From Bacteroidota bacterium (lineage in GTDB: Bacteria; Bacteroidota; Bacteroidia; Palsa-948): a stretch of 45,711 bases of DNA. Position numbers and translations under genes: made by a program. A model generated the notes under the pieces. The model was not told the DNA's origin. It did no database searches and saw only the letters and a program-made list of their open reading frames with translations. The stretch is from assembly GCA_016195025.1 (NCBI GenBank), contig JACQAL010000025.1:1-45711 (forward strand), written 5' to 3'. Numbering within the stretch: the first letter of the stretch is position 1; every line of letters starts with the position of its first letter. Of this stretch, positions 1 through 45,711 are shown piece after piece.

Positions 1-1016
1 AAACCATAAACTGTAAACTGACCGTTAGAAGGATTCGGAAAAACAGTTACTGCAACGTTGTTGTTTAATGTTTCAACGCTGGTAGATGCATCGGTGAATT
101 CATAAAATTCATTTTCACACCAGCCCGCATACGTTCCTGAGCCCACGTATCCTTTTCCGTTAATTGTAAAAAACACGGAAGCAAAGAGCGGAACATTTGC
201 TGTGAAGTTGTAGGAATTCCATGTGTTTGCTGTTTCATTGTAACTGAAATAATCGGAATAGTTGGTGGTGCCTTCATCGGCTCCCCAGCCCACCACCATT
301 GTATTGTTGAGCACAATGCCGAAGGGAGCAATGCGCCCGATGCCGGGAATGCTTGCAATCTGCGACCATGAATTTCCGGCAGGGTCGTAGCAATAAAAAT
401 CATTGCACTTGACTCCGTTCAAATCATGCCCGCAGCCCACATACATTTTTCCGTTGAGCGCCACCGCTACGGGGTGATGCCGTTTTGTTCCCATGAAAGG
501 TGTAATAGCCGTCCATGAATCGGTGGTGGGATTGTACTTGTAAAAGTCATTGTAATTTCCGCCAGAGCCGTCACCGCAGCCCACGTATGCTTCGCCATTG
601 ATTACCGCCATGCACGGATGCCTTCGGGCTGCGCCCGGAAAAGAGGTTTTCTGCGTCCACGAATCAGCCGCTGGGTCATATTCCCAGAGGGAACTCAGAT
701 AACTCGAAGAAGTATTTCCGCAGGTGATATAGCCCTTGCCGCCTATGGAAAAACTTCCGCAATAACTGCGGGCAGCCATGGGAATATTATTTTTCTGAGT
801 CCATGCATCGGTGGCGGGGTTATAGAGCCACCAGTCATTCAGGTTGTTTCCGTTATCATCCATGCCGGTTCCCAAATAGCCCATGCCGTTAATGTCAAAA
901 CCGGCTGCGTGGTGGCGGCTGGTAGAGGGAACATTTGCTTTTTGAGTAATGGTGTACTGCGCTTGCGCAAAGCAGCAGGAAAAGAACAGAGCGCAAAGAA
1001 TAAATACTTTTTTCAT
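1..1016 (-). CDS. Kelch-repeat T9SS cargo protein (C-terminus cut by window edge)
   Basis: The reading frame is open from the ATG at 1016 to the left edge, so at least 338 residues are present. It starts with a signal peptide (MKKVFILCALFFSCCFAQAQ). About six Kelch-type blades follow, each with a G-Y-x-G-x-G core and a 'D/N-x-W-T-Q-K' strand, which would form a beta-propeller. The last visible residues (VFPNPSNGQF, near positions 6-35) are the start of a type A T9SS C-terminal sorting domain, so the protein is probably exported to the cell surface or medium. It is a paralogue of the Kelch protein at 2938-4140. The ligand or role is unknown. Only the last part of the sorting domain and the stop codon are missing. 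Confidence 0.9.
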   Translation of the reverse strand, partial: MKKVFILCALFFSCCFAQAQYTITQKANVPSTSRHHAAGFDINGMGYLGTGMDDNGNNLNDWWLYNPATDAWTQKNNIPMAARSYCGSFSIGGKGYITCGNTSSSYLSSLWEYDPAADSWTQKTSFPGAARRHPCMAVINGEAYVGCGDGSGGNYNDFYKYNPTTDSWTAITPFMGTKRHHPVAVALNGKMYVGCGHDLNGVKCNDFYCYDPAGNSWSQIASIPGIGRIAPFGIVLNNTMVVGWGADEGTTNYSDYFSYNETANTWNSYNFTANVPLFASVFFTINGKGYVGSGTYAGWCENEFYEFTDASTSVETLNNNVAVTVFPNPSNGQFTVYG

Positions 1017-1038
1017 GGGGGTGATTTTAAAGAATAGA

Positions 1039-1070
1039 CAAAGATGAACTATGAAAACTGAAAAAGCAAA
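1039..1070 (-). promoter_or_regulatory. Candidate Bacteroidota promoter for the Kelch gene
   Basis: On the minus strand CATCTTTG (1046-1039) differs by one base from the -7 consensus TAnnTTTG. A TTTG lies 20 bases upstream (1070-1067). The gene's ATG at 1016 follows at a normal distance. Confidence 0.45.
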
Positions 1071-1159
1071 AAAACTTTTCACTGAAATTTAAGATTCTAA
1101 GATGTCCAATCGGGTAATATATACCGAAGGTAGTTAGGTTTCAGAAAATCATAATTACT

Positions 1160-1242
1160 CCTACTAAATACCAATCTTTACTAATGTACTAATTGCTGCC
1201 TGTTTTGGATTGGTATATTGGTATGAATTGGTATTTAGCAGG
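1160..1242. repeat. Interspersed palindromic repeat, family B, copy 1
   Basis: An 83-bp imperfect palindrome. The left arm begins CCTACTAAATACCAATC, and the right arm ends in the near complement GGTATTTAGCAGG around a short centre CTGCCTGTTTT. An inverted copy, diverged by several bases, lies at 13488-13568. The rest of the stretch 1071-1411 holds nothing I recognise. Confidence 0.85.
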
Positions 1243-1411
1243 GTTCATCGGTGAAATCAAGTTTCGCAAACCTGATTTGTTTCAATATAATTTGAATCGG
1301 TTTGTATAAATAAACTTTTCTCCTTCCTCTTTTCTTGTATCCCCATTGGGGTTGCCGTTATCTGAATTAATTGTGTTCACTTTACCTGCAAAAAAATTTT
1401 CAGCGCAGGCA

Positions 1412-1636
1412 ATGCAAACAGCAAGCAAATGTTTCGGAAAGTTTCTTAGGCGGTTGAGAAAAGCGAAAGGATTGTCTCAGGAAGAATTCGGAGATATATT
1501 AGATGTTGAAGGCAGGTATGTATCAAAACTAGAGAACGGAAAAATAAATGTCACCTGCGCAACTATCGACTCTTATCTGAAAAAATTACGCAAGAAACAT
1601 ATTGCTGTATTTAATCCGGCTTTGTTCAATGAATAA
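1412..1636 (+). CDS. Small XRE-family helix-turn-helix regulator
   Basis: A 74-residue protein that is almost entirely one lambda-repressor-like HTH: GKFLRRLRKAKGLSQEEFGD (helices 1-2), then a recognition-helix region VEGRYVSKLENGKIN. It is the size of a stand-alone DNA-binding domain. The frame could extend upstream to a TTG at 1346, but that start lies inside a small palindrome (CCCCATTGGGG) and the added residues do not look like part of the fold, so the ATG at 1412 is preferred. Its neighbours give no clear target. It could be an autoregulator or a remnant of a toxin-antitoxin or phage-type regulator, but no partner gene is visible. Confidence 0.75.
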   Translation: MQTASKCFGKFLRRLRKAKGLSQEEFGDILDVEGRYVSKLENGKINVTCATIDSYLKKLRKKHIAVFNPALFNE

Positions 1637-1766
1637 AATACACCCCCGATTGCGCCTCCTTGCCGAGGCAGCAAAGTTTATTTTCAATGCTTTGAAACGC
1701 CTCGTCAGGAGGGGAAGACGAAAGCAGAGCCGCTTACCGATTATTCAGGTCTTTTCCCGAACTAAA

Positions 1767-2018
1767 GTTGCAACCTCGCGGGAAGAAATTGCAACCTCGC
1801 GGGAAGAAGTTGCAACCTCGCGGGAAGAAGTTGCAACCTCGCGGGAAGAAGTTGCAACCTCGCGGAAAGAAATTGCAACCTCGCGGAAAGAAGTTGCAAC
1901 CTCGCGGAAAGAAACTGCAACCTCATGGGAAAAAGTTGCAACCTCACGCAAAGAAGTTGCAACCTCACGCAAAGAAGTTGCAACCTCACGGCAAGAAGTT
2001 GCAACCTCATGGGCTGTT
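1767..2018. repeat. 21-bp minisatellite, 12 units
   Basis: Twelve head-to-tail units of 21 bp, consensus GTTGCAACCTCGCGGGAAGA plus a final A; the last is partial. Units 1-4 are nearly identical, 5-7 carry CGGAAAG, and 8-12 have CTCAYG variants, so the array has aged unevenly. Because the unit is a multiple of three, several frames on both strands stay open (ATSREEV on plus, EVATSRE-type on minus). There are no spacers, so it is not CRISPR. It ends 75 bp before the start of the unknown gene at 2094. Confidence 0.97.
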
Positions 2019-2093
2019 CGCCCCTGTTTAAATTTTATTTTCCTCTGTTTTAATGCTAAATCCTTAATCATAAATCCTTAATCCTTAATTACC

Positions 2094-2867
2094 ATGGCAG
2101 CAACAAAAAAATCAAAAAGCACCATTCCAACCAAAGACGCGCCTTTCATGGATTGGCTCGGCAATTATCAAACCCAAGTTCAATCCCTCATTGGCAACAA
2201 CGCGCCCGATGGAGAACCCTGGTTTTATCCCCGCATGGTGAACCGCTGGAACGGAGTGATAGTGCCGAAAATCACCGCCCTCACTGCCGACTGGAACAAG
2301 GTGAAGGTGAAAAATAACCGCAACACCAGCGATGTAAAGCAGTTTAATGACGATAAGAAAAAATTTCTGAAAGAAACCTTCCGCCCTTTCAACAAGGCGT
2401 ATGTTTTATATCACACCGAACTCACGGTGGCGCAGCGTACCAGCATTGGCATTCTGCCTGTGGCAGACGCCACCAAAACGGCTGCATCGCAAACCGTTCA
2501 GCAGTGCTTTGCCACCTATAAAAATTTGGGCAGTTGCGTGGAAGAATTTCACTGCACGCTCGAAGAACACTCCACCAAAGGAGGCACGCCACAAGACAAG
2601 GTGGTGCAGATGGCTTTTATGTTTATTGCCAATCCGCTTGCCGCTCCTTCTGCAACTCCGAACCCGCAACCCTCAACTCCGCCCGCCACTCCGCGCGATT
2701 GTCCGCGTCAGGATATTTCCACCAAAGCGCTTTTCCGAAAGGACTTTTCAGAGTTCAACATGAACGGAACAGGCGGAACTTTATACATCTTCTTTAGATG
2801 GTTCGACATTCACCACAACGAAAAGAGCGGACCCTGGAGCATACGGTATGCGATTGTGATGGGGTGA
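2094..2867 (+). CDS. Conserved-looking protein of unknown function downstream of a minisatellite
   Basis: A 257-residue protein without signal peptide or membrane segment. Residues ~15-165 look helical, with an aromatic 'FMDWLGNYQTQV' start and 'TVAQRTSIGI' in the middle. A Pro/Thr-rich linker follows (about 180-200). The end is a compact beta-type segment, YIFFRWFDIHHNEKSGPWS, resembling the last strands of a fibronectin-III-like fold. From memory, proteins of this layout (helical N-half, 'LGI...D' motif, C-terminal R-W...GPWS) occur in several phyla, often beside tandem repeats; I could not check that here. No function can be assigned. A strong terminator follows directly. Confidence 0.8.
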   Translation: MAATKKSKSTIPTKDAPFMDWLGNYQTQVQSLIGNNAPDGEPWFYPRMVNRWNGVIVPKITALTADWNKVKVKNNRNTSDVKQFNDDKKKFLKETFRPFNKAYVLYHTELTVAQRTSIGILPVADATKTAASQTVQQCFATYKNLGSCVEEFHCTLEEHSTKGGTPQDKVVQMAFMFIANPLAAPSATPNPQPSTPPATPRDCPRQDISTKALFRKDFSEFNMNGTGGTLYIFFRWFDIHHNEKSGPWSIRYAIVMG

Positions 2868-2869
2868 GG

Positions 2870-2917
2870 AAAAAAAATCCCCGTTTTGCTTTTTGCAAGG
2901 CGGGATTTTTTATTTTT
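2870..2917 (+). terminator. Intrinsic terminator after the unknown gene
   Basis: AAAAAATCCC, then CGTTTTGC, loop TTTT, then GCAAGGCG (paired with two G-T wobbles), then GGGATTTTTT and more T residues. This long stem with a T tail begins just after the stop codon at 2867. Confidence 0.88.
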
Positions 2918-2918
2918 G
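2911..2918 (+). promoter_or_regulatory. -7 element of the second Kelch gene, inside the terminator tail
   Basis: TATTTTTG is an exact match to TAnnTTTG and lies 19 bases before the ATG at 2938. It is made from the T tail of the preceding terminator. TTTG copies upstream are at non-standard distances (spacers of 15 or 22), so the -33 element is unclear. Confidence 0.5.
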
Positions 2919-2937
2919 TTTAAACAAATAAATCACG

Positions 2938-4140
2938 ATGAAAAAACTTTACACAATTATTTTATTTGCTCTTGCAGGAACAATTGCAAATGCGCAGCAA
3001 AACACATGGACGCAAAAAGCCAACTTTGGCGATACCTACCGGACTAATGCTGTTGCTTTTTCCATCGGTACAAAAGGATATGTCGGCACAGGATGGGACA
3101 TCAGCAATACCTACAAAAGAGATTTATGGCAATATGATCCTACGGGAGACACATGGACGCAGATGGCGGACATCGGCACAAGCGGTTCGCTTGCAAGATA
3201 TGAAGCCATTAGTTTTTCCACTGCTACAAAAGGATACATTGGAATGGGAGAAAACATCAGCACAAAGTTTAAGGATTTGTGGGAATATGATCCTACCGGA
3301 AATACATGGACGCAGAAAGCGAACTATCCGGGAAATTCAAGAATAGGTCTGGTTGGATTTTCAATAGCCAATTTAGGATACGCGGGTCTGGGCGAAGACA
3401 CAAGTTATAATTTTACAACTGAATTCTATCAATACAATCCTTCCGGTAATACATGGACTGCAAAAGCAAATTTTACAGGTCCGGGCCGGAGCGATGCAAG
3501 GGGCTTTTCTATAAATGGAATGGGATACATTGGTCCCGGTGGCGGAAACACTGCGCTGGAGGATTTCTGGCAATATAATCCTAACACAAATTCATGGGCG
3601 CAGAAAGCGAACTTCGGAGGCGGTTTCAGAACTAACACAGTGGGATTTTCCATTGGCACAAAAGGATTTATAGGCACTGGATTATATACGACTAATTATT
3701 ATTCGGATTTTTGGATGTACGACCCGAGTTTGGATTCATGGACGATGATGGCTTCTTTTCCCGGAACCGCACGAGGTTCTGCCATCGGATTTTCTATAGG
3801 CAACAAAGGATATCTGGGCACAGGGGAAAATTCAAATACGGGTAGTCGCTTTCAGGATTTTTATATGTATGACGCAGGCGCATTAAGCGTAAATGAAATC
3901 AATCTTGATAATTTAATTTCAGTTTATCCAAATCCAACAAACGGAAAATTCAATTTGAGTTCTGAAATAACAAAAGGAGAAATTTCTATTTATAATATGC
4001 AGGGAGAAAAAATTTATTCCTCTATAATAAATTCAAACAAATCCGAAATTGATTTGCGCGAAGCGCCCAGTGGAATTTATTTTTTACAACTAAAAACAGA
4101 GCGAGGAACTGCCAACAAGAAAATAGTAATCACGCAGTAA
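2938..4140 (+). CDS. Kelch-repeat T9SS cargo protein, type A sorting domain
   Basis: 400 residues. A signal peptide ends at IANAQQ (~20). About six Kelch blades follow, with recurring 'GFSIGTKGYVGTG' and 'DLWQYDPTGDTWTQ' motifs, up to ~residue 315. The last ~85 residues form a complete type A T9SS sorting domain (SVYPNPTNGKFNLS ... GEISIYNMQG ... PSGIYFLQLKT ... KIVITQ). It is expected to be secreted through the outer membrane T9SS and attached to, or released from, the surface. It is closely similar in architecture to the edge-cut Kelch protein at 1-1016. Its 3' end overlaps the convergent lpxA by 11 bp, leaving no room for a separate terminator. Confidence 0.93.
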   Translation: MKKLYTIILFALAGTIANAQQNTWTQKANFGDTYRTNAVAFSIGTKGYVGTGWDISNTYKRDLWQYDPTGDTWTQMADIGTSGSLARYEAISFSTATKGYIGMGENISTKFKDLWEYDPTGNTWTQKANYPGNSRIGLVGFSIANLGYAGLGEDTSYNFTTEFYQYNPSGNTWTAKANFTGPGRSDARGFSINGMGYIGPGGGNTALEDFWQYNPNTNSWAQKANFGGGFRTNTVGFSIGTKGFIGTGLYTTNYYSDFWMYDPSLDSWTMMASFPGTARGSAIGFSIGNKGYLGTGENSNTGSRFQDFYMYDAGALSVNEINLDNLISVYPNPTNGKFNLSSEITKGEISIYNMQGEKIYSSIINSNKSEIDLREAPSGIYFLQLKTERGTANKKIVITQ

Positions 4141-4909
4141 TTCCCCTGATAATTCCATCCTTCGATTCGCGGATAAACTTTACGATGAGTTCCTTTTCGG
4201 AAGAAGAAGGGGCTTCGTGCTCCACAATGTTCAGCGCGTTGGAAACATTATAGCCGCGCACATAAATGGTGCGGTAAATATCTTCAATCTGTAAAATACG
4301 TTCGGGAGAAAAACCTCTCCGCCTCAAGCCCACCGAGTTTACTCCGATATAAGAAAGCGGCTCGCGTGCGGCTTTCACAAAGGGCGGAACATTTTTCCGG
4401 ACGAGCGAACCACCGGTTACAAACGAATGCGCTCCCACACGAACAAATTGCTGAACTGCAACAAGCCCTTCAAGAATTGCCCAGTCATCAATGTTAATAT
4501 GTCCTGCCAGATTTACCGAGTTAGCGAGAATTACATTGTTACCTATTTCACAATCGTGCGCTATGTGCACATACGCCATCAGCAAACAATTGCTTCCGAC
4601 AGAAGTTTTCATCCGGTCTTTTGTTCCGCGGTTCACGGTAACAAACTCGCGAATGGTGGTGCCATCGCCAATTTCAACGGTGGTTTCTTCACCGGTGAAT
4701 TTTAAATCCTGCGGAATGGCGGAAATCACTGCACCGGGAAAAATGCGGCAGTTCTTCCCGATGCGGGCTCCTTCCATCAGCGTAACATGCGGGCCAATCC
4801 AGGTTCCTTCGCCAACTTCCACATTGGAATTAATTACAGCGAAAGGAGAAACGGTTACGTTCTTTCCGAGTTTGGCGTCTTTATGTACAGATGAATTGGG
4901 AGAAATCAT
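4130..4909 (-). CDS. lpxA: Acyl-[ACP]--UDP-N-acetylglucosamine O-acyltransferase
   Basis: 259 residues, the family's normal length. LpxA transfers a 3-hydroxyacyl chain from acyl carrier protein to UDP-GlcNAc, the first step of lipid A synthesis in the cytoplasm. The N-terminal two thirds is a left-handed beta-helix of hexapeptide repeats (IGPHVTLMEGARIGKNC, VEIGDGTTIREFVTVNRGT). The catalytic-histidine motif is in MAYVHIAHDCEIG (~residues 116-128). The C-terminal helical part begins near GLRRRGFSPERI. It is the last gene of the minus-strand lipid A group and is separated from lpxC-fabZ by two palindromic repeats. The ATG at 4909 gives the usual short N-terminus. Confidence 0.96.
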   Translation of the reverse strand: MISPNSSVHKDAKLGKNVTVSPFAVINSNVEVGEGTWIGPHVTLMEGARIGKNCRIFPGAVISAIPQDLKFTGEETTVEIGDGTTIREFVTVNRGTKDRMKTSVGSNCLLMAYVHIAHDCEIGNNVILANSVNLAGHINIDDWAILEGLVAVQQFVRVGAHSFVTGGSLVRKNVPPFVKAAREPLSYIGVNSVGLRRRGFSPERILQIEDIYRTIYVRGYNVSNALNIVEHEAPSSSEKELIVKFIRESKDGIIRGITA

Positions 4910-4918
4910 AAAAAATAT

Positions 4919-5032
4919 GATGCTAATATACTAATGTATACCAATGATACTAATTCAAAATACTAATATACAAATGAGCCAGTGTCATTCGTATTATTCG
5001 TTTCATTAGTACGCATTTGTATATTGGCATTA
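4919..5032. repeat. Palindromic repeat family A, cargo-free copy 1
   Basis: About 114 bp. The left arm starts ATGCTAATATACTAATG and the right arm ends CATTTGTATATTGGCATTA, an imperfect inverted repeat. The outer ends are the most conserved part and match the other family A copies. Confidence 0.88.
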
Positions 5033-5056
5033 GATTTTAATTGGAGTGAACTATGA

Positions 5057-5170
5057 AATGCGAATATACAAATGCGTACTAATGAAACTAATCATACTAA
5101 TATGCGAATAAGTTATTAGTATTCATTTGTATTATTTGTTTCATTAGTATCAATTAGTATATTGGCATTA
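5057..5170. repeat. Palindromic repeat family A, cargo-free copy 2
   Basis: A second 114-bp palindrome in tandem with the first (left end AATGCGAATATACAAATG, right end TAGTATATTGGCATTA). The 5 to 15 bases after each copy are nearly identical (ATTTTAATTGGAGT), and in copy 2 this is the end of lpxC-fabZ including its stop codon. A segment containing the element and the gene's last codons therefore seems to have duplicated. Confidence 0.88.
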
Positions 5171-5174
5171 GATT

Positions 5175-6641
5175 TTAATTGGAGTTCACAGGAACAGCAG
5201 CAGCCGAAGGAGCGCTCTTCACTCTGATTATCTGCGCGAGCATAATGGCTTCCATCACCGGCTTGTCATTCACATACGCAATACCGCTCATGCGGCAAAG
5301 TCCCCTGCGGATGGGCTCAAGAAGATGAAGGTCAAAAACCACCGTATCGCCCGGCAGCACTTTGTTCTTGAATTTTGCTTCTTCAATTTTCAAAAAGTAA
5401 GTGAGATAATTTTCGGGGTCGGGAACTGTTTTCAGAACAAGCACTCCTCCTGTTTGCGCCATGGCTTCCACCAGAAGAACTCCGGGCATTACGGGGTTTC
5501 CGGGAAAATGACCGCGGAAAAAATCTTCGTTCATCGAAACATTTTTCACGCCCACTACGTGCGTGGGAGTGAGTTCAAGAATTTTATCTATGAGTAGAAA
5601 GGGTTCGCGGTGCGGAAGTATTTTCATAATCTCATTGATGTCGAATAAAACTTTGTTCACATCAAACTTCGGAACTTCCGTTTTTCGGACGAGCGGTGCA
5701 ACGGATGCCGACTTGAATGTTTCTGCTTCTTTTTCTTTTTTAATCAGCTCTTTTATTTTTTTCGCGAAGGAAACATTTCCAGCATGACCCGGGCGGGCGG
5801 CAAGAATATGCGCTTTAATTGGCGCTCCAACCAGAGATAGGTCACCAACAATATCTAAAAGTTTGTGGCGCGCTGGCTCATTGTAAAAATGAAGAGTGGT
5901 ATTATTTAAAATTCCTTTTCCCTTCACTTCCACATTTGGTTTATTAAAAACTTTTCGAAGATGGGCAAGGTCTGCATCGGGCACAGGTTTATCCACAAGC
6001 ACAATCGCGTTATCCAGATCTCCGCCCTTGATTAAATTATGCTGAAGAAGCGTTTCGAGTTCGTGAAGGAAAACAAAAGTTCTGCATTTTGCAATTTCAG
6101 TTTTGAATTCGCCTACCTTATATATATGTGCGTGCTGCGTTCCGAGAACTTCTGAATTATAATCCACCATCACTGTTAAACGAAATTCTTCCTGCGGAAC
6201 TGCGAGCATTTCCACGTGCTTTGCATTATCTTCGTACGTGAGAATTGATTTCAGTTCGAAGTAAACACGCTCTGCATTTTGTTCTACCGCGCCTGCTTTT
6301 TCCAGCGCTTCGATGAAAGGCATGGAACTTCCGTTCATGATTGGAATTTCAGGGCCGGTAACTTCAATGAGGCAATTATCTATTTCCATTCCCACCAGCG
6401 CGGCAAGAACGTGTTCTGTTGTGTGAACTCGCGCTCCGTTTTGCTCGAGCGTTGTTCCGTGGTCGGTGGATATAACATTATCCGCATCTGCATCAATGAT
6501 GGGTTTGTTCGGCAAATCCACCCGCTGAAATTTATACCAGTGATTTTCAGAAGCGGGTTTGAAGGTGAGAGAAACTTTTTCTCCGGTATGAAGCCCTACT
6601 CCTGATACGGTAACTGGAGTTTTGATGGTGCGTTGTTTCAT
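5175..6641 (-). CDS. lpxC: Bifunctional UDP-3-O-acyl-GlcNAc deacetylase / 3-hydroxyacyl-ACP dehydratase
   Basis: 488 residues: an LpxC domain (about 1-310) joined to a FabZ domain (about 325-470), a fusion typical of Bacteroidota. LpxC is the zinc deacetylase that commits to lipid A synthesis. Its zinc ligand is in HTTEHVLAAL (His77), with the second site in ARHKLLDIVGDLSL and RPGHAGN. FabZ dehydrates 3-hydroxyacyl-ACP; its catalytic His (~378) is in RGHFPGNPVMPG and its Glu (~392) in VEAMAQTGG. The frame is open up to 6722, but those 27 extra codons are translated from a repeat arm, so the ATG at 6641 (MKQRTIKTPVTVSG) is the start. The domain pair couples the two pathways that compete for the hydroxyacyl-ACP pool. 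Confidence 0.96.
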   Translation of the reverse strand: MKQRTIKTPVTVSGVGLHTGEKVSLTFKPASENHWYKFQRVDLPNKPIIDADADNVISTDHGTTLEQNGARVHTTEHVLAALVGMEIDNCLIEVTGPEIPIMNGSSMPFIEALEKAGAVEQNAERVYFELKSILTYEDNAKHVEMLAVPQEEFRLTVMVDYNSEVLGTQHAHIYKVGEFKTEIAKCRTFVFLHELETLLQHNLIKGGDLDNAIVLVDKPVPDADLAHLRKVFNKPNVEVKGKGILNNTTLHFYNEPARHKLLDIVGDLSLVGAPIKAHILAARPGHAGNVSFAKKIKELIKKEKEAETFKSASVAPLVRKTEVPKFDVNKVLFDINEIMKILPHREPFLLIDKILELTPTHVVGVKNVSMNEDFFRGHFPGNPVMPGVLLVEAMAQTGGVLVLKTVPDPENYLTYFLKIEEAKFKNKVLPGDTVVFDLHLLEPIRRGLCRMSGIAYVNDKPVMEAIMLAQIIRVKSAPSAAAVPVNSN

Positions 6642-6647
6642 TATTAA

Positions 6648-7166
6648 AATGCGAATATACGAATGGATGCCAATGAAACTAATCCTACTAATAACAACTA
6701 TACAAATAAATACAAAAAGCAAATATTACAAAAACTTCTTTCTCACGTCCGTTTCTATCTGCACAATACGAACCGGTCTTACATATTCTGCTCTGAAATT
6801 TACAAGTAAACACAATCTTTTATCTGCACTTTGAAGATATCGCTGTGACTGAAAGTAATCTTCTTTAGTCACAACATCTTTTGTTTTTGCTTCTAAAACA
6901 ATTTTATCATCTATTAAAAAATCAACTCTATTCCCTGATTTTCCAATAGGATATTCCCGGATATATGGAATATTAACTTCTTTTAGTTTGTCTTCAATCG
7001 CATCGCAATACTGTTTCTCACGGGAGTATCTTCCTACTTTATTATGTACATCGTAACAAATCCCAACAATAGAATAAGAAAGTTCAGGATAAATTAATTT
7101 TTCTTCTCCATTCGTATTGTCATTTGTATTATTCGTTTCATTAGTATCAATTTGTATATTAGCATT
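6648..7166. mobile_element. Candidate cassette: family A arms bracketing a GxxExxY ORF
   Basis: A family A arm at 6648-6715 (begins AATGCGAATATACG) and an inverted arm at 7109-7166 (ends TTGTATATTAGCATT) face outward exactly as in the cargo-free copies at 4919, 5057 and 18385. Here the arms are about 390 bp apart and enclose the coding sequence of a GxxExxY domain on the minus strand. The right arm is translated in frame as the linker between LpxD and that domain. The structure suggests a cargo-bearing version of the palindrome inserted at the 3' end of lpxD. No target-site duplication could be defined by eye. Confidence 0.5.
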
Positions 7167-8186
7167 TGAAACAATCTTTTGCAATTCCTGAATGGTTTTT
7201 TGTATATCAGGTAAATTCTTAAACAGAACATATGACCTCTTATATTCTCCTATGGAAAAAGCAGGCGAACCCTGAACAGTTGTATTTTCTTCCTTGATGG
7301 TATTTCCAATTCCGGATTGTGCGGCAATTTTAGTTCCGTCAGCAATGGTGATGTGCCCCACAATTCCAACCTGTCCGCCAATGATGCAGTTCCTGCCGAC
7401 TTTTGTTGAGCCGGCAACTCCGGTTTGCGCAACAATGATTGTGTTCTCTCCAATCTCCGCGTTGTGTCCGATTTGAATTAAGTTGTCGAGCTTAGCGCCT
7501 TTGCGGATAATAGTGGAACCAAGCGTTGCTTTATCAATCGTAGTGTTGGAACCAATCTCCACATTATCTTCGATAATTACATTTCCGAGATGAACAATTT
7601 TATAATTGTCATTGTTTGATGCGAAACCAAAACCATCACTACCGATTACAACGCCCGCATGAATGGTGCAGTGCTTTCCAATGTGAGTGTCGGAATAAAT
7701 TTTTACTCCGGAATAAACAGTTGTGTTATCTCCAATCACGGAATTATCTCCGACAAAAACATTTGGATAGAGTTTCACATTATTTCCAATTTTCACATTC
7801 TCGCCTACGTATGCCGATGCTCCTATGTAAATATCTTTTCCAAGCGTTGCCGATTTTGCAATGGTTGCAAACTGCTCAATGCCGGTTTTATTATTTTTCA
7901 CCTGCTGATACATTTCCAAAAGTTTTCCAAACGCCACGCGCGAATCTTCCACGCGGATAAGCGTGCAGGTTTTTTTGAGTGGCTGTTCGGCAGAAAAATC
8001 TTTGTTCACTATTACCACCGTTGCATCCGTAGTATATAAATAAGAATTGTAAGCGGGATTGCTGAGAAACGAAAGCGAGCCGGATTTTCCTTCTTCAATT
8101 TTTGAAAGCGAGTTAACCACAGCATCGGGGTTTCCTTCTACTTTGCCATTAAGCAACTGTGCGATTTGGCTGGCTTTATATTCCAT
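6726..8186 (-). CDS. lpxD: UDP-3-O-(3-hydroxyacyl)glucosamine N-acyltransferase fused to a GxxExxY domain
   Basis: 486 residues against ~340 for normal LpxD. Residues 1-~335 are a complete LpxD: N-terminal uridine-binding region ([14 protein letters not shown]), hexapeptide-repeat beta-helix, catalytic His241 in [12 protein letters not shown], and the C-terminal helix ending at IQELQKIVS. LpxD adds the second acyl chain in lipid A synthesis. Residues 341-360, rich in Asn and Thr, are translated from a palindromic repeat arm. Residues ~361-486 are a GxxExxY family domain: REKQYCD contains the E-x-x-Y, and VDFLID...VLEAK (D422, E432, K434) plus YFQSQRYLQ fit a PD-(D/E)XK nuclease core. The fusion is probably secondary; whether the protein is processed, or the tail is tolerated, is unknown. 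Confidence 0.93.
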
Positions 8187-8270
8187 TTCTAAGAGTTGGA
8201 CAAATTTAGAGAAATATAATTGCTATGAGCAAGAATAAAGAGAGGAATTATTAAGAGAAAAAATGTAATT

Positions 8271-9494
8271 CTAAGTAAATTCCTTCGGAAAACACAAAAA
8301 ATATTTCTTCACGGTTTTCTGCAACGCAGAAATATATTCCTGGTCGCTGGCTTTGGCAATGTCGGCAATCTTTCCGTCTTTGTAAAGAATATTAATTCGG
8401 ATTTTATCCGGGCGGTAAGCATCATTCGTCACTGCATGTGAAAAGACAAAGTATTCCGTTTCTTTTTCACTTAACTTATATTTTTTCTGAACTTTCTTTT
8501 TCAACTCGCTTACTTGTTTTTCATCAAACGGTTCGTTTTGGATAATCACTTTATAAAGTTTGCGGTTCACGAGCATATCGCAAAGAGTTGATAGAATAAA
8601 ATCATCACAGTTCATCCATGCTTTCAAAGTCGCAAAAATATCCGAATCATCGAGCAAAGAAAAATCATCGAGATGTAAAGAAATATTTTTTTTATTAATT
8701 GTGTTATAAAGGAAAGTTTCAAAAGCAGGAGTGCAGAAAAGTTTTTTCTTTTTTCCTGTCAGTTCTTTTGCCCGCTGAAGAATTTTCACGAGCAAAAACT
8801 CCGCGCTCAAAACAGTTTTATGCAAATACACTTCCCAGTACATCAATCGCCTTGCGATAATAAATTTTTCTACGGAATAAATTCCCTTCGCTTCCACAAC
8901 TAACTCATCATTTTTCACGTTCAGCATTTTTATAATGCGGTCGGAACTGATTACACCTTCGGTAACGCCTGTGAAAAAACTGTCGCGGTTTAAATAATCC
9001 AATCTATCCATATCCAATTGCGAGGAAACTAACTGGTGAAGAAATTTCTTTTTATAAGTGTTCGTGAAAATTTCTTTCGCCACAGAAAGTTCTCCTTCGA
9101 ATTCTTTGTTCAGTTTTTCCAGAAATAATTTTGAAATATCCTCGTGAGAAATATTTTCTACAATACTATTTTCCAGCGCGTGCGAAAAAGGTCCGTGTCC
9201 GATATCATGAAGTAAAACAGCAATCAAAACTCCGCGCTCTTCTTCTTTTGTAATTTCGATTTCCTTTGAACGAAGTGTTTCAATCGCTTTCGAAGTGAGG
9301 TGCATTGCACCCATCGCGTGCTGAAAGCGTGTATGCAAAGCACCAGGATAAACCAAACTCGTCAAACCCAATTGCCGAATCCGCTGCAACCGTAAAAAAT
9401 AAGGGTGGTTTATTATTTTATGAATCAACGGATCGGGAACAGTAATGAAACCGTAAATGGGATCATTGAAAATTATCTGCTTCTTTGATGGCAT
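8271..9494 (-). CDS. HD-domain phosphohydrolase (dNTPase-like)
   Basis: 407 residues, cytoplasmic. N-terminal IFNDPIYGFITVPDPLIHKI is typical of this HD superfamily group. The metal-binding residues are seen in H-T-R-F-Q-H (~55-59), LLHDIGHGPFSHALE (~95-109) and MDRLDYLNRDSFFTG (~162-176). Relatives are metal-dependent phosphohydrolases, some acting on dNTPs; the substrate here is not known. It is the first gene of the minus-strand group HD - lpxD - lpxC-fabZ - lpxA and lies 84 bp upstream of lpxD, an order common in Bacteroidota. It is divergent from porX. Confidence 0.9.
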   Translation of the reverse strand: MPSKKQIIFNDPIYGFITVPDPLIHKIINHPYFLRLQRIRQLGLTSLVYPGALHTRFQHAMGAMHLTSKAIETLRSKEIEITKEEERGVLIAVLLHDIGHGPFSHALENSIVENISHEDISKLFLEKLNKEFEGELSVAKEIFTNTYKKKFLHQLVSSQLDMDRLDYLNRDSFFTGVTEGVISSDRIIKMLNVKNDELVVEAKGIYSVEKFIIARRLMYWEVYLHKTVLSAEFLLVKILQRAKELTGKKKKLFCTPAFETFLYNTINKKNISLHLDDFSLLDDSDIFATLKAWMNCDDFILSTLCDMLVNRKLYKVIIQNEPFDEKQVSELKKKVQKKYKLSEKETEYFVFSHAVTNDAYRPDKIRINILYKDGKIADIAKASDQEYISALQKTVKKYFLCFPKEFT

Positions 9495-9518
9495 GATTTA
9501 CAATAGAAATTCGAATCG

Positions 9519-9526
9519 CAAAGATA
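9519..9526 (-). promoter_or_regulatory. -7 element for the HD-lpxD-lpxC-lpxA group
   Basis: TATCTTTG on the minus strand is an exact TAnnTTTG match, 24 bases before the ATG at 9494. No TTTG stands at the -33 position; that place is occupied by a palindromic repeat. Confidence 0.6.
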
Positions 9527-9530
9527 ACAG

Positions 9531-9604
9531 AATGGAAGGATGGAATACTGGAATGTTGGAAGGAGGGAGCACCGAACATCCAATCTTCCATTCTTCCAAT
9601 ATTC
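9531..9604. repeat. Palindromic repeat family C, copy 1
   Basis: Imperfect inverted arms AATGGAAGGATGGAATACTGG and CTTCCATTCTTCCAATATTCC around a short centre, lying between the divergent HD gene and porX. A related copy is at 34612-34670. Confidence 0.75.
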
Positions 9605-9638
9605 CCGCAACATCATCGTTCCGGAAATCATTATTAAC

Positions 9639-9646
9639 TAACTTTA
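9639..9646 (+). promoter_or_regulatory. Candidate -7 element of porX
   Basis: TAACTTTA differs from TAnnTTTG only in the last base and is 4 bases before the ATG at 9651, so any transcript from it would be leaderless. No clear -33 element was found. Confidence 0.3.
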
Positions 9647-9650
9647 CATT

Positions 9651-11201
9651 ATGAACAAGGTAAACATTCTCTGGGCGGACGATGAAATTGATTTGCTGAA
9701 GCCACACATTCTTTTCCTGCAGGAAAAAGGTTACGAAGTAAAAACCGCCAAGAGCGGTGATGAAGCAATTGGAATGATAAAAGCCGAACCGTTCGATATT
9801 GTTTTCCTCGATGAACAAATGCCCGGGCTCAGCGGAATTGAAACGCTCACGCGCATAAAAAACTCGCGCGCTGATTTGCCGGTGGTGATGATTACCAAAA
9901 GCGAAGAAGAAGCGATTATGGAAAATGCCATCGGTTCAAAAATTTCTGACTACTTAATCAAACCGGTGAATCCAAATCAAATTCTTATTTCGCTGAAAAA
10001 AATTCTGGAGAACAAACGGCTTGTATCGGAGAAAACAAGTTCGGGTTACATGCAGGAGTTCCGCCAGATTGGAATGTCTTTCAGCGGTCATCTGGATTCA
10101 GAAGCGTGGAAAGAAGTTTACAAGAAATTAGTTTTCTGGGAACTTGAACTCGAAAAATCAGGTGACGAAAGCATGTCGGATATGCTTTCTATGCAAAAGT
10201 CGGAAGCGAATTCTGCATTCAGTAAATTTATTGACGCAAATTATATTGAATGGCTTCACGGAAAAAATAATCCTCCGCTTCAATCGCACACCGTTCTGAA
10301 AAATAAATTAGTTCCTCTTCTTGAGAAAAAGGAAAATGTTTTTCTGGTAGTGATTGACAATTTGCGCTATGACCAATGGAAAATAATTCAGCCGAGAATT
10401 TCAGAACTCTTCAACGTGCAGGAAGAATCGCTTTACTACAGCATTCTTCCTACCGTAACACAATTCGCGCGCAATGCCTTGTTCGCGGGCTTGATGCCAA
10501 GCGAAATTGAAAAACTTCGTCCTGATTTATGGCGCAACGAAGAAGATGAAGGAAGCAAGAACCAGTTTGAAGCCGAGTTTATGGCAGCGCAATTAAAACG
10601 CTGGGGAAAGGATGTGAAACATTCTTATCATAAAATTCTGAACATCAACGAAGGGAAAAAACTGGCGGATAATATTTCTAACCTGATGCAAAATAAATTA
10701 AACGTCATCGTTTATAATTTTGTGGATATGCTCTCGCACGCGCGCACCGAAATGGAAATCATCCGCGAACTTGCACCGCACGAATCAGCTTACCGCTCGC
10801 TCACGCTTTCGTGGTTCGAGCATTCACCGCTTCACGATATACTTAAACAAATCGCCAGCAAAAAAGGAACGCTCATCATCACCACCGACCATGGAAGCAT
10901 TCGCGTAACCGAGCCGTCAAAAGTGGTGGGAGACAGAAACACATCCACAAATCTTCGCTACAAGCAGGGAAAAAGTTTGAGTTACGAAAAACGCGATGTG
11001 CTGGAAATAAAAAATCCGGACGATGCTTTTCTCCCGAGAATAAATGTGAGTACAACTTATATTTTTGCGAAGCAGGATAAATTTTTTGCTTACCCGAACA
11101 ACTACAATCACTACGTGCAGTATTACCGCAACACTATTCAGCACGGAGGAATTTCGCTGGAGGAAATGATTATTCCGTTTGTAACGCTGACTGCGAAATA
11201 A
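9651..11201 (+). CDS. porX: T9SS response regulator PorX (receiver + PglZ domains)
   Basis: 516 residues. An N-terminal CheY-like receiver (about 1-120) has acidic residues D10-D11, phospho-acceptor D54 in VFLDEQMPG and the switch lysine in YLIKPVN. The rest is a PglZ/alkaline-phosphatase-like domain with metal-site motifs VVIDNLRYD (D236) and TTDHGS (D413-H414). PorX controls expression or assembly of the type IX secretion system; published work on homologues reports zinc-dependent phosphodiesterase activity on oligonucleotides. Its usual partner kinase PorY is not in the window. The T9SS cargo proteins and PorP-like protein elsewhere in the window fit this regulator. Confidence 0.95.
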   Translation: MNKVNILWADDEIDLLKPHILFLQEKGYEVKTAKSGDEAIGMIKAEPFDIVFLDEQMPGLSGIETLTRIKNSRADLPVVMITKSEEEAIMENAIGSKISDYLIKPVNPNQILISLKKILENKRLVSEKTSSGYMQEFRQIGMSFSGHLDSEAWKEVYKKLVFWELELEKSGDESMSDMLSMQKSEANSAFSKFIDANYIEWLHGKNNPPLQSHTVLKNKLVPLLEKKENVFLVVIDNLRYDQWKIIQPRISELFNVQEESLYYSILPTVTQFARNALFAGLMPSEIEKLRPDLWRNEEDEGSKNQFEAEFMAAQLKRWGKDVKHSYHKILNINEGKKLADNISNLMQNKLNVIVYNFVDMLSHARTEMEIIRELAPHESAYRSLTLSWFEHSPLHDILKQIASKKGTLIITTDHGSIRVTEPSKVVGDRNTSTNLRYKQGKSLSYEKRDVLEIKNPDDAFLPRINVSTTYIFAKQDKFFAYPNNYNHYVQYYRNTIQHGGISLEEMIIPFVTLTAK

Positions 11202-11230
11202 TTTAATTCTCCCCTTCAGTAAAGACAAGA

Positions 11231-11260
11231 TTTGCAGGTTCTGAGAAAAAAGTATCTTAG
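11231..11260 (+). promoter_or_regulatory. Candidate promoter for the SiaC-like gene and tsaE
   Basis: TTTG at 11231-11234, an 18-base spacer and TATCTTAG at 11253-11260 (one base from TAnnTTTG), 34 bases before the ATG at 11295. The spacer equals that of the two best promoters in the window. Confidence 0.5.
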
Positions 11261-11294
11261 TAATTCCAAACAGTTGCTTTTTTTCTATGAATAA

Positions 11295-11669
11295 ATGGAA
11301 CCACTGATTATAGAACCCACCGAACACCTGCTCTCAGTTTCTCTCGTTGCCGAAACAGGGAAATTTATTTTTGAAGGAAGGTCTCTTCCCGAAGATGCCA
11401 AGAAATTTTTTATACCAATTATAAAATGGCTTGAGCAATATGCGCTGAGTCCTGCCTCCCAAACAGAATGTTCCTTTAAAATGGAATACTTCAATTCATC
11501 TTCGCGCAAATGTTTTTCCGATGTTTTCAAAGTTCTTGACGCAATTCGCGAGAAAGGAAATGCGGTTAGAGTCATCTGGTTTTTTGAAGAAGACGATGAA
11601 GAATTGAAAGAAATAGGAGAAGCATACGAAAGTTCTACTGATTTGGATTTTCAATTTCTCCCGTACTAA
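11295..11669 (+). CDS. SiaC-family regulatory phosphoprotein (DUF1987)
   Basis: 124 residues, the size of the family. Recognisable parts are the N-terminal IEPTEHLLSVSLVAETGKFIFEGRSLPED (described as a motif; key residues T, P, F, G, S, P), the central YFNSSSRKCFSDV segment where SiaC proteins carry the phosphorylated residue, and the acidic VIWFFEEDDEELKEIG end. In Pseudomonas SiaC binds a diguanylate cyclase and is switched by a kinase/phosphatase pair. No kinase, phosphatase or GGDEF protein is encoded nearby, so the partner is unknown here. It sits between porX and tsaE, 8 bp before tsaE, so it is probably co-transcribed with the latter. Confidence 0.85.
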   Translation: MEPLIIEPTEHLLSVSLVAETGKFIFEGRSLPEDAKKFFIPIIKWLEQYALSPASQTECSFKMEYFNSSSRKCFSDVFKVLDAIREKGNAVRVIWFFEEDDEELKEIGEAYESSTDLDFQFLPY

Positions 11670-11677
11670 CACAGGAG

Positions 11678-12091
11678 ATGCAAACTATTTTTCTAAAAAA
11701 TATCTCTGAACTTCCGCAAGTTTCAAAATCAATTTTAGATTTTGCTCAGGATAAAAAGATTTTTTGCTTCTATGGAGAATTGGGCGCAGGAAAAACCACA
11801 TTAATAAAAGAAATCTGCAGGCAGTTAGGCGTAACAGATTCAGGAAGCAGTCCCACCTTTGCACTGGTGAACGAATACCAAACTTCAGAAGGGGAAAAAA
11901 TATTTCATTTTGATTTGTATCGTTTGAAAAATGAAAATGAAATTTTCGACATCGGTTACGAAGAATATCTCTTCAGCGGAAATTATTGTTTCACCGAGTG
12001 GCCGGAGAAAATGGAACATCTCTTGCCTAACGATGTAATCAAAATCAGAATTGCACTTAAAGGAGGAGAACGCATCATAACTATTGAGTAG
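11678..12091 (+). CDS. tsaE: tRNA threonylcarbamoyladenosine biosynthesis ATPase
   Basis: 137 residues. TsaE is the P-loop ATPase needed for the TsaB/TsaD complex to make t6A37 on ANN-decoding tRNAs. Walker A is GELGAGKTT (33-41); SSPTFALVNEY, FHFDLYRL and FTEWPEK are the other family motifs. The start ATG at 11678 leaves 8 bp after the SiaC-like gene. Alanine dehydrogenase follows after a 176-bp gap that holds a palindromic repeat. Confidence 0.96.
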   Translation: MQTIFLKNISELPQVSKSILDFAQDKKIFCFYGELGAGKTTLIKEICRQLGVTDSGSSPTFALVNEYQTSEGEKIFHFDLYRLKNENEIFDIGYEEYLFSGNYCFTEWPEKMEHLLPNDVIKIRIALKGGERIITIE

Positions 12092-12094
12092 AAT

Positions 12095-12222
12095 AAATTC
12101 CAAATTACAAAAAACAAACTCCAACTAAATCCCAAGAACCAATTTCCAAATTCAAAACTGTTTCGAATTTCGGATTTAGAAATTGGTGCTTATTTGTTAT
12201 TTGATGCTTGTTATTTGAGATT
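12095..12222. repeat. Long imperfect palindrome, family D
   Basis: An AT-rich hairpin-like sequence: AACCAATTTCCAAATTC on the left pairs with the region GAAATTGGTGC on the right, and the outer parts (CAAATTACAAAAAACAAAC / GTTATTTGATGCTTGTTATT) are also roughly complementary. It fills most of the tsaE-ald gap. Confidence 0.6.
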
Positions 12223-12267
12223 TGATTCGTATCTTCGATTATCCGTTCGCATCCGTGAAATTTAACT

Positions 12268-13485
12268 ATGAAAGAAAAATCTACTCCTTCTAAAAACATA
12301 CCCATCAGCGTGCTGCTTCCGCAGGAAGAAATGCTCGAAGTAGGCACAAAGAAAAGCAGTTTGTACATAGGAATTCCCCGCGAAATTTCTTTTCAGGAAA
12401 ACCGCGTGGCGCTGGTGCCCGATGCAGTGGGCGTGCTGGTGAATAACGGGCACAGGGTAGTTGTTGAAACCAACGCAGGCAAAGCATCTAACTTTTCCGA
12501 TACTGATTATTCCGAAGCGGGCGCAAAGATTGCTTATTCAGCCGAGGAAATTTACAAGGCAGATATTATTTTAAAAGTTGCTCCGCCCTCTGCAAAAGAA
12601 ATAGAGATGATGAAACAATACCAGATTTTGCTTTCCACGCTTCAACTCTCCATTCAGTCCGATACGTTTGTGCGTGCGCTGATGAATAAAAAAATAACAG
12701 CCATTGCTTACGGATGGATTCAGGACAAGGAAGGAATTTTTCCTGTCATCCGTGCCATGGGAGAAATTGCCGGAGGCGCATCCATTCTCATTGCCGCAGA
12801 ATATTTAAGCAACGTGAACAATGGTCCCGGATTAATTCTCGGTGGCATTTCAGGAATTTCTCCTACGGAAGTTGTAATTCTTGGCGCAGGAACGGTGGGA
12901 GAATTTGCCGCACGCGCTGCAATTGGATTGGGCGCATCGGTAAAAGTTTTTGACAACTCTCTTTATAAATTAAGAAGAATCCAAAATGCGCTCGGCAGAA
13001 GAATTTTTACCTCCGTGATTCAGCCGAAAGTTTTGCAAAAACATTTGCGCACTGCTGATGTTGCCATCGGAGCCATCCGCGCAACAAAGGGAAGAACTCC
13101 TCTTGTTGTTTCGGAAGAAATGGTGAAAGAAATGAAGAACGGTTCGGTGATTGTAGACATCAGCATTGACGAAGGCGGATGTTTTGAAACTTCGCAGGTA
13201 ACAAATCACACGCAGCCGGTTTTCCGCAAGCACGGAGTAATTCATTACTGCGTTCCGAATGTGGCTTCGCGTGTTTCGCGCACGGCATCGTATGCGTTCA
13301 GCACTATTTTCGGTCCGCTCCTGATGAACATTGCCGAATACGGAAGCGTTGACCGCATGCTGAAACAGGATTTAGGTTTCCGAAAAGGAATTTATATCTA
13401 CAACGGAATGCTCACCAACAAACACCTAGGAGATATTTTCAGAATTCCTTCGAAGGATATCAATCTTTTGCTGGCCGCGTTTTAA
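12268..13485 (+). CDS. ald: Alanine dehydrogenase
   Basis: 405 residues. It catalyses reversible NAD-dependent oxidative deamination of L-alanine to pyruvate and ammonium. The N-terminal substrate domain begins after a ~32-residue extension at YIGIPREISFQENRVALVP, which is where shorter homologues start. The Rossmann domain has VVILGAGTVGEFAARAA (~210) and the C-terminal part VIVDISIDEGGCFETSQ and HYCVPNVASRVSRTAS. The extended N-terminus (EEMLEVGTKK) is common in Bacteroidota versions. An ammonium transporter is encoded elsewhere in the window, but there is no sign of linkage. A family B palindrome begins 3 bp after the stop. Confidence 0.94.
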   Translation: MKEKSTPSKNIPISVLLPQEEMLEVGTKKSSLYIGIPREISFQENRVALVPDAVGVLVNNGHRVVVETNAGKASNFSDTDYSEAGAKIAYSAEEIYKADIILKVAPPSAKEIEMMKQYQILLSTLQLSIQSDTFVRALMNKKITAIAYGWIQDKEGIFPVIRAMGEIAGGASILIAAEYLSNVNNGPGLILGGISGISPTEVVILGAGTVGEFAARAAIGLGASVKVFDNSLYKLRRIQNALGRRIFTSVIQPKVLQKHLRTADVAIGAIRATKGRTPLVVSEEMVKEMKNGSVIVDISIDEGGCFETSQVTNHTQPVFRKHGVIHYCVPNVASRVSRTASYAFSTIFGPLLMNIAEYGSVDRMLKQDLGFRKGIYIYNGMLTNKHLGDIFRIPSKDINLLLAAF

Positions 13486-13487
13486 TT

Positions 13488-13568
13488 CCTACCAAATACC
13501 AATTCGTACCAATATACCAATCAAAACAGGCAACAATTAGTACATTCGTACAGATTAGTATTTAGTAG
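13488..13568. repeat. Interspersed palindromic repeat, family B, copy 2
   Basis: An 81-bp palindrome in inverted orientation relative to the copy at 1160-1242. It reads CCTACCAAATACCAATTC at the left and AGTATTTAGTAG at the right around the shared centre AAAACAGGCAAC. It fills nearly the entire gap between ald and the DUF4258 gene. Confidence 0.85.
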
Positions 13569-13573
13569 AACTA

Positions 13574-13981
13574 ATGACCACCGGAAAAAGAATACGCCTT
13601 TACCTTTTTGGTTTTCTGATTGGATGCGTCTTGGTTTATTTTATTCTTCTCCGTGGAAAAAACAGAAGTTATTGGCTTCCTGAAAACAGAATCAAAGAGC
13701 AGATGCTCAAAGGAAATTTGATTTATTCGGAACACGCCAAATGCAGAATGAAATGCCGGAACATCACCGAAGAAGAAGTAAAAGAAATTCTGAAAAAAGG
13801 AAGCGTGAATTTTTCTGAAAGCCATCCGCATGATTCACCTTGTCCTTCTTATGCGTTTGATGGAAAAACTTCCGCAGGTAAAAATGAACGAATCGTTTTT
13901 TCTTCGTGCGATACGCTCACAACAAAAGTGGTGACGGCAATTAATCTCGATTCAAAAAAAGATTCGTGTGAATGCAATTAG
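13574..13981 (+). CDS. Membrane-anchored DUF4258 protein
   Basis: 135 residues. One N-terminal membrane segment (YLFGFLIGCVLVYFILL, ~9-25) is followed by a DUF4258 domain: IYSEHAKCRMKCRNITEEEV (~50-69), then a Cys/His-containing stretch and RIVFSSCDTLTTKVVTAINL near the end. DUF4258 domains resemble RelE/HigB-type small alpha-beta folds, but the membrane anchor and the cysteines make a toxin role doubtful. The function is unknown. It is preceded by a family B palindrome and is convergent with the proline dehydrogenase gene. Confidence 0.8.
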   Translation: MTTGKRIRLYLFGFLIGCVLVYFILLRGKNRSYWLPENRIKEQMLKGNLIYSEHAKCRMKCRNITEEEVKEILKKGSVNFSESHPHDSPCPSYAFDGKTSAGKNERIVFSSCDTLTTKVVTAINLDSKKDSCECN

Positions 13982-13996
13982 TGTTCCTTCGTGAAA

Positions 13997-15166
13997 TTAG
14001 TGTCGCCTTCTTTCCCTCTCTTTCAAAATCAAACTCAACTCTCTTGAAGTTTGCCCTTTCACCGAAGTGTTTTCCTGTGCGCGCCTGATGAGATATGGAA
14101 TAACATCACGCACAGGTCCGTAAGGAACATACTTGGAAACATTGTATCCTTCAGAAGCAAGATTATAAGAAATATGGTTGCTCATGCCGAGGAGTTGCGA
14201 GAAAAAAATATTCGGATGATTGTTCGGAAAATTTTTTTCTTTCATCTGGTTCACCACAAGCATTGAACTTTTTTCATTGTGCGAGGCACAGCAAAAAGAA
14301 ATTCTGTCCAAATGCTCCATGCAGAAGCGAAGCGCGCCATCATAAAAAGAATCAGTGGCATCTTTTGAATCGTTGATGGGCGAGGGATAATTCATTTTCT
14401 CCGCGCGCGCTCTTTCTTTTTCCATATAGGCGCCACGCACGAGTTTTGCTCCGAGAAAATAATTTTTGCTTTTCGCTTGCAGAAAACAATCTATCAAATA
14501 TTCGAGGCGGTCTCTGCGGTACATCTGAAAAGTATTGTACACAATTGCCTTTTCCTTATTATATAAAGACATCATTTCGTTTACTAGATTATCTACGGCT
14601 TTTTGAATCCAGCTTTCTTCGGCATCTACAAAAACAGGAATGCCTGCGTTAAAAGATGCTTTGCATATTCGATTGAAGCGTTCGTGCACGCGGTCAAATT
14701 CTCTTTTCTCGATTTCTGTCAGAACAGATTTTCCTTCGCTGACTTTTTCGAGAAGCGCAAACCTTGCCACGCCTGTTGGTTTGAAAACAGAAAAGCCGAT
14801 GTTCTTATTTTTTTTTCCCTCGTTGATGATGGAAATAATTTCATCCGCGCACTGATCAAAATCTTTTTCACTGTGGTTGCCTTCCACCGAATAATCAAGA
14901 ATGGATTTTATATTGAACTTCCCAAGTTGTTCGACTGCTTTTTTTGATTCCGCCACCGTTTCTCCTCCGCAAAACTGGCGGAAGATGGTGGGCTTGATAA
15001 TCCATTTAATTGGGAAGTGAATCGCAAGCGCGATATCTGTAAGCCACTTGCCGATGCTCACTACCATTGGACTGCTCACCAATTCGAAAAGCCAATACGA
15101 ACGCCTGAGATCAGAATCGGTCTGAGATGAAAAAGCAATTTCAGTGTTATCGAAGGAGACTGGCAT
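13997..15166 (-). CDS. Proline dehydrogenase family protein
   Basis: 389 residues, the monofunctional length. It would oxidise L-proline to pyrroline-5-carboxylate with FAD at the membrane surface, the first step of proline catabolism. Motifs of the beta/alpha barrel are LDYSVEGNHSE (~115), VFVDAEESWIQKAVDNL, YNTFQMYRRDRLEYL, GAKLVRGAYMEKER (FAD/substrate site), CASHNEKS and QLLGMSNHISY, and the C-terminal YVPYGPVRDVIPYLIRRAQEN that contacts the substrate. The frame is open to 15244, but the ATG at 15166 (MPVSFDNTEIAF) is the family start and leaves room for divergent promoters. A near-consensus TATATTCG lies upstream on this strand. It is divergent from the aromatic operon. Confidence 0.92.
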   Translation of the reverse strand: MPVSFDNTEIAFSSQTDSDLRRSYWLFELVSSPMVVSIGKWLTDIALAIHFPIKWIIKPTIFRQFCGGETVAESKKAVEQLGKFNIKSILDYSVEGNHSEKDFDQCADEIISIINEGKKNKNIGFSVFKPTGVARFALLEKVSEGKSVLTEIEKREFDRVHERFNRICKASFNAGIPVFVDAEESWIQKAVDNLVNEMMSLYNKEKAIVYNTFQMYRRDRLEYLIDCFLQAKSKNYFLGAKLVRGAYMEKERARAEKMNYPSPINDSKDATDSFYDGALRFCMEHLDRISFCCASHNEKSSMLVVNQMKEKNFPNNHPNIFFSQLLGMSNHISYNLASEGYNVSKYVPYGPVRDVIPYLIRRAQENTSVKGQTSRELSLILKERERRRH

Positions 15167-15189
15167 AAATGGTTTGCGAATATAAATTT

Positions 15190-15219
15190 TTTGCCCGCTC
15201 AAAAAACTTTCTACCTTTG
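15190..15219 (+). promoter_or_regulatory. Promoter of the aromatic amino acid operon
   Basis: TTTG at 15190-15193, an 18-base spacer and TACCTTTG at 15212-15219, an exact TAnnTTTG. The predicted transcription start is about 15225, right at the leader peptide's ATG (15226), so the leader mRNA may lack a 5' untranslated region. Confidence 0.75.
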
Positions 15220-15225
15220 CCTGGA

Positions 15226-15282
15226 ATGAAATTAACACAAACATATTTTTGGTTTTATCCTGCTTCGAAAAGGGAGGGATAA
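15226..15282 (+). CDS. Aromatic amino acid leader peptide (18 residues)
   Basis: ATG at 15226, TAA at 15280. The peptide reads MKLTQTYFWFYPASKREG, with five aromatic codons in a row (Tyr-Phe-Trp-Phe-Tyr, 15244-15258). It lies immediately after an exact promoter match and before a terminator that precedes pheA. This is the arrangement of an attenuator control peptide: ribosomes stall at the aromatic run when charged Phe, Tyr or Trp tRNA is scarce. All three aromatic amino acids derive from the genes downstream. It is too short to be seen by ordinary gene callers. Confidence 0.85.
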   Translation: MKLTQTYFWFYPASKREG

Positions 15283-15315
15283 AATCATTTTATCAAAGGC
15301 ATAACAGCCCCTCCC
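15272..15315 (+). promoter_or_regulatory. Anti-terminator of the pheA attenuator
   Basis: GGGAGGG at 15272-15278, in the last codons of the leader peptide, is perfectly complementary to CCCTCCC at 15309-15315, which is the 5' strand of the terminator. The two hairpins are mutually exclusive. A small AT palindrome (GATAAAATCATTTTATC) between them would shorten the loop. A ribosome stalled on the aromatic codons leaves GGGAGGG free; one that reaches the stop codon covers it. Confidence 0.75.
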
Positions 15316-15337
15316 GAGAAATCGCGAGGGGTTTTTT
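15308..15337 (+). terminator. Attenuator terminator before pheA
   Basis: CCCCTC, a C-C mismatch, CGA, loop GAAA, TCG, then GAGGGG followed by six T residues (15332-15337). It lies 26 bases after the leader stop codon and 29 bases before the pheA ATG at 15367, so it is an early terminator and not the end of a gene. Confidence 0.85.
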
Positions 15338-15366
15338 GTTTGCCCCGTCCCTGAAGGGAGAAAAAG

Positions 15367-16290
15367 ATGAATAAAGAAAAGAAAATAAAAGTTGCAATAC
15401 AAGGAGCCCGCGGTTCGTTCCACGAACTTGCAGGCATAAAACATTTTGGCGATAACATTCAAATAATGGAGTGCGTTACTTTCAAAAATGTATTTGACAG
15501 TGTAATAAACGGAGAAGCCGCTTTCGGAATTACTGCAATTGAAAACACCGTTGCCGGAACCATTCTGCCTAACTATGCAATGCTGAGAGAATCGGGCGTA
15601 AAAATTATTGGAGAAGTTTATCTGCACATTCAGCAAAATCTTTTGGCGCTGAAGGGGCAAACCATTGAAGACATAAAAGAAGTTCATTCCCACCCGATGG
15701 CAATAATGCAGTGCCAGAATTTTTTTGAGAAGCATCAGCACATTAAACTCATAGAAGCCGATGACACCGCCTCCCGCGCAAAATGGATTTTTGAAAATAA
15801 GTTAAAAGCAATGGGAGCCATTGCCGGCATTCACGTTGCCAAAATGTACAACCTGCAAATTCTTTCCGAAGGAATTGAAACGCATAAAAAGAATTTCACG
15901 CGCTTCTTAGTAATCACTTGCCCTCTCCCTGGCTCCCTCTCCCAATGGGAGAGGGATGGGGTGAGGGCTGACAAAGCAACCGCTTGCTTCAACGTTTCAA
16001 ATAAAAAAGGTTCTCTTGCAAAAGTGCTGACGAAACTTGCGGCTTATGATATTAATCTTTCAAAGATTCAATCTTTGCCGGTAATTGGTAAAGAATGGGA
16101 ATACTACATTCACGTGGATATGGAATTTGAAAATTATTCCAACTACAAAAAAGCGCTCGAAGAAATTATGCCTTCGCTGAATGAATTTAAAATTCTTGGC
16201 GAGTATAAGCGGGGAAATAAAACTGATGGTAATGAAGCAACTGGTAACGAAGTAACGAATTTGGTTACGAATATCACAAATCATTCGTAA
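15367..16290 (+). CDS. pheA: Prephenate dehydratase with two repeat-derived insertions
   Basis: 307 residues. It converts prephenate to phenylpyruvate. The catalytic domain spans 1-~184: VAIQGARGSFHE, GITAIENTVAGTI and the signature NFTRF (Thr178-Arg179-Phe180). An ACT regulatory domain follows (~207-285; KGSLAKVLTKLAAYDINLSKI), which normally binds Phe. Between them residues ~185-203 are translated from a G/C-rich palindrome (15921-15968), and the last ~16 residues (NEVTNLVTNITNHS) come from a second palindrome spanning the stop codon. There is no fused chorismate mutase; that activity is in the DAHP synthase gene downstream. First structural gene of the operon, behind the attenuator. Confidence 0.94.
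   Translation: MNKEKKIKVAIQGARGSFHELAGIKHFGDNIQIMECVTFKNVFDSVINGEAAFGITAIENTVAGTILPNYAMLRESGVKIIGEVYLHIQQNLLALKGQTIEDIKEVHSHPMAIMQCQNFFEKHQHIKLIEADDTASRAKWIFENKLKAMGAIAGIHVAKMYNLQILSEGIETHKKNFTRFLVITCPLPGSLSQWERDGVRADKATACFNVSNKKGSLAKVLTKLAAYDINLSKIQSLPVIGKEWEYYIHVDMEFENYSNYKKALEEIMPSLNEFKILGEYKRGNKTDGNEATGNEVTNLVTNITNHS
15921..15968. repeat. CCCTCTCCC palindrome inside pheA
   Basis: Contains the perfect palindrome CCCTCTCCC-AAT-GGGAGAGGG (15935-15955), extended by CCCTCTCCCT at the left and GGGGTGAGGGCT at the right. It resembles the widely dispersed CCCTCTCC/GGAGAGGG interspersed elements I recall from many bacterial genomes. It is translated in frame as part of PheA. Confidence 0.85.
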
Positions 16291-16323
16291 AATTCGTTAT
16301 TGAGATTCGTAACTTCGTTACCA
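16242..16323. repeat. 19-bp inverted repeat spanning the pheA stop codon
   Basis: TGGTAACGAAGTAACGAAT (16242-16260) is the reverse complement of ATTCGTAACTTCGTTACCA (16305-16323) except for one position. The pheA stop (16288-16290) lies inside the loop, which has further related words (TTGGTTACGAAT, TTCGTTA). Confidence 0.85.
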
Positions 16324-16342
16324 GGAAATTAAATTGACAAAC

Positions 16343-17536
16343 ATGATAATAAAACACAGCAAGAGATTAAATGATGTGCAGGAATATTATTTCTCGCAGA
16401 AGCTTTCGCAGATAAGAGAAATGGAAGCTGGCGGGAAAAAAATTATCAATCTCGGAATAGGAAGCCCCGATATGATGCCGTCTGAAAATACGATTGAAGA
16501 ATTAATACGCTCGGCAAAAAATCCGAAGAGCCACGGCTACCAATCGTACAAAGGAATTCCGGAATTAAGAAAAGCTATTGCAAAGTTTTACAGCGAAACT
16601 TACAATACAAAGCTTGACAGCGAAACAGAAATTCTTCCTTTGCTCGGTTCTAAGGAAGGCATTACGCATATCTCGCTTTCATTTCTCGATGAAGGAGATT
16701 CAGTTCTCATTCCCGACCCCGGCTATCCGACTTATTCTTCCGTTTCAAAAATGTGCGGAGCCAATATTATTTATTACAACCTCAAAGAAAAAAATGATTG
16801 GCAACCGGATATTAATGAACTAAACTCCAAACTCCAAACTCCAAACTCCAAACTTAAAATTCTTTGGCTGAATTATCCGAACATGCCCACGGGCGCGGAA
16901 GCAAGCGATGAAAGTTTTGAAAAGTTAATTGCCTTCGCAAAGAAAAATAAAATCCTTCTCTGTCACGATAATCCTTACAGCATGGTGCTGAACAACGGAA
17001 AGCCGAAAAGTATTCTCAGTTACGAAGGAGCGAAAGATGTTGCGATTGAACTGAACTCACTCAGCAAATCATTTAACATGGCGGGCTGGCGCGTGGGATG
17101 GATTGCAGGAAAGAAAAATTACATTGATACAATTCTGAAAGTGAAAAGCAATGTAGATTCAGGAATGTTTTTACCGATACAAAAAGCATCCATTGAAGCT
17201 CTGAGCAATTCTTCGCTGTGGCATAACAAGCGCAACGAAGAATATAAGCGCAGGAGAGAAAAAGTTTGGGAACTGCTCGACATTCTCAAATGCGATTATT
17301 CCATTCATCAAGTTGGAATGTTTGTGTGGGCGAAAATAAAATCAGGAAAAAGTTCAGAATCATTTGTAGAAAAGATTCTGCAGGAAGCAAATGTTTTCAT
17401 CACACCGGGATTTATTTTCGGAAAGAATGGAGAAGGTTATGTGCGCGTTTCTCTTTGCACTGAAGTGAAAACAATTGAAGAAGCAATAAAGCGAGTAAAA
17501 GAATTTCAGAAACAATCCAAACGATTGGCTGTATGA
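16343..17536 (+). CDS. PLP-dependent aminotransferase class I/II, aromatic pathway
   Basis: 397 residues. Fold-type I aminotransferase: NLGIGSPDMMPSE near the start, LLGSKEGITHISL, PDPGYPTYSSV, LNYPNMPTG and CHDNPYS. The PLP lysine is in ELNSLSKSFNMAGWRVGW. Its place between pheA and tyrA suggests it transaminates phenylpyruvate and hydroxyphenylpyruvate, or prephenate; the sequence alone does not separate this from aspartate or LL-DAP aminotransferase relatives. Residues ~160-171 are encoded by a 7-bp tandem repeat. A TTG at 16334 would add three residues; the ATG at 16343 is preferred. It overlaps tyrA by 4 bp. Confidence 0.9.
   Translation: MIIKHSKRLNDVQEYYFSQKLSQIREMEAGGKKIINLGIGSPDMMPSENTIEELIRSAKNPKSHGYQSYKGIPELRKAIAKFYSETYNTKLDSETEILPLLGSKEGITHISLSFLDEGDSVLIPDPGYPTYSSVSKMCGANIIYYNLKEKNDWQPDINELNSKLQTPNSKLKILWLNYPNMPTGAEASDESFEKLIAFAKKNKILLCHDNPYSMVLNNGKPKSILSYEGAKDVAIELNSLSKSFNMAGWRVGWIAGKKNYIDTILKVKSNVDSGMFLPIQKASIEALSNSSLWHNKRNEEYKRRREKVWELLDILKCDYSIHQVGMFVWAKIKSGKSSESFVEKILQEANVFITPGFIFGKNGEGYVRVSLCTEVKTIEEAIKRVKEFQKQSKRLAV
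16822..16855. repeat. Heptanucleotide tandem array in the aminotransferase gene
   Basis: AAACTCC repeated four times plus a degenerate fifth unit, translated in frame as SKLQTPNSKLK. Confidence 0.93.
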
Positions 17537-18375
17537 AAATAACTGTAATCGGTCTCGGACTCATAGGCGGTTCAATGGCGCTCGATTTGAAAACGAGAGG
17601 TTTTTGCACGCACGTGATTGGAGTTGACAACAACGCTGAGCATTGCAAGCAAGCATTGAAGCTTGGAATTGCAGGTGAAATAAAATCACTTAATGAATCT
17701 TTGCAATCGGATGTTGTTATTCTTTCTATTCCCGTAACTGAAACTGCGAACCTTCTTCCGCATATTCTAAATCACATAGGAGAAAATACGGTTGTGATGG
17801 ATGTCGGCTCCACGAAACAGGAAATATGTAAAGCAATTAAAAAACATCCGAAGAGAGGGCAATTTGTTGCAACACATCCCATCGCAGGAACAGAATATTC
17901 GGGACCAACAGCCGCAATAAAAAATCTTTTTGATAATAAAGTTTGCATTCTCTGTGCCGATGACAGCGCGCTGTGGGTGGTGGAAAGAGTTTCGGAACTT
18001 TACGAAACGCTGAATATGAAATTACTTTTCATGAAGCCCGAAGAACACGATATGCACGTTGCGTACGTTTCGCACATTTCGCATATTTCTTCTTTCGCGC
18101 TTGCGACAACCGTTCTGGAGATGGAAAAAAACGCTTCCACGATTTTTAATCTTGCCGGTTCTGGATTTGCATCAACCGTTCGTCTCGCAAAAAGTTCTCC
18201 CGATATGTGGGCTCCCATCTTCGAGCAGAATTCAAAATATGTTTCCAAAGCGCTCGGCACATATATCAAACATCTGGAAAAATTCAAAAATCATATAGAC
18301 AAAAAAAATACAAAAGCCACGCACGAAATAATGGAGAAGGCAAATGTTATAAGAAAAGTATTGGATAAAAAATAA
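17533..18375 (+). CDS. tyrA: Prephenate dehydrogenase
   Basis: 280 residues. NAD(P)-dependent oxidative decarboxylation of prephenate to 4-hydroxyphenylpyruvate, the tyrosine branch. The Rossmann motif is VIGLGLIGGSMALDL (~4-18); MDVGSTKQEI, ATHPIAGTEYSGP (catalytic-His region) and the helical C-terminal domain with HDMHVAYVSHISHISSFAL are typical. There is no fused ACT or mutase domain, so it is the minimal form. Its ATG overlaps the end of the aminotransferase gene (ATGA), indicating translational coupling. Confidence 0.95.
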   Translation: MKITVIGLGLIGGSMALDLKTRGFCTHVIGVDNNAEHCKQALKLGIAGEIKSLNESLQSDVVILSIPVTETANLLPHILNHIGENTVVMDVGSTKQEICKAIKKHPKRGQFVATHPIAGTEYSGPTAAIKNLFDNKVCILCADDSALWVVERVSELYETLNMKLLFMKPEEHDMHVAYVSHISHISSFALATTVLEMEKNASTIFNLAGSGFASTVRLAKSSPDMWAPIFEQNSKYVSKALGTYIKHLEKFKNHIDKKNTKATHEIMEKANVIRKVLDKK

Positions 18376-18384
18376 ATTTCAGTA

Positions 18385-18501
18385 TAATGCTAATATGCGA
18401 ATTGATACCAATGAAACTAATGATACGAATAAATACAAATATTAGTATGGCGGTTATTTGTATGATTGGTATCATTAGTACGCATTTGTATATTGGCATT
18501 A
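18385..18501. repeat. Palindromic repeat family A, cargo-free copy 3
   Basis: 117 bp. The left end TAATGCTAATATGCGAATTG and right end ATTTGTATATTGGCATTA form imperfect arms about 50 bp long that meet near the centre. It lies between tyrA and the DAHP synthase gene and would fold into a long hairpin in the operon mRNA. Confidence 0.88.
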
Positions 18502-18540
18502 CGCTTTAAAATATATTAGAATCATATAACACTATAAAAA

Positions 18541-19644
18541 ATGGAAGCAACAAGTAAAATCAGAAACGTCCTCGGGCTCACGCTCGCAAATCCATTAGTG
18601 ATTGCAGGACCTTGCAGCGCAGAAACCGAAGAACAAGTTCTCACCACAGCGAGACAAATTGCTGCGCTGGGGAAAGTAAATATTTTCCGCGCGGGAATCT
18701 GGAAACCGAGAACACGACCGGGACAGTTCGAAGGAATCGGCAGCATCGGGCTTGAATGGCTGAAAAAAGTAAAAGCAGAAACAGGTTTACCAACCGCAGT
18801 GGAAGTTGCGAATGTGAAGCACGTTTACGAAGCGCTTCGGATGGGAATTGATTTTCTCTGGATTGGCGCGCGCACAACGGTGAATCCGTTCAGCGTGCAG
18901 GAAATTGCAGATGCGTTGAAAGGAGTGAATGTTCCTGTGCTGATAAAAAATCCTGTGAACGCTGATTTGGATTTATGGATGGGAGCGATTGAACGAATTC
19001 AAAAAGCAGGCATCACAAAAATCGGTGCGATACACAGAGGATTTTCTTCTGCGGATAAATCTCAGTACAGGAACAAACCGATGTGGGAACTTCCGATTGA
19101 ACTCAAGCGAAGAATGCCGGAGATACCGATGATTTGCGATCCGAGCCACATTTGCGGAAACCGCGAATTGCTTTTCAATGTTTCGCAAACGGCAATTGAT
19201 TTGGATTACGAAGGGCTGATGATTGAAACGCATTGCAATCCGAATTCTGCGTTGAGTGATGCCAAACAACAAATAACACCCGATGAACTTGGAAAACTCA
19301 TGGAGAAATTAGTGGTGCGACTTTCCACAGTAGAAGACAGAAAATTTCTTAGTTCGCTAGAAGATTTTCGCGACAGGATTGATGAACTCGATACAAAATT
19401 AATTTCTCTTCTTGCAGAGAGAATGGGGATTTCCCGTTCTATCGGAGAATACAAAAAACAAAATGGAGTTACGATTTTACAAAATGTGCGATGGAATGAA
19501 ATTGTGGAGAAGCGAACAAAACAGGGAACCGAAAAACAACTCACAGAAGATTTTGTTATGAAGATTTTTGAAAGCATTCATCAGGAATCCATTCACCACC
19601 AGAAAACGGTGATGGAAAATCATCAAAGCGCAACAGCCAAATAG
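18541..19644 (+). CDS. Bifunctional DAHP synthase / chorismate mutase
   Basis: 367 residues. Residues ~1-260 are a type I-beta (KDO8P-synthase-like) 3-deoxy-7-phosphoheptulonate synthase: IAGPCSAETEEQV, FRAGIWKPRTRPG, WIGARTTVNPF, IKNPVNADLDLW, IGAIHRGFSS, DPSHICGNRE and IETHCNPNSA. A C-terminal AroQ-type chorismate mutase (~275-355) follows: LEDFRDRIDELDTKLISLLAERM...IGEYKKQNG. It thus supplies both the first step of the shikimate pathway and the chorismate-to-prephenate step used by PheA and TyrA. Such fusions usually make the synthase sensitive to prephenate or chorismate. A family A palindrome separates it from tyrA; no strong promoter was seen in the gap. Confidence 0.95.
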   Translation: MEATSKIRNVLGLTLANPLVIAGPCSAETEEQVLTTARQIAALGKVNIFRAGIWKPRTRPGQFEGIGSIGLEWLKKVKAETGLPTAVEVANVKHVYEALRMGIDFLWIGARTTVNPFSVQEIADALKGVNVPVLIKNPVNADLDLWMGAIERIQKAGITKIGAIHRGFSSADKSQYRNKPMWELPIELKRRMPEIPMICDPSHICGNRELLFNVSQTAIDLDYEGLMIETHCNPNSALSDAKQQITPDELGKLMEKLVVRLSTVEDRKFLSSLEDFRDRIDELDTKLISLLAERMGISRSIGEYKKQNGVTILQNVRWNEIVEKRTKQGTEKQLTEDFVMKIFESIHQESIHHQKTVMENHQSATAK

Positions 19645-19656
19645 TAAATTTGCAGA

Positions 19657-20739
19657 ATGAAAATCATTCAAGCGGAAAAATACAATATACATATAGGAAG
19701 CGAATCAATTTCTGAATTAGAAAAGTTTTTTGGAAATCATTCTCAGATTTTTGTTTTAGTTGATGAGAACACAAAGAAATATTGCCTGAAATATATCAAG
19801 TCGGCAGTCGGCAGTCGGCAGTCGGCAGTCATTCAAATTAAAAGTGGTGAGAAAAACAAAACACTCCGCACTTGCGAAAAAATCTGGAAAGAATTATCAA
19901 AACAAAATGCTGACAGAAAATCTATAATGATAAATCTTGGCGGAGGAGTGATTACTGACATAGGAGGATTCTGCGCTTCAACTTATAAAAGAAGAATTGA
20001 TTTCATAAATATTCCAACAACTCTTCTCTCGCAAGTTGACGCATCGGTTGGCGGAAAAACAGGAATTGATTTTCTCGGCTATAAAAATCAAATCGGAACA
20101 TTTTCATTTCCCAAAGCAGTTTTCATTAATCCTGATTTTCTGAAAACTCTAAGCAAAAGAGAATTGATTTCAGGATTCGCGGAAGTGATAAAGCATGGTT
20201 TGATTGCAGATAAAAATTATTGGCAGAAATTAAAAGACGCTTCGGCTCCGCTCAGCATGACAGCCGAAACGATTACACATTCCATCGAAATCAAAAATAA
20301 AATTGTTACTGCTGACCCTTACGAAAAAGGATTACGCAAAGTATTAAACTTCGGGCATACGATGGGTCACGCCATCGAAACAGCATCACTCAAAACCAAG
20401 AAGCCATTGCTTCACGGGGAAGCCATTGCCATAGGAATGATATGCGAATCTTACATCTCCAGAAAAGTTTTAGGATTATCATCTGAAGAACTTCATGAAA
20501 TCACTTCATTCATAATTCCTCTTTTCAAGACGAAAGCAATTAAACAATCTTCAAAACAATTAATTTCGCTGATGAAACAGGACAAAAAGAATATGGCTTT
20601 GCATCCCGATGTAATCGGGATAGATTCAGAAATTAATTTCACTCTTCTTTCGTCCATCGGTAAAGCGGAAATAAACAATTCCTGTTCTGAAGAACTGATA
20701 GAAGAAGCAATAAAGTTTTTCAATTCTCTTTGTGAATAG
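19657..20739 (+). CDS. aroB: 3-dehydroquinate synthase
   Basis: 360 residues. NAD-dependent cyclisation of DAHP to 3-dehydroquinate. Motifs: SGEKNKTLRTCEKIW, the NAD site NLGGGVITDIGGFCASTYKRRI, IPTTLLSQVDASVGGKTGID, GFAEVIKHGLIAD and NFGHTMGHAIE with metal-binding histidines. Residues ~49-58 (SAVGSRQSAV) are encoded by a 7-bp tandem repeat in the N-terminal domain between two strands, a surface loop in known structures. It starts 12 bp after the DAHP synthase gene. Confidence 0.95.
   Translation: MKIIQAEKYNIHIGSESISELEKFFGNHSQIFVLVDENTKKYCLKYIKSAVGSRQSAVIQIKSGEKNKTLRTCEKIWKELSKQNADRKSIMINLGGGVITDIGGFCASTYKRRIDFINIPTTLLSQVDASVGGKTGIDFLGYKNQIGTFSFPKAVFINPDFLKTLSKRELISGFAEVIKHGLIADKNYWQKLKDASAPLSMTAETITHSIEIKNKIVTADPYEKGLRKVLNFGHTMGHAIETASLKTKKPLLHGEAIAIGMICESYISRKVLGLSSEELHEITSFIIPLFKTKAIKQSSKQLISLMKQDKKNMALHPDVIGIDSEINFTLLSSIGKAEINNSCSEELIEEAIKFFNSLCE
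19801..19830. repeat. Heptanucleotide tandem array in aroB
   Basis: TCGGCAG repeated four times plus TC. It is more GC-rich than the surrounding gene and is read in frame. Confidence 0.95.
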
Positions 20740-20808
20740 TTTTCTTTCCTTTGTTTCACCAACTAAAAATTGTTTGTAGTTTAGTACTCGAATTTCATAA
20801 TCCTCATT

Positions 20809-22095
20809 GTGAATTATAAAGTTTCCAAGCCCGACAAACGTCTTCAGGGAACAATTTATCTAACCGCTTCAAAAAGTGAAAGCAACCGCGTGCTTCTTGT
20901 GCAGGCATTGAGCACGCAGCGTTTTCGCACCACCAATCTTGCCGATTCACTCGACACACAAATTCTTGCGGAGATTTTAAAAAATGAAACTTCAGGCGAG
21001 CACGCGAACACGCTGAAGAAATTAAATGTAGAAGTAAGTTATTACACCGGTCCCGGAGGAACCACCATGCGTTTTCTCACTGCATTTTTTGCATCGCGCG
21101 AGGGAACAAGAATTCTTTCCGGCTCCGACAGAATGAACCAGCGCCCCATCAAACCATTGGTGGATGCGCTCGTCAAACTCGGAGCAAAAATTTCTTATCT
21201 CGGAACAGAAGGATGCCCTCCAATAAAAATTGAAGGCAAAAAATTAAAAGGCGGAAACATTGACATGGATGCGGGCGTGAGCAGCCAGTTCATCACCGCG
21301 CTGCTGCTCATTGCGCCAAGTTTGGAAAAAGGGTTGAACATTCATCTCAAAGGAAGAATTGTTTCGCGTTCCTATATTATGATGACGCTGAAAGTGCTCG
21401 AACACTTCGGAATAAAATTTACATGGGAAGGAAATATTATTTCCATTCCTCACCAGGAATACCAGGGATGGGATTATCACGTGGAGGGCGACTGGAGTTC
21501 TGCTTCCTACTGGTATGAAATGGCTGCCATTGCAAAAGATGCCAACCTGACGATTAAAGGACTGAGAAGAAAATCTATTCAGGGCGACTCGGTGGTGGCA
21601 GAGTTGTTCCGGTTTTTTGGTGTGAGCACGGAATTTACCGAAGAGGGAGTCAAACTTTCAAAAACAAATTATATACCTGAACTTTTGGGATTTGATTTCT
21701 CCGATTATCCTGACATTGCACAAACGGCTGCCGTCACCGCTTCGGTTTTAAAAATTCCCATGCAGTTGAACGGCCTGCATACGCTTCGCTTAAAGGAAAC
21801 CGACCGCATTCAGGCATTGAAGAATGAACTGAAAAAAACAGGAGTGGAGGCGAAAGAAACCGGAGAAGCCGCACTTGAAATTAATTTCCCGGATAAAAAT
21901 AAAAAAAGCGAAGGCGTTTCTTCCGAGTTGGAATTTAAAACGTACTCAGACCACCGCATGGCAATGGCGTTTGCCCCGCTGGCGCTTGTATACGATGAAG
22001 TGAAAATTGAAAACCCCGCCATTGTAAATAAATCGTATCCCGATTACTGGAATGATTTAAAGCAAATGGGTTTTGAAATTAAGGAAGAGAGTTAG
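20809..22095 (+). CDS. aroA: 3-phosphoshikimate 1-carboxyvinyltransferase (EPSP synthase)
   Basis: 428 residues. It joins phosphoenolpyruvate and shikimate 3-phosphate. Key segments: LTASKSESNRVLLVQAL (phosphate binding), GPGGTTMRFLTAFFA, LSGSDRMNQRPIKPLVDAL, VSSQFITALLLIAP, GDWSSASYWYEMAA, FSDYPDIAQTAAVTA, LRLKETDRIQALKNEL and YSDHRMAMAFAPLAL. The start is GTG at 20809; no ATG fits the family N-terminus. aroC, aroD, aroE and aroK are not in the window. Its last 4 bases overlap the convergent sppA. Confidence 0.95.
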   Translation: MNYKVSKPDKRLQGTIYLTASKSESNRVLLVQALSTQRFRTTNLADSLDTQILAEILKNETSGEHANTLKKLNVEVSYYTGPGGTTMRFLTAFFASREGTRILSGSDRMNQRPIKPLVDALVKLGAKISYLGTEGCPPIKIEGKKLKGGNIDMDAGVSSQFITALLLIAPSLEKGLNIHLKGRIVSRSYIMMTLKVLEHFGIKFTWEGNIISIPHQEYQGWDYHVEGDWSSASYWYEMAAIAKDANLTIKGLRRKSIQGDSVVAELFRFFGVSTEFTEEGVKLSKTNYIPELLGFDFSDYPDIAQTAAVTASVLKIPMQLNGLHTLRLKETDRIQALKNELKKTGVEAKETGEAALEINFPDKNKKSEGVSSELEFKTYSDHRMAMAFAPLALVYDEVKIENPAIVNKSYPDYWNDLKQMGFEIKEES

Positions 22096-23933
22096 TAAAT
22101 CACCACATCATAGGGCAATCTCATTTGCACGCCCTGGTATTTGAAAATAGTTTCGAGTTGATGGTTAATGGTTGATGGCTGATGGCTGATGGGATTAAAC
22201 GAATAGGAAAATCCAAATAACCATTCGCAGATTCGCAGCATATTCGGGATTCGTACATAAGATTCTTCTTCGTCTAAAATATTTCCGAAGATTTCTGAGA
22301 ACGGGTCTTTTTGTTTGGGCAGTTCCATGATTTCATATTTTTTCAGGTTGGCTTTCTTCGCGGCAAGCGCAATGGCATCTTTCATTCCGCCAAATTCATC
22401 CACCAGCCCAATTCTTTTTCCGTCAATGCCGCTCCACACTCTTCCCTGCCCAATGCTGTCCACTTGCGCGCTGGTCATATTTCTTCCTTCGCCAACTTTC
22501 GTGATGAAATCGGTGTAAACATTTTCAATCCACTTCTGAATCACTTCGCCTTCTTCTTTTTTTACAGGACGGTAAAAAGACATAATGTCGGCATGTTTGT
22601 TTGTGTTCACGGTGTCAATGGTAATTCCGAATTTATTTTCAAACAAACCTTTTCCATTCGGCACAACTCCGAAAACTCCTATGGAACCGGTGATAGTATT
22701 GGGATGAGCGACAATTGCATCGGCCGCGCAGGAAATATAATATCCGCCCGAAGCGGCAACATCTCCCATGGAAACCACCACGGGTTTTGCTTTTTTGGCG
22801 AGCGCAACTTCGCGCCAGATTACATCGGAAGCAAGTGAACTTCCGCCCGGAGAATTTATGCGGAGCACAATGGCTTTCACATTTTCATCCGTGCGCGCCT
22901 GGCGGATTGCTTTTGAGAGCCGCTCGGAGCCGATGGAAGTTTCCTCTCCTTCTCCACCCATAATATCGCCTTGCGCGTACACCACTGCAATTTTATTGCT
23001 GCTGAAAGTTTCACTCTTCTTCGGAACGCGGGAATATTTTCTGAACTCCACGTAATTTACTTTGTCAAGCGAAGAAGCGCCCGAAAGTTTTTTTAGTATG
23101 TCGAGCATTTCATCTTTGTAAATGAGTTGGTCAACTAATTTATAAGTGAGCGCGCTTTTTCCATCGGTAATCAGCATGTTGTTTGCATAGCGGTTCAGTT
23201 CTTCCACGGAAATATTCCGCTCTTTGGAAATTCCTTCTTCCACATACTTCCAGATTGACTTCAGATACGTTTCCGTTTGCTCGCGGTTCTCTTTGCTCAT
23301 TTTATCGAGGAAGTACGGCTCGGTGGCGCTTTTGAATTTTCCGTGACGGTAAATCTGCACATCCACTTCCAGTTTGTCCAGCATTTTTTTGAAGAACATG
23401 ATTTGCCGGCTCAATCCTTTGAAGTCAACCATTCCTTCGGGGTTGAGATAAATTTTATCGGCAACGGTTGCAAGATAATACGCGCCCTGAGAATATCCTT
23501 CGCTGTATGCGACAATAAATTTTTTTGCCTGCCCCTTCGGGGACGCTTTGAATTCTATTAATGCATTTCGGATTTCTTCGAGCGTGGCAATGCCTGCGGG
23601 AATGGACGAAATGTCGAGATAAATTCCTTTAATGTTGTTATCTTCTTTTGCTTTTTCAATGTTGGCGAGAATGGTGTTCAAGCCAATAGGCATTCTATCC
23701 ATGCCGCCAAAATCAAAATCTTCAAAAGGGTTTTTTGGCGCGCGCTCGCGGATTTCAGAATCAAATTTCAGGTGAAGAATGGAATTGGATTTTATCCGCA
23801 GCGGTTTTTCTTCGTGCGTTGCAATAGTCGAAACCGATTTAACAAATACGGCTACAATTACCAAAAAAATAAAAAGAAAAGTAACGAAAACGCCAAGCAG
23901 CGTGCCTAGAAATGAACCCCAGAAGTTTTTCAT
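22092..23933 (-). CDS. sppA: Signal peptide peptidase SppA, 67K type, with repeat-derived segment near the C-terminus
   Basis: 613 residues. A membrane-bound serine protease that degrades cleaved signal peptides. One N-terminal membrane helix (FLGTLLGVFVTFLFIFLVIV) precedes two ClpP-like domains. The catalytic lysine motif is RHGKFKSATEPY (~195-206) and the nucleophile serine lies in MGDVAASGGYYISCAADAIV (~395). A normal tail would run from the ELPKQKDPF region straight to GVQMRLPYDV; here ~30 residues in between (about 560-592) are translated from two repeats: IPNMLRICEW from an ATTCGCAG-type sequence and ISHQPSTINHQ from a heptamer array. It overlaps aroA by 4 bp at the stop codons. Confidence 0.94.
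   Translation of the reverse strand: MKNFWGSFLGTLLGVFVTFLFIFLVIVAVFVKSVSTIATHEEKPLRIKSNSILHLKFDSEIRERAPKNPFEDFDFGGMDRMPIGLNTILANIEKAKEDNNIKGIYLDISSIPAGIATLEEIRNALIEFKASPKGQAKKFIVAYSEGYSQGAYYLATVADKIYLNPEGMVDFKGLSRQIMFFKKMLDKLEVDVQIYRHGKFKSATEPYFLDKMSKENREQTETYLKSIWKYVEEGISKERNISVEELNRYANNMLITDGKSALTYKLVDQLIYKDEMLDILKKLSGASSLDKVNYVEFRKYSRVPKKSETFSSNKIAVVYAQGDIMGGEGEETSIGSERLSKAIRQARTDENVKAIVLRINSPGGSSLASDVIWREVALAKKAKPVVVSMGDVAASGGYYISCAADAIVAHPNTITGSIGVFGVVPNGKGLFENKFGITIDTVNTNKHADIMSFYRPVKKEEGEVIQKWIENVYTDFITKVGEGRNMTSAQVDSIGQGRVWSGIDGKRIGLVDEFGGMKDAIALAAKKANLKKYEIMELPKQKDPFSEIFGNILDEEESYVRIPNMLRICEWLFGFSYSFNPISHQPSTINHQLETIFKYQGVQMRLPYDVVIY
22160..22194. repeat. Heptanucleotide tandem array in sppA
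   Basis: GATGGTT AATGGTT GATGGCT GATGGCT GATGGGA, five 7-bp units on the plus strand, translated on the minus strand within SppA's C-terminus. Confidence 0.9.
22223..22256. repeat. ATTCGCAG-type repeat in sppA
   Basis: ATTCGCAGATTCGCAGCATA followed by TTCGGGATTCGTAC. Similar words form the arms of the palindrome between the SpoU methyltransferase gene and mutS (29566-29674). Confidence 0.65.
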
Positions 23934-23969
23934 TGATGAATGATTAATGAATATTTATTATTTGAGTTG

Positions 23970-23977
23970 CAAACTTA
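23970..23977 (-). promoter_or_regulatory. -7 element of sppA
   Basis: TAAGTTTG on the minus strand, an exact TAnnTTTG, 36 bases before the ATG at 23933. No TTTG at the ideal -33 distance; an ATTG lies 22 bases upstream. Confidence 0.5.
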
Positions 23978-24087
23978 TTAAAAAACAATTGGCAGTCAGC
24001 AATGAATAACGGGCAAATGATTTGAACAATTTCCCTACTGTCTGCACCTGTTTCGTAATTTCGTATCAATTAGTTTTTCGAAGATTT

Positions 24088-24579
24088 ATGAACAAGGCAT
24101 ACCTTCTGCTGGGAAGCAATCTTGGAGAAAGAGAAAATTATTTGCTTGATGCGAAAGCGCAGGTTAAAAAAAATATTGGCAAGATAATTTCTGAATCTTC
24201 CTTATATAATACAGCCGCATGGGGAAAAGAAAGTCAAAATGATTTTCTGAACCAGGTAATTTCTGTCGAAACAAATTTACCGGCTGAAAAACTTTTGGAA
24301 GCAATTCTTTCCATTGAAAAAAAAATGGGAAGGGAGCGGAATAAAAAATGGGAGGCGCGGATTATTGATATTGATATTTTGTTTTTCAATGATGAAATCA
24401 TTCGAACAAAAAACCTCACCGTTCCACATCCGCATTTGCACGAAAGAAGATTTGCGCTTGTTCCGCTGGCGGAAATTGCCGCAGATTTTATTCATCCTGT
24501 TTTAAAAAAATCTATCAAATCTCTTTTGCGAGAATGCAAGGACAACCTTGAAGTAAAAATCCTCCCAATCATAAAATGA
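24088..24579 (+). CDS. folK: 2-amino-4-hydroxy-6-hydroxymethyldihydropteridine pyrophosphokinase
   Basis: 163 residues. It transfers pyrophosphate from ATP to the pterin in folate synthesis. Family motifs are YLLLGSNLGERENYL (5-19), SSLYNTAAWGKESQNDFLNQV, EKKMGRERNKKWEARIIDIDILFF (Mg/ATP aspartates in DIDI) and VPHPHLHERRFALVPLAE. The frame extends upstream to a TTG at 24022, but the ATG at 24088 fits the conserved N-terminus. It overlaps the nucleoside kinase gene by 4 bp, a pairing common in Bacteroidota. Confidence 0.95.
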   Translation: MNKAYLLLGSNLGERENYLLDAKAQVKKNIGKIISESSLYNTAAWGKESQNDFLNQVISVETNLPAEKLLEAILSIEKKMGRERNKKWEARIIDIDILFFNDEIIRTKNLTVPHPHLHERRFALVPLAEIAADFIHPVLKKSIKSLLRECKDNLEVKILPIIK

Positions 24580-25184
24580 AACGACTTCCTTTTTTTATTT
24601 CCATAGAAGGAAACATTGGCGCAGGAAAAACCACGCTGGCAAAAATTCTTGCGAAGGAATTAAACGCTTCATTACTTTTGGAAAAGTTCGAACAAAATCC
24701 TCATCTCGAAAAGTTTTATAAAAACCCCAAACAGCATGCGTTGCCGGTTGAACTCTGGTTTCTGGCGGAAAGGTTTGAACAAATGAAATCTCAAATCTCA
24801 AATCTCAAATCTCAAATCCTGATTTCCGATTACAACATTGACAAATGCCTCATCTTTGCAAAAGCAAATCTTTCAAAAGAAGATTTTCTGATTTATAAAA
24901 AGTTTTTTGAAATCATTCAGCCATTGATTCCACAACCCAATCTTTTGATTTATCTTCACCAAAATCTAAATCAACTCAGAAAAAATATTCAGAAGCGCGG
25001 AAGAACTTACGAGAAAAAAATTTCATTCAATTATCTTAATAAAATTCAAAAAGGATATGAATCTTACATTAGAGGAAAGAACAGAAAACGGGTTTTAATT
25101 TTAGATTGCCACTCCTTCAACTTGCTTGAAAAAGATCCTATTGAAACCCTGGTTTCTAGGATAGAACGAACATTGAGTTGTTAA
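24576..25184 (+). CDS. Deoxynucleoside kinase
   Basis: 202 residues. A P-loop kinase that phosphorylates deoxynucleosides in salvage. Walker A is EGNIGAGKTT (~11-20); ELWFLAERFEQ and SDYNIDKCLIFAKANL (the family's (D/E)R-S / DY-F-K region), LIYLHQNLNQLRKNIQKRGR (the lid arginines, quoted as key segment) and a C-terminal LDCHSFN follow. Residues ~71-82 (SQISNLKSQIL) are encoded by a 7-bp tandem array and replace the variable loop between the two helices. Coupled to folK through an ATGA overlap. Confidence 0.9.
   Translation: MKRLPFFISIEGNIGAGKTTLAKILAKELNASLLLEKFEQNPHLEKFYKNPKQHALPVELWFLAERFEQMKSQISNLKSQILISDYNIDKCLIFAKANLSKEDFLIYKKFFEIIQPLIPQPNLLIYLHQNLNQLRKNIQKRGRTYEKKISFNYLNKIQKGYESYIRGKNRKRVLILDCHSFNLLEKDPIETLVSRIERTLSC
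24786..24820. repeat. Heptanucleotide tandem array in the deoxynucleoside kinase gene
   Basis: AAATCTC four times plus AAATCCT, 35 bp, read in frame. Confidence 0.93.
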
Positions 25185-25205
25185 CAAGACCTACTGATAA
25201 AAAAA

Positions 25206-25235
25206 TTTGCTTTGTTCAAAAAATAATTACTTTTG
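25206..25235 (+). promoter_or_regulatory. Promoter of the TPR lipoprotein gene
   Basis: TTTG at 25206-25209, an 18-base spacer and TACTTTTG at 25228-25235 (exact TAnnTTTG). The ATG at 25288 would follow a leader of ~45 bases. Confidence 0.75.
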
Positions 25236-25287
25236 TCTCAATTCTTACAAAAATCAATCCCCTGAAACCAAAACCAATTCATTCAAT

Positions 25288-27033
25288 ATGAAAAACCAAT
25301 TACAAAACATTGCTTTGTCAATGCTCGCTGTTGCAGGTCTTGCCTCGTGTGCCGGCTTGGGTTCCATGATGAAGAAATATGATAAAATGGTAAAGTATGA
25401 AGTGAAACCTAACCCGCTTGAAATGCATGGAGATACTGTTGCGGTGAATGTTAGCGGAAAATATGACCCGAAATATTTTGCAAAAAAAGTTGAACTCACC
25501 ATCACCCCAACTCTTAAATGGAATGGCGGAGAAAAAGCACTGAAACCCGTAACCGTAAAAGGAGAAAAAGTAACCGAGGGAAGCGGAACCACTGTTGTGT
25601 TTAAAGATGGCGGAAGTTTTTCTTACACCGACAGAACTGCTTACATGCCCGAAATGAAAAACTGCGACCTCGTTTTGAAAATTAAAGGCAAGCAAAAAAG
25701 CAAGGAAAAAGATTTTCCTGAGAAAAAAGTTGGAGACGGAACAATTATTACTCCTCTTCTGGTGAAGAACGATGAAAAACCTTTGCTCGGCAAAGATAAT
25801 TTTCAGAAAACCTATCCTGTAACTCAGCAAACTCAGATTTTCTTTCTGGTGAATATGTCTGACATCCGCTCTTCCGAAGTGAAAGGCGAAAGCATGACGG
25901 CTACTCAAAAATTCATTGAAGAAAAACGTGTGGCGAAAAGATTTGTTTTCAAGAATGCAAATATTTCTGCTTATGCTTCTCCCGATGGAGAACTTTCGCT
26001 TAACGACCACCTTGCTAAAGACCGCGCGAAATCCACTTCAAAGTATTACATGAATCTTGCAAAAGGAAAACAAAAAGATAAAACACAAACGCTTCCCGGT
26101 GCCGATGCGGAAACTTTCTATACCGTTGTAACCACCGCAGAAGATTGGGATGGATTCAAAACCGCTATGCAGGCATCGGGAATAAAAGATAAAGAACTTG
26201 TGCTGCGCGTTCTGGAAATGTATCCTGACGGAGAAAAGCGCGAGAAGGAAATCAAAAATCTTTCTGCCACTTACAACGAAATCCGCGAACAGATTCTTCC
26301 CAAACTCCGCAGAAGCGTGATGACATGGAACTGCGAACAGCAAAGCCGGAGCGATGAAGAAATTTCTAAACTCGCTTCCACCACCCCCGATAGTTTGGCG
26401 AAAGAAGAAATTCTTTATGCAGCAACTCTTTCAACCGACATCAACACAAAACTGAACATTTACAAAAATGCCGACCGCATGTATGGCTCCGATGACTGGA
26501 GGCCATCCAACAACGTTGCCTATTGTAACATCATGCTCAACAAACCTTCCGATGCGCAAACTGCCATTGATAAAGCGAAAGGAATGAACCAGGGAAATGA
26601 AGTGATGGACAATGCGGGAATTCTGAAACGCTGGAGTGGTGACCGGAAAGCGGCTATGGAAATGTATAACAAAGCCGGTTCAGGAATGGAAGTGAATCAC
26701 AACAAAGGAATCGTAAACATCCGCGATGGAAAATATACCGATGCCCTTGGAAACTTTGGTGCAGAAAATTCTTTCAATGCCGCGCTTGCAAAAGTTCTTG
26801 CCGGAAACGGAGATGGCGCGCTCACCACCCTTGATGCCAGCATGGAAAAAGAAGACGCGCTTTCCTATTACCTGAAAGCAATTGTTGGCGCACGCCAGGG
26901 AAAAGCAGATTTGCTCATCAACAATCTAAAGATTGCAATTAACAAAGATGCTTCCTTCAAGAGCAAAGCGAAAGAGGATTTGGAATTTTTTAAGTTCCGC
27001 GATAACGCTGACTTCAAAGCGCTGGTAGGATAA
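25288..27033 (+). CDS. Lipoprotein with OmpA-like segment and TPR-like repeats
   Basis: 581 residues. A lipoprotein signal (MLAVAGLASCAG, lipidated Cys ~22) predicts anchoring in a membrane facing the periplasm or surface. The N-terminal third (about 35-220) is beta-rich and has no assigned family. ANISAYASPDGELSLNDHLAKDRAKS (~230-255, key residues A-S-P-D-G, N, R-A) resembles the OmpA-like motif used by Bacteroidota envelope proteins. The C-terminal third has TPR-like helical pairs (TKLNIYKNADRMYG, NNVAYCNIMLNKPSDAQTAI, KAAMEMYNKAGSGM, DALSYYLKAIVGARQGKADL). It is monocistronic, bounded by its own promoter and a terminator. A role in outer membrane organisation is plausible but not shown. 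Confidence 0.85.
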   Translation: MKNQLQNIALSMLAVAGLASCAGLGSMMKKYDKMVKYEVKPNPLEMHGDTVAVNVSGKYDPKYFAKKVELTITPTLKWNGGEKALKPVTVKGEKVTEGSGTTVVFKDGGSFSYTDRTAYMPEMKNCDLVLKIKGKQKSKEKDFPEKKVGDGTIITPLLVKNDEKPLLGKDNFQKTYPVTQQTQIFFLVNMSDIRSSEVKGESMTATQKFIEEKRVAKRFVFKNANISAYASPDGELSLNDHLAKDRAKSTSKYYMNLAKGKQKDKTQTLPGADAETFYTVVTTAEDWDGFKTAMQASGIKDKELVLRVLEMYPDGEKREKEIKNLSATYNEIREQILPKLRRSVMTWNCEQQSRSDEEISKLASTTPDSLAKEEILYAATLSTDINTKLNIYKNADRMYGSDDWRPSNNVAYCNIMLNKPSDAQTAIDKAKGMNQGNEVMDNAGILKRWSGDRKAAMEMYNKAGSGMEVNHNKGIVNIRDGKYTDALGNFGAENSFNAALAKVLAGNGDGALTTLDASMEKEDALSYYLKAIVGARQGKADLLINNLKIAINKDASFKSKAKEDLEFFKFRDNADFKALVG

Positions 27034-27055
27034 AAGTTCTGTTAACTAAAGCGTG

Positions 27056-27088
27056 TTAAAAACCCTCCACTACGGAGGGTTTTTTTAT
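27056..27088 (+). terminator. Intrinsic terminator after the TPR lipoprotein gene
   Basis: AAAAACCCTCC, loop ACTAC, GGAGGGTTTTTTT: an 11-bp stem with a long T tail, 23 bases after the stop codon. Confidence 0.92.
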
Positions 27089-27100
27089 TTATCATTCTCC

Positions 27101-27108
27101 TAATTTTG
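27101..27108 (+). promoter_or_regulatory. -7 element of the first SPOR-domain gene
   Basis: TAATTTTG, an exact TAnnTTTG, 21 bases before the TTG start at 27130. No TTTG at -33. Confidence 0.5.
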
Positions 27109-27129
27109 TGTAAATAAAAAATTTATGTC

Positions 27130-28044
27130 TTGAAAAAGATTTTTATTCTTCTTTTTCTGTTTTCGTTTTCAAAAGTTTTCTCACAAGCGCAGGACAGCGC
27201 GCAAAAATTTTCCCTCGACCTCAAAGGGCAGATTAAATTCGGAAAACAAAATCTTGATTCCACCACTGTGTATGTATACGATGATACCACTTCCACCATC
27301 GTAACACAAATTACATCCGATGTAAAGGGCTGGGTGGCATTTGCTATTCCGCTGAAAAGATTTTTTGTGGTGAAGTTTACCAAGCCCGGTTATGTAACTA
27401 AAATTATCACCATTGACACGCATGTTCCCAAGACAAGCAAAGGAAATTATTTTTTCGGATTTTCCATTGACTTGTTTGAAGAAATTCCGGAACTGGATGT
27501 TTCTGTTCTCAAGCATCCCATAGCCAAAATTTTCTTTAACACGTTTACAAAAAAATTTGATTACGATTACAACTACACTGCTAAAATAAATGAACGGGTA
27601 AAAGAAATGTATCGCAAATATTTTCTTCTGAAAAAAGAAGGCAAAGGAATTCAGGCAAAAGTTTCGCAGCCGGATACAGCAGCAACTCCCATCGCTCCTC
27701 GTATTCCAGATACATTGGTGGCAGATACATCCCGCATGATGGTTGCTGATACGGCAGAGAAATATCATTTTTCAAAAATTATATTTTCAGTGCAGGTGTT
27801 GGCAGTTACGCAGCCGGCTTCAAAAAACGGGAAACTGTTCAGGCAATTTAAAAATGTAAAAGATTATAAAGATAAATCAGACAACCTGTACAAATATTAC
27901 ATAGGAGAATTCAGCAATTACGAAGACGCAAAAAAAATGCTTGACAGCATCCGTCCGCAGATTCCGAAAGCAGATGCATTTATAATTGTATTCAAAGACG
28001 GGAAAAGAATTCCTGCCAGAGAAGCCATTGAGTTCAGAAAATAA
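27130..28044 (+). CDS. Exported SPOR-domain protein, paralogue 1
   Basis: 304 residues with a TTG start (an ATG at 27125 runs into a stop after two codons). A signal peptide (ILLFLFSFSKVFSQAQ) is followed by a beta-sandwich segment (~25-105, FSLDLKGQIKFG ... GYVTKIITID) like a carboxypeptidase-regulatory domain, then FFNTFTKKFDYDYNYTAKIN (~135-154), a Pro/Thr linker, and a C-terminal SPOR-like domain (~215-300: FSVQVLAVTQPA...YKYYIGEFSNYEDAKKML...FIIVFKDGKRIP). SPOR domains bind denuded peptidoglycan, so a periplasmic cell-wall role is likely. It is a tandem paralogue of the next gene. Confidence 0.82.
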   Translation: MKKIFILLFLFSFSKVFSQAQDSAQKFSLDLKGQIKFGKQNLDSTTVYVYDDTTSTIVTQITSDVKGWVAFAIPLKRFFVVKFTKPGYVTKIITIDTHVPKTSKGNYFFGFSIDLFEEIPELDVSVLKHPIAKIFFNTFTKKFDYDYNYTAKINERVKEMYRKYFLLKKEGKGIQAKVSQPDTAATPIAPRIPDTLVADTSRMMVADTAEKYHFSKIIFSVQVLAVTQPASKNGKLFRQFKNVKDYKDKSDNLYKYYIGEFSNYEDAKKMLDSIRPQIPKADAFIIVFKDGKRIPAREAIEFRK

Positions 28045-28086
28045 TTTTCCTTTCTCATAATTAAAATTCAGAGGGCTTTTTTATTT

Positions 28087-28094
28087 TATTTTTG
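28087..28094 (+). promoter_or_regulatory. -7 element of the second SPOR-domain gene
   Basis: TATTTTTG, exact TAnnTTTG, 19 bases before the GTG start at 28114. It lies in a T-rich run following a weak GAGGGC stem, so a terminator and promoter may overlap as at 2870-2918. Confidence 0.45.
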
Positions 28095-28113
28095 TTCCCT
28101 GAATAATTTTCCG

Positions 28114-28995
28114 GTGAAACACTTGCCTATAAATAGTTTTTTGTTCTTCCTGCTTTTTTTTCCTGCTGCTGTATTTGGTTTTCACCGGGGAGATTCTCTG
28201 CATAAATTTTCTCTCGACATGAAAGGAAAGGTCATGTTCGAAAAAAAAACATTGGATAAATCTTTTGTCCGAGTGTATGCTGAAAACTCTTCCGCCTTAT
28301 TGCAGAAAATTGAATCCGATGCTTCGGGGTGGGTGGCATTTCAATTGCCGCTGCAAAAATTTTATACAGTTAAAATTTCCAAATACGGATACGTTACAAA
28401 AATTATTACGGTGGATGCCGCCATGCCTAAGTCGCTTGAAAAAGGAGATTATTATTTTGAATTTTCAGTTGATTTGTTTGAAGAAATAGAAGGGCTGGAT
28501 GTTTCGCTGCTGAAGGAGCCGGTGGCAAAAATATTCTTCAATACCTTCACAAAAAAATTTGATTACGATTATAACTATACTGCAAAAATAAATAACGATG
28601 TAAAAAAACTTTACAGCAATTATCAGTTGCTGAAGAAGCAGGGCAAGGTTCAGGTCTTTGAAAAAACCGAAGAAACAAAAACAGAAGTTTTTCCGGACAC
28701 AGTAAAAAATGCAGATGTAAAAGCCGATACACCTAAAAAACCTTCTGTAATATTTTCTGTGGAAGTATTATCGTCCAGCGAACAGATTCCTAAAAATTCT
28801 TCCTTGTTAAAGGGAATAGTAAATGCGAAAGAATATTTTGAGGATGAACTTTATAAATATTATATAGGAGAATATGCCACTTCCAGGGAAGCGGAAAAAA
28901 TGAAAGAGGATATTCTCGGCTTTTTTCCGACAGCGCGCATCATTGCTTTTAAGGAAGGAAAAAAAATTCCATTGGAAGAAGCAACTCAGAAATAA
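28114..28995 (+). CDS. Exported SPOR-domain protein, paralogue 2
   Basis: 293 residues with a GTG start. The architecture is that of the preceding gene: signal peptide (FLFFLLFFPAAVFGF), beta-sandwich (KFSLDMKGKVMFEKKTLDKS ... YGYVTKIITVD), the near-identical FFNTFTKKFDYDYNYTAKIN block, a variable linker, and a SPOR-like end (FSVEVLSSSEQIP...YKYYIGEYATSREAEKM...IIAFKEGKKIP). The block shared almost unchanged between the paralogues is the least variable part and so probably functional. The 3' end overlaps the convergent methyltransferase gene by 10 bp. Confidence 0.82.
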   Translation: MKHLPINSFLFFLLFFPAAVFGFHRGDSLHKFSLDMKGKVMFEKKTLDKSFVRVYAENSSALLQKIESDASGWVAFQLPLQKFYTVKISKYGYVTKIITVDAAMPKSLEKGDYYFEFSVDLFEEIEGLDVSLLKEPVAKIFFNTFTKKFDYDYNYTAKINNDVKKLYSNYQLLKKQGKVQVFEKTEETKTEVFPDTVKNADVKADTPKKPSVIFSVEVLSSSEQIPKNSSLLKGIVNAKEYFEDELYKYYIGEYATSREAEKMKEDILGFFPTARIIAFKEGKKIPLEEATQK

Positions 28996-29558
28996 TTTTT
29001 TCTTTCCCTGAAAAATTCCCAGAGCACAACTCCCACGCTTACTGCAATATTCAGAGAGTGTTTAGTTCCTTCCTGAGGAATTTCAATGCAGCCATCGCAT
29101 AAATCAATTATTTCCTGCTGAACTCCGTTTACTTCGTGGCCAAAAATTAAAGCGAGTTTGCTGTCAGTTGTTAGTTGCCCGTTGTTAGTTGGCAACTGAC
29201 TACTGACCACTGACCACTGACTTAGTTTAATACTTTTCTCAGCTTGTTCAACAGCATAGATTTTATATTTTATTTCTTTTATTTCCTTTATTGCTTCCGT
29301 AGTTGTTTTAAAATATTTCCACTTCACTGTTTCTTCTGCGCCCAGCGCTGTCTTTGCAATTTCTTTATGCGGAGGATGACAAGTGATTCCGCAGAGATAA
29401 ATTGCTTCCACAGGAAATGCATCAGCCGTGCGGAAAACGGAACCGACATTATACGCGCTTCGCACATTATCCAATACAATTATTACCGGAAGTTTTTTTG
29501 CAGAGCGAAATTCTTCCGGAGATTTTCTTCCCAGTTCAGCGTTGGTTAGTTTCTTCAT
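28986..29558 (-). CDS. SpoU/TrmH-family RNA 2'-O-methyltransferase
   Basis: 190 residues. A SPOUT-fold methyltransferase, usually acting on tRNA or rRNA ribose. Motif 1 is VLDNVRSAYNVGSVFRTADA (~30-49), motif 2 LIFGHEVNGVQQEI (~137-150) and motif 3 IPQEGTKHSLNIAVSVGVVLWEF (~160-182), which form the knotted SAM site. Residues ~113-133 are translated from a heptamer-based palindrome placed between motifs 1 and 2, in the variable loop after AVEQ. The substrate cannot be told from the sequence. It is divergent from mutS. Confidence 0.9.
   Translation of the reverse strand: MKKLTNAELGRKSPEEFRSAKKLPVIIVLDNVRSAYNVGSVFRTADAFPVEAIYLCGITCHPPHKEIAKTALGAEETVKWKYFKTTTEAIKEIKEIKYKIYAVEQAEKSIKLSQWSVVSSQLPTNNGQLTTDSKLALIFGHEVNGVQQEIIDLCDGCIEIPQEGTKHSLNIAVSVGVVLWEFFRERKNYF
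29161..29222. repeat. Heptamer palindrome in the SpoU methyltransferase gene
   Basis: Seven-base words GTTAGTT, GCCCGTT, GTTAGTT, GGCAACT, GACTACT, GACCACT, GACCACT. The left half (GTCAGTTGTTAGTTG) and right half (CAACTGAC...CTGAC) are inverted copies. Confidence 0.85.
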
Positions 29559-29565
29559 GATGCGG

Positions 29566-29674
29566 GTAACGAATCTTCTGCGAATCTACGAATGATAGCA
29601 AGAATCATTCACATGGATTTAGCATCTGGTATTGTTAATATTTATTCGCAGATTTGAAATTGATTTGTTATCCG
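29566..29674. repeat. Palindromic repeat, family E, between methyltransferase and mutS
   Basis: The left arm GGTAACGAATCTTCTGCGAAT and right arm ATTCGCAGATTTGAAATTGA..TTATCC are imperfect inverted copies about 30 bp long. It fills most of the gap; further repeat-like words (AGTATATTCGCATATTCGAA) continue to ~29705. Confidence 0.65.
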
Positions 29675-29719
29675 TACATCAGTATATTCGCATATTCGAA
29701 AAAATCAGTTATACGTACC

Positions 29720-32356
29720 TTGTCTACTCTATACAAATATCGTCCTGCAAAAGTTGGAAGCGCGAGCGATTCTGAAACTCCGCTCATGCAGCAGTATGCG
29801 AGCATCAAATCAAAATATCCTGATGCAATTTTACTTTTCCGCATTGGAGATTTTTATGAAACTTTTGGAGAAGATGCTATTCAAACTTCTTCCGCACTTG
29901 GAATCACGCTCACGAAAAGAAGAAACGGTGCTGCTTCGGAAGTGGAACTTGCTGGATTTCCTCATCACGCGCTCGATACTTATTTGCCGAAACTTGTTCG
30001 TGCCGGACATCGCGTTGCAATATGTGATCAGCTTGAAGATCCCAAGTTCGCAAAGAAAATTGTGAAGCGCGGAATAACGGAACTCGTTACGCCCGGAGTT
30101 TCTTACAACGATAAAATTCTCGACCACAAGGCGAATAATTTTCTTGCATCAGTTCATTTCGATAATAAAAACGGAGGCATTTCTTTTCTGGATGTTTCCA
30201 CCGGAGAATTTTTAGTGGCGCAGGGAACGATTGATTACATTGAAAAACTTTTACAGAACTTCAAACCGAGCGAAATTCTTTTTCAGAAAAATAAGAAGAA
30301 ACAGTTTGCTGAATTTTTCGGAGAGAAATTTTACACCTATGGATTAGACGATTGGGTTTTCACTTCTGAATTTTCCAATGAAACTTTGCTGAAACATTTT
30401 GCCACTTCTTCGCTCAAAGGATTTGGAATAGAAAATTTTGATTTTGGAATTGTCGCAGCAGGCGCTGCGCTGCATTATCTTGCCGCCACGCAGCACGACC
30501 GCGTTCAGCACATTCAATCCATTTCACGAATAGAAGAAGAACATTTTGTCTGGCTTGATAAATTTACAATCCGCAATCTTGAATTATTCTGGAGCCCGAA
30601 TGAGAGAGCAAAAACTTTAATCGAAGTTCTTGACATCACCATTTCGCCTATGGGCTCGCGCATGATGAAGCGCTGGCTCAGCATGCCGCTGAAAGAAAGG
30701 CAGCCGATTGAGGAGCGATTAAATAGTGTTGAACTCTTTCTGAAAAATTCTGAACTCGCAGAAGCAGTTTCAAAACAAATTCATCTCATCGGTGACTTGG
30801 AAAGATTGATTTCAAAAGTTGCCACCGGAAGAATTTCTCCGAGGGAAGTCGTGCAATTGAAACGCGCTCTTTTTGCTACGGATGAGATAAAGAAAATTAT
30901 TCAGCAGAATAAAGTTTTACAATCAATCGCTGAACAATTAAATCCTTGCCACACTATCAGCGAAAGAATTGAACGTTCACTTGTTCCCGATCCTCCGCAT
31001 GCAGTTGGAAAAGGAAAAGTGATTGCCGATGGAATTTCTGCTGAACTGTATGAACTGCGGAAAATAATGTCGTCCGGAAAAAATTATTTATTGGAAATTC
31101 AGCAGCGGGAAAGCGAACGAACGAAAATCGGTTCATTAAAAGTTGCATTCAATAATGTATTCGGATATTATCTGGAAGTTACTAATGCGAATAAGAATAA
31201 AGTTCCTTCCGATTGGATTCGCAAACAAACACTGAGCAACTGCGAACGTTATATCACCGAGGAATTAAAACAATACGAAGAAAAAATTCTTGGCGCGGAA
31301 GAAAAAATCCTTGCTTTAGAAACACAATTGTTTAACGACCTTGTTCTTTCTCTTGTTGATTTTATTCCGCCCATTCAACTGAATGCTTCGCTCATCGCGA
31401 GATTGGATTGTCTTCTTTCCTTCGCAAAACTCGCGCAGAAAAATAATTACACGCGCCCGCATAGCAACGATTCAAAAATCATTGATATAAAAGCGGGAAG
31501 ACATCCGGTGATTGAAACGCAATTGCCGGTGGGTGAAGAATACATTGCCAACGATATTTATCTCGATAACGAACATCAGCAAATAATTATTATCACCGGT
31601 CCGAATATGTCCGGCAAATCTGCTTTGCTTCGGCAAACCGCGCTTATCGTAATTCTTGCGCAGATGGGAAGTTTTGTTCCGGCACAACATGCTGACATCG
31701 GAATCGTGGATAAAATTTTTACGCGCGTGGGCGCTTCGGATAATCTTTCGCTCGGTGAATCCACCTTCATGGTGGAGATGAATGAAACGGCAAGCATTCT
31801 GAATAATCTTTCCGAACGCAGTTTGATTCTGCTTGATGAAATCGGAAGAGGCACGAGCACGTATGATGGAATTTCAATTGCATGGGCGATTGCAGAATTT
31901 TTACATCATCATCCAACCCATCCCAAAGTTTTATTCGCCACGCATTACCACGAGTTGAACGAAATGGAAAAGACAATGCCGCGCATAAAAAACTTTCATG
32001 TGGCGGTGAAAGAAGTTGGAAACAAAGTTTTATTTCTCCGAAAATTAATTCCCGGAGGAACCGAGCATAGTTTTGGAATTCACGTAGCGAAAATGGCGGG
32101 CGTGCCGAAGCGAGTAGTGGAGAGAGCAAATGAGATTTTAGAAAAGTTAGAAGTCAGAAGTGAGAAGTCAGAAGTGAAAACTACAAACGACAAACAACAA
32201 ACCACAAACGATTTTCAACTTTCTTTTTTTCAACTGAACGACCCGGTGCTGGAACAAATCAAAGATGAAATTCTGAAAACCGATATTAATACGCTAACTC
32301 CGGTGGAAGCACTGATGAAACTGAATGAAATAAAAAAATTAATAGGAGGAAAATGA
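29720..32356 (+). CDS. mutS: DNA mismatch repair protein MutS
   Basis: About 878 residues from the TTG at 29720. MutS recognises mismatches and recruits MutL. The mismatch-binding N-domain has ETPLMQQY...[16 protein letters not shown] (Phe and Glu of the mismatch wedge). Core domains follow, then the ATPase: Walker [15 protein letters not shown], Walker [18 protein letters not shown], and [10 protein letters not shown]. The C-terminal part carries a 21-residue segment (~810-831) encoded by nine heptanucleotide units. The start is uncertain: the frame is open to 29654 but that part is repeat sequence; the TTG at 29720 leaves 22 residues before the wedge motif, and the ATG at 29786 would remove the usual short N-terminus. 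Coupled to msrB by a 4-bp overlap. Confidence 0.95.
32149..32211. repeat. Nine-unit heptanucleotide array in mutS
   Basis: AGAAGTC AGAAGTG AGAAGTC AGAAGTG AAAACTA CAAACGA CAAACAA CAAACCA CAAACGA: 63 bp, exactly 21 codons, in two blocks (AGAAGTS and CAAACNA). Confidence 0.9.
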
Positions 32357-32940
32357 AATCTTCGAAAAGCGAAATTGTACGAACCTGCGAAAAGAAAACA
32401 ATAATATTTTTTTTGTTTCTGTTCACTTCAATTTTTTTAAATGTAAGTTGTCAAACTAACTCTGATAAAAACATGAGCAACGAAGAAAAAAAACCGGCTG
32501 ACCCGCAGCATGCAAATAATCCATACTACTCGCATTCCGATACAACTCCCTTAAATGTTTCAAATGCCGAATGGAAAAAAATTCTTTCGCCCGATGTGTA
32601 TGCGGTGGCGCGCGAAGCAAATACCGAACGCGCCTTCACAGGAAAATACTGGAACTACGAAGGCATCGGCACTTACTATTGCGCAGTATGCGGCAACCCG
32701 CTCTTCCGTTCCGATTCAAAGTTTGCGAGCGGATGCGGCTGGCCCAGTTTTTTTGAATCCATCCGCAAGAACAGCACGGTGTATAAAAAAGATTCTTCCT
32801 TCGGAATGGAACGCACGGAAGTTTTATGCGGAAGATGCAACTCGCATCTCGGGCATATTTTTGATGATGGTCCTCCGCCAACCCATAACAGGTATTGCAT
32901 GAACTCCATTGTGCTGGACTTTCTGCCCGATAAAAAATAA
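32353..32940 (+). CDS. msrB: Exported lipoprotein methionine-(R)-sulfoxide reductase
   Basis: 195 residues. A lipoprotein-type signal ([15 protein letters not shown], Cys ~33) precedes a full MsrB domain (~65-193): [22 protein letters not shown] (described by its W-K-L-P-Y pattern), two zinc CxxC pairs (CAVC, CGRC), [10 protein letters not shown] and the catalytic Cys182 in [11 protein letters not shown]. It repairs methionine-R-sulfoxide in envelope proteins. Its start overlaps mutS by 4 bp. Confidence 0.94.
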
Positions 32941-32945
32941 TTCTT

Positions 32946-34079
32946 CTAAATAAAATAGTGCGGAAGAAACCTGCTGGTATTATTGGTGACAAGCGATGAT
33001 GCTTCCCTGATGCCGATTCCTGCGGGCTTTCCTCCGATTACCCACGAGCCAATCACCGGAAAGTTACCGTCATGTTCGGGAAGTTTGCAGAGTTGCTGGT
33101 AAATAAATCCTTCTTCTCCGTAATCGCCAGCCGTTTCTTCGAGAAGATTTCCGTTCTCCACAATCTTTATGTTCGCTCCTTCGCGCGAGAGCAGGGGTTT
33201 GATGACAAAGTTTTTCATGGAGTGCGGCTCATCGAAATAACATTCGAGAAGATTGGGATGACGGGGAAATAATTTCCAGAGAAGCGCAAGAATGGCTTTG
33301 TTGCTCAGCAGCATTTTCCACATCGGCTCAAGCCAAACGGTGTCGCTTTCGTGCAAGTGAATTCCAAAGTCCTCGTTCACCAGCCATTCCCACGGATAAA
33401 GTTTGAAAAGGTTGTAAATCCTATTCTCGAATGTATCGGTAAAATAATTTCCGTTCCAGCCGATTTCAGGCAGGGAAATAAATTCCGTTTCTATTCCCGC
33501 TTCGCTGGCGCAATCTTGCAGGTAACTGGCGGTAACATAATCTTCGGGAAATTCATCGAGGCAGGAAAAGTAGAGCGGCTGCGCATGAAATTTTTTCTTC
33601 AGCCGCTTCCATTGCGCAATCAGTTTTTCGTGAATGCTGTTGAACTGGTCTTTTTGCGGATGCAATTCCTTTTGCCACTGCCATTGCACAATGCTTGCTT
33701 CAAAGAGAGAAGTAGGCGTGTCGGCATTGAACTCTAAAAGTTTTGGCGGCTCGCGCAGGTTTCCGTTCCACCATAAATCAAACCGCCCGTAGATGGAAGG
33801 AAAATTTTCTTCCCAGCTTTTTTTCACCAGGTAAATATATTCTTCGGGAATGTGGAAGTGTTCAAATAAGTTTTCATCAAGAATCTTCCGTACCGCTTTC
33901 AGGCAAAGAGAATAAATTTCTTTTGAGGATGCTTCCAGAAAAATTATTTGCTCCGCAGTAAATTTATAGCAAGCCGATTCATCCCAGTAAGGAATTCCGT
34001 TCAGCGTATGAAAACTGAAGCCGAGTTCTTCCACTTGCTGCTGCCAGTGTGGACGCGGAATCAGTTTTTCACGAATCAT
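32946..34079 (-). CDS. Glutathionylspermidine-synthase-like ATP-grasp enzyme
   Basis: 377 residues. The preATP-grasp/ATP-grasp family of YgiC/YjfC and the Gsp synthetase domain. Motifs are YGRFDLWWNGNLREPPKLLEFNADTPTS (key W-x-G, E-F-N-A-D-T-P), FVIKPLLSREGANIKIV (nucleotide-binding lysine region) and FPVIGSWVIGGKPAGIGIRE near the end. It would ligate an amine or peptide to a carboxylate; the substrate is unknown and no amidase domain is present. The frame is open to 34274, but the start is the ATG at 34079, which overlaps the stop of the upstream lipoprotein gene by 4 bp. Confidence 0.9.
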   Translation of the reverse strand: MIREKLIPRPHWQQQVEELGFSFHTLNGIPYWDESACYKFTAEQIIFLEASSKEIYSLCLKAVRKILDENLFEHFHIPEEYIYLVKKSWEENFPSIYGRFDLWWNGNLREPPKLLEFNADTPTSLFEASIVQWQWQKELHPQKDQFNSIHEKLIAQWKRLKKKFHAQPLYFSCLDEFPEDYVTASYLQDCASEAGIETEFISLPEIGWNGNYFTDTFENRIYNLFKLYPWEWLVNEDFGIHLHESDTVWLEPMWKMLLSNKAILALLWKLFPRHPNLLECYFDEPHSMKNFVIKPLLSREGANIKIVENGNLLEETAGDYGEEGFIYQQLCKLPEHDGNFPVIGSWVIGGKPAGIGIREASSLVTNNTSRFLPHYFI

Positions 34080-34546
34080 GAGGCGGAAGAAAAAGAATGC
34101 CCTCTTCCGGTGGAGCCGAAGCCACCGCGCGCGGAAAACGGCTTGCTGTGCGGAGTGTCCATGCGCTTGCGGTGCAAAGCGAATTCCCTGCGGTGGCCGT
34201 AATACATGTTGTTCCAATGATGACCATAATACGGACCATCGTAATAATACGGTGAGTGCCAGCAATGCCACCACCAGCCGTGATAGCAGCCAAAAGGAGA
34301 GCAGCAGGAATAGTACGGAGAATAATTCCAGTGGTAAAAAATGTGGTACTGCGCGCGGTAAGGAGGCGAGTAGGGATAGGCGCTGTCCTGCGCAAGAGAA
34401 TCATTTTCGTTGCGGAGATGATAGGTTCTGCCGGTGTTATACAAATCGTCATCATACTCATAATAGCCAATGCTGTTTGTGCTTGTGCAGCCGCTGAGCA
34501 GAAGAAGAGGGAAGAGAAGAACGAATGAAGTGTAAATTTTTTTCAT
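34076..34546 (-). CDS. Small Tyr/His/Trp-rich lipoprotein
   Basis: 156 residues. Lipobox LLLLSGC with lipidated Cys ~20. The mature part is very rich in Tyr, His, Trp and Cys (YSCCSPFGCYHGWWWHCWHS, ~85-105) and ends in a Ser/Gly/Arg tail. No family is recognised. The aromatic/His richness suggests metal binding or a surface-adhesive property, but that is inference. The start ATG at 34546 is chosen for the signal peptide; the open frame upstream belongs to a repeat and to the amt 3' end. It is translationally coupled to the ATP-grasp gene; the pair recalls the ygiB-ygiC lipoprotein/ATP-grasp pairing of enterobacteria, without visible similarity to YgiB. Confidence 0.82.
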   Translation of the reverse strand: MKKIYTSFVLLFPLLLLSGCTSTNSIGYYEYDDDLYNTGRTYHLRNENDSLAQDSAYPYSPPYRAQYHIFYHWNYSPYYSCCSPFGCYHGWWWHCWHSPYYYDGPYYGHHWNNMYYGHRREFALHRKRMDTPHSKPFSARGGFGSTGRGHSFSSAS

Positions 34547-34611
34547 TCCAAGTTGTGTTTGACAAATACATCTGTATGCAGCAAACACTATGCCATAAAA
34601 GAAAGCAGAAG

Positions 34612-34670
34612 ATAGAAGGTTGGAATAATAATGGAATGTTGGGGGAAACCCATTCTTCCATTCTTCTTGG
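34612..34670. repeat. Palindromic repeat family C, copy 2
   Basis: Arms GAAGGTTGGAATAATAATGG and CCATTCTTCCATTCTTCTTGG around GGGGGAAACCC, related to 9531-9604. Confidence 0.7.
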
Positions 34671-34685
34671 TTTTCGCCTCTTTTT

Positions 34686-35909
34686 TTAAAACGCTCCTTC
34701 CGCGTATGCTTTTTCTCCGTGAAGCGATTCATCCAGCCCGGCATCTTCATGGGATTCCGATACTCTCACTTTTGTAAGAAGATTGATTGCGCCCAGCATT
34801 AAGTAGGTGAGCACAAAGGCATACACGGCACAGCCGAATACCGCAATCAACTGGTGAGTGAAGAATTCTGTTCCGCCATGCAGCAAACCGTCTGCTCCGG
34901 TAGCATTTATAAACTTTGAGCCGAACACTCCCAGTAAAATAATTCCTGTCATGCCGCCCATTCCATGAACGCCCCAAACATCGAGCGCATCGTCCCAGTT
35001 CATTTTATTTTTCAGCATCACTGCCATATAGCAAACTAAACTTGCTGCAACTCCGATGGCGCAGGCGGCAGTGAGCGAAACATATCCTGCGGCAGGAGTG
35101 ATGGTTGCCAATCCTGCAACGGCACCTGTCATGAAGCCGACCATCTTTGGTTTTTTCACCATGAACCATTCAATCATCATCCACGTTACTGCCGCAAATG
35201 CTGCTGCAAAGTGAGTGTTCATGAATGCTTGTCCTGTAATTGCATTTACATCGAGCGCGCTTCCTGCATTGAATCCGTACCAGCCAAACCAAAGTAACCC
35301 TGTTCCGATTGCAATGAGGGGAATATTATGATTAGCGGAATGTTTATCTCTGCGGTGCTTGATGTAAAACACCGAAGCAAGCGCGGCAAAACCGGCACTC
35401 ACATGCACCACAATTCCTCCTGCGAAATCAAGTACGCCCCATTTTGCGAGCAGCCCTCCGCCCCAAATCATGTGCGCGAAGGGATAATACACGAGCAGTT
35501 GCCATAGAATCAGAAACACGAGGTAACTTCTGAATGTTTTTCTGTTTGCGAATGCGCCTGTGATAAGCGCGGGCGTGATGATGGCAAACATTAATTGATA
35601 CGCGATGAAAACAAACTCGGGCATTTTCGGATTCCCCGGAAAAGGAGAATTCAAATTCACGTTATGCATAAACGCTTTGTCGAGGTTTCCGATGATTCCT
35701 CCGAGCGCATCTCCGCTGAAGCAGAGCGAATAGCCGCAGATGAACCACATCACTGTGGTGATTCCGAGCGAAACAAAACTCTGGTACATGATGCCCACTA
35801 CATTTTTTTTGCCGGCAAGCCCTCCGTAAAAGAAAGCGAGACCGGGTGTCATGAGCATGACGAGCGCTGCGGCTACGAGCATGAAAGCGGTGGTTCCTGT
35901 GTCAAACAT
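34686..35909 (-). CDS. amt: Ammonium transporter
   Basis: 407 residues. An 11-helix Amt/MEP/Rh channel that takes up ammonium across the inner membrane. Family motifs are LVMLMTPGLAFFYGGL (helix 1), DFAGGIVVHVSAGFAAL (pore His and the AGG..VH signature), IGTGLLWFGWYGFNAGSAL, and VWGVHGMGGMTGIILLG (second pore His). No PII gene (glnK) is nearby, which is unusual for amt but not rare in Bacteroidota. The preceding genes on the same strand are a beta-barrel protein and a four-helix-bundle protein, so an outer membrane channel may be co-expressed with it. Confidence 0.95.
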   Translation of the reverse strand: MFDTGTTAFMLVAAALVMLMTPGLAFFYGGLAGKKNVVGIMYQSFVSLGITTVMWFICGYSLCFSGDALGGIIGNLDKAFMHNVNLNSPFPGNPKMPEFVFIAYQLMFAIITPALITGAFANRKTFRSYLVFLILWQLLVYYPFAHMIWGGGLLAKWGVLDFAGGIVVHVSAGFAALASVFYIKHRRDKHSANHNIPLIAIGTGLLWFGWYGFNAGSALDVNAITGQAFMNTHFAAAFAAVTWMMIEWFMVKKPKMVGFMTGAVAGLATITPAAGYVSLTAACAIGVAASLVCYMAVMLKNKMNWDDALDVWGVHGMGGMTGIILLGVFGSKFINATGADGLLHGGTEFFTHQLIAVFGCAVYAFVLTYLMLGAINLLTKVRVSESHEDAGLDESLHGEKAYAEGAF

Positions 35910-35918
35910 GTGATTTAG

Positions 35919-36382
35919 ATTTTAGTTATTGGTTAATGAGTTATTAAGTTAATCAGTTAGTGCGGGTTTTTTTTCGTTTTGTTTTGCTTTTTTAAGATAA
36001 GAAATGTATCCGTTTAGTATTTTATTGCAAAGAAGAATTTTTGTTTTAAAACTACTTAACATGGTTTCATCCATGTAGTTTTCATCGCGTGCACAAATTA
36101 AATGATCCAGCACCTCCATTAAAGAACCTCGTGATTGGCGGCAGAATTGAATATTTTCCTGATAGTGGAATCTTCCGAACCCTTCAGCAATGTTTGCTGT
36201 AACTGACCTTGATGCTCTTTTTAATTGGGAGCATAAACTATATTTTTCTTCAGCAGGCAATGATTTTGTGAATTGAGAAATATCCTTTCTTAAATCTCTT
36301 GCTGTTTTCCAAACTTCTAATTCTTCAAATGTCTGCATTGCCTATTAGCTTATTTTTTGAATAACTTATTAACTTAAACTAA
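35919..36382. mobile_element. Candidate unit: four-helix-bundle gene between inverted arms
   Basis: The left arm (about 35919-35960, TTTTAGTTATTGGTTAATGA...) and right arm (36341-36382, reverse complement TTTTAGTTTAAGTTAATAAG...) match at roughly three quarters of ~40 positions. They enclose the four-helix-bundle ORF almost exactly: the left arm contains its stop codon and the right arm reaches the porin gene's stop codon. The unit separates porin and amt genes that otherwise would be adjacent. Confidence 0.45.
35949..36338 (-). CDS. Four-helix-bundle protein (S23 / 23S rRNA intervening-sequence protein family)
   Basis: 129 residues. MQTFEELEVWKTARDLRKDI, the conserved F-x-x-L-x-V-W-x-x-A/S-x-x-L start, then SLCSQLKRASRSVTANIAEGFGR (~55-77, key R-A-S-S-A-N-I-A-E-G) and the helix with GSLMEVLDHLICARD. 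The family is known from intervening sequences in 23S rRNA of Leptospira and Coxiella and as scattered stand-alone genes; its function is not established. Here it is a stand-alone gene between a porin-like gene and amt, bracketed by inverted arms. Confidence 0.92.
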   Translation of the reverse strand: MQTFEELEVWKTARDLRKDISQFTKSLPAEEKYSLCSQLKRASRSVTANIAEGFGRFHYQENIQFCRQSRGSLMEVLDHLICARDENYMDETMLSSFKTKILLCNKILNGYISYLKKAKQNEKKPALTD

Positions 36383-37473
36383 AACGAAACTCCAACGTTG
36401 AGCATTACTTCTGTGCGGCTGTCTTCTCCTTCTCCTTTCCAATGAAAAATCTCCTGCGCTGCATCGGTTTCAATTTGTCGTCCTTCCAGGCGAATATAGG
36501 AATTATCTGTGGGTTTGTATTCCACGCCTGCCGTTATTCCCCAAAGTTTATAGCCTGTGAGATTGCCGTTTATATCTTTGAATGCGCCAGACACTATTCC
36601 ATTCGGGTCATTAAATATTTCCTGCCGCGTGTAAATGCGAAATTTATTTGCAGGCAGATAACTTAAAACGCTTACCGCGCTCCACATGGTTGCCGGTTTT
36701 GTGTTATCGGCAAGATAAGAATGTTGTTGCCAGCAAACATCTCCGCCAACCGTGTATTTAAATTTCTTGCCTTTAAAATTCAGAAACACATTATGCGCTT
36801 GCCGAAAATAGGATAATGAGACGCTATCGGGCGAATCATCTCCGTAATATCCGCTATAACCAATATTAAATTTATCGCTGAAAACATACGTGATGAGAAG
36901 CCCTGCAGATTTTTGTTTGTTGTTGTCTTCATAAATTCCATAGCCGTTCAGCGCATAAAGAAAGATGGAAAGTTTTTCATCCGGATTATAGTTCAAACGA
37001 AAGCCCGCTTCGTAATACGGTTCGAAATAAGTTCCCACGGTAACCGAACTCGTGTAATTCTCTCTGGGGAAAAGCGCTTCGGTGCCGAAGTGCGTACGGA
37101 AAAATCCTCCATCAAGCCAGAGTTTTTTGTGCAAACGGATTCCTGCATTCGCTTCCTGGATGAAATTATATTTTGCCGACCAGGCGCTGAGCGGAATATC
37201 TCCGAAATGAACGGTGGCGACACCGCGCACTTTCTCTGCAGAATATTTTGCGGTGAGCATGGCAACATTCAATCCGAAATGATTGCTGCGCGGAGAAACG
37301 GATGGGAACTTTTGAAAATTTCCTGTCCCCACGGAATCAGTATAGAACGCATAATACGCATCCACATATCCGCTGATTTCTATTTTAGAAGAATCTTTTT
37401 GCTGTGAAAAGATTTTTGCTTCTGCTAAAAGCGCCAGCAGGAGCAGGACGAATACATTTTTTTTACCGGGCAT
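36379..37473 (-). CDS. Outer membrane beta-barrel protein (porin-like, OmpL/BBP2 type)
   Basis: 364 residues. A signal peptide (VFVLLLLALLAEAKIFSQ) is followed by EISGYVDAYYAFYTD (~30-45) and many alternating amphipathic strands (LWLDGGFFRTHFG, KLSIFLYALNGYGIY, KFNIGYSGYYGD), ending with Phe (LNVGVSF), as expected for a BAM-inserted barrel of ~16 strands. NGYG-I-Y-E-D and 'GVEYKPTDNSYIRLEGR' are typical of the BBP2 group. The exact promoter at 37492-37522 puts the transcript start downstream of the TTG at 37494, so the ATG at 37473 is the start. It precedes amt in the same direction; it may be a general or nitrogen-related porin. Confidence 0.88.
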   Translation of the reverse strand: MPGKKNVFVLLLLALLAEAKIFSQQKDSSKIEISGYVDAYYAFYTDSVGTGNFQKFPSVSPRSNHFGLNVAMLTAKYSAEKVRGVATVHFGDIPLSAWSAKYNFIQEANAGIRLHKKLWLDGGFFRTHFGTEALFPRENYTSSVTVGTYFEPYYEAGFRLNYNPDEKLSIFLYALNGYGIYEDNNKQKSAGLLITYVFSDKFNIGYSGYYGDDSPDSVSLSYFRQAHNVFLNFKGKKFKYTVGGDVCWQQHSYLADNTKPATMWSAVSVLSYLPANKFRIYTRQEIFNDPNGIVSGAFKDINGNLTGYKLWGITAGVEYKPTDNSYIRLEGRQIETDAAQEIFHWKGEGEDSRTEVMLNVGVSF

Positions 37474-37491
37474 TAACAGGTATTTGTTAAG

Positions 37492-37522
37492 CAAACATAG
37501 AGAGATTATTTATTTTGGCAAA
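37492..37522 (-). promoter_or_regulatory. Promoter of the porin-amt group
   Basis: On the minus strand TTTG (37522-37519), a 19-base spacer and TATGTTTG (37499-37492), an exact TAnnTTTG. Confidence 0.72.
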
Positions 37523-37553
37523 AAAAGATAGCCACACGGGCGTGTGAATAAAA

Positions 37554-37943
37554 TTATAAAAACCTTTCCCGCACCTCTTTCATTGGAATCATGCACTCGT
37601 TTTTTTTCCCCCACCACTTGTAGCGGTTGCGGGCGATTATATCATACGCAAAATCGCGGATGAATTTTGGAACGATAATTAAAAGATAAACACTGAAATA
37701 AATTCCGCCCACATGTTTCATCACTCTCAGCAGGGAGGATTTAGTATAAACCTTTCCGTTATCAATGAGCGCGGCAGAGTCGGTTTCAGCAGGAATATTG
37801 TGTTGCTGCATTATTTTTTTCCCCGCTTCTGATTGCAGCGCGGCAAAGCGGAACTTCTTTTTCTTGTCATGCCTGATGACGAAATTCACCCACGCGTTGC
37901 AGTAATTGCAAACGCCATCGAAAAGAAGAACGGGGGAGTTCAT
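37554..37943 (-). CDS. DUF393 (DCC-type) thiol-disulfide oxidoreductase-like protein
   Basis: 129 residues, full family length. It begins PVLLFDGVCNYCNAWVNFVI, with the D-G-V-C-x-x-C signature (~8-14); FRFAALQSEAGKKIM and a Y-T-K-S-S-A-L-L-type segment follow, and a helical end YKWWGKKNECMIP. The family has a thioredoxin-like fold and is thought to be redox-active, without a settled role. A 3'-truncated, ~93% identical copy lies at 42794-43021. Confidence 0.9.
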   Translation of the reverse strand: MNSPVLLFDGVCNYCNAWVNFVIRHDKKKKFRFAALQSEAGKKIMQQHNIPAETDSAALIDNGKVYTKSSLLRVMKHVGGIYFSVYLLIIVPKFIRDFAYDIIARNRYKWWGKKNECMIPMKEVRERFL

Positions 37944-37987
37944 CGTATAAAGATAAGATTAGAATAAAGAGTACGGTTTAACTAAAA

Positions 37988-39112
37988 CTACTTCCCGAAA
38001 CTTGGCGTAGGTCCCGACAGTACAGAATGAGAGAACGGACCGGGAGAAATAAAGCGGAGAGAAAGCTCCAAGCCGCCTTTGCCGGAACTTGCCGCAGTGA
38101 GCGGAGATGTATTAACATCATAACTGATGCCGATGGCATACTGCGCAACCTCTATCAGGGATGAGATAATAACGGCATCCTGCATCCTGTAATATCCCCC
38201 GAATGAAACGGCAGAACCTTTGACAAACCCTGTGTATTTTGAATCTTCCTTTAACCTGAACCTCGCCATGGAGCCGAGGATGAATTCCTGCTGTGCGCCC
38301 TGCTTCGCAAACATATAAGAAGGAACGATGGACGTGTTCGAATTTTTAATTCCGTACGACATGCCCCCGTGAAATACGATGCGCGGACTGAGGCGAATGT
38401 CATTGCCATAGAAAGATATGTTCGGAGCCGATACATGGAATGCCGATATGCCCATGTTTGCTTTCACTTCATCATTCGCAGTGGAATACATTTCTCCTTT
38501 TCCGTATGTCCACAAAAGACCAGCGGCAAAATCTCCATAGGAAATATTAGTGGAAGAAAAATTTTCGCCCGAGGGAAGCGAAGGGTCGAATGCAGTTCCA
38601 ATGAACTGGTTGTCCCAGTGAAGCCCTTCGGTGCTGACGTGGCGCTGTGCAAAGCCCGCCTCCAATCCTGCAGAAAAGAAATTCTTTTGATTTAATTTAA
38701 TGACGCTGGAAAGAGAAAGGTTCAACTGGTTGGTTCCCATTTTTGAATCTCCCGCCTTGTCGTTGAAATCGGAGATGCCTGCTCCTATGTATCCTTTTTT
38801 CCATTTTCGTTTCATGAATGCCATTTCATAGGAGAAAGCAGCGGTGCGGAAGGGAGTGGTAACGCTTTTCCACTGGTCTTTGTAATTCAGCGTGCCGCGC
38901 ATATCACATCCCACAGACGCAAGGGCGGGATTCAGCGTGAGAGGGGAGAGGTTGAACTGTGAGAAATGAACATCCTGAGCAAAAGCGCAGGTGAGCAGGT
39001 GAGAGAATGAGAAAGTGAGCAACCAGAGACGTGCGTCTGCACACTTTCTCACTTTCCAGTTTTCCTGTTTTCGTATTGTTCGCACCATTTCGTTTTGCGA
39101 AGATATCTTCAT
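37988..39112 (-). CDS. PorP/SprF-family T9SS outer membrane protein
   Basis: 374 residues. The diagnostic N-terminal QDVHFSQFNLSPLTLNPALASVGCDMRGTLNYKDQW (key H-F-S-Q-F, P-L-x-L-N-P-A, Y-K-D-Q-W) is at ~45-80 and the rest is beta-barrel. PorP/SprF proteins work with the T9SS, often as dedicated partners for a type B cargo encoded beside them; the type B gene ends 12 bp upstream. The signal peptide is odd: a long N-region, then LWLLTFSFSHLLTCAFAQ, and the DNA for residues ~19-41 is a palindromic 8-bp repeat. A second in-frame ATG lies at codon 9. Confidence 0.92.
   Translation of the reverse strand: MKISSQNEMVRTIRKQENWKVRKCADARLWLLTFSFSHLLTCAFAQDVHFSQFNLSPLTLNPALASVGCDMRGTLNYKDQWKSVTTPFRTAAFSYEMAFMKRKWKKGYIGAGISDFNDKAGDSKMGTNQLNLSLSSVIKLNQKNFFSAGLEAGFAQRHVSTEGLHWDNQFIGTAFDPSLPSGENFSSTNISYGDFAAGLLWTYGKGEMYSTANDEVKANMGISAFHVSAPNISFYGNDIRLSPRIVFHGGMSYGIKNSNTSIVPSYMFAKQGAQQEFILGSMARFRLKEDSKYTGFVKGSAVSFGGYYRMQDAVIISSLIEVAQYAIGISYDVNTSPLTAASSGKGGLELSLRFISPGPFSHSVLSGPTPSFGK
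38991..39057. repeat. Octamer-period palindrome under the PorP signal peptide
   Basis: The left half has GTGAG/ATGAG words every 8 bp (GTGAGCAGGTGAGAGAATGA...), the right half the complement with the same period (CACTTTCTCACTTTCC); the middle ACGTGCGTCTGC is GC-rich. Confidence 0.75.
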
Positions 39113-39124
39113 GTGTGTATTCTG

Positions 39125-41524
39125 TTACCTAAATAAAGTAATATTTCCTTTCATGTTATATTCTTTGTCTCCCGAAGAGCAAACCGCTTTCAGATAATAG
39201 ACAAAAACTCCCGGGTCAAGTGTTCTGCCTTTATATTTTCCATCCCATCCATTTGCCGGTTTATCCGTTTCAAAGACCTTTTCTCCCCAGCGGTCGTAAA
39301 CGGCAAAGAACAAACTCTGGAGGTCGGCTGCATGAACATAAAGCACATCGTTCATTCCGTCATCATTCGGAGAGAACGCATCTGCAACGGAAGGTTCAAA
39401 GCAGCTTACAGAAGGCGGTTCAACAAACACTGTTACCAGCGCCACAGAAGTGCAGCCGTTAGCATCAGTAACTGTGACAAAATAAGTTGTGGTAAGATTT
39501 GGTGCAGCAATAGGATCAGGACAGTTTATGCAGCTTAGCCCCGTTGAAGGATTCCATGAATACGTTCCGCCTCCCGAAGCGTTGAGAGTGGTGTTGGAGC
39601 CAATCGTAATTGTTATATCTGTTCCGGCATTTGCAGTTGGACCGGGTGCAACCGTAATCGAATGAATAATGGTATCAGAGGATAGGGTGTTCGATGCAAT
39701 TAATGTGACCGTATAATTTCCCGCAGAAGAGTAACAAATGTTCAACGGATTCTGCGCAGTTGAAGCGGCTGGGCTTGCTCCCGGGAAAGACCATTGCCAG
39801 TTAGTAGGCGTGCCGGAAGAATTATCTGTGAAACTGATGCATTGGTTTTTGCAAAGCAGCGTATCGCTCGCCTGGAATGCCGCAATTATTTTCGCTGTAA
39901 CATAAACGGTAACTGAATCGGTGTTAGTGCAGCCATTGCTATCAGTCACAGTCACGGAATAAGTTGTAGTGATGGTTGGATTGGCAACCGGGTTGGGGCA
40001 GGTGGTGCAGCTTAATCCTGCCGAAGGGCTCCATGCATACGTTCCTCCGCCCGTGGCGTTCAATGTAGTGTTAGAGCCAATTGTAATTGTTACGTTTGTT
40101 CCGGCATTTGCTGTTGGTCCGGACAGAACGGTGATTGTATGCGTGACGGTATCTGTAGTCGTCCCGTCAGAAACAATAAGCGTGGCAGTATATGTTCCTG
40201 CGCTGGAATAACAAATGTTAGTTGGATCCTGCGCTGTTGAGGAAGTTGTATTTGCTCCCGGAAAAGACCATTGCCAACTGGTGGGCGGACCTCCTGTGGA
40301 TTGGTCGGTGAAACTGATGCAATCGTTTTTGCAAAGCACCGTATCGCTGATGGAAAAAATTCCAACTAATGCTGCGCACGCGGGAATAGAAGGAAAGCCC
40401 GGGTAAAAATAACTGGCAATAAAATTCGGCAAACCCAGCATGCAGTAATAGCCGTTAGCGTTCGGGTCAACATTGAACCCCTGCACCACATAATTGCATC
40501 CCGCTCCCAATGTATTTGGAGAATTGATTACACCAATCCACGGAGTCACTTCCGTGGCACAATAAATTTTTCCATCCGAAGCAAGTTGAAGAGCATAAAT
40601 ATAATTCGGGTCGAACGAAGTTCCCAAAACAGTTTGAGAAGCCGCAACATTACTCGCAGTTAAATCAAACTGCGAAACCCATCCGGCATTTCCTATCTCA
40701 TAATAACTGACATATAATTTTGAATTGTCGGGTGAGAACTCCACGCCATACACATGATTAATCCCGAATGACAAACTCACAGGGTTGGAAACAACTCCCG
40801 TCTTGTTATCGAAATCAAAAACATCTACCGTGTCTTTGTAGCCAATCGCGCATGCAACACGGCTTCCGTCATTGCTGAATTTCATGTACCCGATGGAATT
40901 GTTTGTGCTGCTTCCGTTGTGCAATGTGCCCACGCTGCTTATTACAGGAAGGTTAATTCCTGAACTTGTAACAAGGTAAGCGTAAAACTTATTATTATTC
41001 CATTCGTGCACCATCACCCAGATGTCGGTGCCGTTGCAATGATAAACTGCCGCCTGTTTTTCAGTTACATTATTTTGAATCAAAGTATTTTTTGTCGTGA
41101 CATCTCCTTTGCCTGCGTTCTGTGTCATATCAACGATTGAATATTCAAATCCTTTTGGACCGACAACATAATCCACAGTAAAAATATAATAGAGCGTAGC
41201 GCTTCCCGGCACAGGTACTACCAATGCGGACTCAGTGGAAGAAATATCACCGTCAAGATTATTTCCATTGGGCATCTGCGTATTTGTTTTATCCCAAACG
41301 CTCACTCCATCCGTATAGAAAAGTAAATTGCCGCTCGCATCAGAAGCAGAAGAACATCCTTCATTTGTATTCAGCGCGCTTCCGGTTAAAGCCACTGGTG
41401 CACCGCTGTTAAAATCAATTCCCGCCAGCGTGCCGAAATGCCATTGGTTAGTTTGTTTTTGTGAAAAGCAATGAGCAGAAATAAGAGCGATGAAAAATAA
41501 AAATAAATTTCTGCTGTGAATCAT
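39125..41524 (-). CDS. T9SS type B cargo: beta-propeller-like, PKD repeats, gliding-motility C-terminal domain
   Basis: 799 residues. The signal peptide (LFLFFIALISAHCFSQ) is followed by a ~370-residue beta-propeller-like domain (WHFGTLAGIDFNSGAPVAL; FSPDNSKLYVSYYE; LASDGKIYCATE). Two near-identical modules of ~145 residues come next, each a PKD domain (LCKNDCISFTDQSTG...WQWSFPGA...ICYSSAGTYTATLIVSD) plus a short Ig-like segment ending YSVTVTDSNGCT. The last ~90 residues are the type B sorting domain: AFSPNDDGMNDVL, VYDRWGEKVFET, GWDGKYKGR, GVFVYYLKA and GNITLFR. It is expected on the cell surface, probably as an adhesin-like protein, exported with the PorP protein downstream. Confidence 0.94.
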   Translation of the reverse strand: MIHSRNLFLFFIALISAHCFSQKQTNQWHFGTLAGIDFNSGAPVALTGSALNTNEGCSSASDASGNLLFYTDGVSVWDKTNTQMPNGNNLDGDISSTESALVVPVPGSATLYYIFTVDYVVGPKGFEYSIVDMTQNAGKGDVTTKNTLIQNNVTEKQAAVYHCNGTDIWVMVHEWNNNKFYAYLVTSSGINLPVISSVGTLHNGSSTNNSIGYMKFSNDGSRVACAIGYKDTVDVFDFDNKTGVVSNPVSLSFGINHVYGVEFSPDNSKLYVSYYEIGNAGWVSQFDLTASNVAASQTVLGTSFDPNYIYALQLASDGKIYCATEVTPWIGVINSPNTLGAGCNYVVQGFNVDPNANGYYCMLGLPNFIASYFYPGFPSIPACAALVGIFSISDTVLCKNDCISFTDQSTGGPPTSWQWSFPGANTTSSTAQDPTNICYSSAGTYTATLIVSDGTTTDTVTHTITVLSGPTANAGTNVTITIGSNTTLNATGGGTYAWSPSAGLSCTTCPNPVANPTITTTYSVTVTDSNGCTNTDSVTVYVTAKIIAAFQASDTLLCKNQCISFTDNSSGTPTNWQWSFPGASPAASTAQNPLNICYSSAGNYTVTLIASNTLSSDTIIHSITVAPGPTANAGTDITITIGSNTTLNASGGGTYSWNPSTGLSCINCPDPIAAPNLTTTYFVTVTDANGCTSVALVTVFVEPPSVSCFEPSVADAFSPNDDGMNDVLYVHAADLQSLFFAVYDRWGEKVFETDKPANGWDGKYKGRTLDPGVFVYYLKAVCSSGDKEYNMKGNITLFR

Positions 41525-41561
41525 ATAAATTAGGAAGAGGTAAAACTACTCAAATAAAAAT

Positions 41562-42668
41562 TCAGAGTTTGATAAATTTAATTTGCTTTTTAAAAGAAGA
41601 AGAATTCAGGTTGAACAAATACACTCCCTGCGGAAGAGCGCCTACATCAAAAACCCAATATCCTTCTCCTTTAATAATATGAACTGCCCGGGCTACCACA
41701 CGCTGCGCGAATAAATTGAATATTTCCACCTGCATATCTTTTTCCTCATCGCTGTAAAAATTCAGGAACAACTCATTTTCTGCAGGGTTGGGCGAAATAA
41801 AAATATCAGGCGGATGCAAATTATCGGAAATGGAAATAACAGATGAATACGTGAAGTCGCCATTGAAATCGGTTTGTTTCAACCGGTAATAAGTAATTGA
41901 CGGATACGGCTTGGCATCAGTTGCCGAGTAATGTAAAAAGGCGCTGCTGTTGCCTGCTCCTTTTATTCTGGTAAGTTCTGTAAATGAAATTCCATCGGCA
42001 GAGCGTTCGAGTGTGAAGAAGTCATTGCCGATTTCCGATGCGGTTATCCAGTCAAGAATATTTCCTGTTTCTGATTTTTTTCCGGTGAAGGAAAGCATTT
42101 CGATCGGAAGTGCTGAAATCGTCTGTGTGCCACCTACGAGATTTGTTCCATACGTATTTGTTCCGGTAATGGTTGTATTGGCTTGAGTGATTTGGTTACA
42201 GATGATAGTATGACCGTTAACAGCTCCTGCAGCAATATCTACAGTTATATAAAAGGCATGGGATGAACCCGTAGCTATACTAATACCCAATGCGCTGAAG
42301 GTATGAGAACCGGGTCCCAGAGTTGTAGTTATGGTGGAGCCGCGCTGAACCTGAGATCCTGAAGGGAAAACATCGAAGTTACACTCCCAGAATTTAAAGT
42401 TGACGATGTCAGTGGCAACATAAGAACCTGATGTTGAAAATGTGACTGCCGAAAAACTTGGACTTCCTGAGGTTACATTAAAACCCAAACCATATATAGG
42501 AACCTGTGTAGTTCCTGAACTAACAGTTGCCGCACTTATTTGCGTGCCGGTGCCGCCACCAACATTATCATGCGTGCTTTGCGTTTCAGTTTGAGAAAAA
42601 ATAAAATCGGGGAAAAGAAAACTTCCGAAGACAAATGCAAATAAATAAGAAGTAGAAACTTTTTTCAT
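41562..42668 (-). CDS. T9SS type A cargo protein
   Basis: 368 residues from the ATG at 42668 (a second ATG two codons upstream is equally possible). The signal peptide ends near DFIFSQ. Residues ~30-190 are Thr/Ser/Gly-rich beta structure with no family assigned (IYGLGFNVTSGSPSFSAVTF). ALPIEMLSFTGKKSETGNIL (~190-210) begins the common Bacteroidota fibronectin-like segment, with LERSADGISFTEL and YYRLKQTDFNGDF. A type A sorting domain ends the protein (IFISPNPAENELFLNF...EIFNLFAQRVV...LPQGVYLFNLN...IKFIKL). It is secreted; its role is unknown. It lies 37 bp upstream of the type B gene on the same strand. Confidence 0.92.
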   Translation of the reverse strand: MKKVSTSYLFAFVFGSFLFPDFIFSQTETQSTHDNVGGGTGTQISAATVSSGTTQVPIYGLGFNVTSGSPSFSAVTFSTSGSYVATDIVNFKFWECNFDVFPSGSQVQRGSTITTTLGPGSHTFSALGISIATGSSHAFYITVDIAAGAVNGHTIICNQITQANTTITGTNTYGTNLVGGTQTISALPIEMLSFTGKKSETGNILDWITASEIGNDFFTLERSADGISFTELTRIKGAGNSSAFLHYSATDAKPYPSITYYRLKQTDFNGDFTYSSVISISDNLHPPDIFISPNPAENELFLNFYSDEEKDMQVEIFNLFAQRVVARAVHIIKGEGYWVFDVGALPQGVYLFNLNSSSFKKQIKFIKL

Positions 42669-42793
42669 CGGCAAAGTGATTAGCGGTATATATTTTTCAC
42701 TTACCTAACCTCTTTTTTACGGACTTGCTCCGGAAAGGTTTCAACTAAAACTATTTTTTTCTTTTGATAATCATTTGCTTCCGGGGTAAATTG

Positions 42794-43021
42794 TTAAAAC
42801 TCTCTCAGCAGGTAGGACTTAGTATAAACCTTTCCGTTATCAATGAGCGCGGCAGAGTCGGTTTCAGCAGGAATGTTATACTGCTGCATTATTTTTTTTC
42901 CCGCTTGTGATTGCAGCGCGGCAAAGCGGAACTTCTTTTCCGTATCATGCCTGATAATGAAATTCACCCACGCGTTGCAGTAGTTGCAAACGCCATCGAA
43001 AAGGAGAACGGGGGAGTTCAT
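42794..43021 (-). pseudogene. 3'-truncated duplicate of the DUF393 gene
   Basis: Codons 1-73 match the intact gene at 37554-37943 at about 93% nucleotide identity, including the D-G-V-C-x-x-C motif. Homology stops near 42801, after the LLR codons, and the frame ends two residues later (LLREF) instead of continuing for ~55 residues. The thioredoxin-like fold would be incomplete. Immediately before its ATG the sequence is a 21-bp minisatellite, so the original promoter is lost. Confidence 0.88.
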
Positions 43022-43025
43022 GCAG

Positions 43026-43298
43026 GCAGAATCATTCTTTCATCCGACCGAACGGAAAATTCACCCGGCAGAATCACTCTTTCATCCGACCGAACGGAAA
43101 ATTCATCCGACCGAACCACTCTTTCATCCGGACGAACGGAAAATTCACCCGACCGAACAACTCTTTCATCCGACCGAACGGAAAATTCATCCGACCGAAC
43201 AACTCTTTCATCCGACCGAACAACTCTTTCATCCGGACGAACGGAAAATTCACCCGACCGAACAACTCTTTCATCCGTCTTAATCACTCTTTCAATTT
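43026..43298. repeat. 21-bp minisatellite with two alternating unit types
   Basis: Twelve 21-bp units and a degenerate thirteenth. Type 1 ends AACGGAAAATTCAYCCG, type 2 ends AACAACTCTTTCATCCG, both starting ACCG. The order is mostly alternating, with one doubled type 2 unit, which suggests a 42-bp higher-order repeat that later slipped. Most frames on both strands are open because 21 is a multiple of three. The stretch 43299-43414 to the next gene holds nothing I recognise. Confidence 0.97.
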
Positions 43299-43414
43299 TT
43301 GCACTTTCCGCGACTTTTTGGCAGGGTTTGGCAGGGAAAGAATATTTTGTAAAAGAAAAAGAGGTGAACGGAGGAGCAGGTCAACCGTTCCGGAAAGCAG
43401 AAATTGAGCAGTTT

Positions 43415-44887
43415 TTAATGCCTCACCGCAATGGAGTAGGGGTCTCTTGCGATTTCTCTCTTTTGCGGAAGCAACTCAAGTGTGTGCAGATCTATAAAAC
43501 TGACAAATCCAATTTTTCCTCCGCAAGTTGTTGTATGATGGGGCAAAGGTCCTGATAAATTTCTATTTGCAACATATACCAAACCAGTTCCATCATCAAC
43601 TCCGATTCCATGCGGATCAGATATGTTGACTCCTTTAATATTTTTTATAAAGGAGAGGGTTTGATAATTAATTACAGTTACACTGCCATTGTAAGGATAT
43701 TGAGTAGTAGGCGCATCTTTCATGCAAGTGACAAAAAGGTAAGGAGTAGAAGAATGGGTTGATAAGCTCATCTCAACAGGATAATCGCCCGTTGGAATAG
43801 TTGCTATCTGCACATCATCGCTTCTTCGCAAAACACGCACGCTCTTTGCACTGTCGCACGACACAAAATAGAGCGTGCTGTCTGGCGACCATATAATATC
43901 GTGCGGTTGAATAGGTTTTGGACCCACCGTAAATGGAGGATTGGGCTGGTCAATAGAAATATTGATTTCGCTTCCCGGATCGTTAATCGGTACTTTATAA
44001 ATATAATTCGACTGGCTTGCCCCTATATAAAGAGTATCGCCCTTAGAATTTATTGCTGTGCCGTGCGGAGTGTCAAATATTCCCGACCATGAACCAAGCG
44101 GAGCCATGTTGGATAAATTCACCGGTGTTACTCTGCCATTGGCACTCCAATCCGTTACATAAGCATATTTGGAATCATTGGAAATAGCAAATGTGTTCCA
44201 AAGACCACTCGTAATAAATGCTTCTCCGACTTTAGAATCATCTGATGTTCTGAATTTCTGCAATACACCTCCTGCAGCAAAGCAAACATACCAGTATTTA
44301 TTATCAGGTGAAAGTTTAAGCATGTGCGGTGCGGCATCAACAGCAGAACCTACCGGAATATACCGCATCTGCAAAAGCGTGGCGGCATCAAACACCGTTA
44401 CCACATCGCAGCCCTGGTTGGTAACATAAAACTTTTTGCGGCTGGGATTATCGCTCCACATGATTTTTCCTTTGGCATCGGGCGCGCCTGCGTCAATCCA
44501 CTGCATAAGGGTTCTTTGTTCTTCGGCAGAAAGAGCCGGTTGATTATAAGGCATGGTGGGTTTGTTCACAGGCGAAAGAGTGGAATCGGTGTTGGTAAAT
44601 AAAAACAACGGGCTGTACTGGTGGCTGTAGGGAATGCATACTGCGCCTCCGCGGTCGCCTGCAAATAAATCGTCCCATGTTTCAAGCGAGAGCCCGGCAC
44701 ACACGTCTTTGCTTTGTTTGTTGTGGCAGCCCTGCGTGGCGCATTTGGCAATTAGTATTTTTCCCACTTCCTGCGGATAGCCGGAGGGAGTATAATCAAG
44801 CAGCCCTTTATCCTTACGGCAGGTGAAAAAAATAACAGATGAAAAAACCATCAGGAGGAAAACAGAAAGAGAAAAACTTTTTCGCAT
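43415..44887 (-). CDS. Lipoprotein with atypical cytochrome-c-like motif and YVTN-type beta-propeller
   Basis: 490 residues. Lipobox-like SVIFFTCRKD (Cys ~23). Residues ~38-130 form a c-type-cytochrome-like domain with the spaced motif CATQGCH (C-x4-C-H) and a distal region with MPYNQPALSAEEQRTLMQWIDAGAP. The remainder (~145-490) is a YVTN/NHL-like beta-propeller (KFYVTNQGCDVVTVFDAAT, LSPDNKYWYVCF, SNDSKYAYVTDWS, SPDSTLYFVSCDS, GLVYVANRN). It probably acts at the outer membrane or cell surface; heme binding through C-x4-C-H is possible but not certain. A near-consensus TATCTTTA lies upstream on this strand. Confidence 0.85.
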   Translation of the reverse strand: MRKSFSLSVFLLMVFSSVIFFTCRKDKGLLDYTPSGYPQEVGKILIAKCATQGCHNKQSKDVCAGLSLETWDDLFAGDRGGAVCIPYSHQYSPLFLFTNTDSTLSPVNKPTMPYNQPALSAEEQRTLMQWIDAGAPDAKGKIMWSDNPSRKKFYVTNQGCDVVTVFDAATLLQMRYIPVGSAVDAAPHMLKLSPDNKYWYVCFAAGGVLQKFRTSDDSKVGEAFITSGLWNTFAISNDSKYAYVTDWSANGRVTPVNLSNMAPLGSWSGIFDTPHGTAINSKGDTLYIGASQSNYIYKVPINDPGSEINISIDQPNPPFTVGPKPIQPHDIIWSPDSTLYFVSCDSAKSVRVLRRSDDVQIATIPTGDYPVEMSLSTHSSTPYLFVTCMKDAPTTQYPYNGSVTVINYQTLSFIKNIKGVNISDPHGIGVDDGTGLVYVANRNLSGPLPHHTTTCGGKIGFVSFIDLHTLELLPQKREIARDPYSIAVRH

Positions 44888-44932
44888 AAAGAAATTTATT
44901 TGCTAAAGATAAAAAATTCCTGAAGGCAGTTG

Positions 44933-45343
44933 TTATTCTGACACAGGCAAATCAACATCTGTTTCCTGCTTGCGCTCTTTATGTTTAATTTTCACATGCA
45001 GCCCGCCCGTAACGCGCTCGTGATTGATGCTGTCATAACCCGCGCCAAAGAGAAAATAATCTCCGCATTTCAATCCTTTGCAGTGCACATGGTCTTCGCC
45101 TTGTTCGCCAATAAAATAAGTATCGTAATTGCCGGGGCTTGTGCCGGGAGAATCTTTCGCTTTGAACTTAACAAAAACAGTATCGGGCCAGCCAACATGG
45201 TTGATAATCGGCTTGGTGTGATGCTGCAGAAAAACCACCAGCGTGGCATCGCCTCCGGTTCCGGGCTTGCAGCAGGAAGAAAGAAAATAAAAAGGGATAA
45301 GGAATAGAGATATAAGGGATAAGGTTCTGAAAATTGTTTTCAT
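44933..45343 (-). CDS. Small lipoprotein of unknown function
   Basis: 136 residues. A signal peptide ends at FYFLSSCCKPG (lipidated Cys ~24). The mature part is mostly beta: ATLVVFLQHHTKPI, WPDTVFVKFKAKD, YDTYFIGEQGEDHVHCKGLKCGDYFLFG and a charged end. It has the look of an Ig-like or transthyretin-like fold (~100 residues), with no family named. A good promoter sits upstream and the YVTN lipoprotein follows 45 bp downstream; the two may form one envelope-associated transcription unit. Confidence 0.8.
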   Translation of the reverse strand: MKTIFRTLSLISLFLIPFYFLSSCCKPGTGGDATLVVFLQHHTKPIINHVGWPDTVFVKFKAKDSPGTSPGNYDTYFIGEQGEDHVHCKGLKCGDYFLFGAGYDSINHERVTGGLHVKIKHKERKQETDVDLPVSE

Positions 45344-45356
45344 AAAAAGATTTCGG

Positions 45357-45387
45357 CAAATGTAGGATAACTTTTTTTGTATGCAAA
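45357..45387 (-). promoter_or_regulatory. Promoter of the small lipoprotein gene
   Basis: On the minus strand TTTG (45387-45384), a 19-base spacer and TACATTTG (45364-45357), an exact TAnnTTTG, 13 bases before the ATG at 45343. Confidence 0.75.
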
Positions 45388-45430
45388 AACAAACTGAGCC
45401 ACACGCTCTGCTCAGCGCTTGTTTTTTTTC
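45384..45430. terminator. Possible bidirectional terminator
   Basis: CTGAGC (45394-45399) and GCTCAG (45410-45415) form a 6-bp stem. Runs of T follow on the plus strand (to 45430), and a TTTGTTTTT run follows on the minus strand. The stem is short, so this is tentative. Confidence 0.4.
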
Positions 45431-45503
45431 TTGTTCCTGGCGTATAACAAATTTTCAATTCAAATTATGCGCACTTGCGCATAAAAGCAAAAGTAGTGTT
45501 CTC

Positions 45504-45511
45504 TAACTTTG
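45504..45511 (+). promoter_or_regulatory. Orphan -7 element near the right edge
   Basis: TAACTTTG, an exact TAnnTTTG, but without TTTG upstream. Downstream there is only a short 18-codon ORF (from 45527) and non-coding-looking sequence. It could drive an RNA or a gene beyond the window. Confidence 0.35.
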
Positions 45512-45664
45512 CAGATTTTTTTCCTCATGTTGCAGGCATTCTTAAATTGTAGGACTTTCGCAAGATTAGTGAAAATGAGTTAGGGTGCATTCAAGGCCTT
45601 AGCGCAACAAGGCGATTTTTGGTTTAGAGTTTAAAGTTACATTTTTTGTTTTAGAGCAACAGTA

Positions 45665-45708
45665 TTAATGTTCAGAATAACTCGTGGCGAGTTATTACCG
45701 AACATTAA
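45665..45708. repeat. Near-perfect palindrome at the right edge
   Basis: TTAATGTTC-AG-AATAACTCG, loop TGG, CGAGTTATT-AC-CGAACATTAA: arms of about 20 bp with one small mismatch. The preceding 45431-45664 contains no gene I can support. Confidence 0.85.
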
Positions 45709-45711
45709 CAC

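Follow-up and report, generated by a model that had tools for sequence, protein, structure and literature searches.

In REPtrons and TIRtrons, the type of repeat is associated with the protein that is encoded alongside it, a RAYT or a TIRYT (PMC3733652). The intervening sequences (IVS) of ribosomal RNA genes have complementary ends that are cut by RNase III, and the MITE BrickBuilt of Porphyromonas gingivalis is a short, cargo-free derivative with terminal inverted repeats (PMC4990558 and PMC4596501, respectively). The TAACTGA direct repeats of Beggiatoaceae (PMC4679880) were considered as a further precedent and rejected, as S23 proteins, palindromes and GxxExxY proteins all go unmentioned there. 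In the openly licensed PMC literature we found no description of an association of GxxExxY, PDDEXK_3 or S23 proteins with inverted arms, which is weak evidence given that coverage of this literature was partial. To our knowledge, the GxxExxY proteins and the four-helix-bundle (S23/IVS) proteins are both abundant families that lack an assigned role.

Here we describe a locus in a window of 45,711 nucleotides, by which we mean the whole analyzed stretch of contig JACQAL010000025.1 (Bacteroidota bacterium, assembly GCA_016195025.1). At this locus a GxxExxY ORF lies between inverted arms at the junction of lpxD and lpxC. We are very confident that gene and arms together form a cassette, and we consider it on balance probable that this is a widespread cassette whose nuclease acts on its own arms and spreads them. 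That the cassette mobilises itself has, in our judgment, slightly better than an even chance.

The LpxD-GxxExxY locus

Read on the minus strand from 8186 to 6726, the ORF matches LpxD over residues 2-339 (NF002060, 391 bits) and the GxxExxY family over residues 368-474 (TIGR04256, 54.8 bits, cut-off 35), and the latter domain also matches PF13366 (PDDEXK_3) at 60.4 bits against a cut-off of 22 (Table 1). The two 54-nt arms pair without gaps at 43 of 54 positions (80%), and together they score 26.5. None of 6,455 other placements with this geometry in the window exceeds 18, and random placements have their 99th percentile at 13. Coordinates, profiles and complementarity agree with an initial reading made from the letters of the window alone (hereafter the sequence-only reading), which had placed a GxxExxY ORF between inverted arms and in frame with LpxD; its estimate of about 390 bp between the arms was too short, the inner distance being about 419 bp. 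One arm had also been taken to be translated as the linker, and 7170-7117, read in the LpxD frame, indeed gives 18 residues that make up a portion of the LpxD-GxxExxY linker. With the ATG at 6640 as the start of lpxC, the cassette occupies the entire gap between lpxD and lpxC.

Table 1. Positions of the cassettes, their parts and the cargo-free palindromes in the window
Feature	Position	Strand	Units, basis or remarks
Cargo-free palindrome, second arm family (shared with GxxExxY cassette L002 in the same genome)	1154..1242		
Cargo-free palindrome, same arm family as the lpxD cassette, lpxA-lpxC junction	4916..5047 (approx.)		
Cargo-free palindrome, same arm family, in tandem with the 4916..5047 copy	5054..5185 (approx.)		
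lpxC-fabZ	5175..6640	-	start 3 nt beyond the cassette; stop codon within a cargo-free arm
Arm adjoining lpxC (3' arm by orientation of the GxxExxY ORF)	6644..6697		ACGAAT/ACTAAT-type units; complementarity
GxxExxY / PD-(D/E)XK domain	6726..7112	-	TIGR04256, PF13366, alignment of 37 homologues, AlphaFold model
Fused ORF, 486 aa: LpxD residues 1 to ~339, arm-encoded linker, GxxExxY domain	6726..8186	-	
Likely native GxxExxY start codon, ATG	7109..7111	-	MEKKN*, one base out of the domain frame
Arm adjoining lpxD (5' arm by orientation of the GxxExxY ORF)	7117..7170		in-frame, linker-coding
Cargo-free palindrome, second arm family	13488..13575		
Cargo-free palindrome, same arm family as the lpxD cassette	18383..18516 (approx.)		arms with 84% and 78% identity to references
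Four-helix-bundle cassette	35920..36384	-	gene 35949-36338; arms 35920-35945 and 36360-36384

Repeats of other kinds are also present in the window. Direct repeats of 21 nt form arrays at 1723-2050 and 42987-43301, with eight to eleven copies kept in register, and a 230-nt segment is duplicated with 92% identity at 37714-37943 and 42792-43021, about 5 kb apart.

Insertion at the end of lpxD

All six of the genomes from the same genus carry an unfused lpxD (open frames of 343-364 aa), and the insertion is missing at the lpxD-lpxC junction of relatives. In two of these genomes (G001 and G004) the junction is bare, with 11-12 bp from the lpxD stop to the lpxC ATG; in G003 and G002, the lpxD stop is followed at once by arm-only palindromes, which belong to other families and have CGCAGAG and CACAGAT units. 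The arm sequence in the window genome replaces the final eight or nine LpxD codons known from relatives, and it is because of this replacement that LpxD reads through into the nuclease. The unfused lpxD genes and bare junctions of relatives bear out the proposal of the sequence-only reading that a cassette entered the end of lpxD, and no LpxD-GxxExxY fusion lacking the arms occurs among these relatives. In this genome, one copy of the cassette has inserted some nine codons ahead of the lpxD stop.

The ATG at 7111 matches the usual MEKK..YPELS start of related cassettes, such as the in-frame start MEKKLIDDLVYPELSF in cassette L002, but here it is read as MEKKN* and lies one base off the domain frame. 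In other words, the fusion hinges on one base, located within or close to an A5 run, and may stem from a genuine slip or from a mistake in the assembly. A serious minority possibility is that LpxD-GxxExxY is not one real protein, and that two otherwise overlapping ORFs are joined through a one-base indel, whether a real one or an error in the A5 run at 7098-7102. This would account for a start codon that is displaced here and in frame in related cassettes, and the window is a single contig of a 79-contig draft assembly. However, the GxxExxY domain is intact and read-through fusions are found elsewhere: 1-deoxyxylulose 5-phosphate reductoisomerase (Dxr) is fused to GxxExxY in G006 (L275, C241), and a thioesterase-like protein in G003 is extended by similar read-through. 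The linker of the Dxr fusion holds about five copies of an arm-derived repeat of about 16 residues, of the ELMPTTQTDANAAKKD type.

The window genome also encodes a second, unfused LpxD with 59% identity (C74:14880-15881, L025). Because the native ATG is out of frame, a second LpxD is available and other host genes are likewise extended, the LpxD fusion is best read as incidental, a side effect of inserting close to a stop codon, rather than as a new function. The sequence-only reading had taken the ORF to extend an essential enzyme, and the in-frame extension is there as assembled. Homologues of the second LpxD are present in other genomes of the genus as well.

A predicted Cas4/RecB-like nuclease

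In 37 aligned sequences, including the window domain, D58, E68xK70 and Q82xxxY86 are invariant. D422, E432 and K434 of the fused ORF, singled out as core residues before any alignment was available, correspond to D58, E68 and K70. DNA nucleases of the RecB/Cas4 type typically have a QxxxY motif that follows ExK. The AlphaFold model of the window domain (pLDDT 88) has a PD-(D/E)XK fold that resembles Cas4, lambda exonuclease and Hjc. The structure that matches it best is that of the Cas4 protein SSO0001 (Z 10.1, rmsd 5.0 over 98 aligned residues), and the next are many restriction-enzyme-like nucleases and Holliday-junction resolvases at Z below 8, which may reflect just the common fold. Judged from this model, GxxExxY is a small, stand-alone predicted nuclease of the Cas4/RecB-like PD-(D/E)XK type, 115-130 aa long. 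Searching solved structures by sequence returned only chance-level matches to RelE. A defence function was considered and dropped, as no PADLOC model of anti-phage defence matched at E values up to 1.

Gene and arms as a general unit

Five GxxExxY genes and 11 four-helix-bundle genes are present in the window genome, and at 16 of 16 loci of the two families the inverted arms exceed the 99th percentile of random placements, with arm sequences that vary from locus to locus. Counting arms as present at a left-right score of at least 14, we found them at 71% of 75 GxxExxY loci in 60 genomes of the same class, compared with 5% when flanks were swapped and 0.2% at random positions. This ties GxxExxY genes in relatives to the arms, as the sequence-only reading had anticipated. 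For four-helix-bundle loci in 60 genomes of the same class, the corresponding values are 78% of 81, 2% and 0.5%. Further GxxExxY loci from more than ten phyla carry arms at 68% of 77 usable loci, mostly with CRCARAG-type units; these loci include Alpha- and Betaproteobacteria, Planctomycetes, Acidobacteria, Chloroflexi, Verrucomicrobia, Cyanobacteria, Nitrospinota, Omnitrophota and Ignavibacteria, and errors in the binning of metagenome-assembled genomes (MAGs) may blur single cases. About 30% of GxxExxY loci lack arms at the threshold used.

The four-helix-bundle genes, whose family is that of the 23S rRNA intervening sequences, form a second class of cassette with 7-bp arm units. The gene in the window matches TIGR02436 at 103 bits, and its protein also matches Avd of diversity-generating retroelements (PHROG 3206). 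We know of no nuclease activity in four-helix-bundle proteins, yet their cassettes have the same architecture. The idea that the arms belong to GxxExxY is thus correct in that the association is class-specific, but the possession of arms is not unique to it, as four-helix-bundle genes have an arm class of their own.

Cassettes adjoin stop codons, the median distance from outer arm edge to stop being 1 nt for the four-helix-bundle class and 7.5 nt for GxxExxY (same class). Where the neighbours are co-directional, the cargo has their orientation in 113 of 114 cases (68 to 1 for GxxExxY, 45 to 0 for the four-helix-bundle genes). In Sphingomonas parapaucimobilis, a GxxExxY cassette with CGCGAAG arms (L287) lies within the fabD-fabG pair, directly after the fabD stop.

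Among 50,697 phage records there was no match; eight plasmid records have one, at least some of them resembling chromosomal stretches or secondary chromosomes. GxxExxY copies are diverse within a single genome, without recent bursts. Shared words of at least 6 nt at the outer edges of cassettes show a weak excess (21% vs 11%), and no fixed target-site duplication was found at these edges. In no case was an insertion captured by comparing near-identical genomes, so the ends given are putative, as any target duplication would be.

The proB-argF junction of Flavobacterium

Across 30 Flavobacterium species, about a dozen carry a GxxExxY cassette after the proB stop at the proB-argF junction. One occupant of this junction (L312) is a relic in which the ORF is internally deleted and both arms are kept, and most of the other junctions hold arm-only palindromes from at least three unrelated families. 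A further junction (L322) is a nested mosaic, with remnants of GxxExxY-type palindromes inside the loop of a palindrome family built of GTTTAATCG units, and another insert is also found among the occupants. Searched as an exact pattern, the AATTAGAAAATTAG palindrome of Flavobacterium does not turn out to be a high-copy family.

The position of the arms right after stop codons is what would be expected if they were ordinary terminators or mRNA-stabilising hairpins that had grown round a resident small gene, with nothing mobile involved. However, related species show bare, arm-only, cassette and relic states at one and the same junction. Moreover, dispersed copies have the same units, and one arm grammar extends across many phyla. 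We therefore regard such a static origin as very improbable.

The dN/dS of GxxExxY in the Flavobacterium proB-argF cassettes is about 0.09, which indicates that the protein is under selection. A value of 0.09 across many Flavobacterium species could equally well reflect a host function.

Arm units follow the protein

GxxExxY arms are arrays of direct units: within each arm a 6-8-nt unit is repeated three or four times in the same orientation, at a spacing of about 8-12 bp, and the best self-shift is 8-10 nt in 76% of arms. In four-helix-bundle arms the best self-shift is 7 or 14 nt in 80%, and a classifier based on arm 3-mers separates the two cargo classes with 93.5% accuracy. Within the GxxExxY family, distances between proteins correlate with distances between arms (Mantel 0.46 in one class; partial Mantel 0.40 over 105 loci with GC removed, the best permutation reaching 0.19, p 0.002), and the correlation is 0.36 for pairs with a protein distance above 0.4; it is weaker, 0.15, for the four-helix-bundle family. 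Proteins with NGFQEVxYQRA go with GTCTGAACxxTGAT arms, those with YGFLEKVYENA go with GAACGCxGATGACGC arms, and one GLLEKVYEIC subgroup goes with GCCACTAAAACAC arms.

Left and right GxxExxY arms differ at 9% of unit positions and at 37% of spacer positions, and their mismatches are not enriched for the sense-strand G-U type (113 vs 131). Because the unit is kept, the spacer is not, and a G-U excess is absent, it appears to be the unit sequence rather than RNA pairing that is conserved. This pattern points to a protein that would read the unit sequence in DNA, as opposed to the upkeep of an RNA stem.

A different explanation is that the arms form an RNA hairpin round the ORF, as in 23S rRNA intervening sequences, with insertion via transcripts and with GxxExxY or the four-helix-bundle protein acting on RNA. 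Such a route would fit the nearly fixed orientation of the cargo relative to co-directional neighbours, although fixed orientation is equally expected if unexpressed copies decay. It would also fit the membership of the four-helix-bundle protein in the S23/Avd family, given the complementary, RNase III-cut ends of the rRNA insertions (PMC4990558). The lack of a sense-strand G-U type excess rules against pairing of the arms at the RNA level, and the conservation of units without spacers argues in the same direction. In addition, the fold matches of GxxExxY are mostly DNA nucleases, though tRNA-splicing endonucleases are also listed among them. An RNA-based origin thus seems to us improbable, with only a small chance of being right.

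Cargo-free palindromes

The sequence-only reading had counted three cargo-free copies of the lpxD-cassette arms in the window, and all three were recovered (Table 1). Another cargo-free palindrome, CTGGTAACGAAGTAACGAAT... at 16241-16324, belongs to the arm family of GxxExxY cassette L004 of the same genome. Our palindrome census consists of a 446-kb sample of this genome together with pattern searches. The 446 kb contain 56 short-loop inverted repeats against 3 in a mirror control, some ordinary hairpins being included in this number. As an exact pattern, the TACTAAT array occurs at 20 separate cargo-free places in the genome and the reversed pattern at none. A loop motif, AACAGCC / GGCTGTT, recurs in many of the cargo-free TACTAAT palindromes (C4:25818, C64:5890, C38:19247, C69:21637 and others), whereas the GxxExxY cassettes of this genome do not show it at their inner ends.

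In the set of 60 genomes, cargo-free CRCAGAG palindromes are present in 15 of the 43 with GxxExxY and in none of the 17 without it (Fisher p 0.006), and in G003 most of the matches are one repeated sequence at contig ends. A 47-bp sequence that contains CACAGAG units is repeated in G003 at the ends of contigs C13, C31, C50, C80 and C88, which fits an assembly-breaking repeat or the end of an insertion sequence. The notion of a nuclease-encoding parent with arm-only derivatives matches the comparison, in that palindromes with the same units are dispersed in the genome and tied to the presence of GxxExxY.

Proposed mobility of the cassette

Comparison between genomes shows gene and arms travelling as a unit, with an arm sequence tied to the protein clade and arm-only palindromes of the same units dispersed. 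It likewise shows an insertion at lpxD, a preference of cassettes and palindromes for the stop codons of co-oriented genes, and cargo-free relatives whose occurrence depends on the presence of the gene family. From the association and the co-variation, we infer that GxxExxY itself may move the palindromes. We hypothesize that the nuclease recognises its own arms at the DNA level, binding their unit arrays, and that it would cut or process these arrays, by which the cassette spreads and arm-only derivatives spread in trans; this action is likened to the presumed action of RAYT transposases on REPs. No published demonstration that GxxExxY binds or cuts its arms was found.

The main rival of the self-mobilising reading treats the arms as the mobile or self-renewing part and the GxxExxY or four-helix-bundle gene as a passenger or host-useful gene. 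The arms would then be spread by host enzymes, by replication slippage or template switching at palindromes, or by the transposase of another element. Cargo-free palindromes do far outnumber cassettes (20 places of one arm type vs five GxxExxY genes), one architecture houses two unrelated cargos, and the cargo at a fixed site is under strong purifying selection, all of which would suit a passenger. On the other hand, a passenger would hardly lead one to expect arm units that co-vary with the clade of the cargo protein and separate the two cargos in 93.5% of cases, or cargo-free palindromes of the tested type that are missing where GxxExxY is missing. We consider a passenger role unlikely, though far from negligible.

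A stronger form of the self-mobilising reading, to which we give somewhat less than an even chance, is that these cassettes are a class of autonomous mobile element. The stand-alone Cas4/RecB-like nuclease would be the sole element-encoded protein needed, arm units would evolve with the protein, arm-only palindromes would be non-autonomous offspring, and the four-helix-bundle protein would drive a parallel second class. If this is true, one mechanism would explain two large orphan families and much of the intergenic palindrome load, in Bacteroidota as well as in other phyla. Both orphan families now have a partner in DNA, namely class-specific inverted arrays with a conserved insertion context and cargo-free offspring, which makes them testable on defined substrates. 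Should GxxExxY prove to act on its arms, the cassette would represent a type of element that lacks a known transposase, places short palindromes at gene ends and sometimes extends host proteins, for example LpxD and Dxr.

Comparison with known systems

By analogy, the GxxExxY cassette appears to work most like a REPtron, minus the HUH-Y1 transposase. As in REPtrons and TIRtrons, one small ORF lies between inverted repeats and non-autonomous palindromes are dispersed. However, the only ORF of the cassette is a PD-(D/E)XK protein (D..ExK..QxxxY) with no HUH-Y1 tyrosine transposase, and its arms are arrays of direct units in place of GTAG-tagged REPs. Intervening sequences of 23S rRNA similarly have an ORF between complementary, stem-forming ends, and the second cassette class encodes the same family (TIGR02436). 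Unlike these insertions, the cassettes are found at the 3' ends of protein genes, the present copy between lpxD and lpxC, and the ORF in this copy is a GxxExxY nuclease-fold protein and not S23p; no Rfam family reached its gathering score in the window.

With MITEs and insertion sequences, the GxxExxY cassette shares terminal inverted repeats and short cargo-free derivatives, but it has no DDE or other known transposase and its arms vary between loci of one genome. Homing endonucleases of the I-Ssp6803I type are, as GxxExxY is, small single-domain PD-(D/E)XK nucleases encoded by an insertion. In contrast to theirs, the GxxExxY insertion involves neither intron nor intein, its arms are conserved rather than a long target, and its insertion sites are many. 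Cas4/RecB nucleases are similar in that SSO0001 is the best structural match and QxxxY follows ExK. Unlike Cas4, GxxExxY stands alone, the window copy being flanked by lpxD and lpxC with no adjacent cas genes (neither cas1 nor cas2) or CRISPR array, and the 37-sequence alignment lacks the four conserved cysteines of the Fe-S cluster. A palindrome-bounded mobile cassette with miniature offspring is a known kind of element, and the class would be a new one if the nuclease proves to be its mobiliser.
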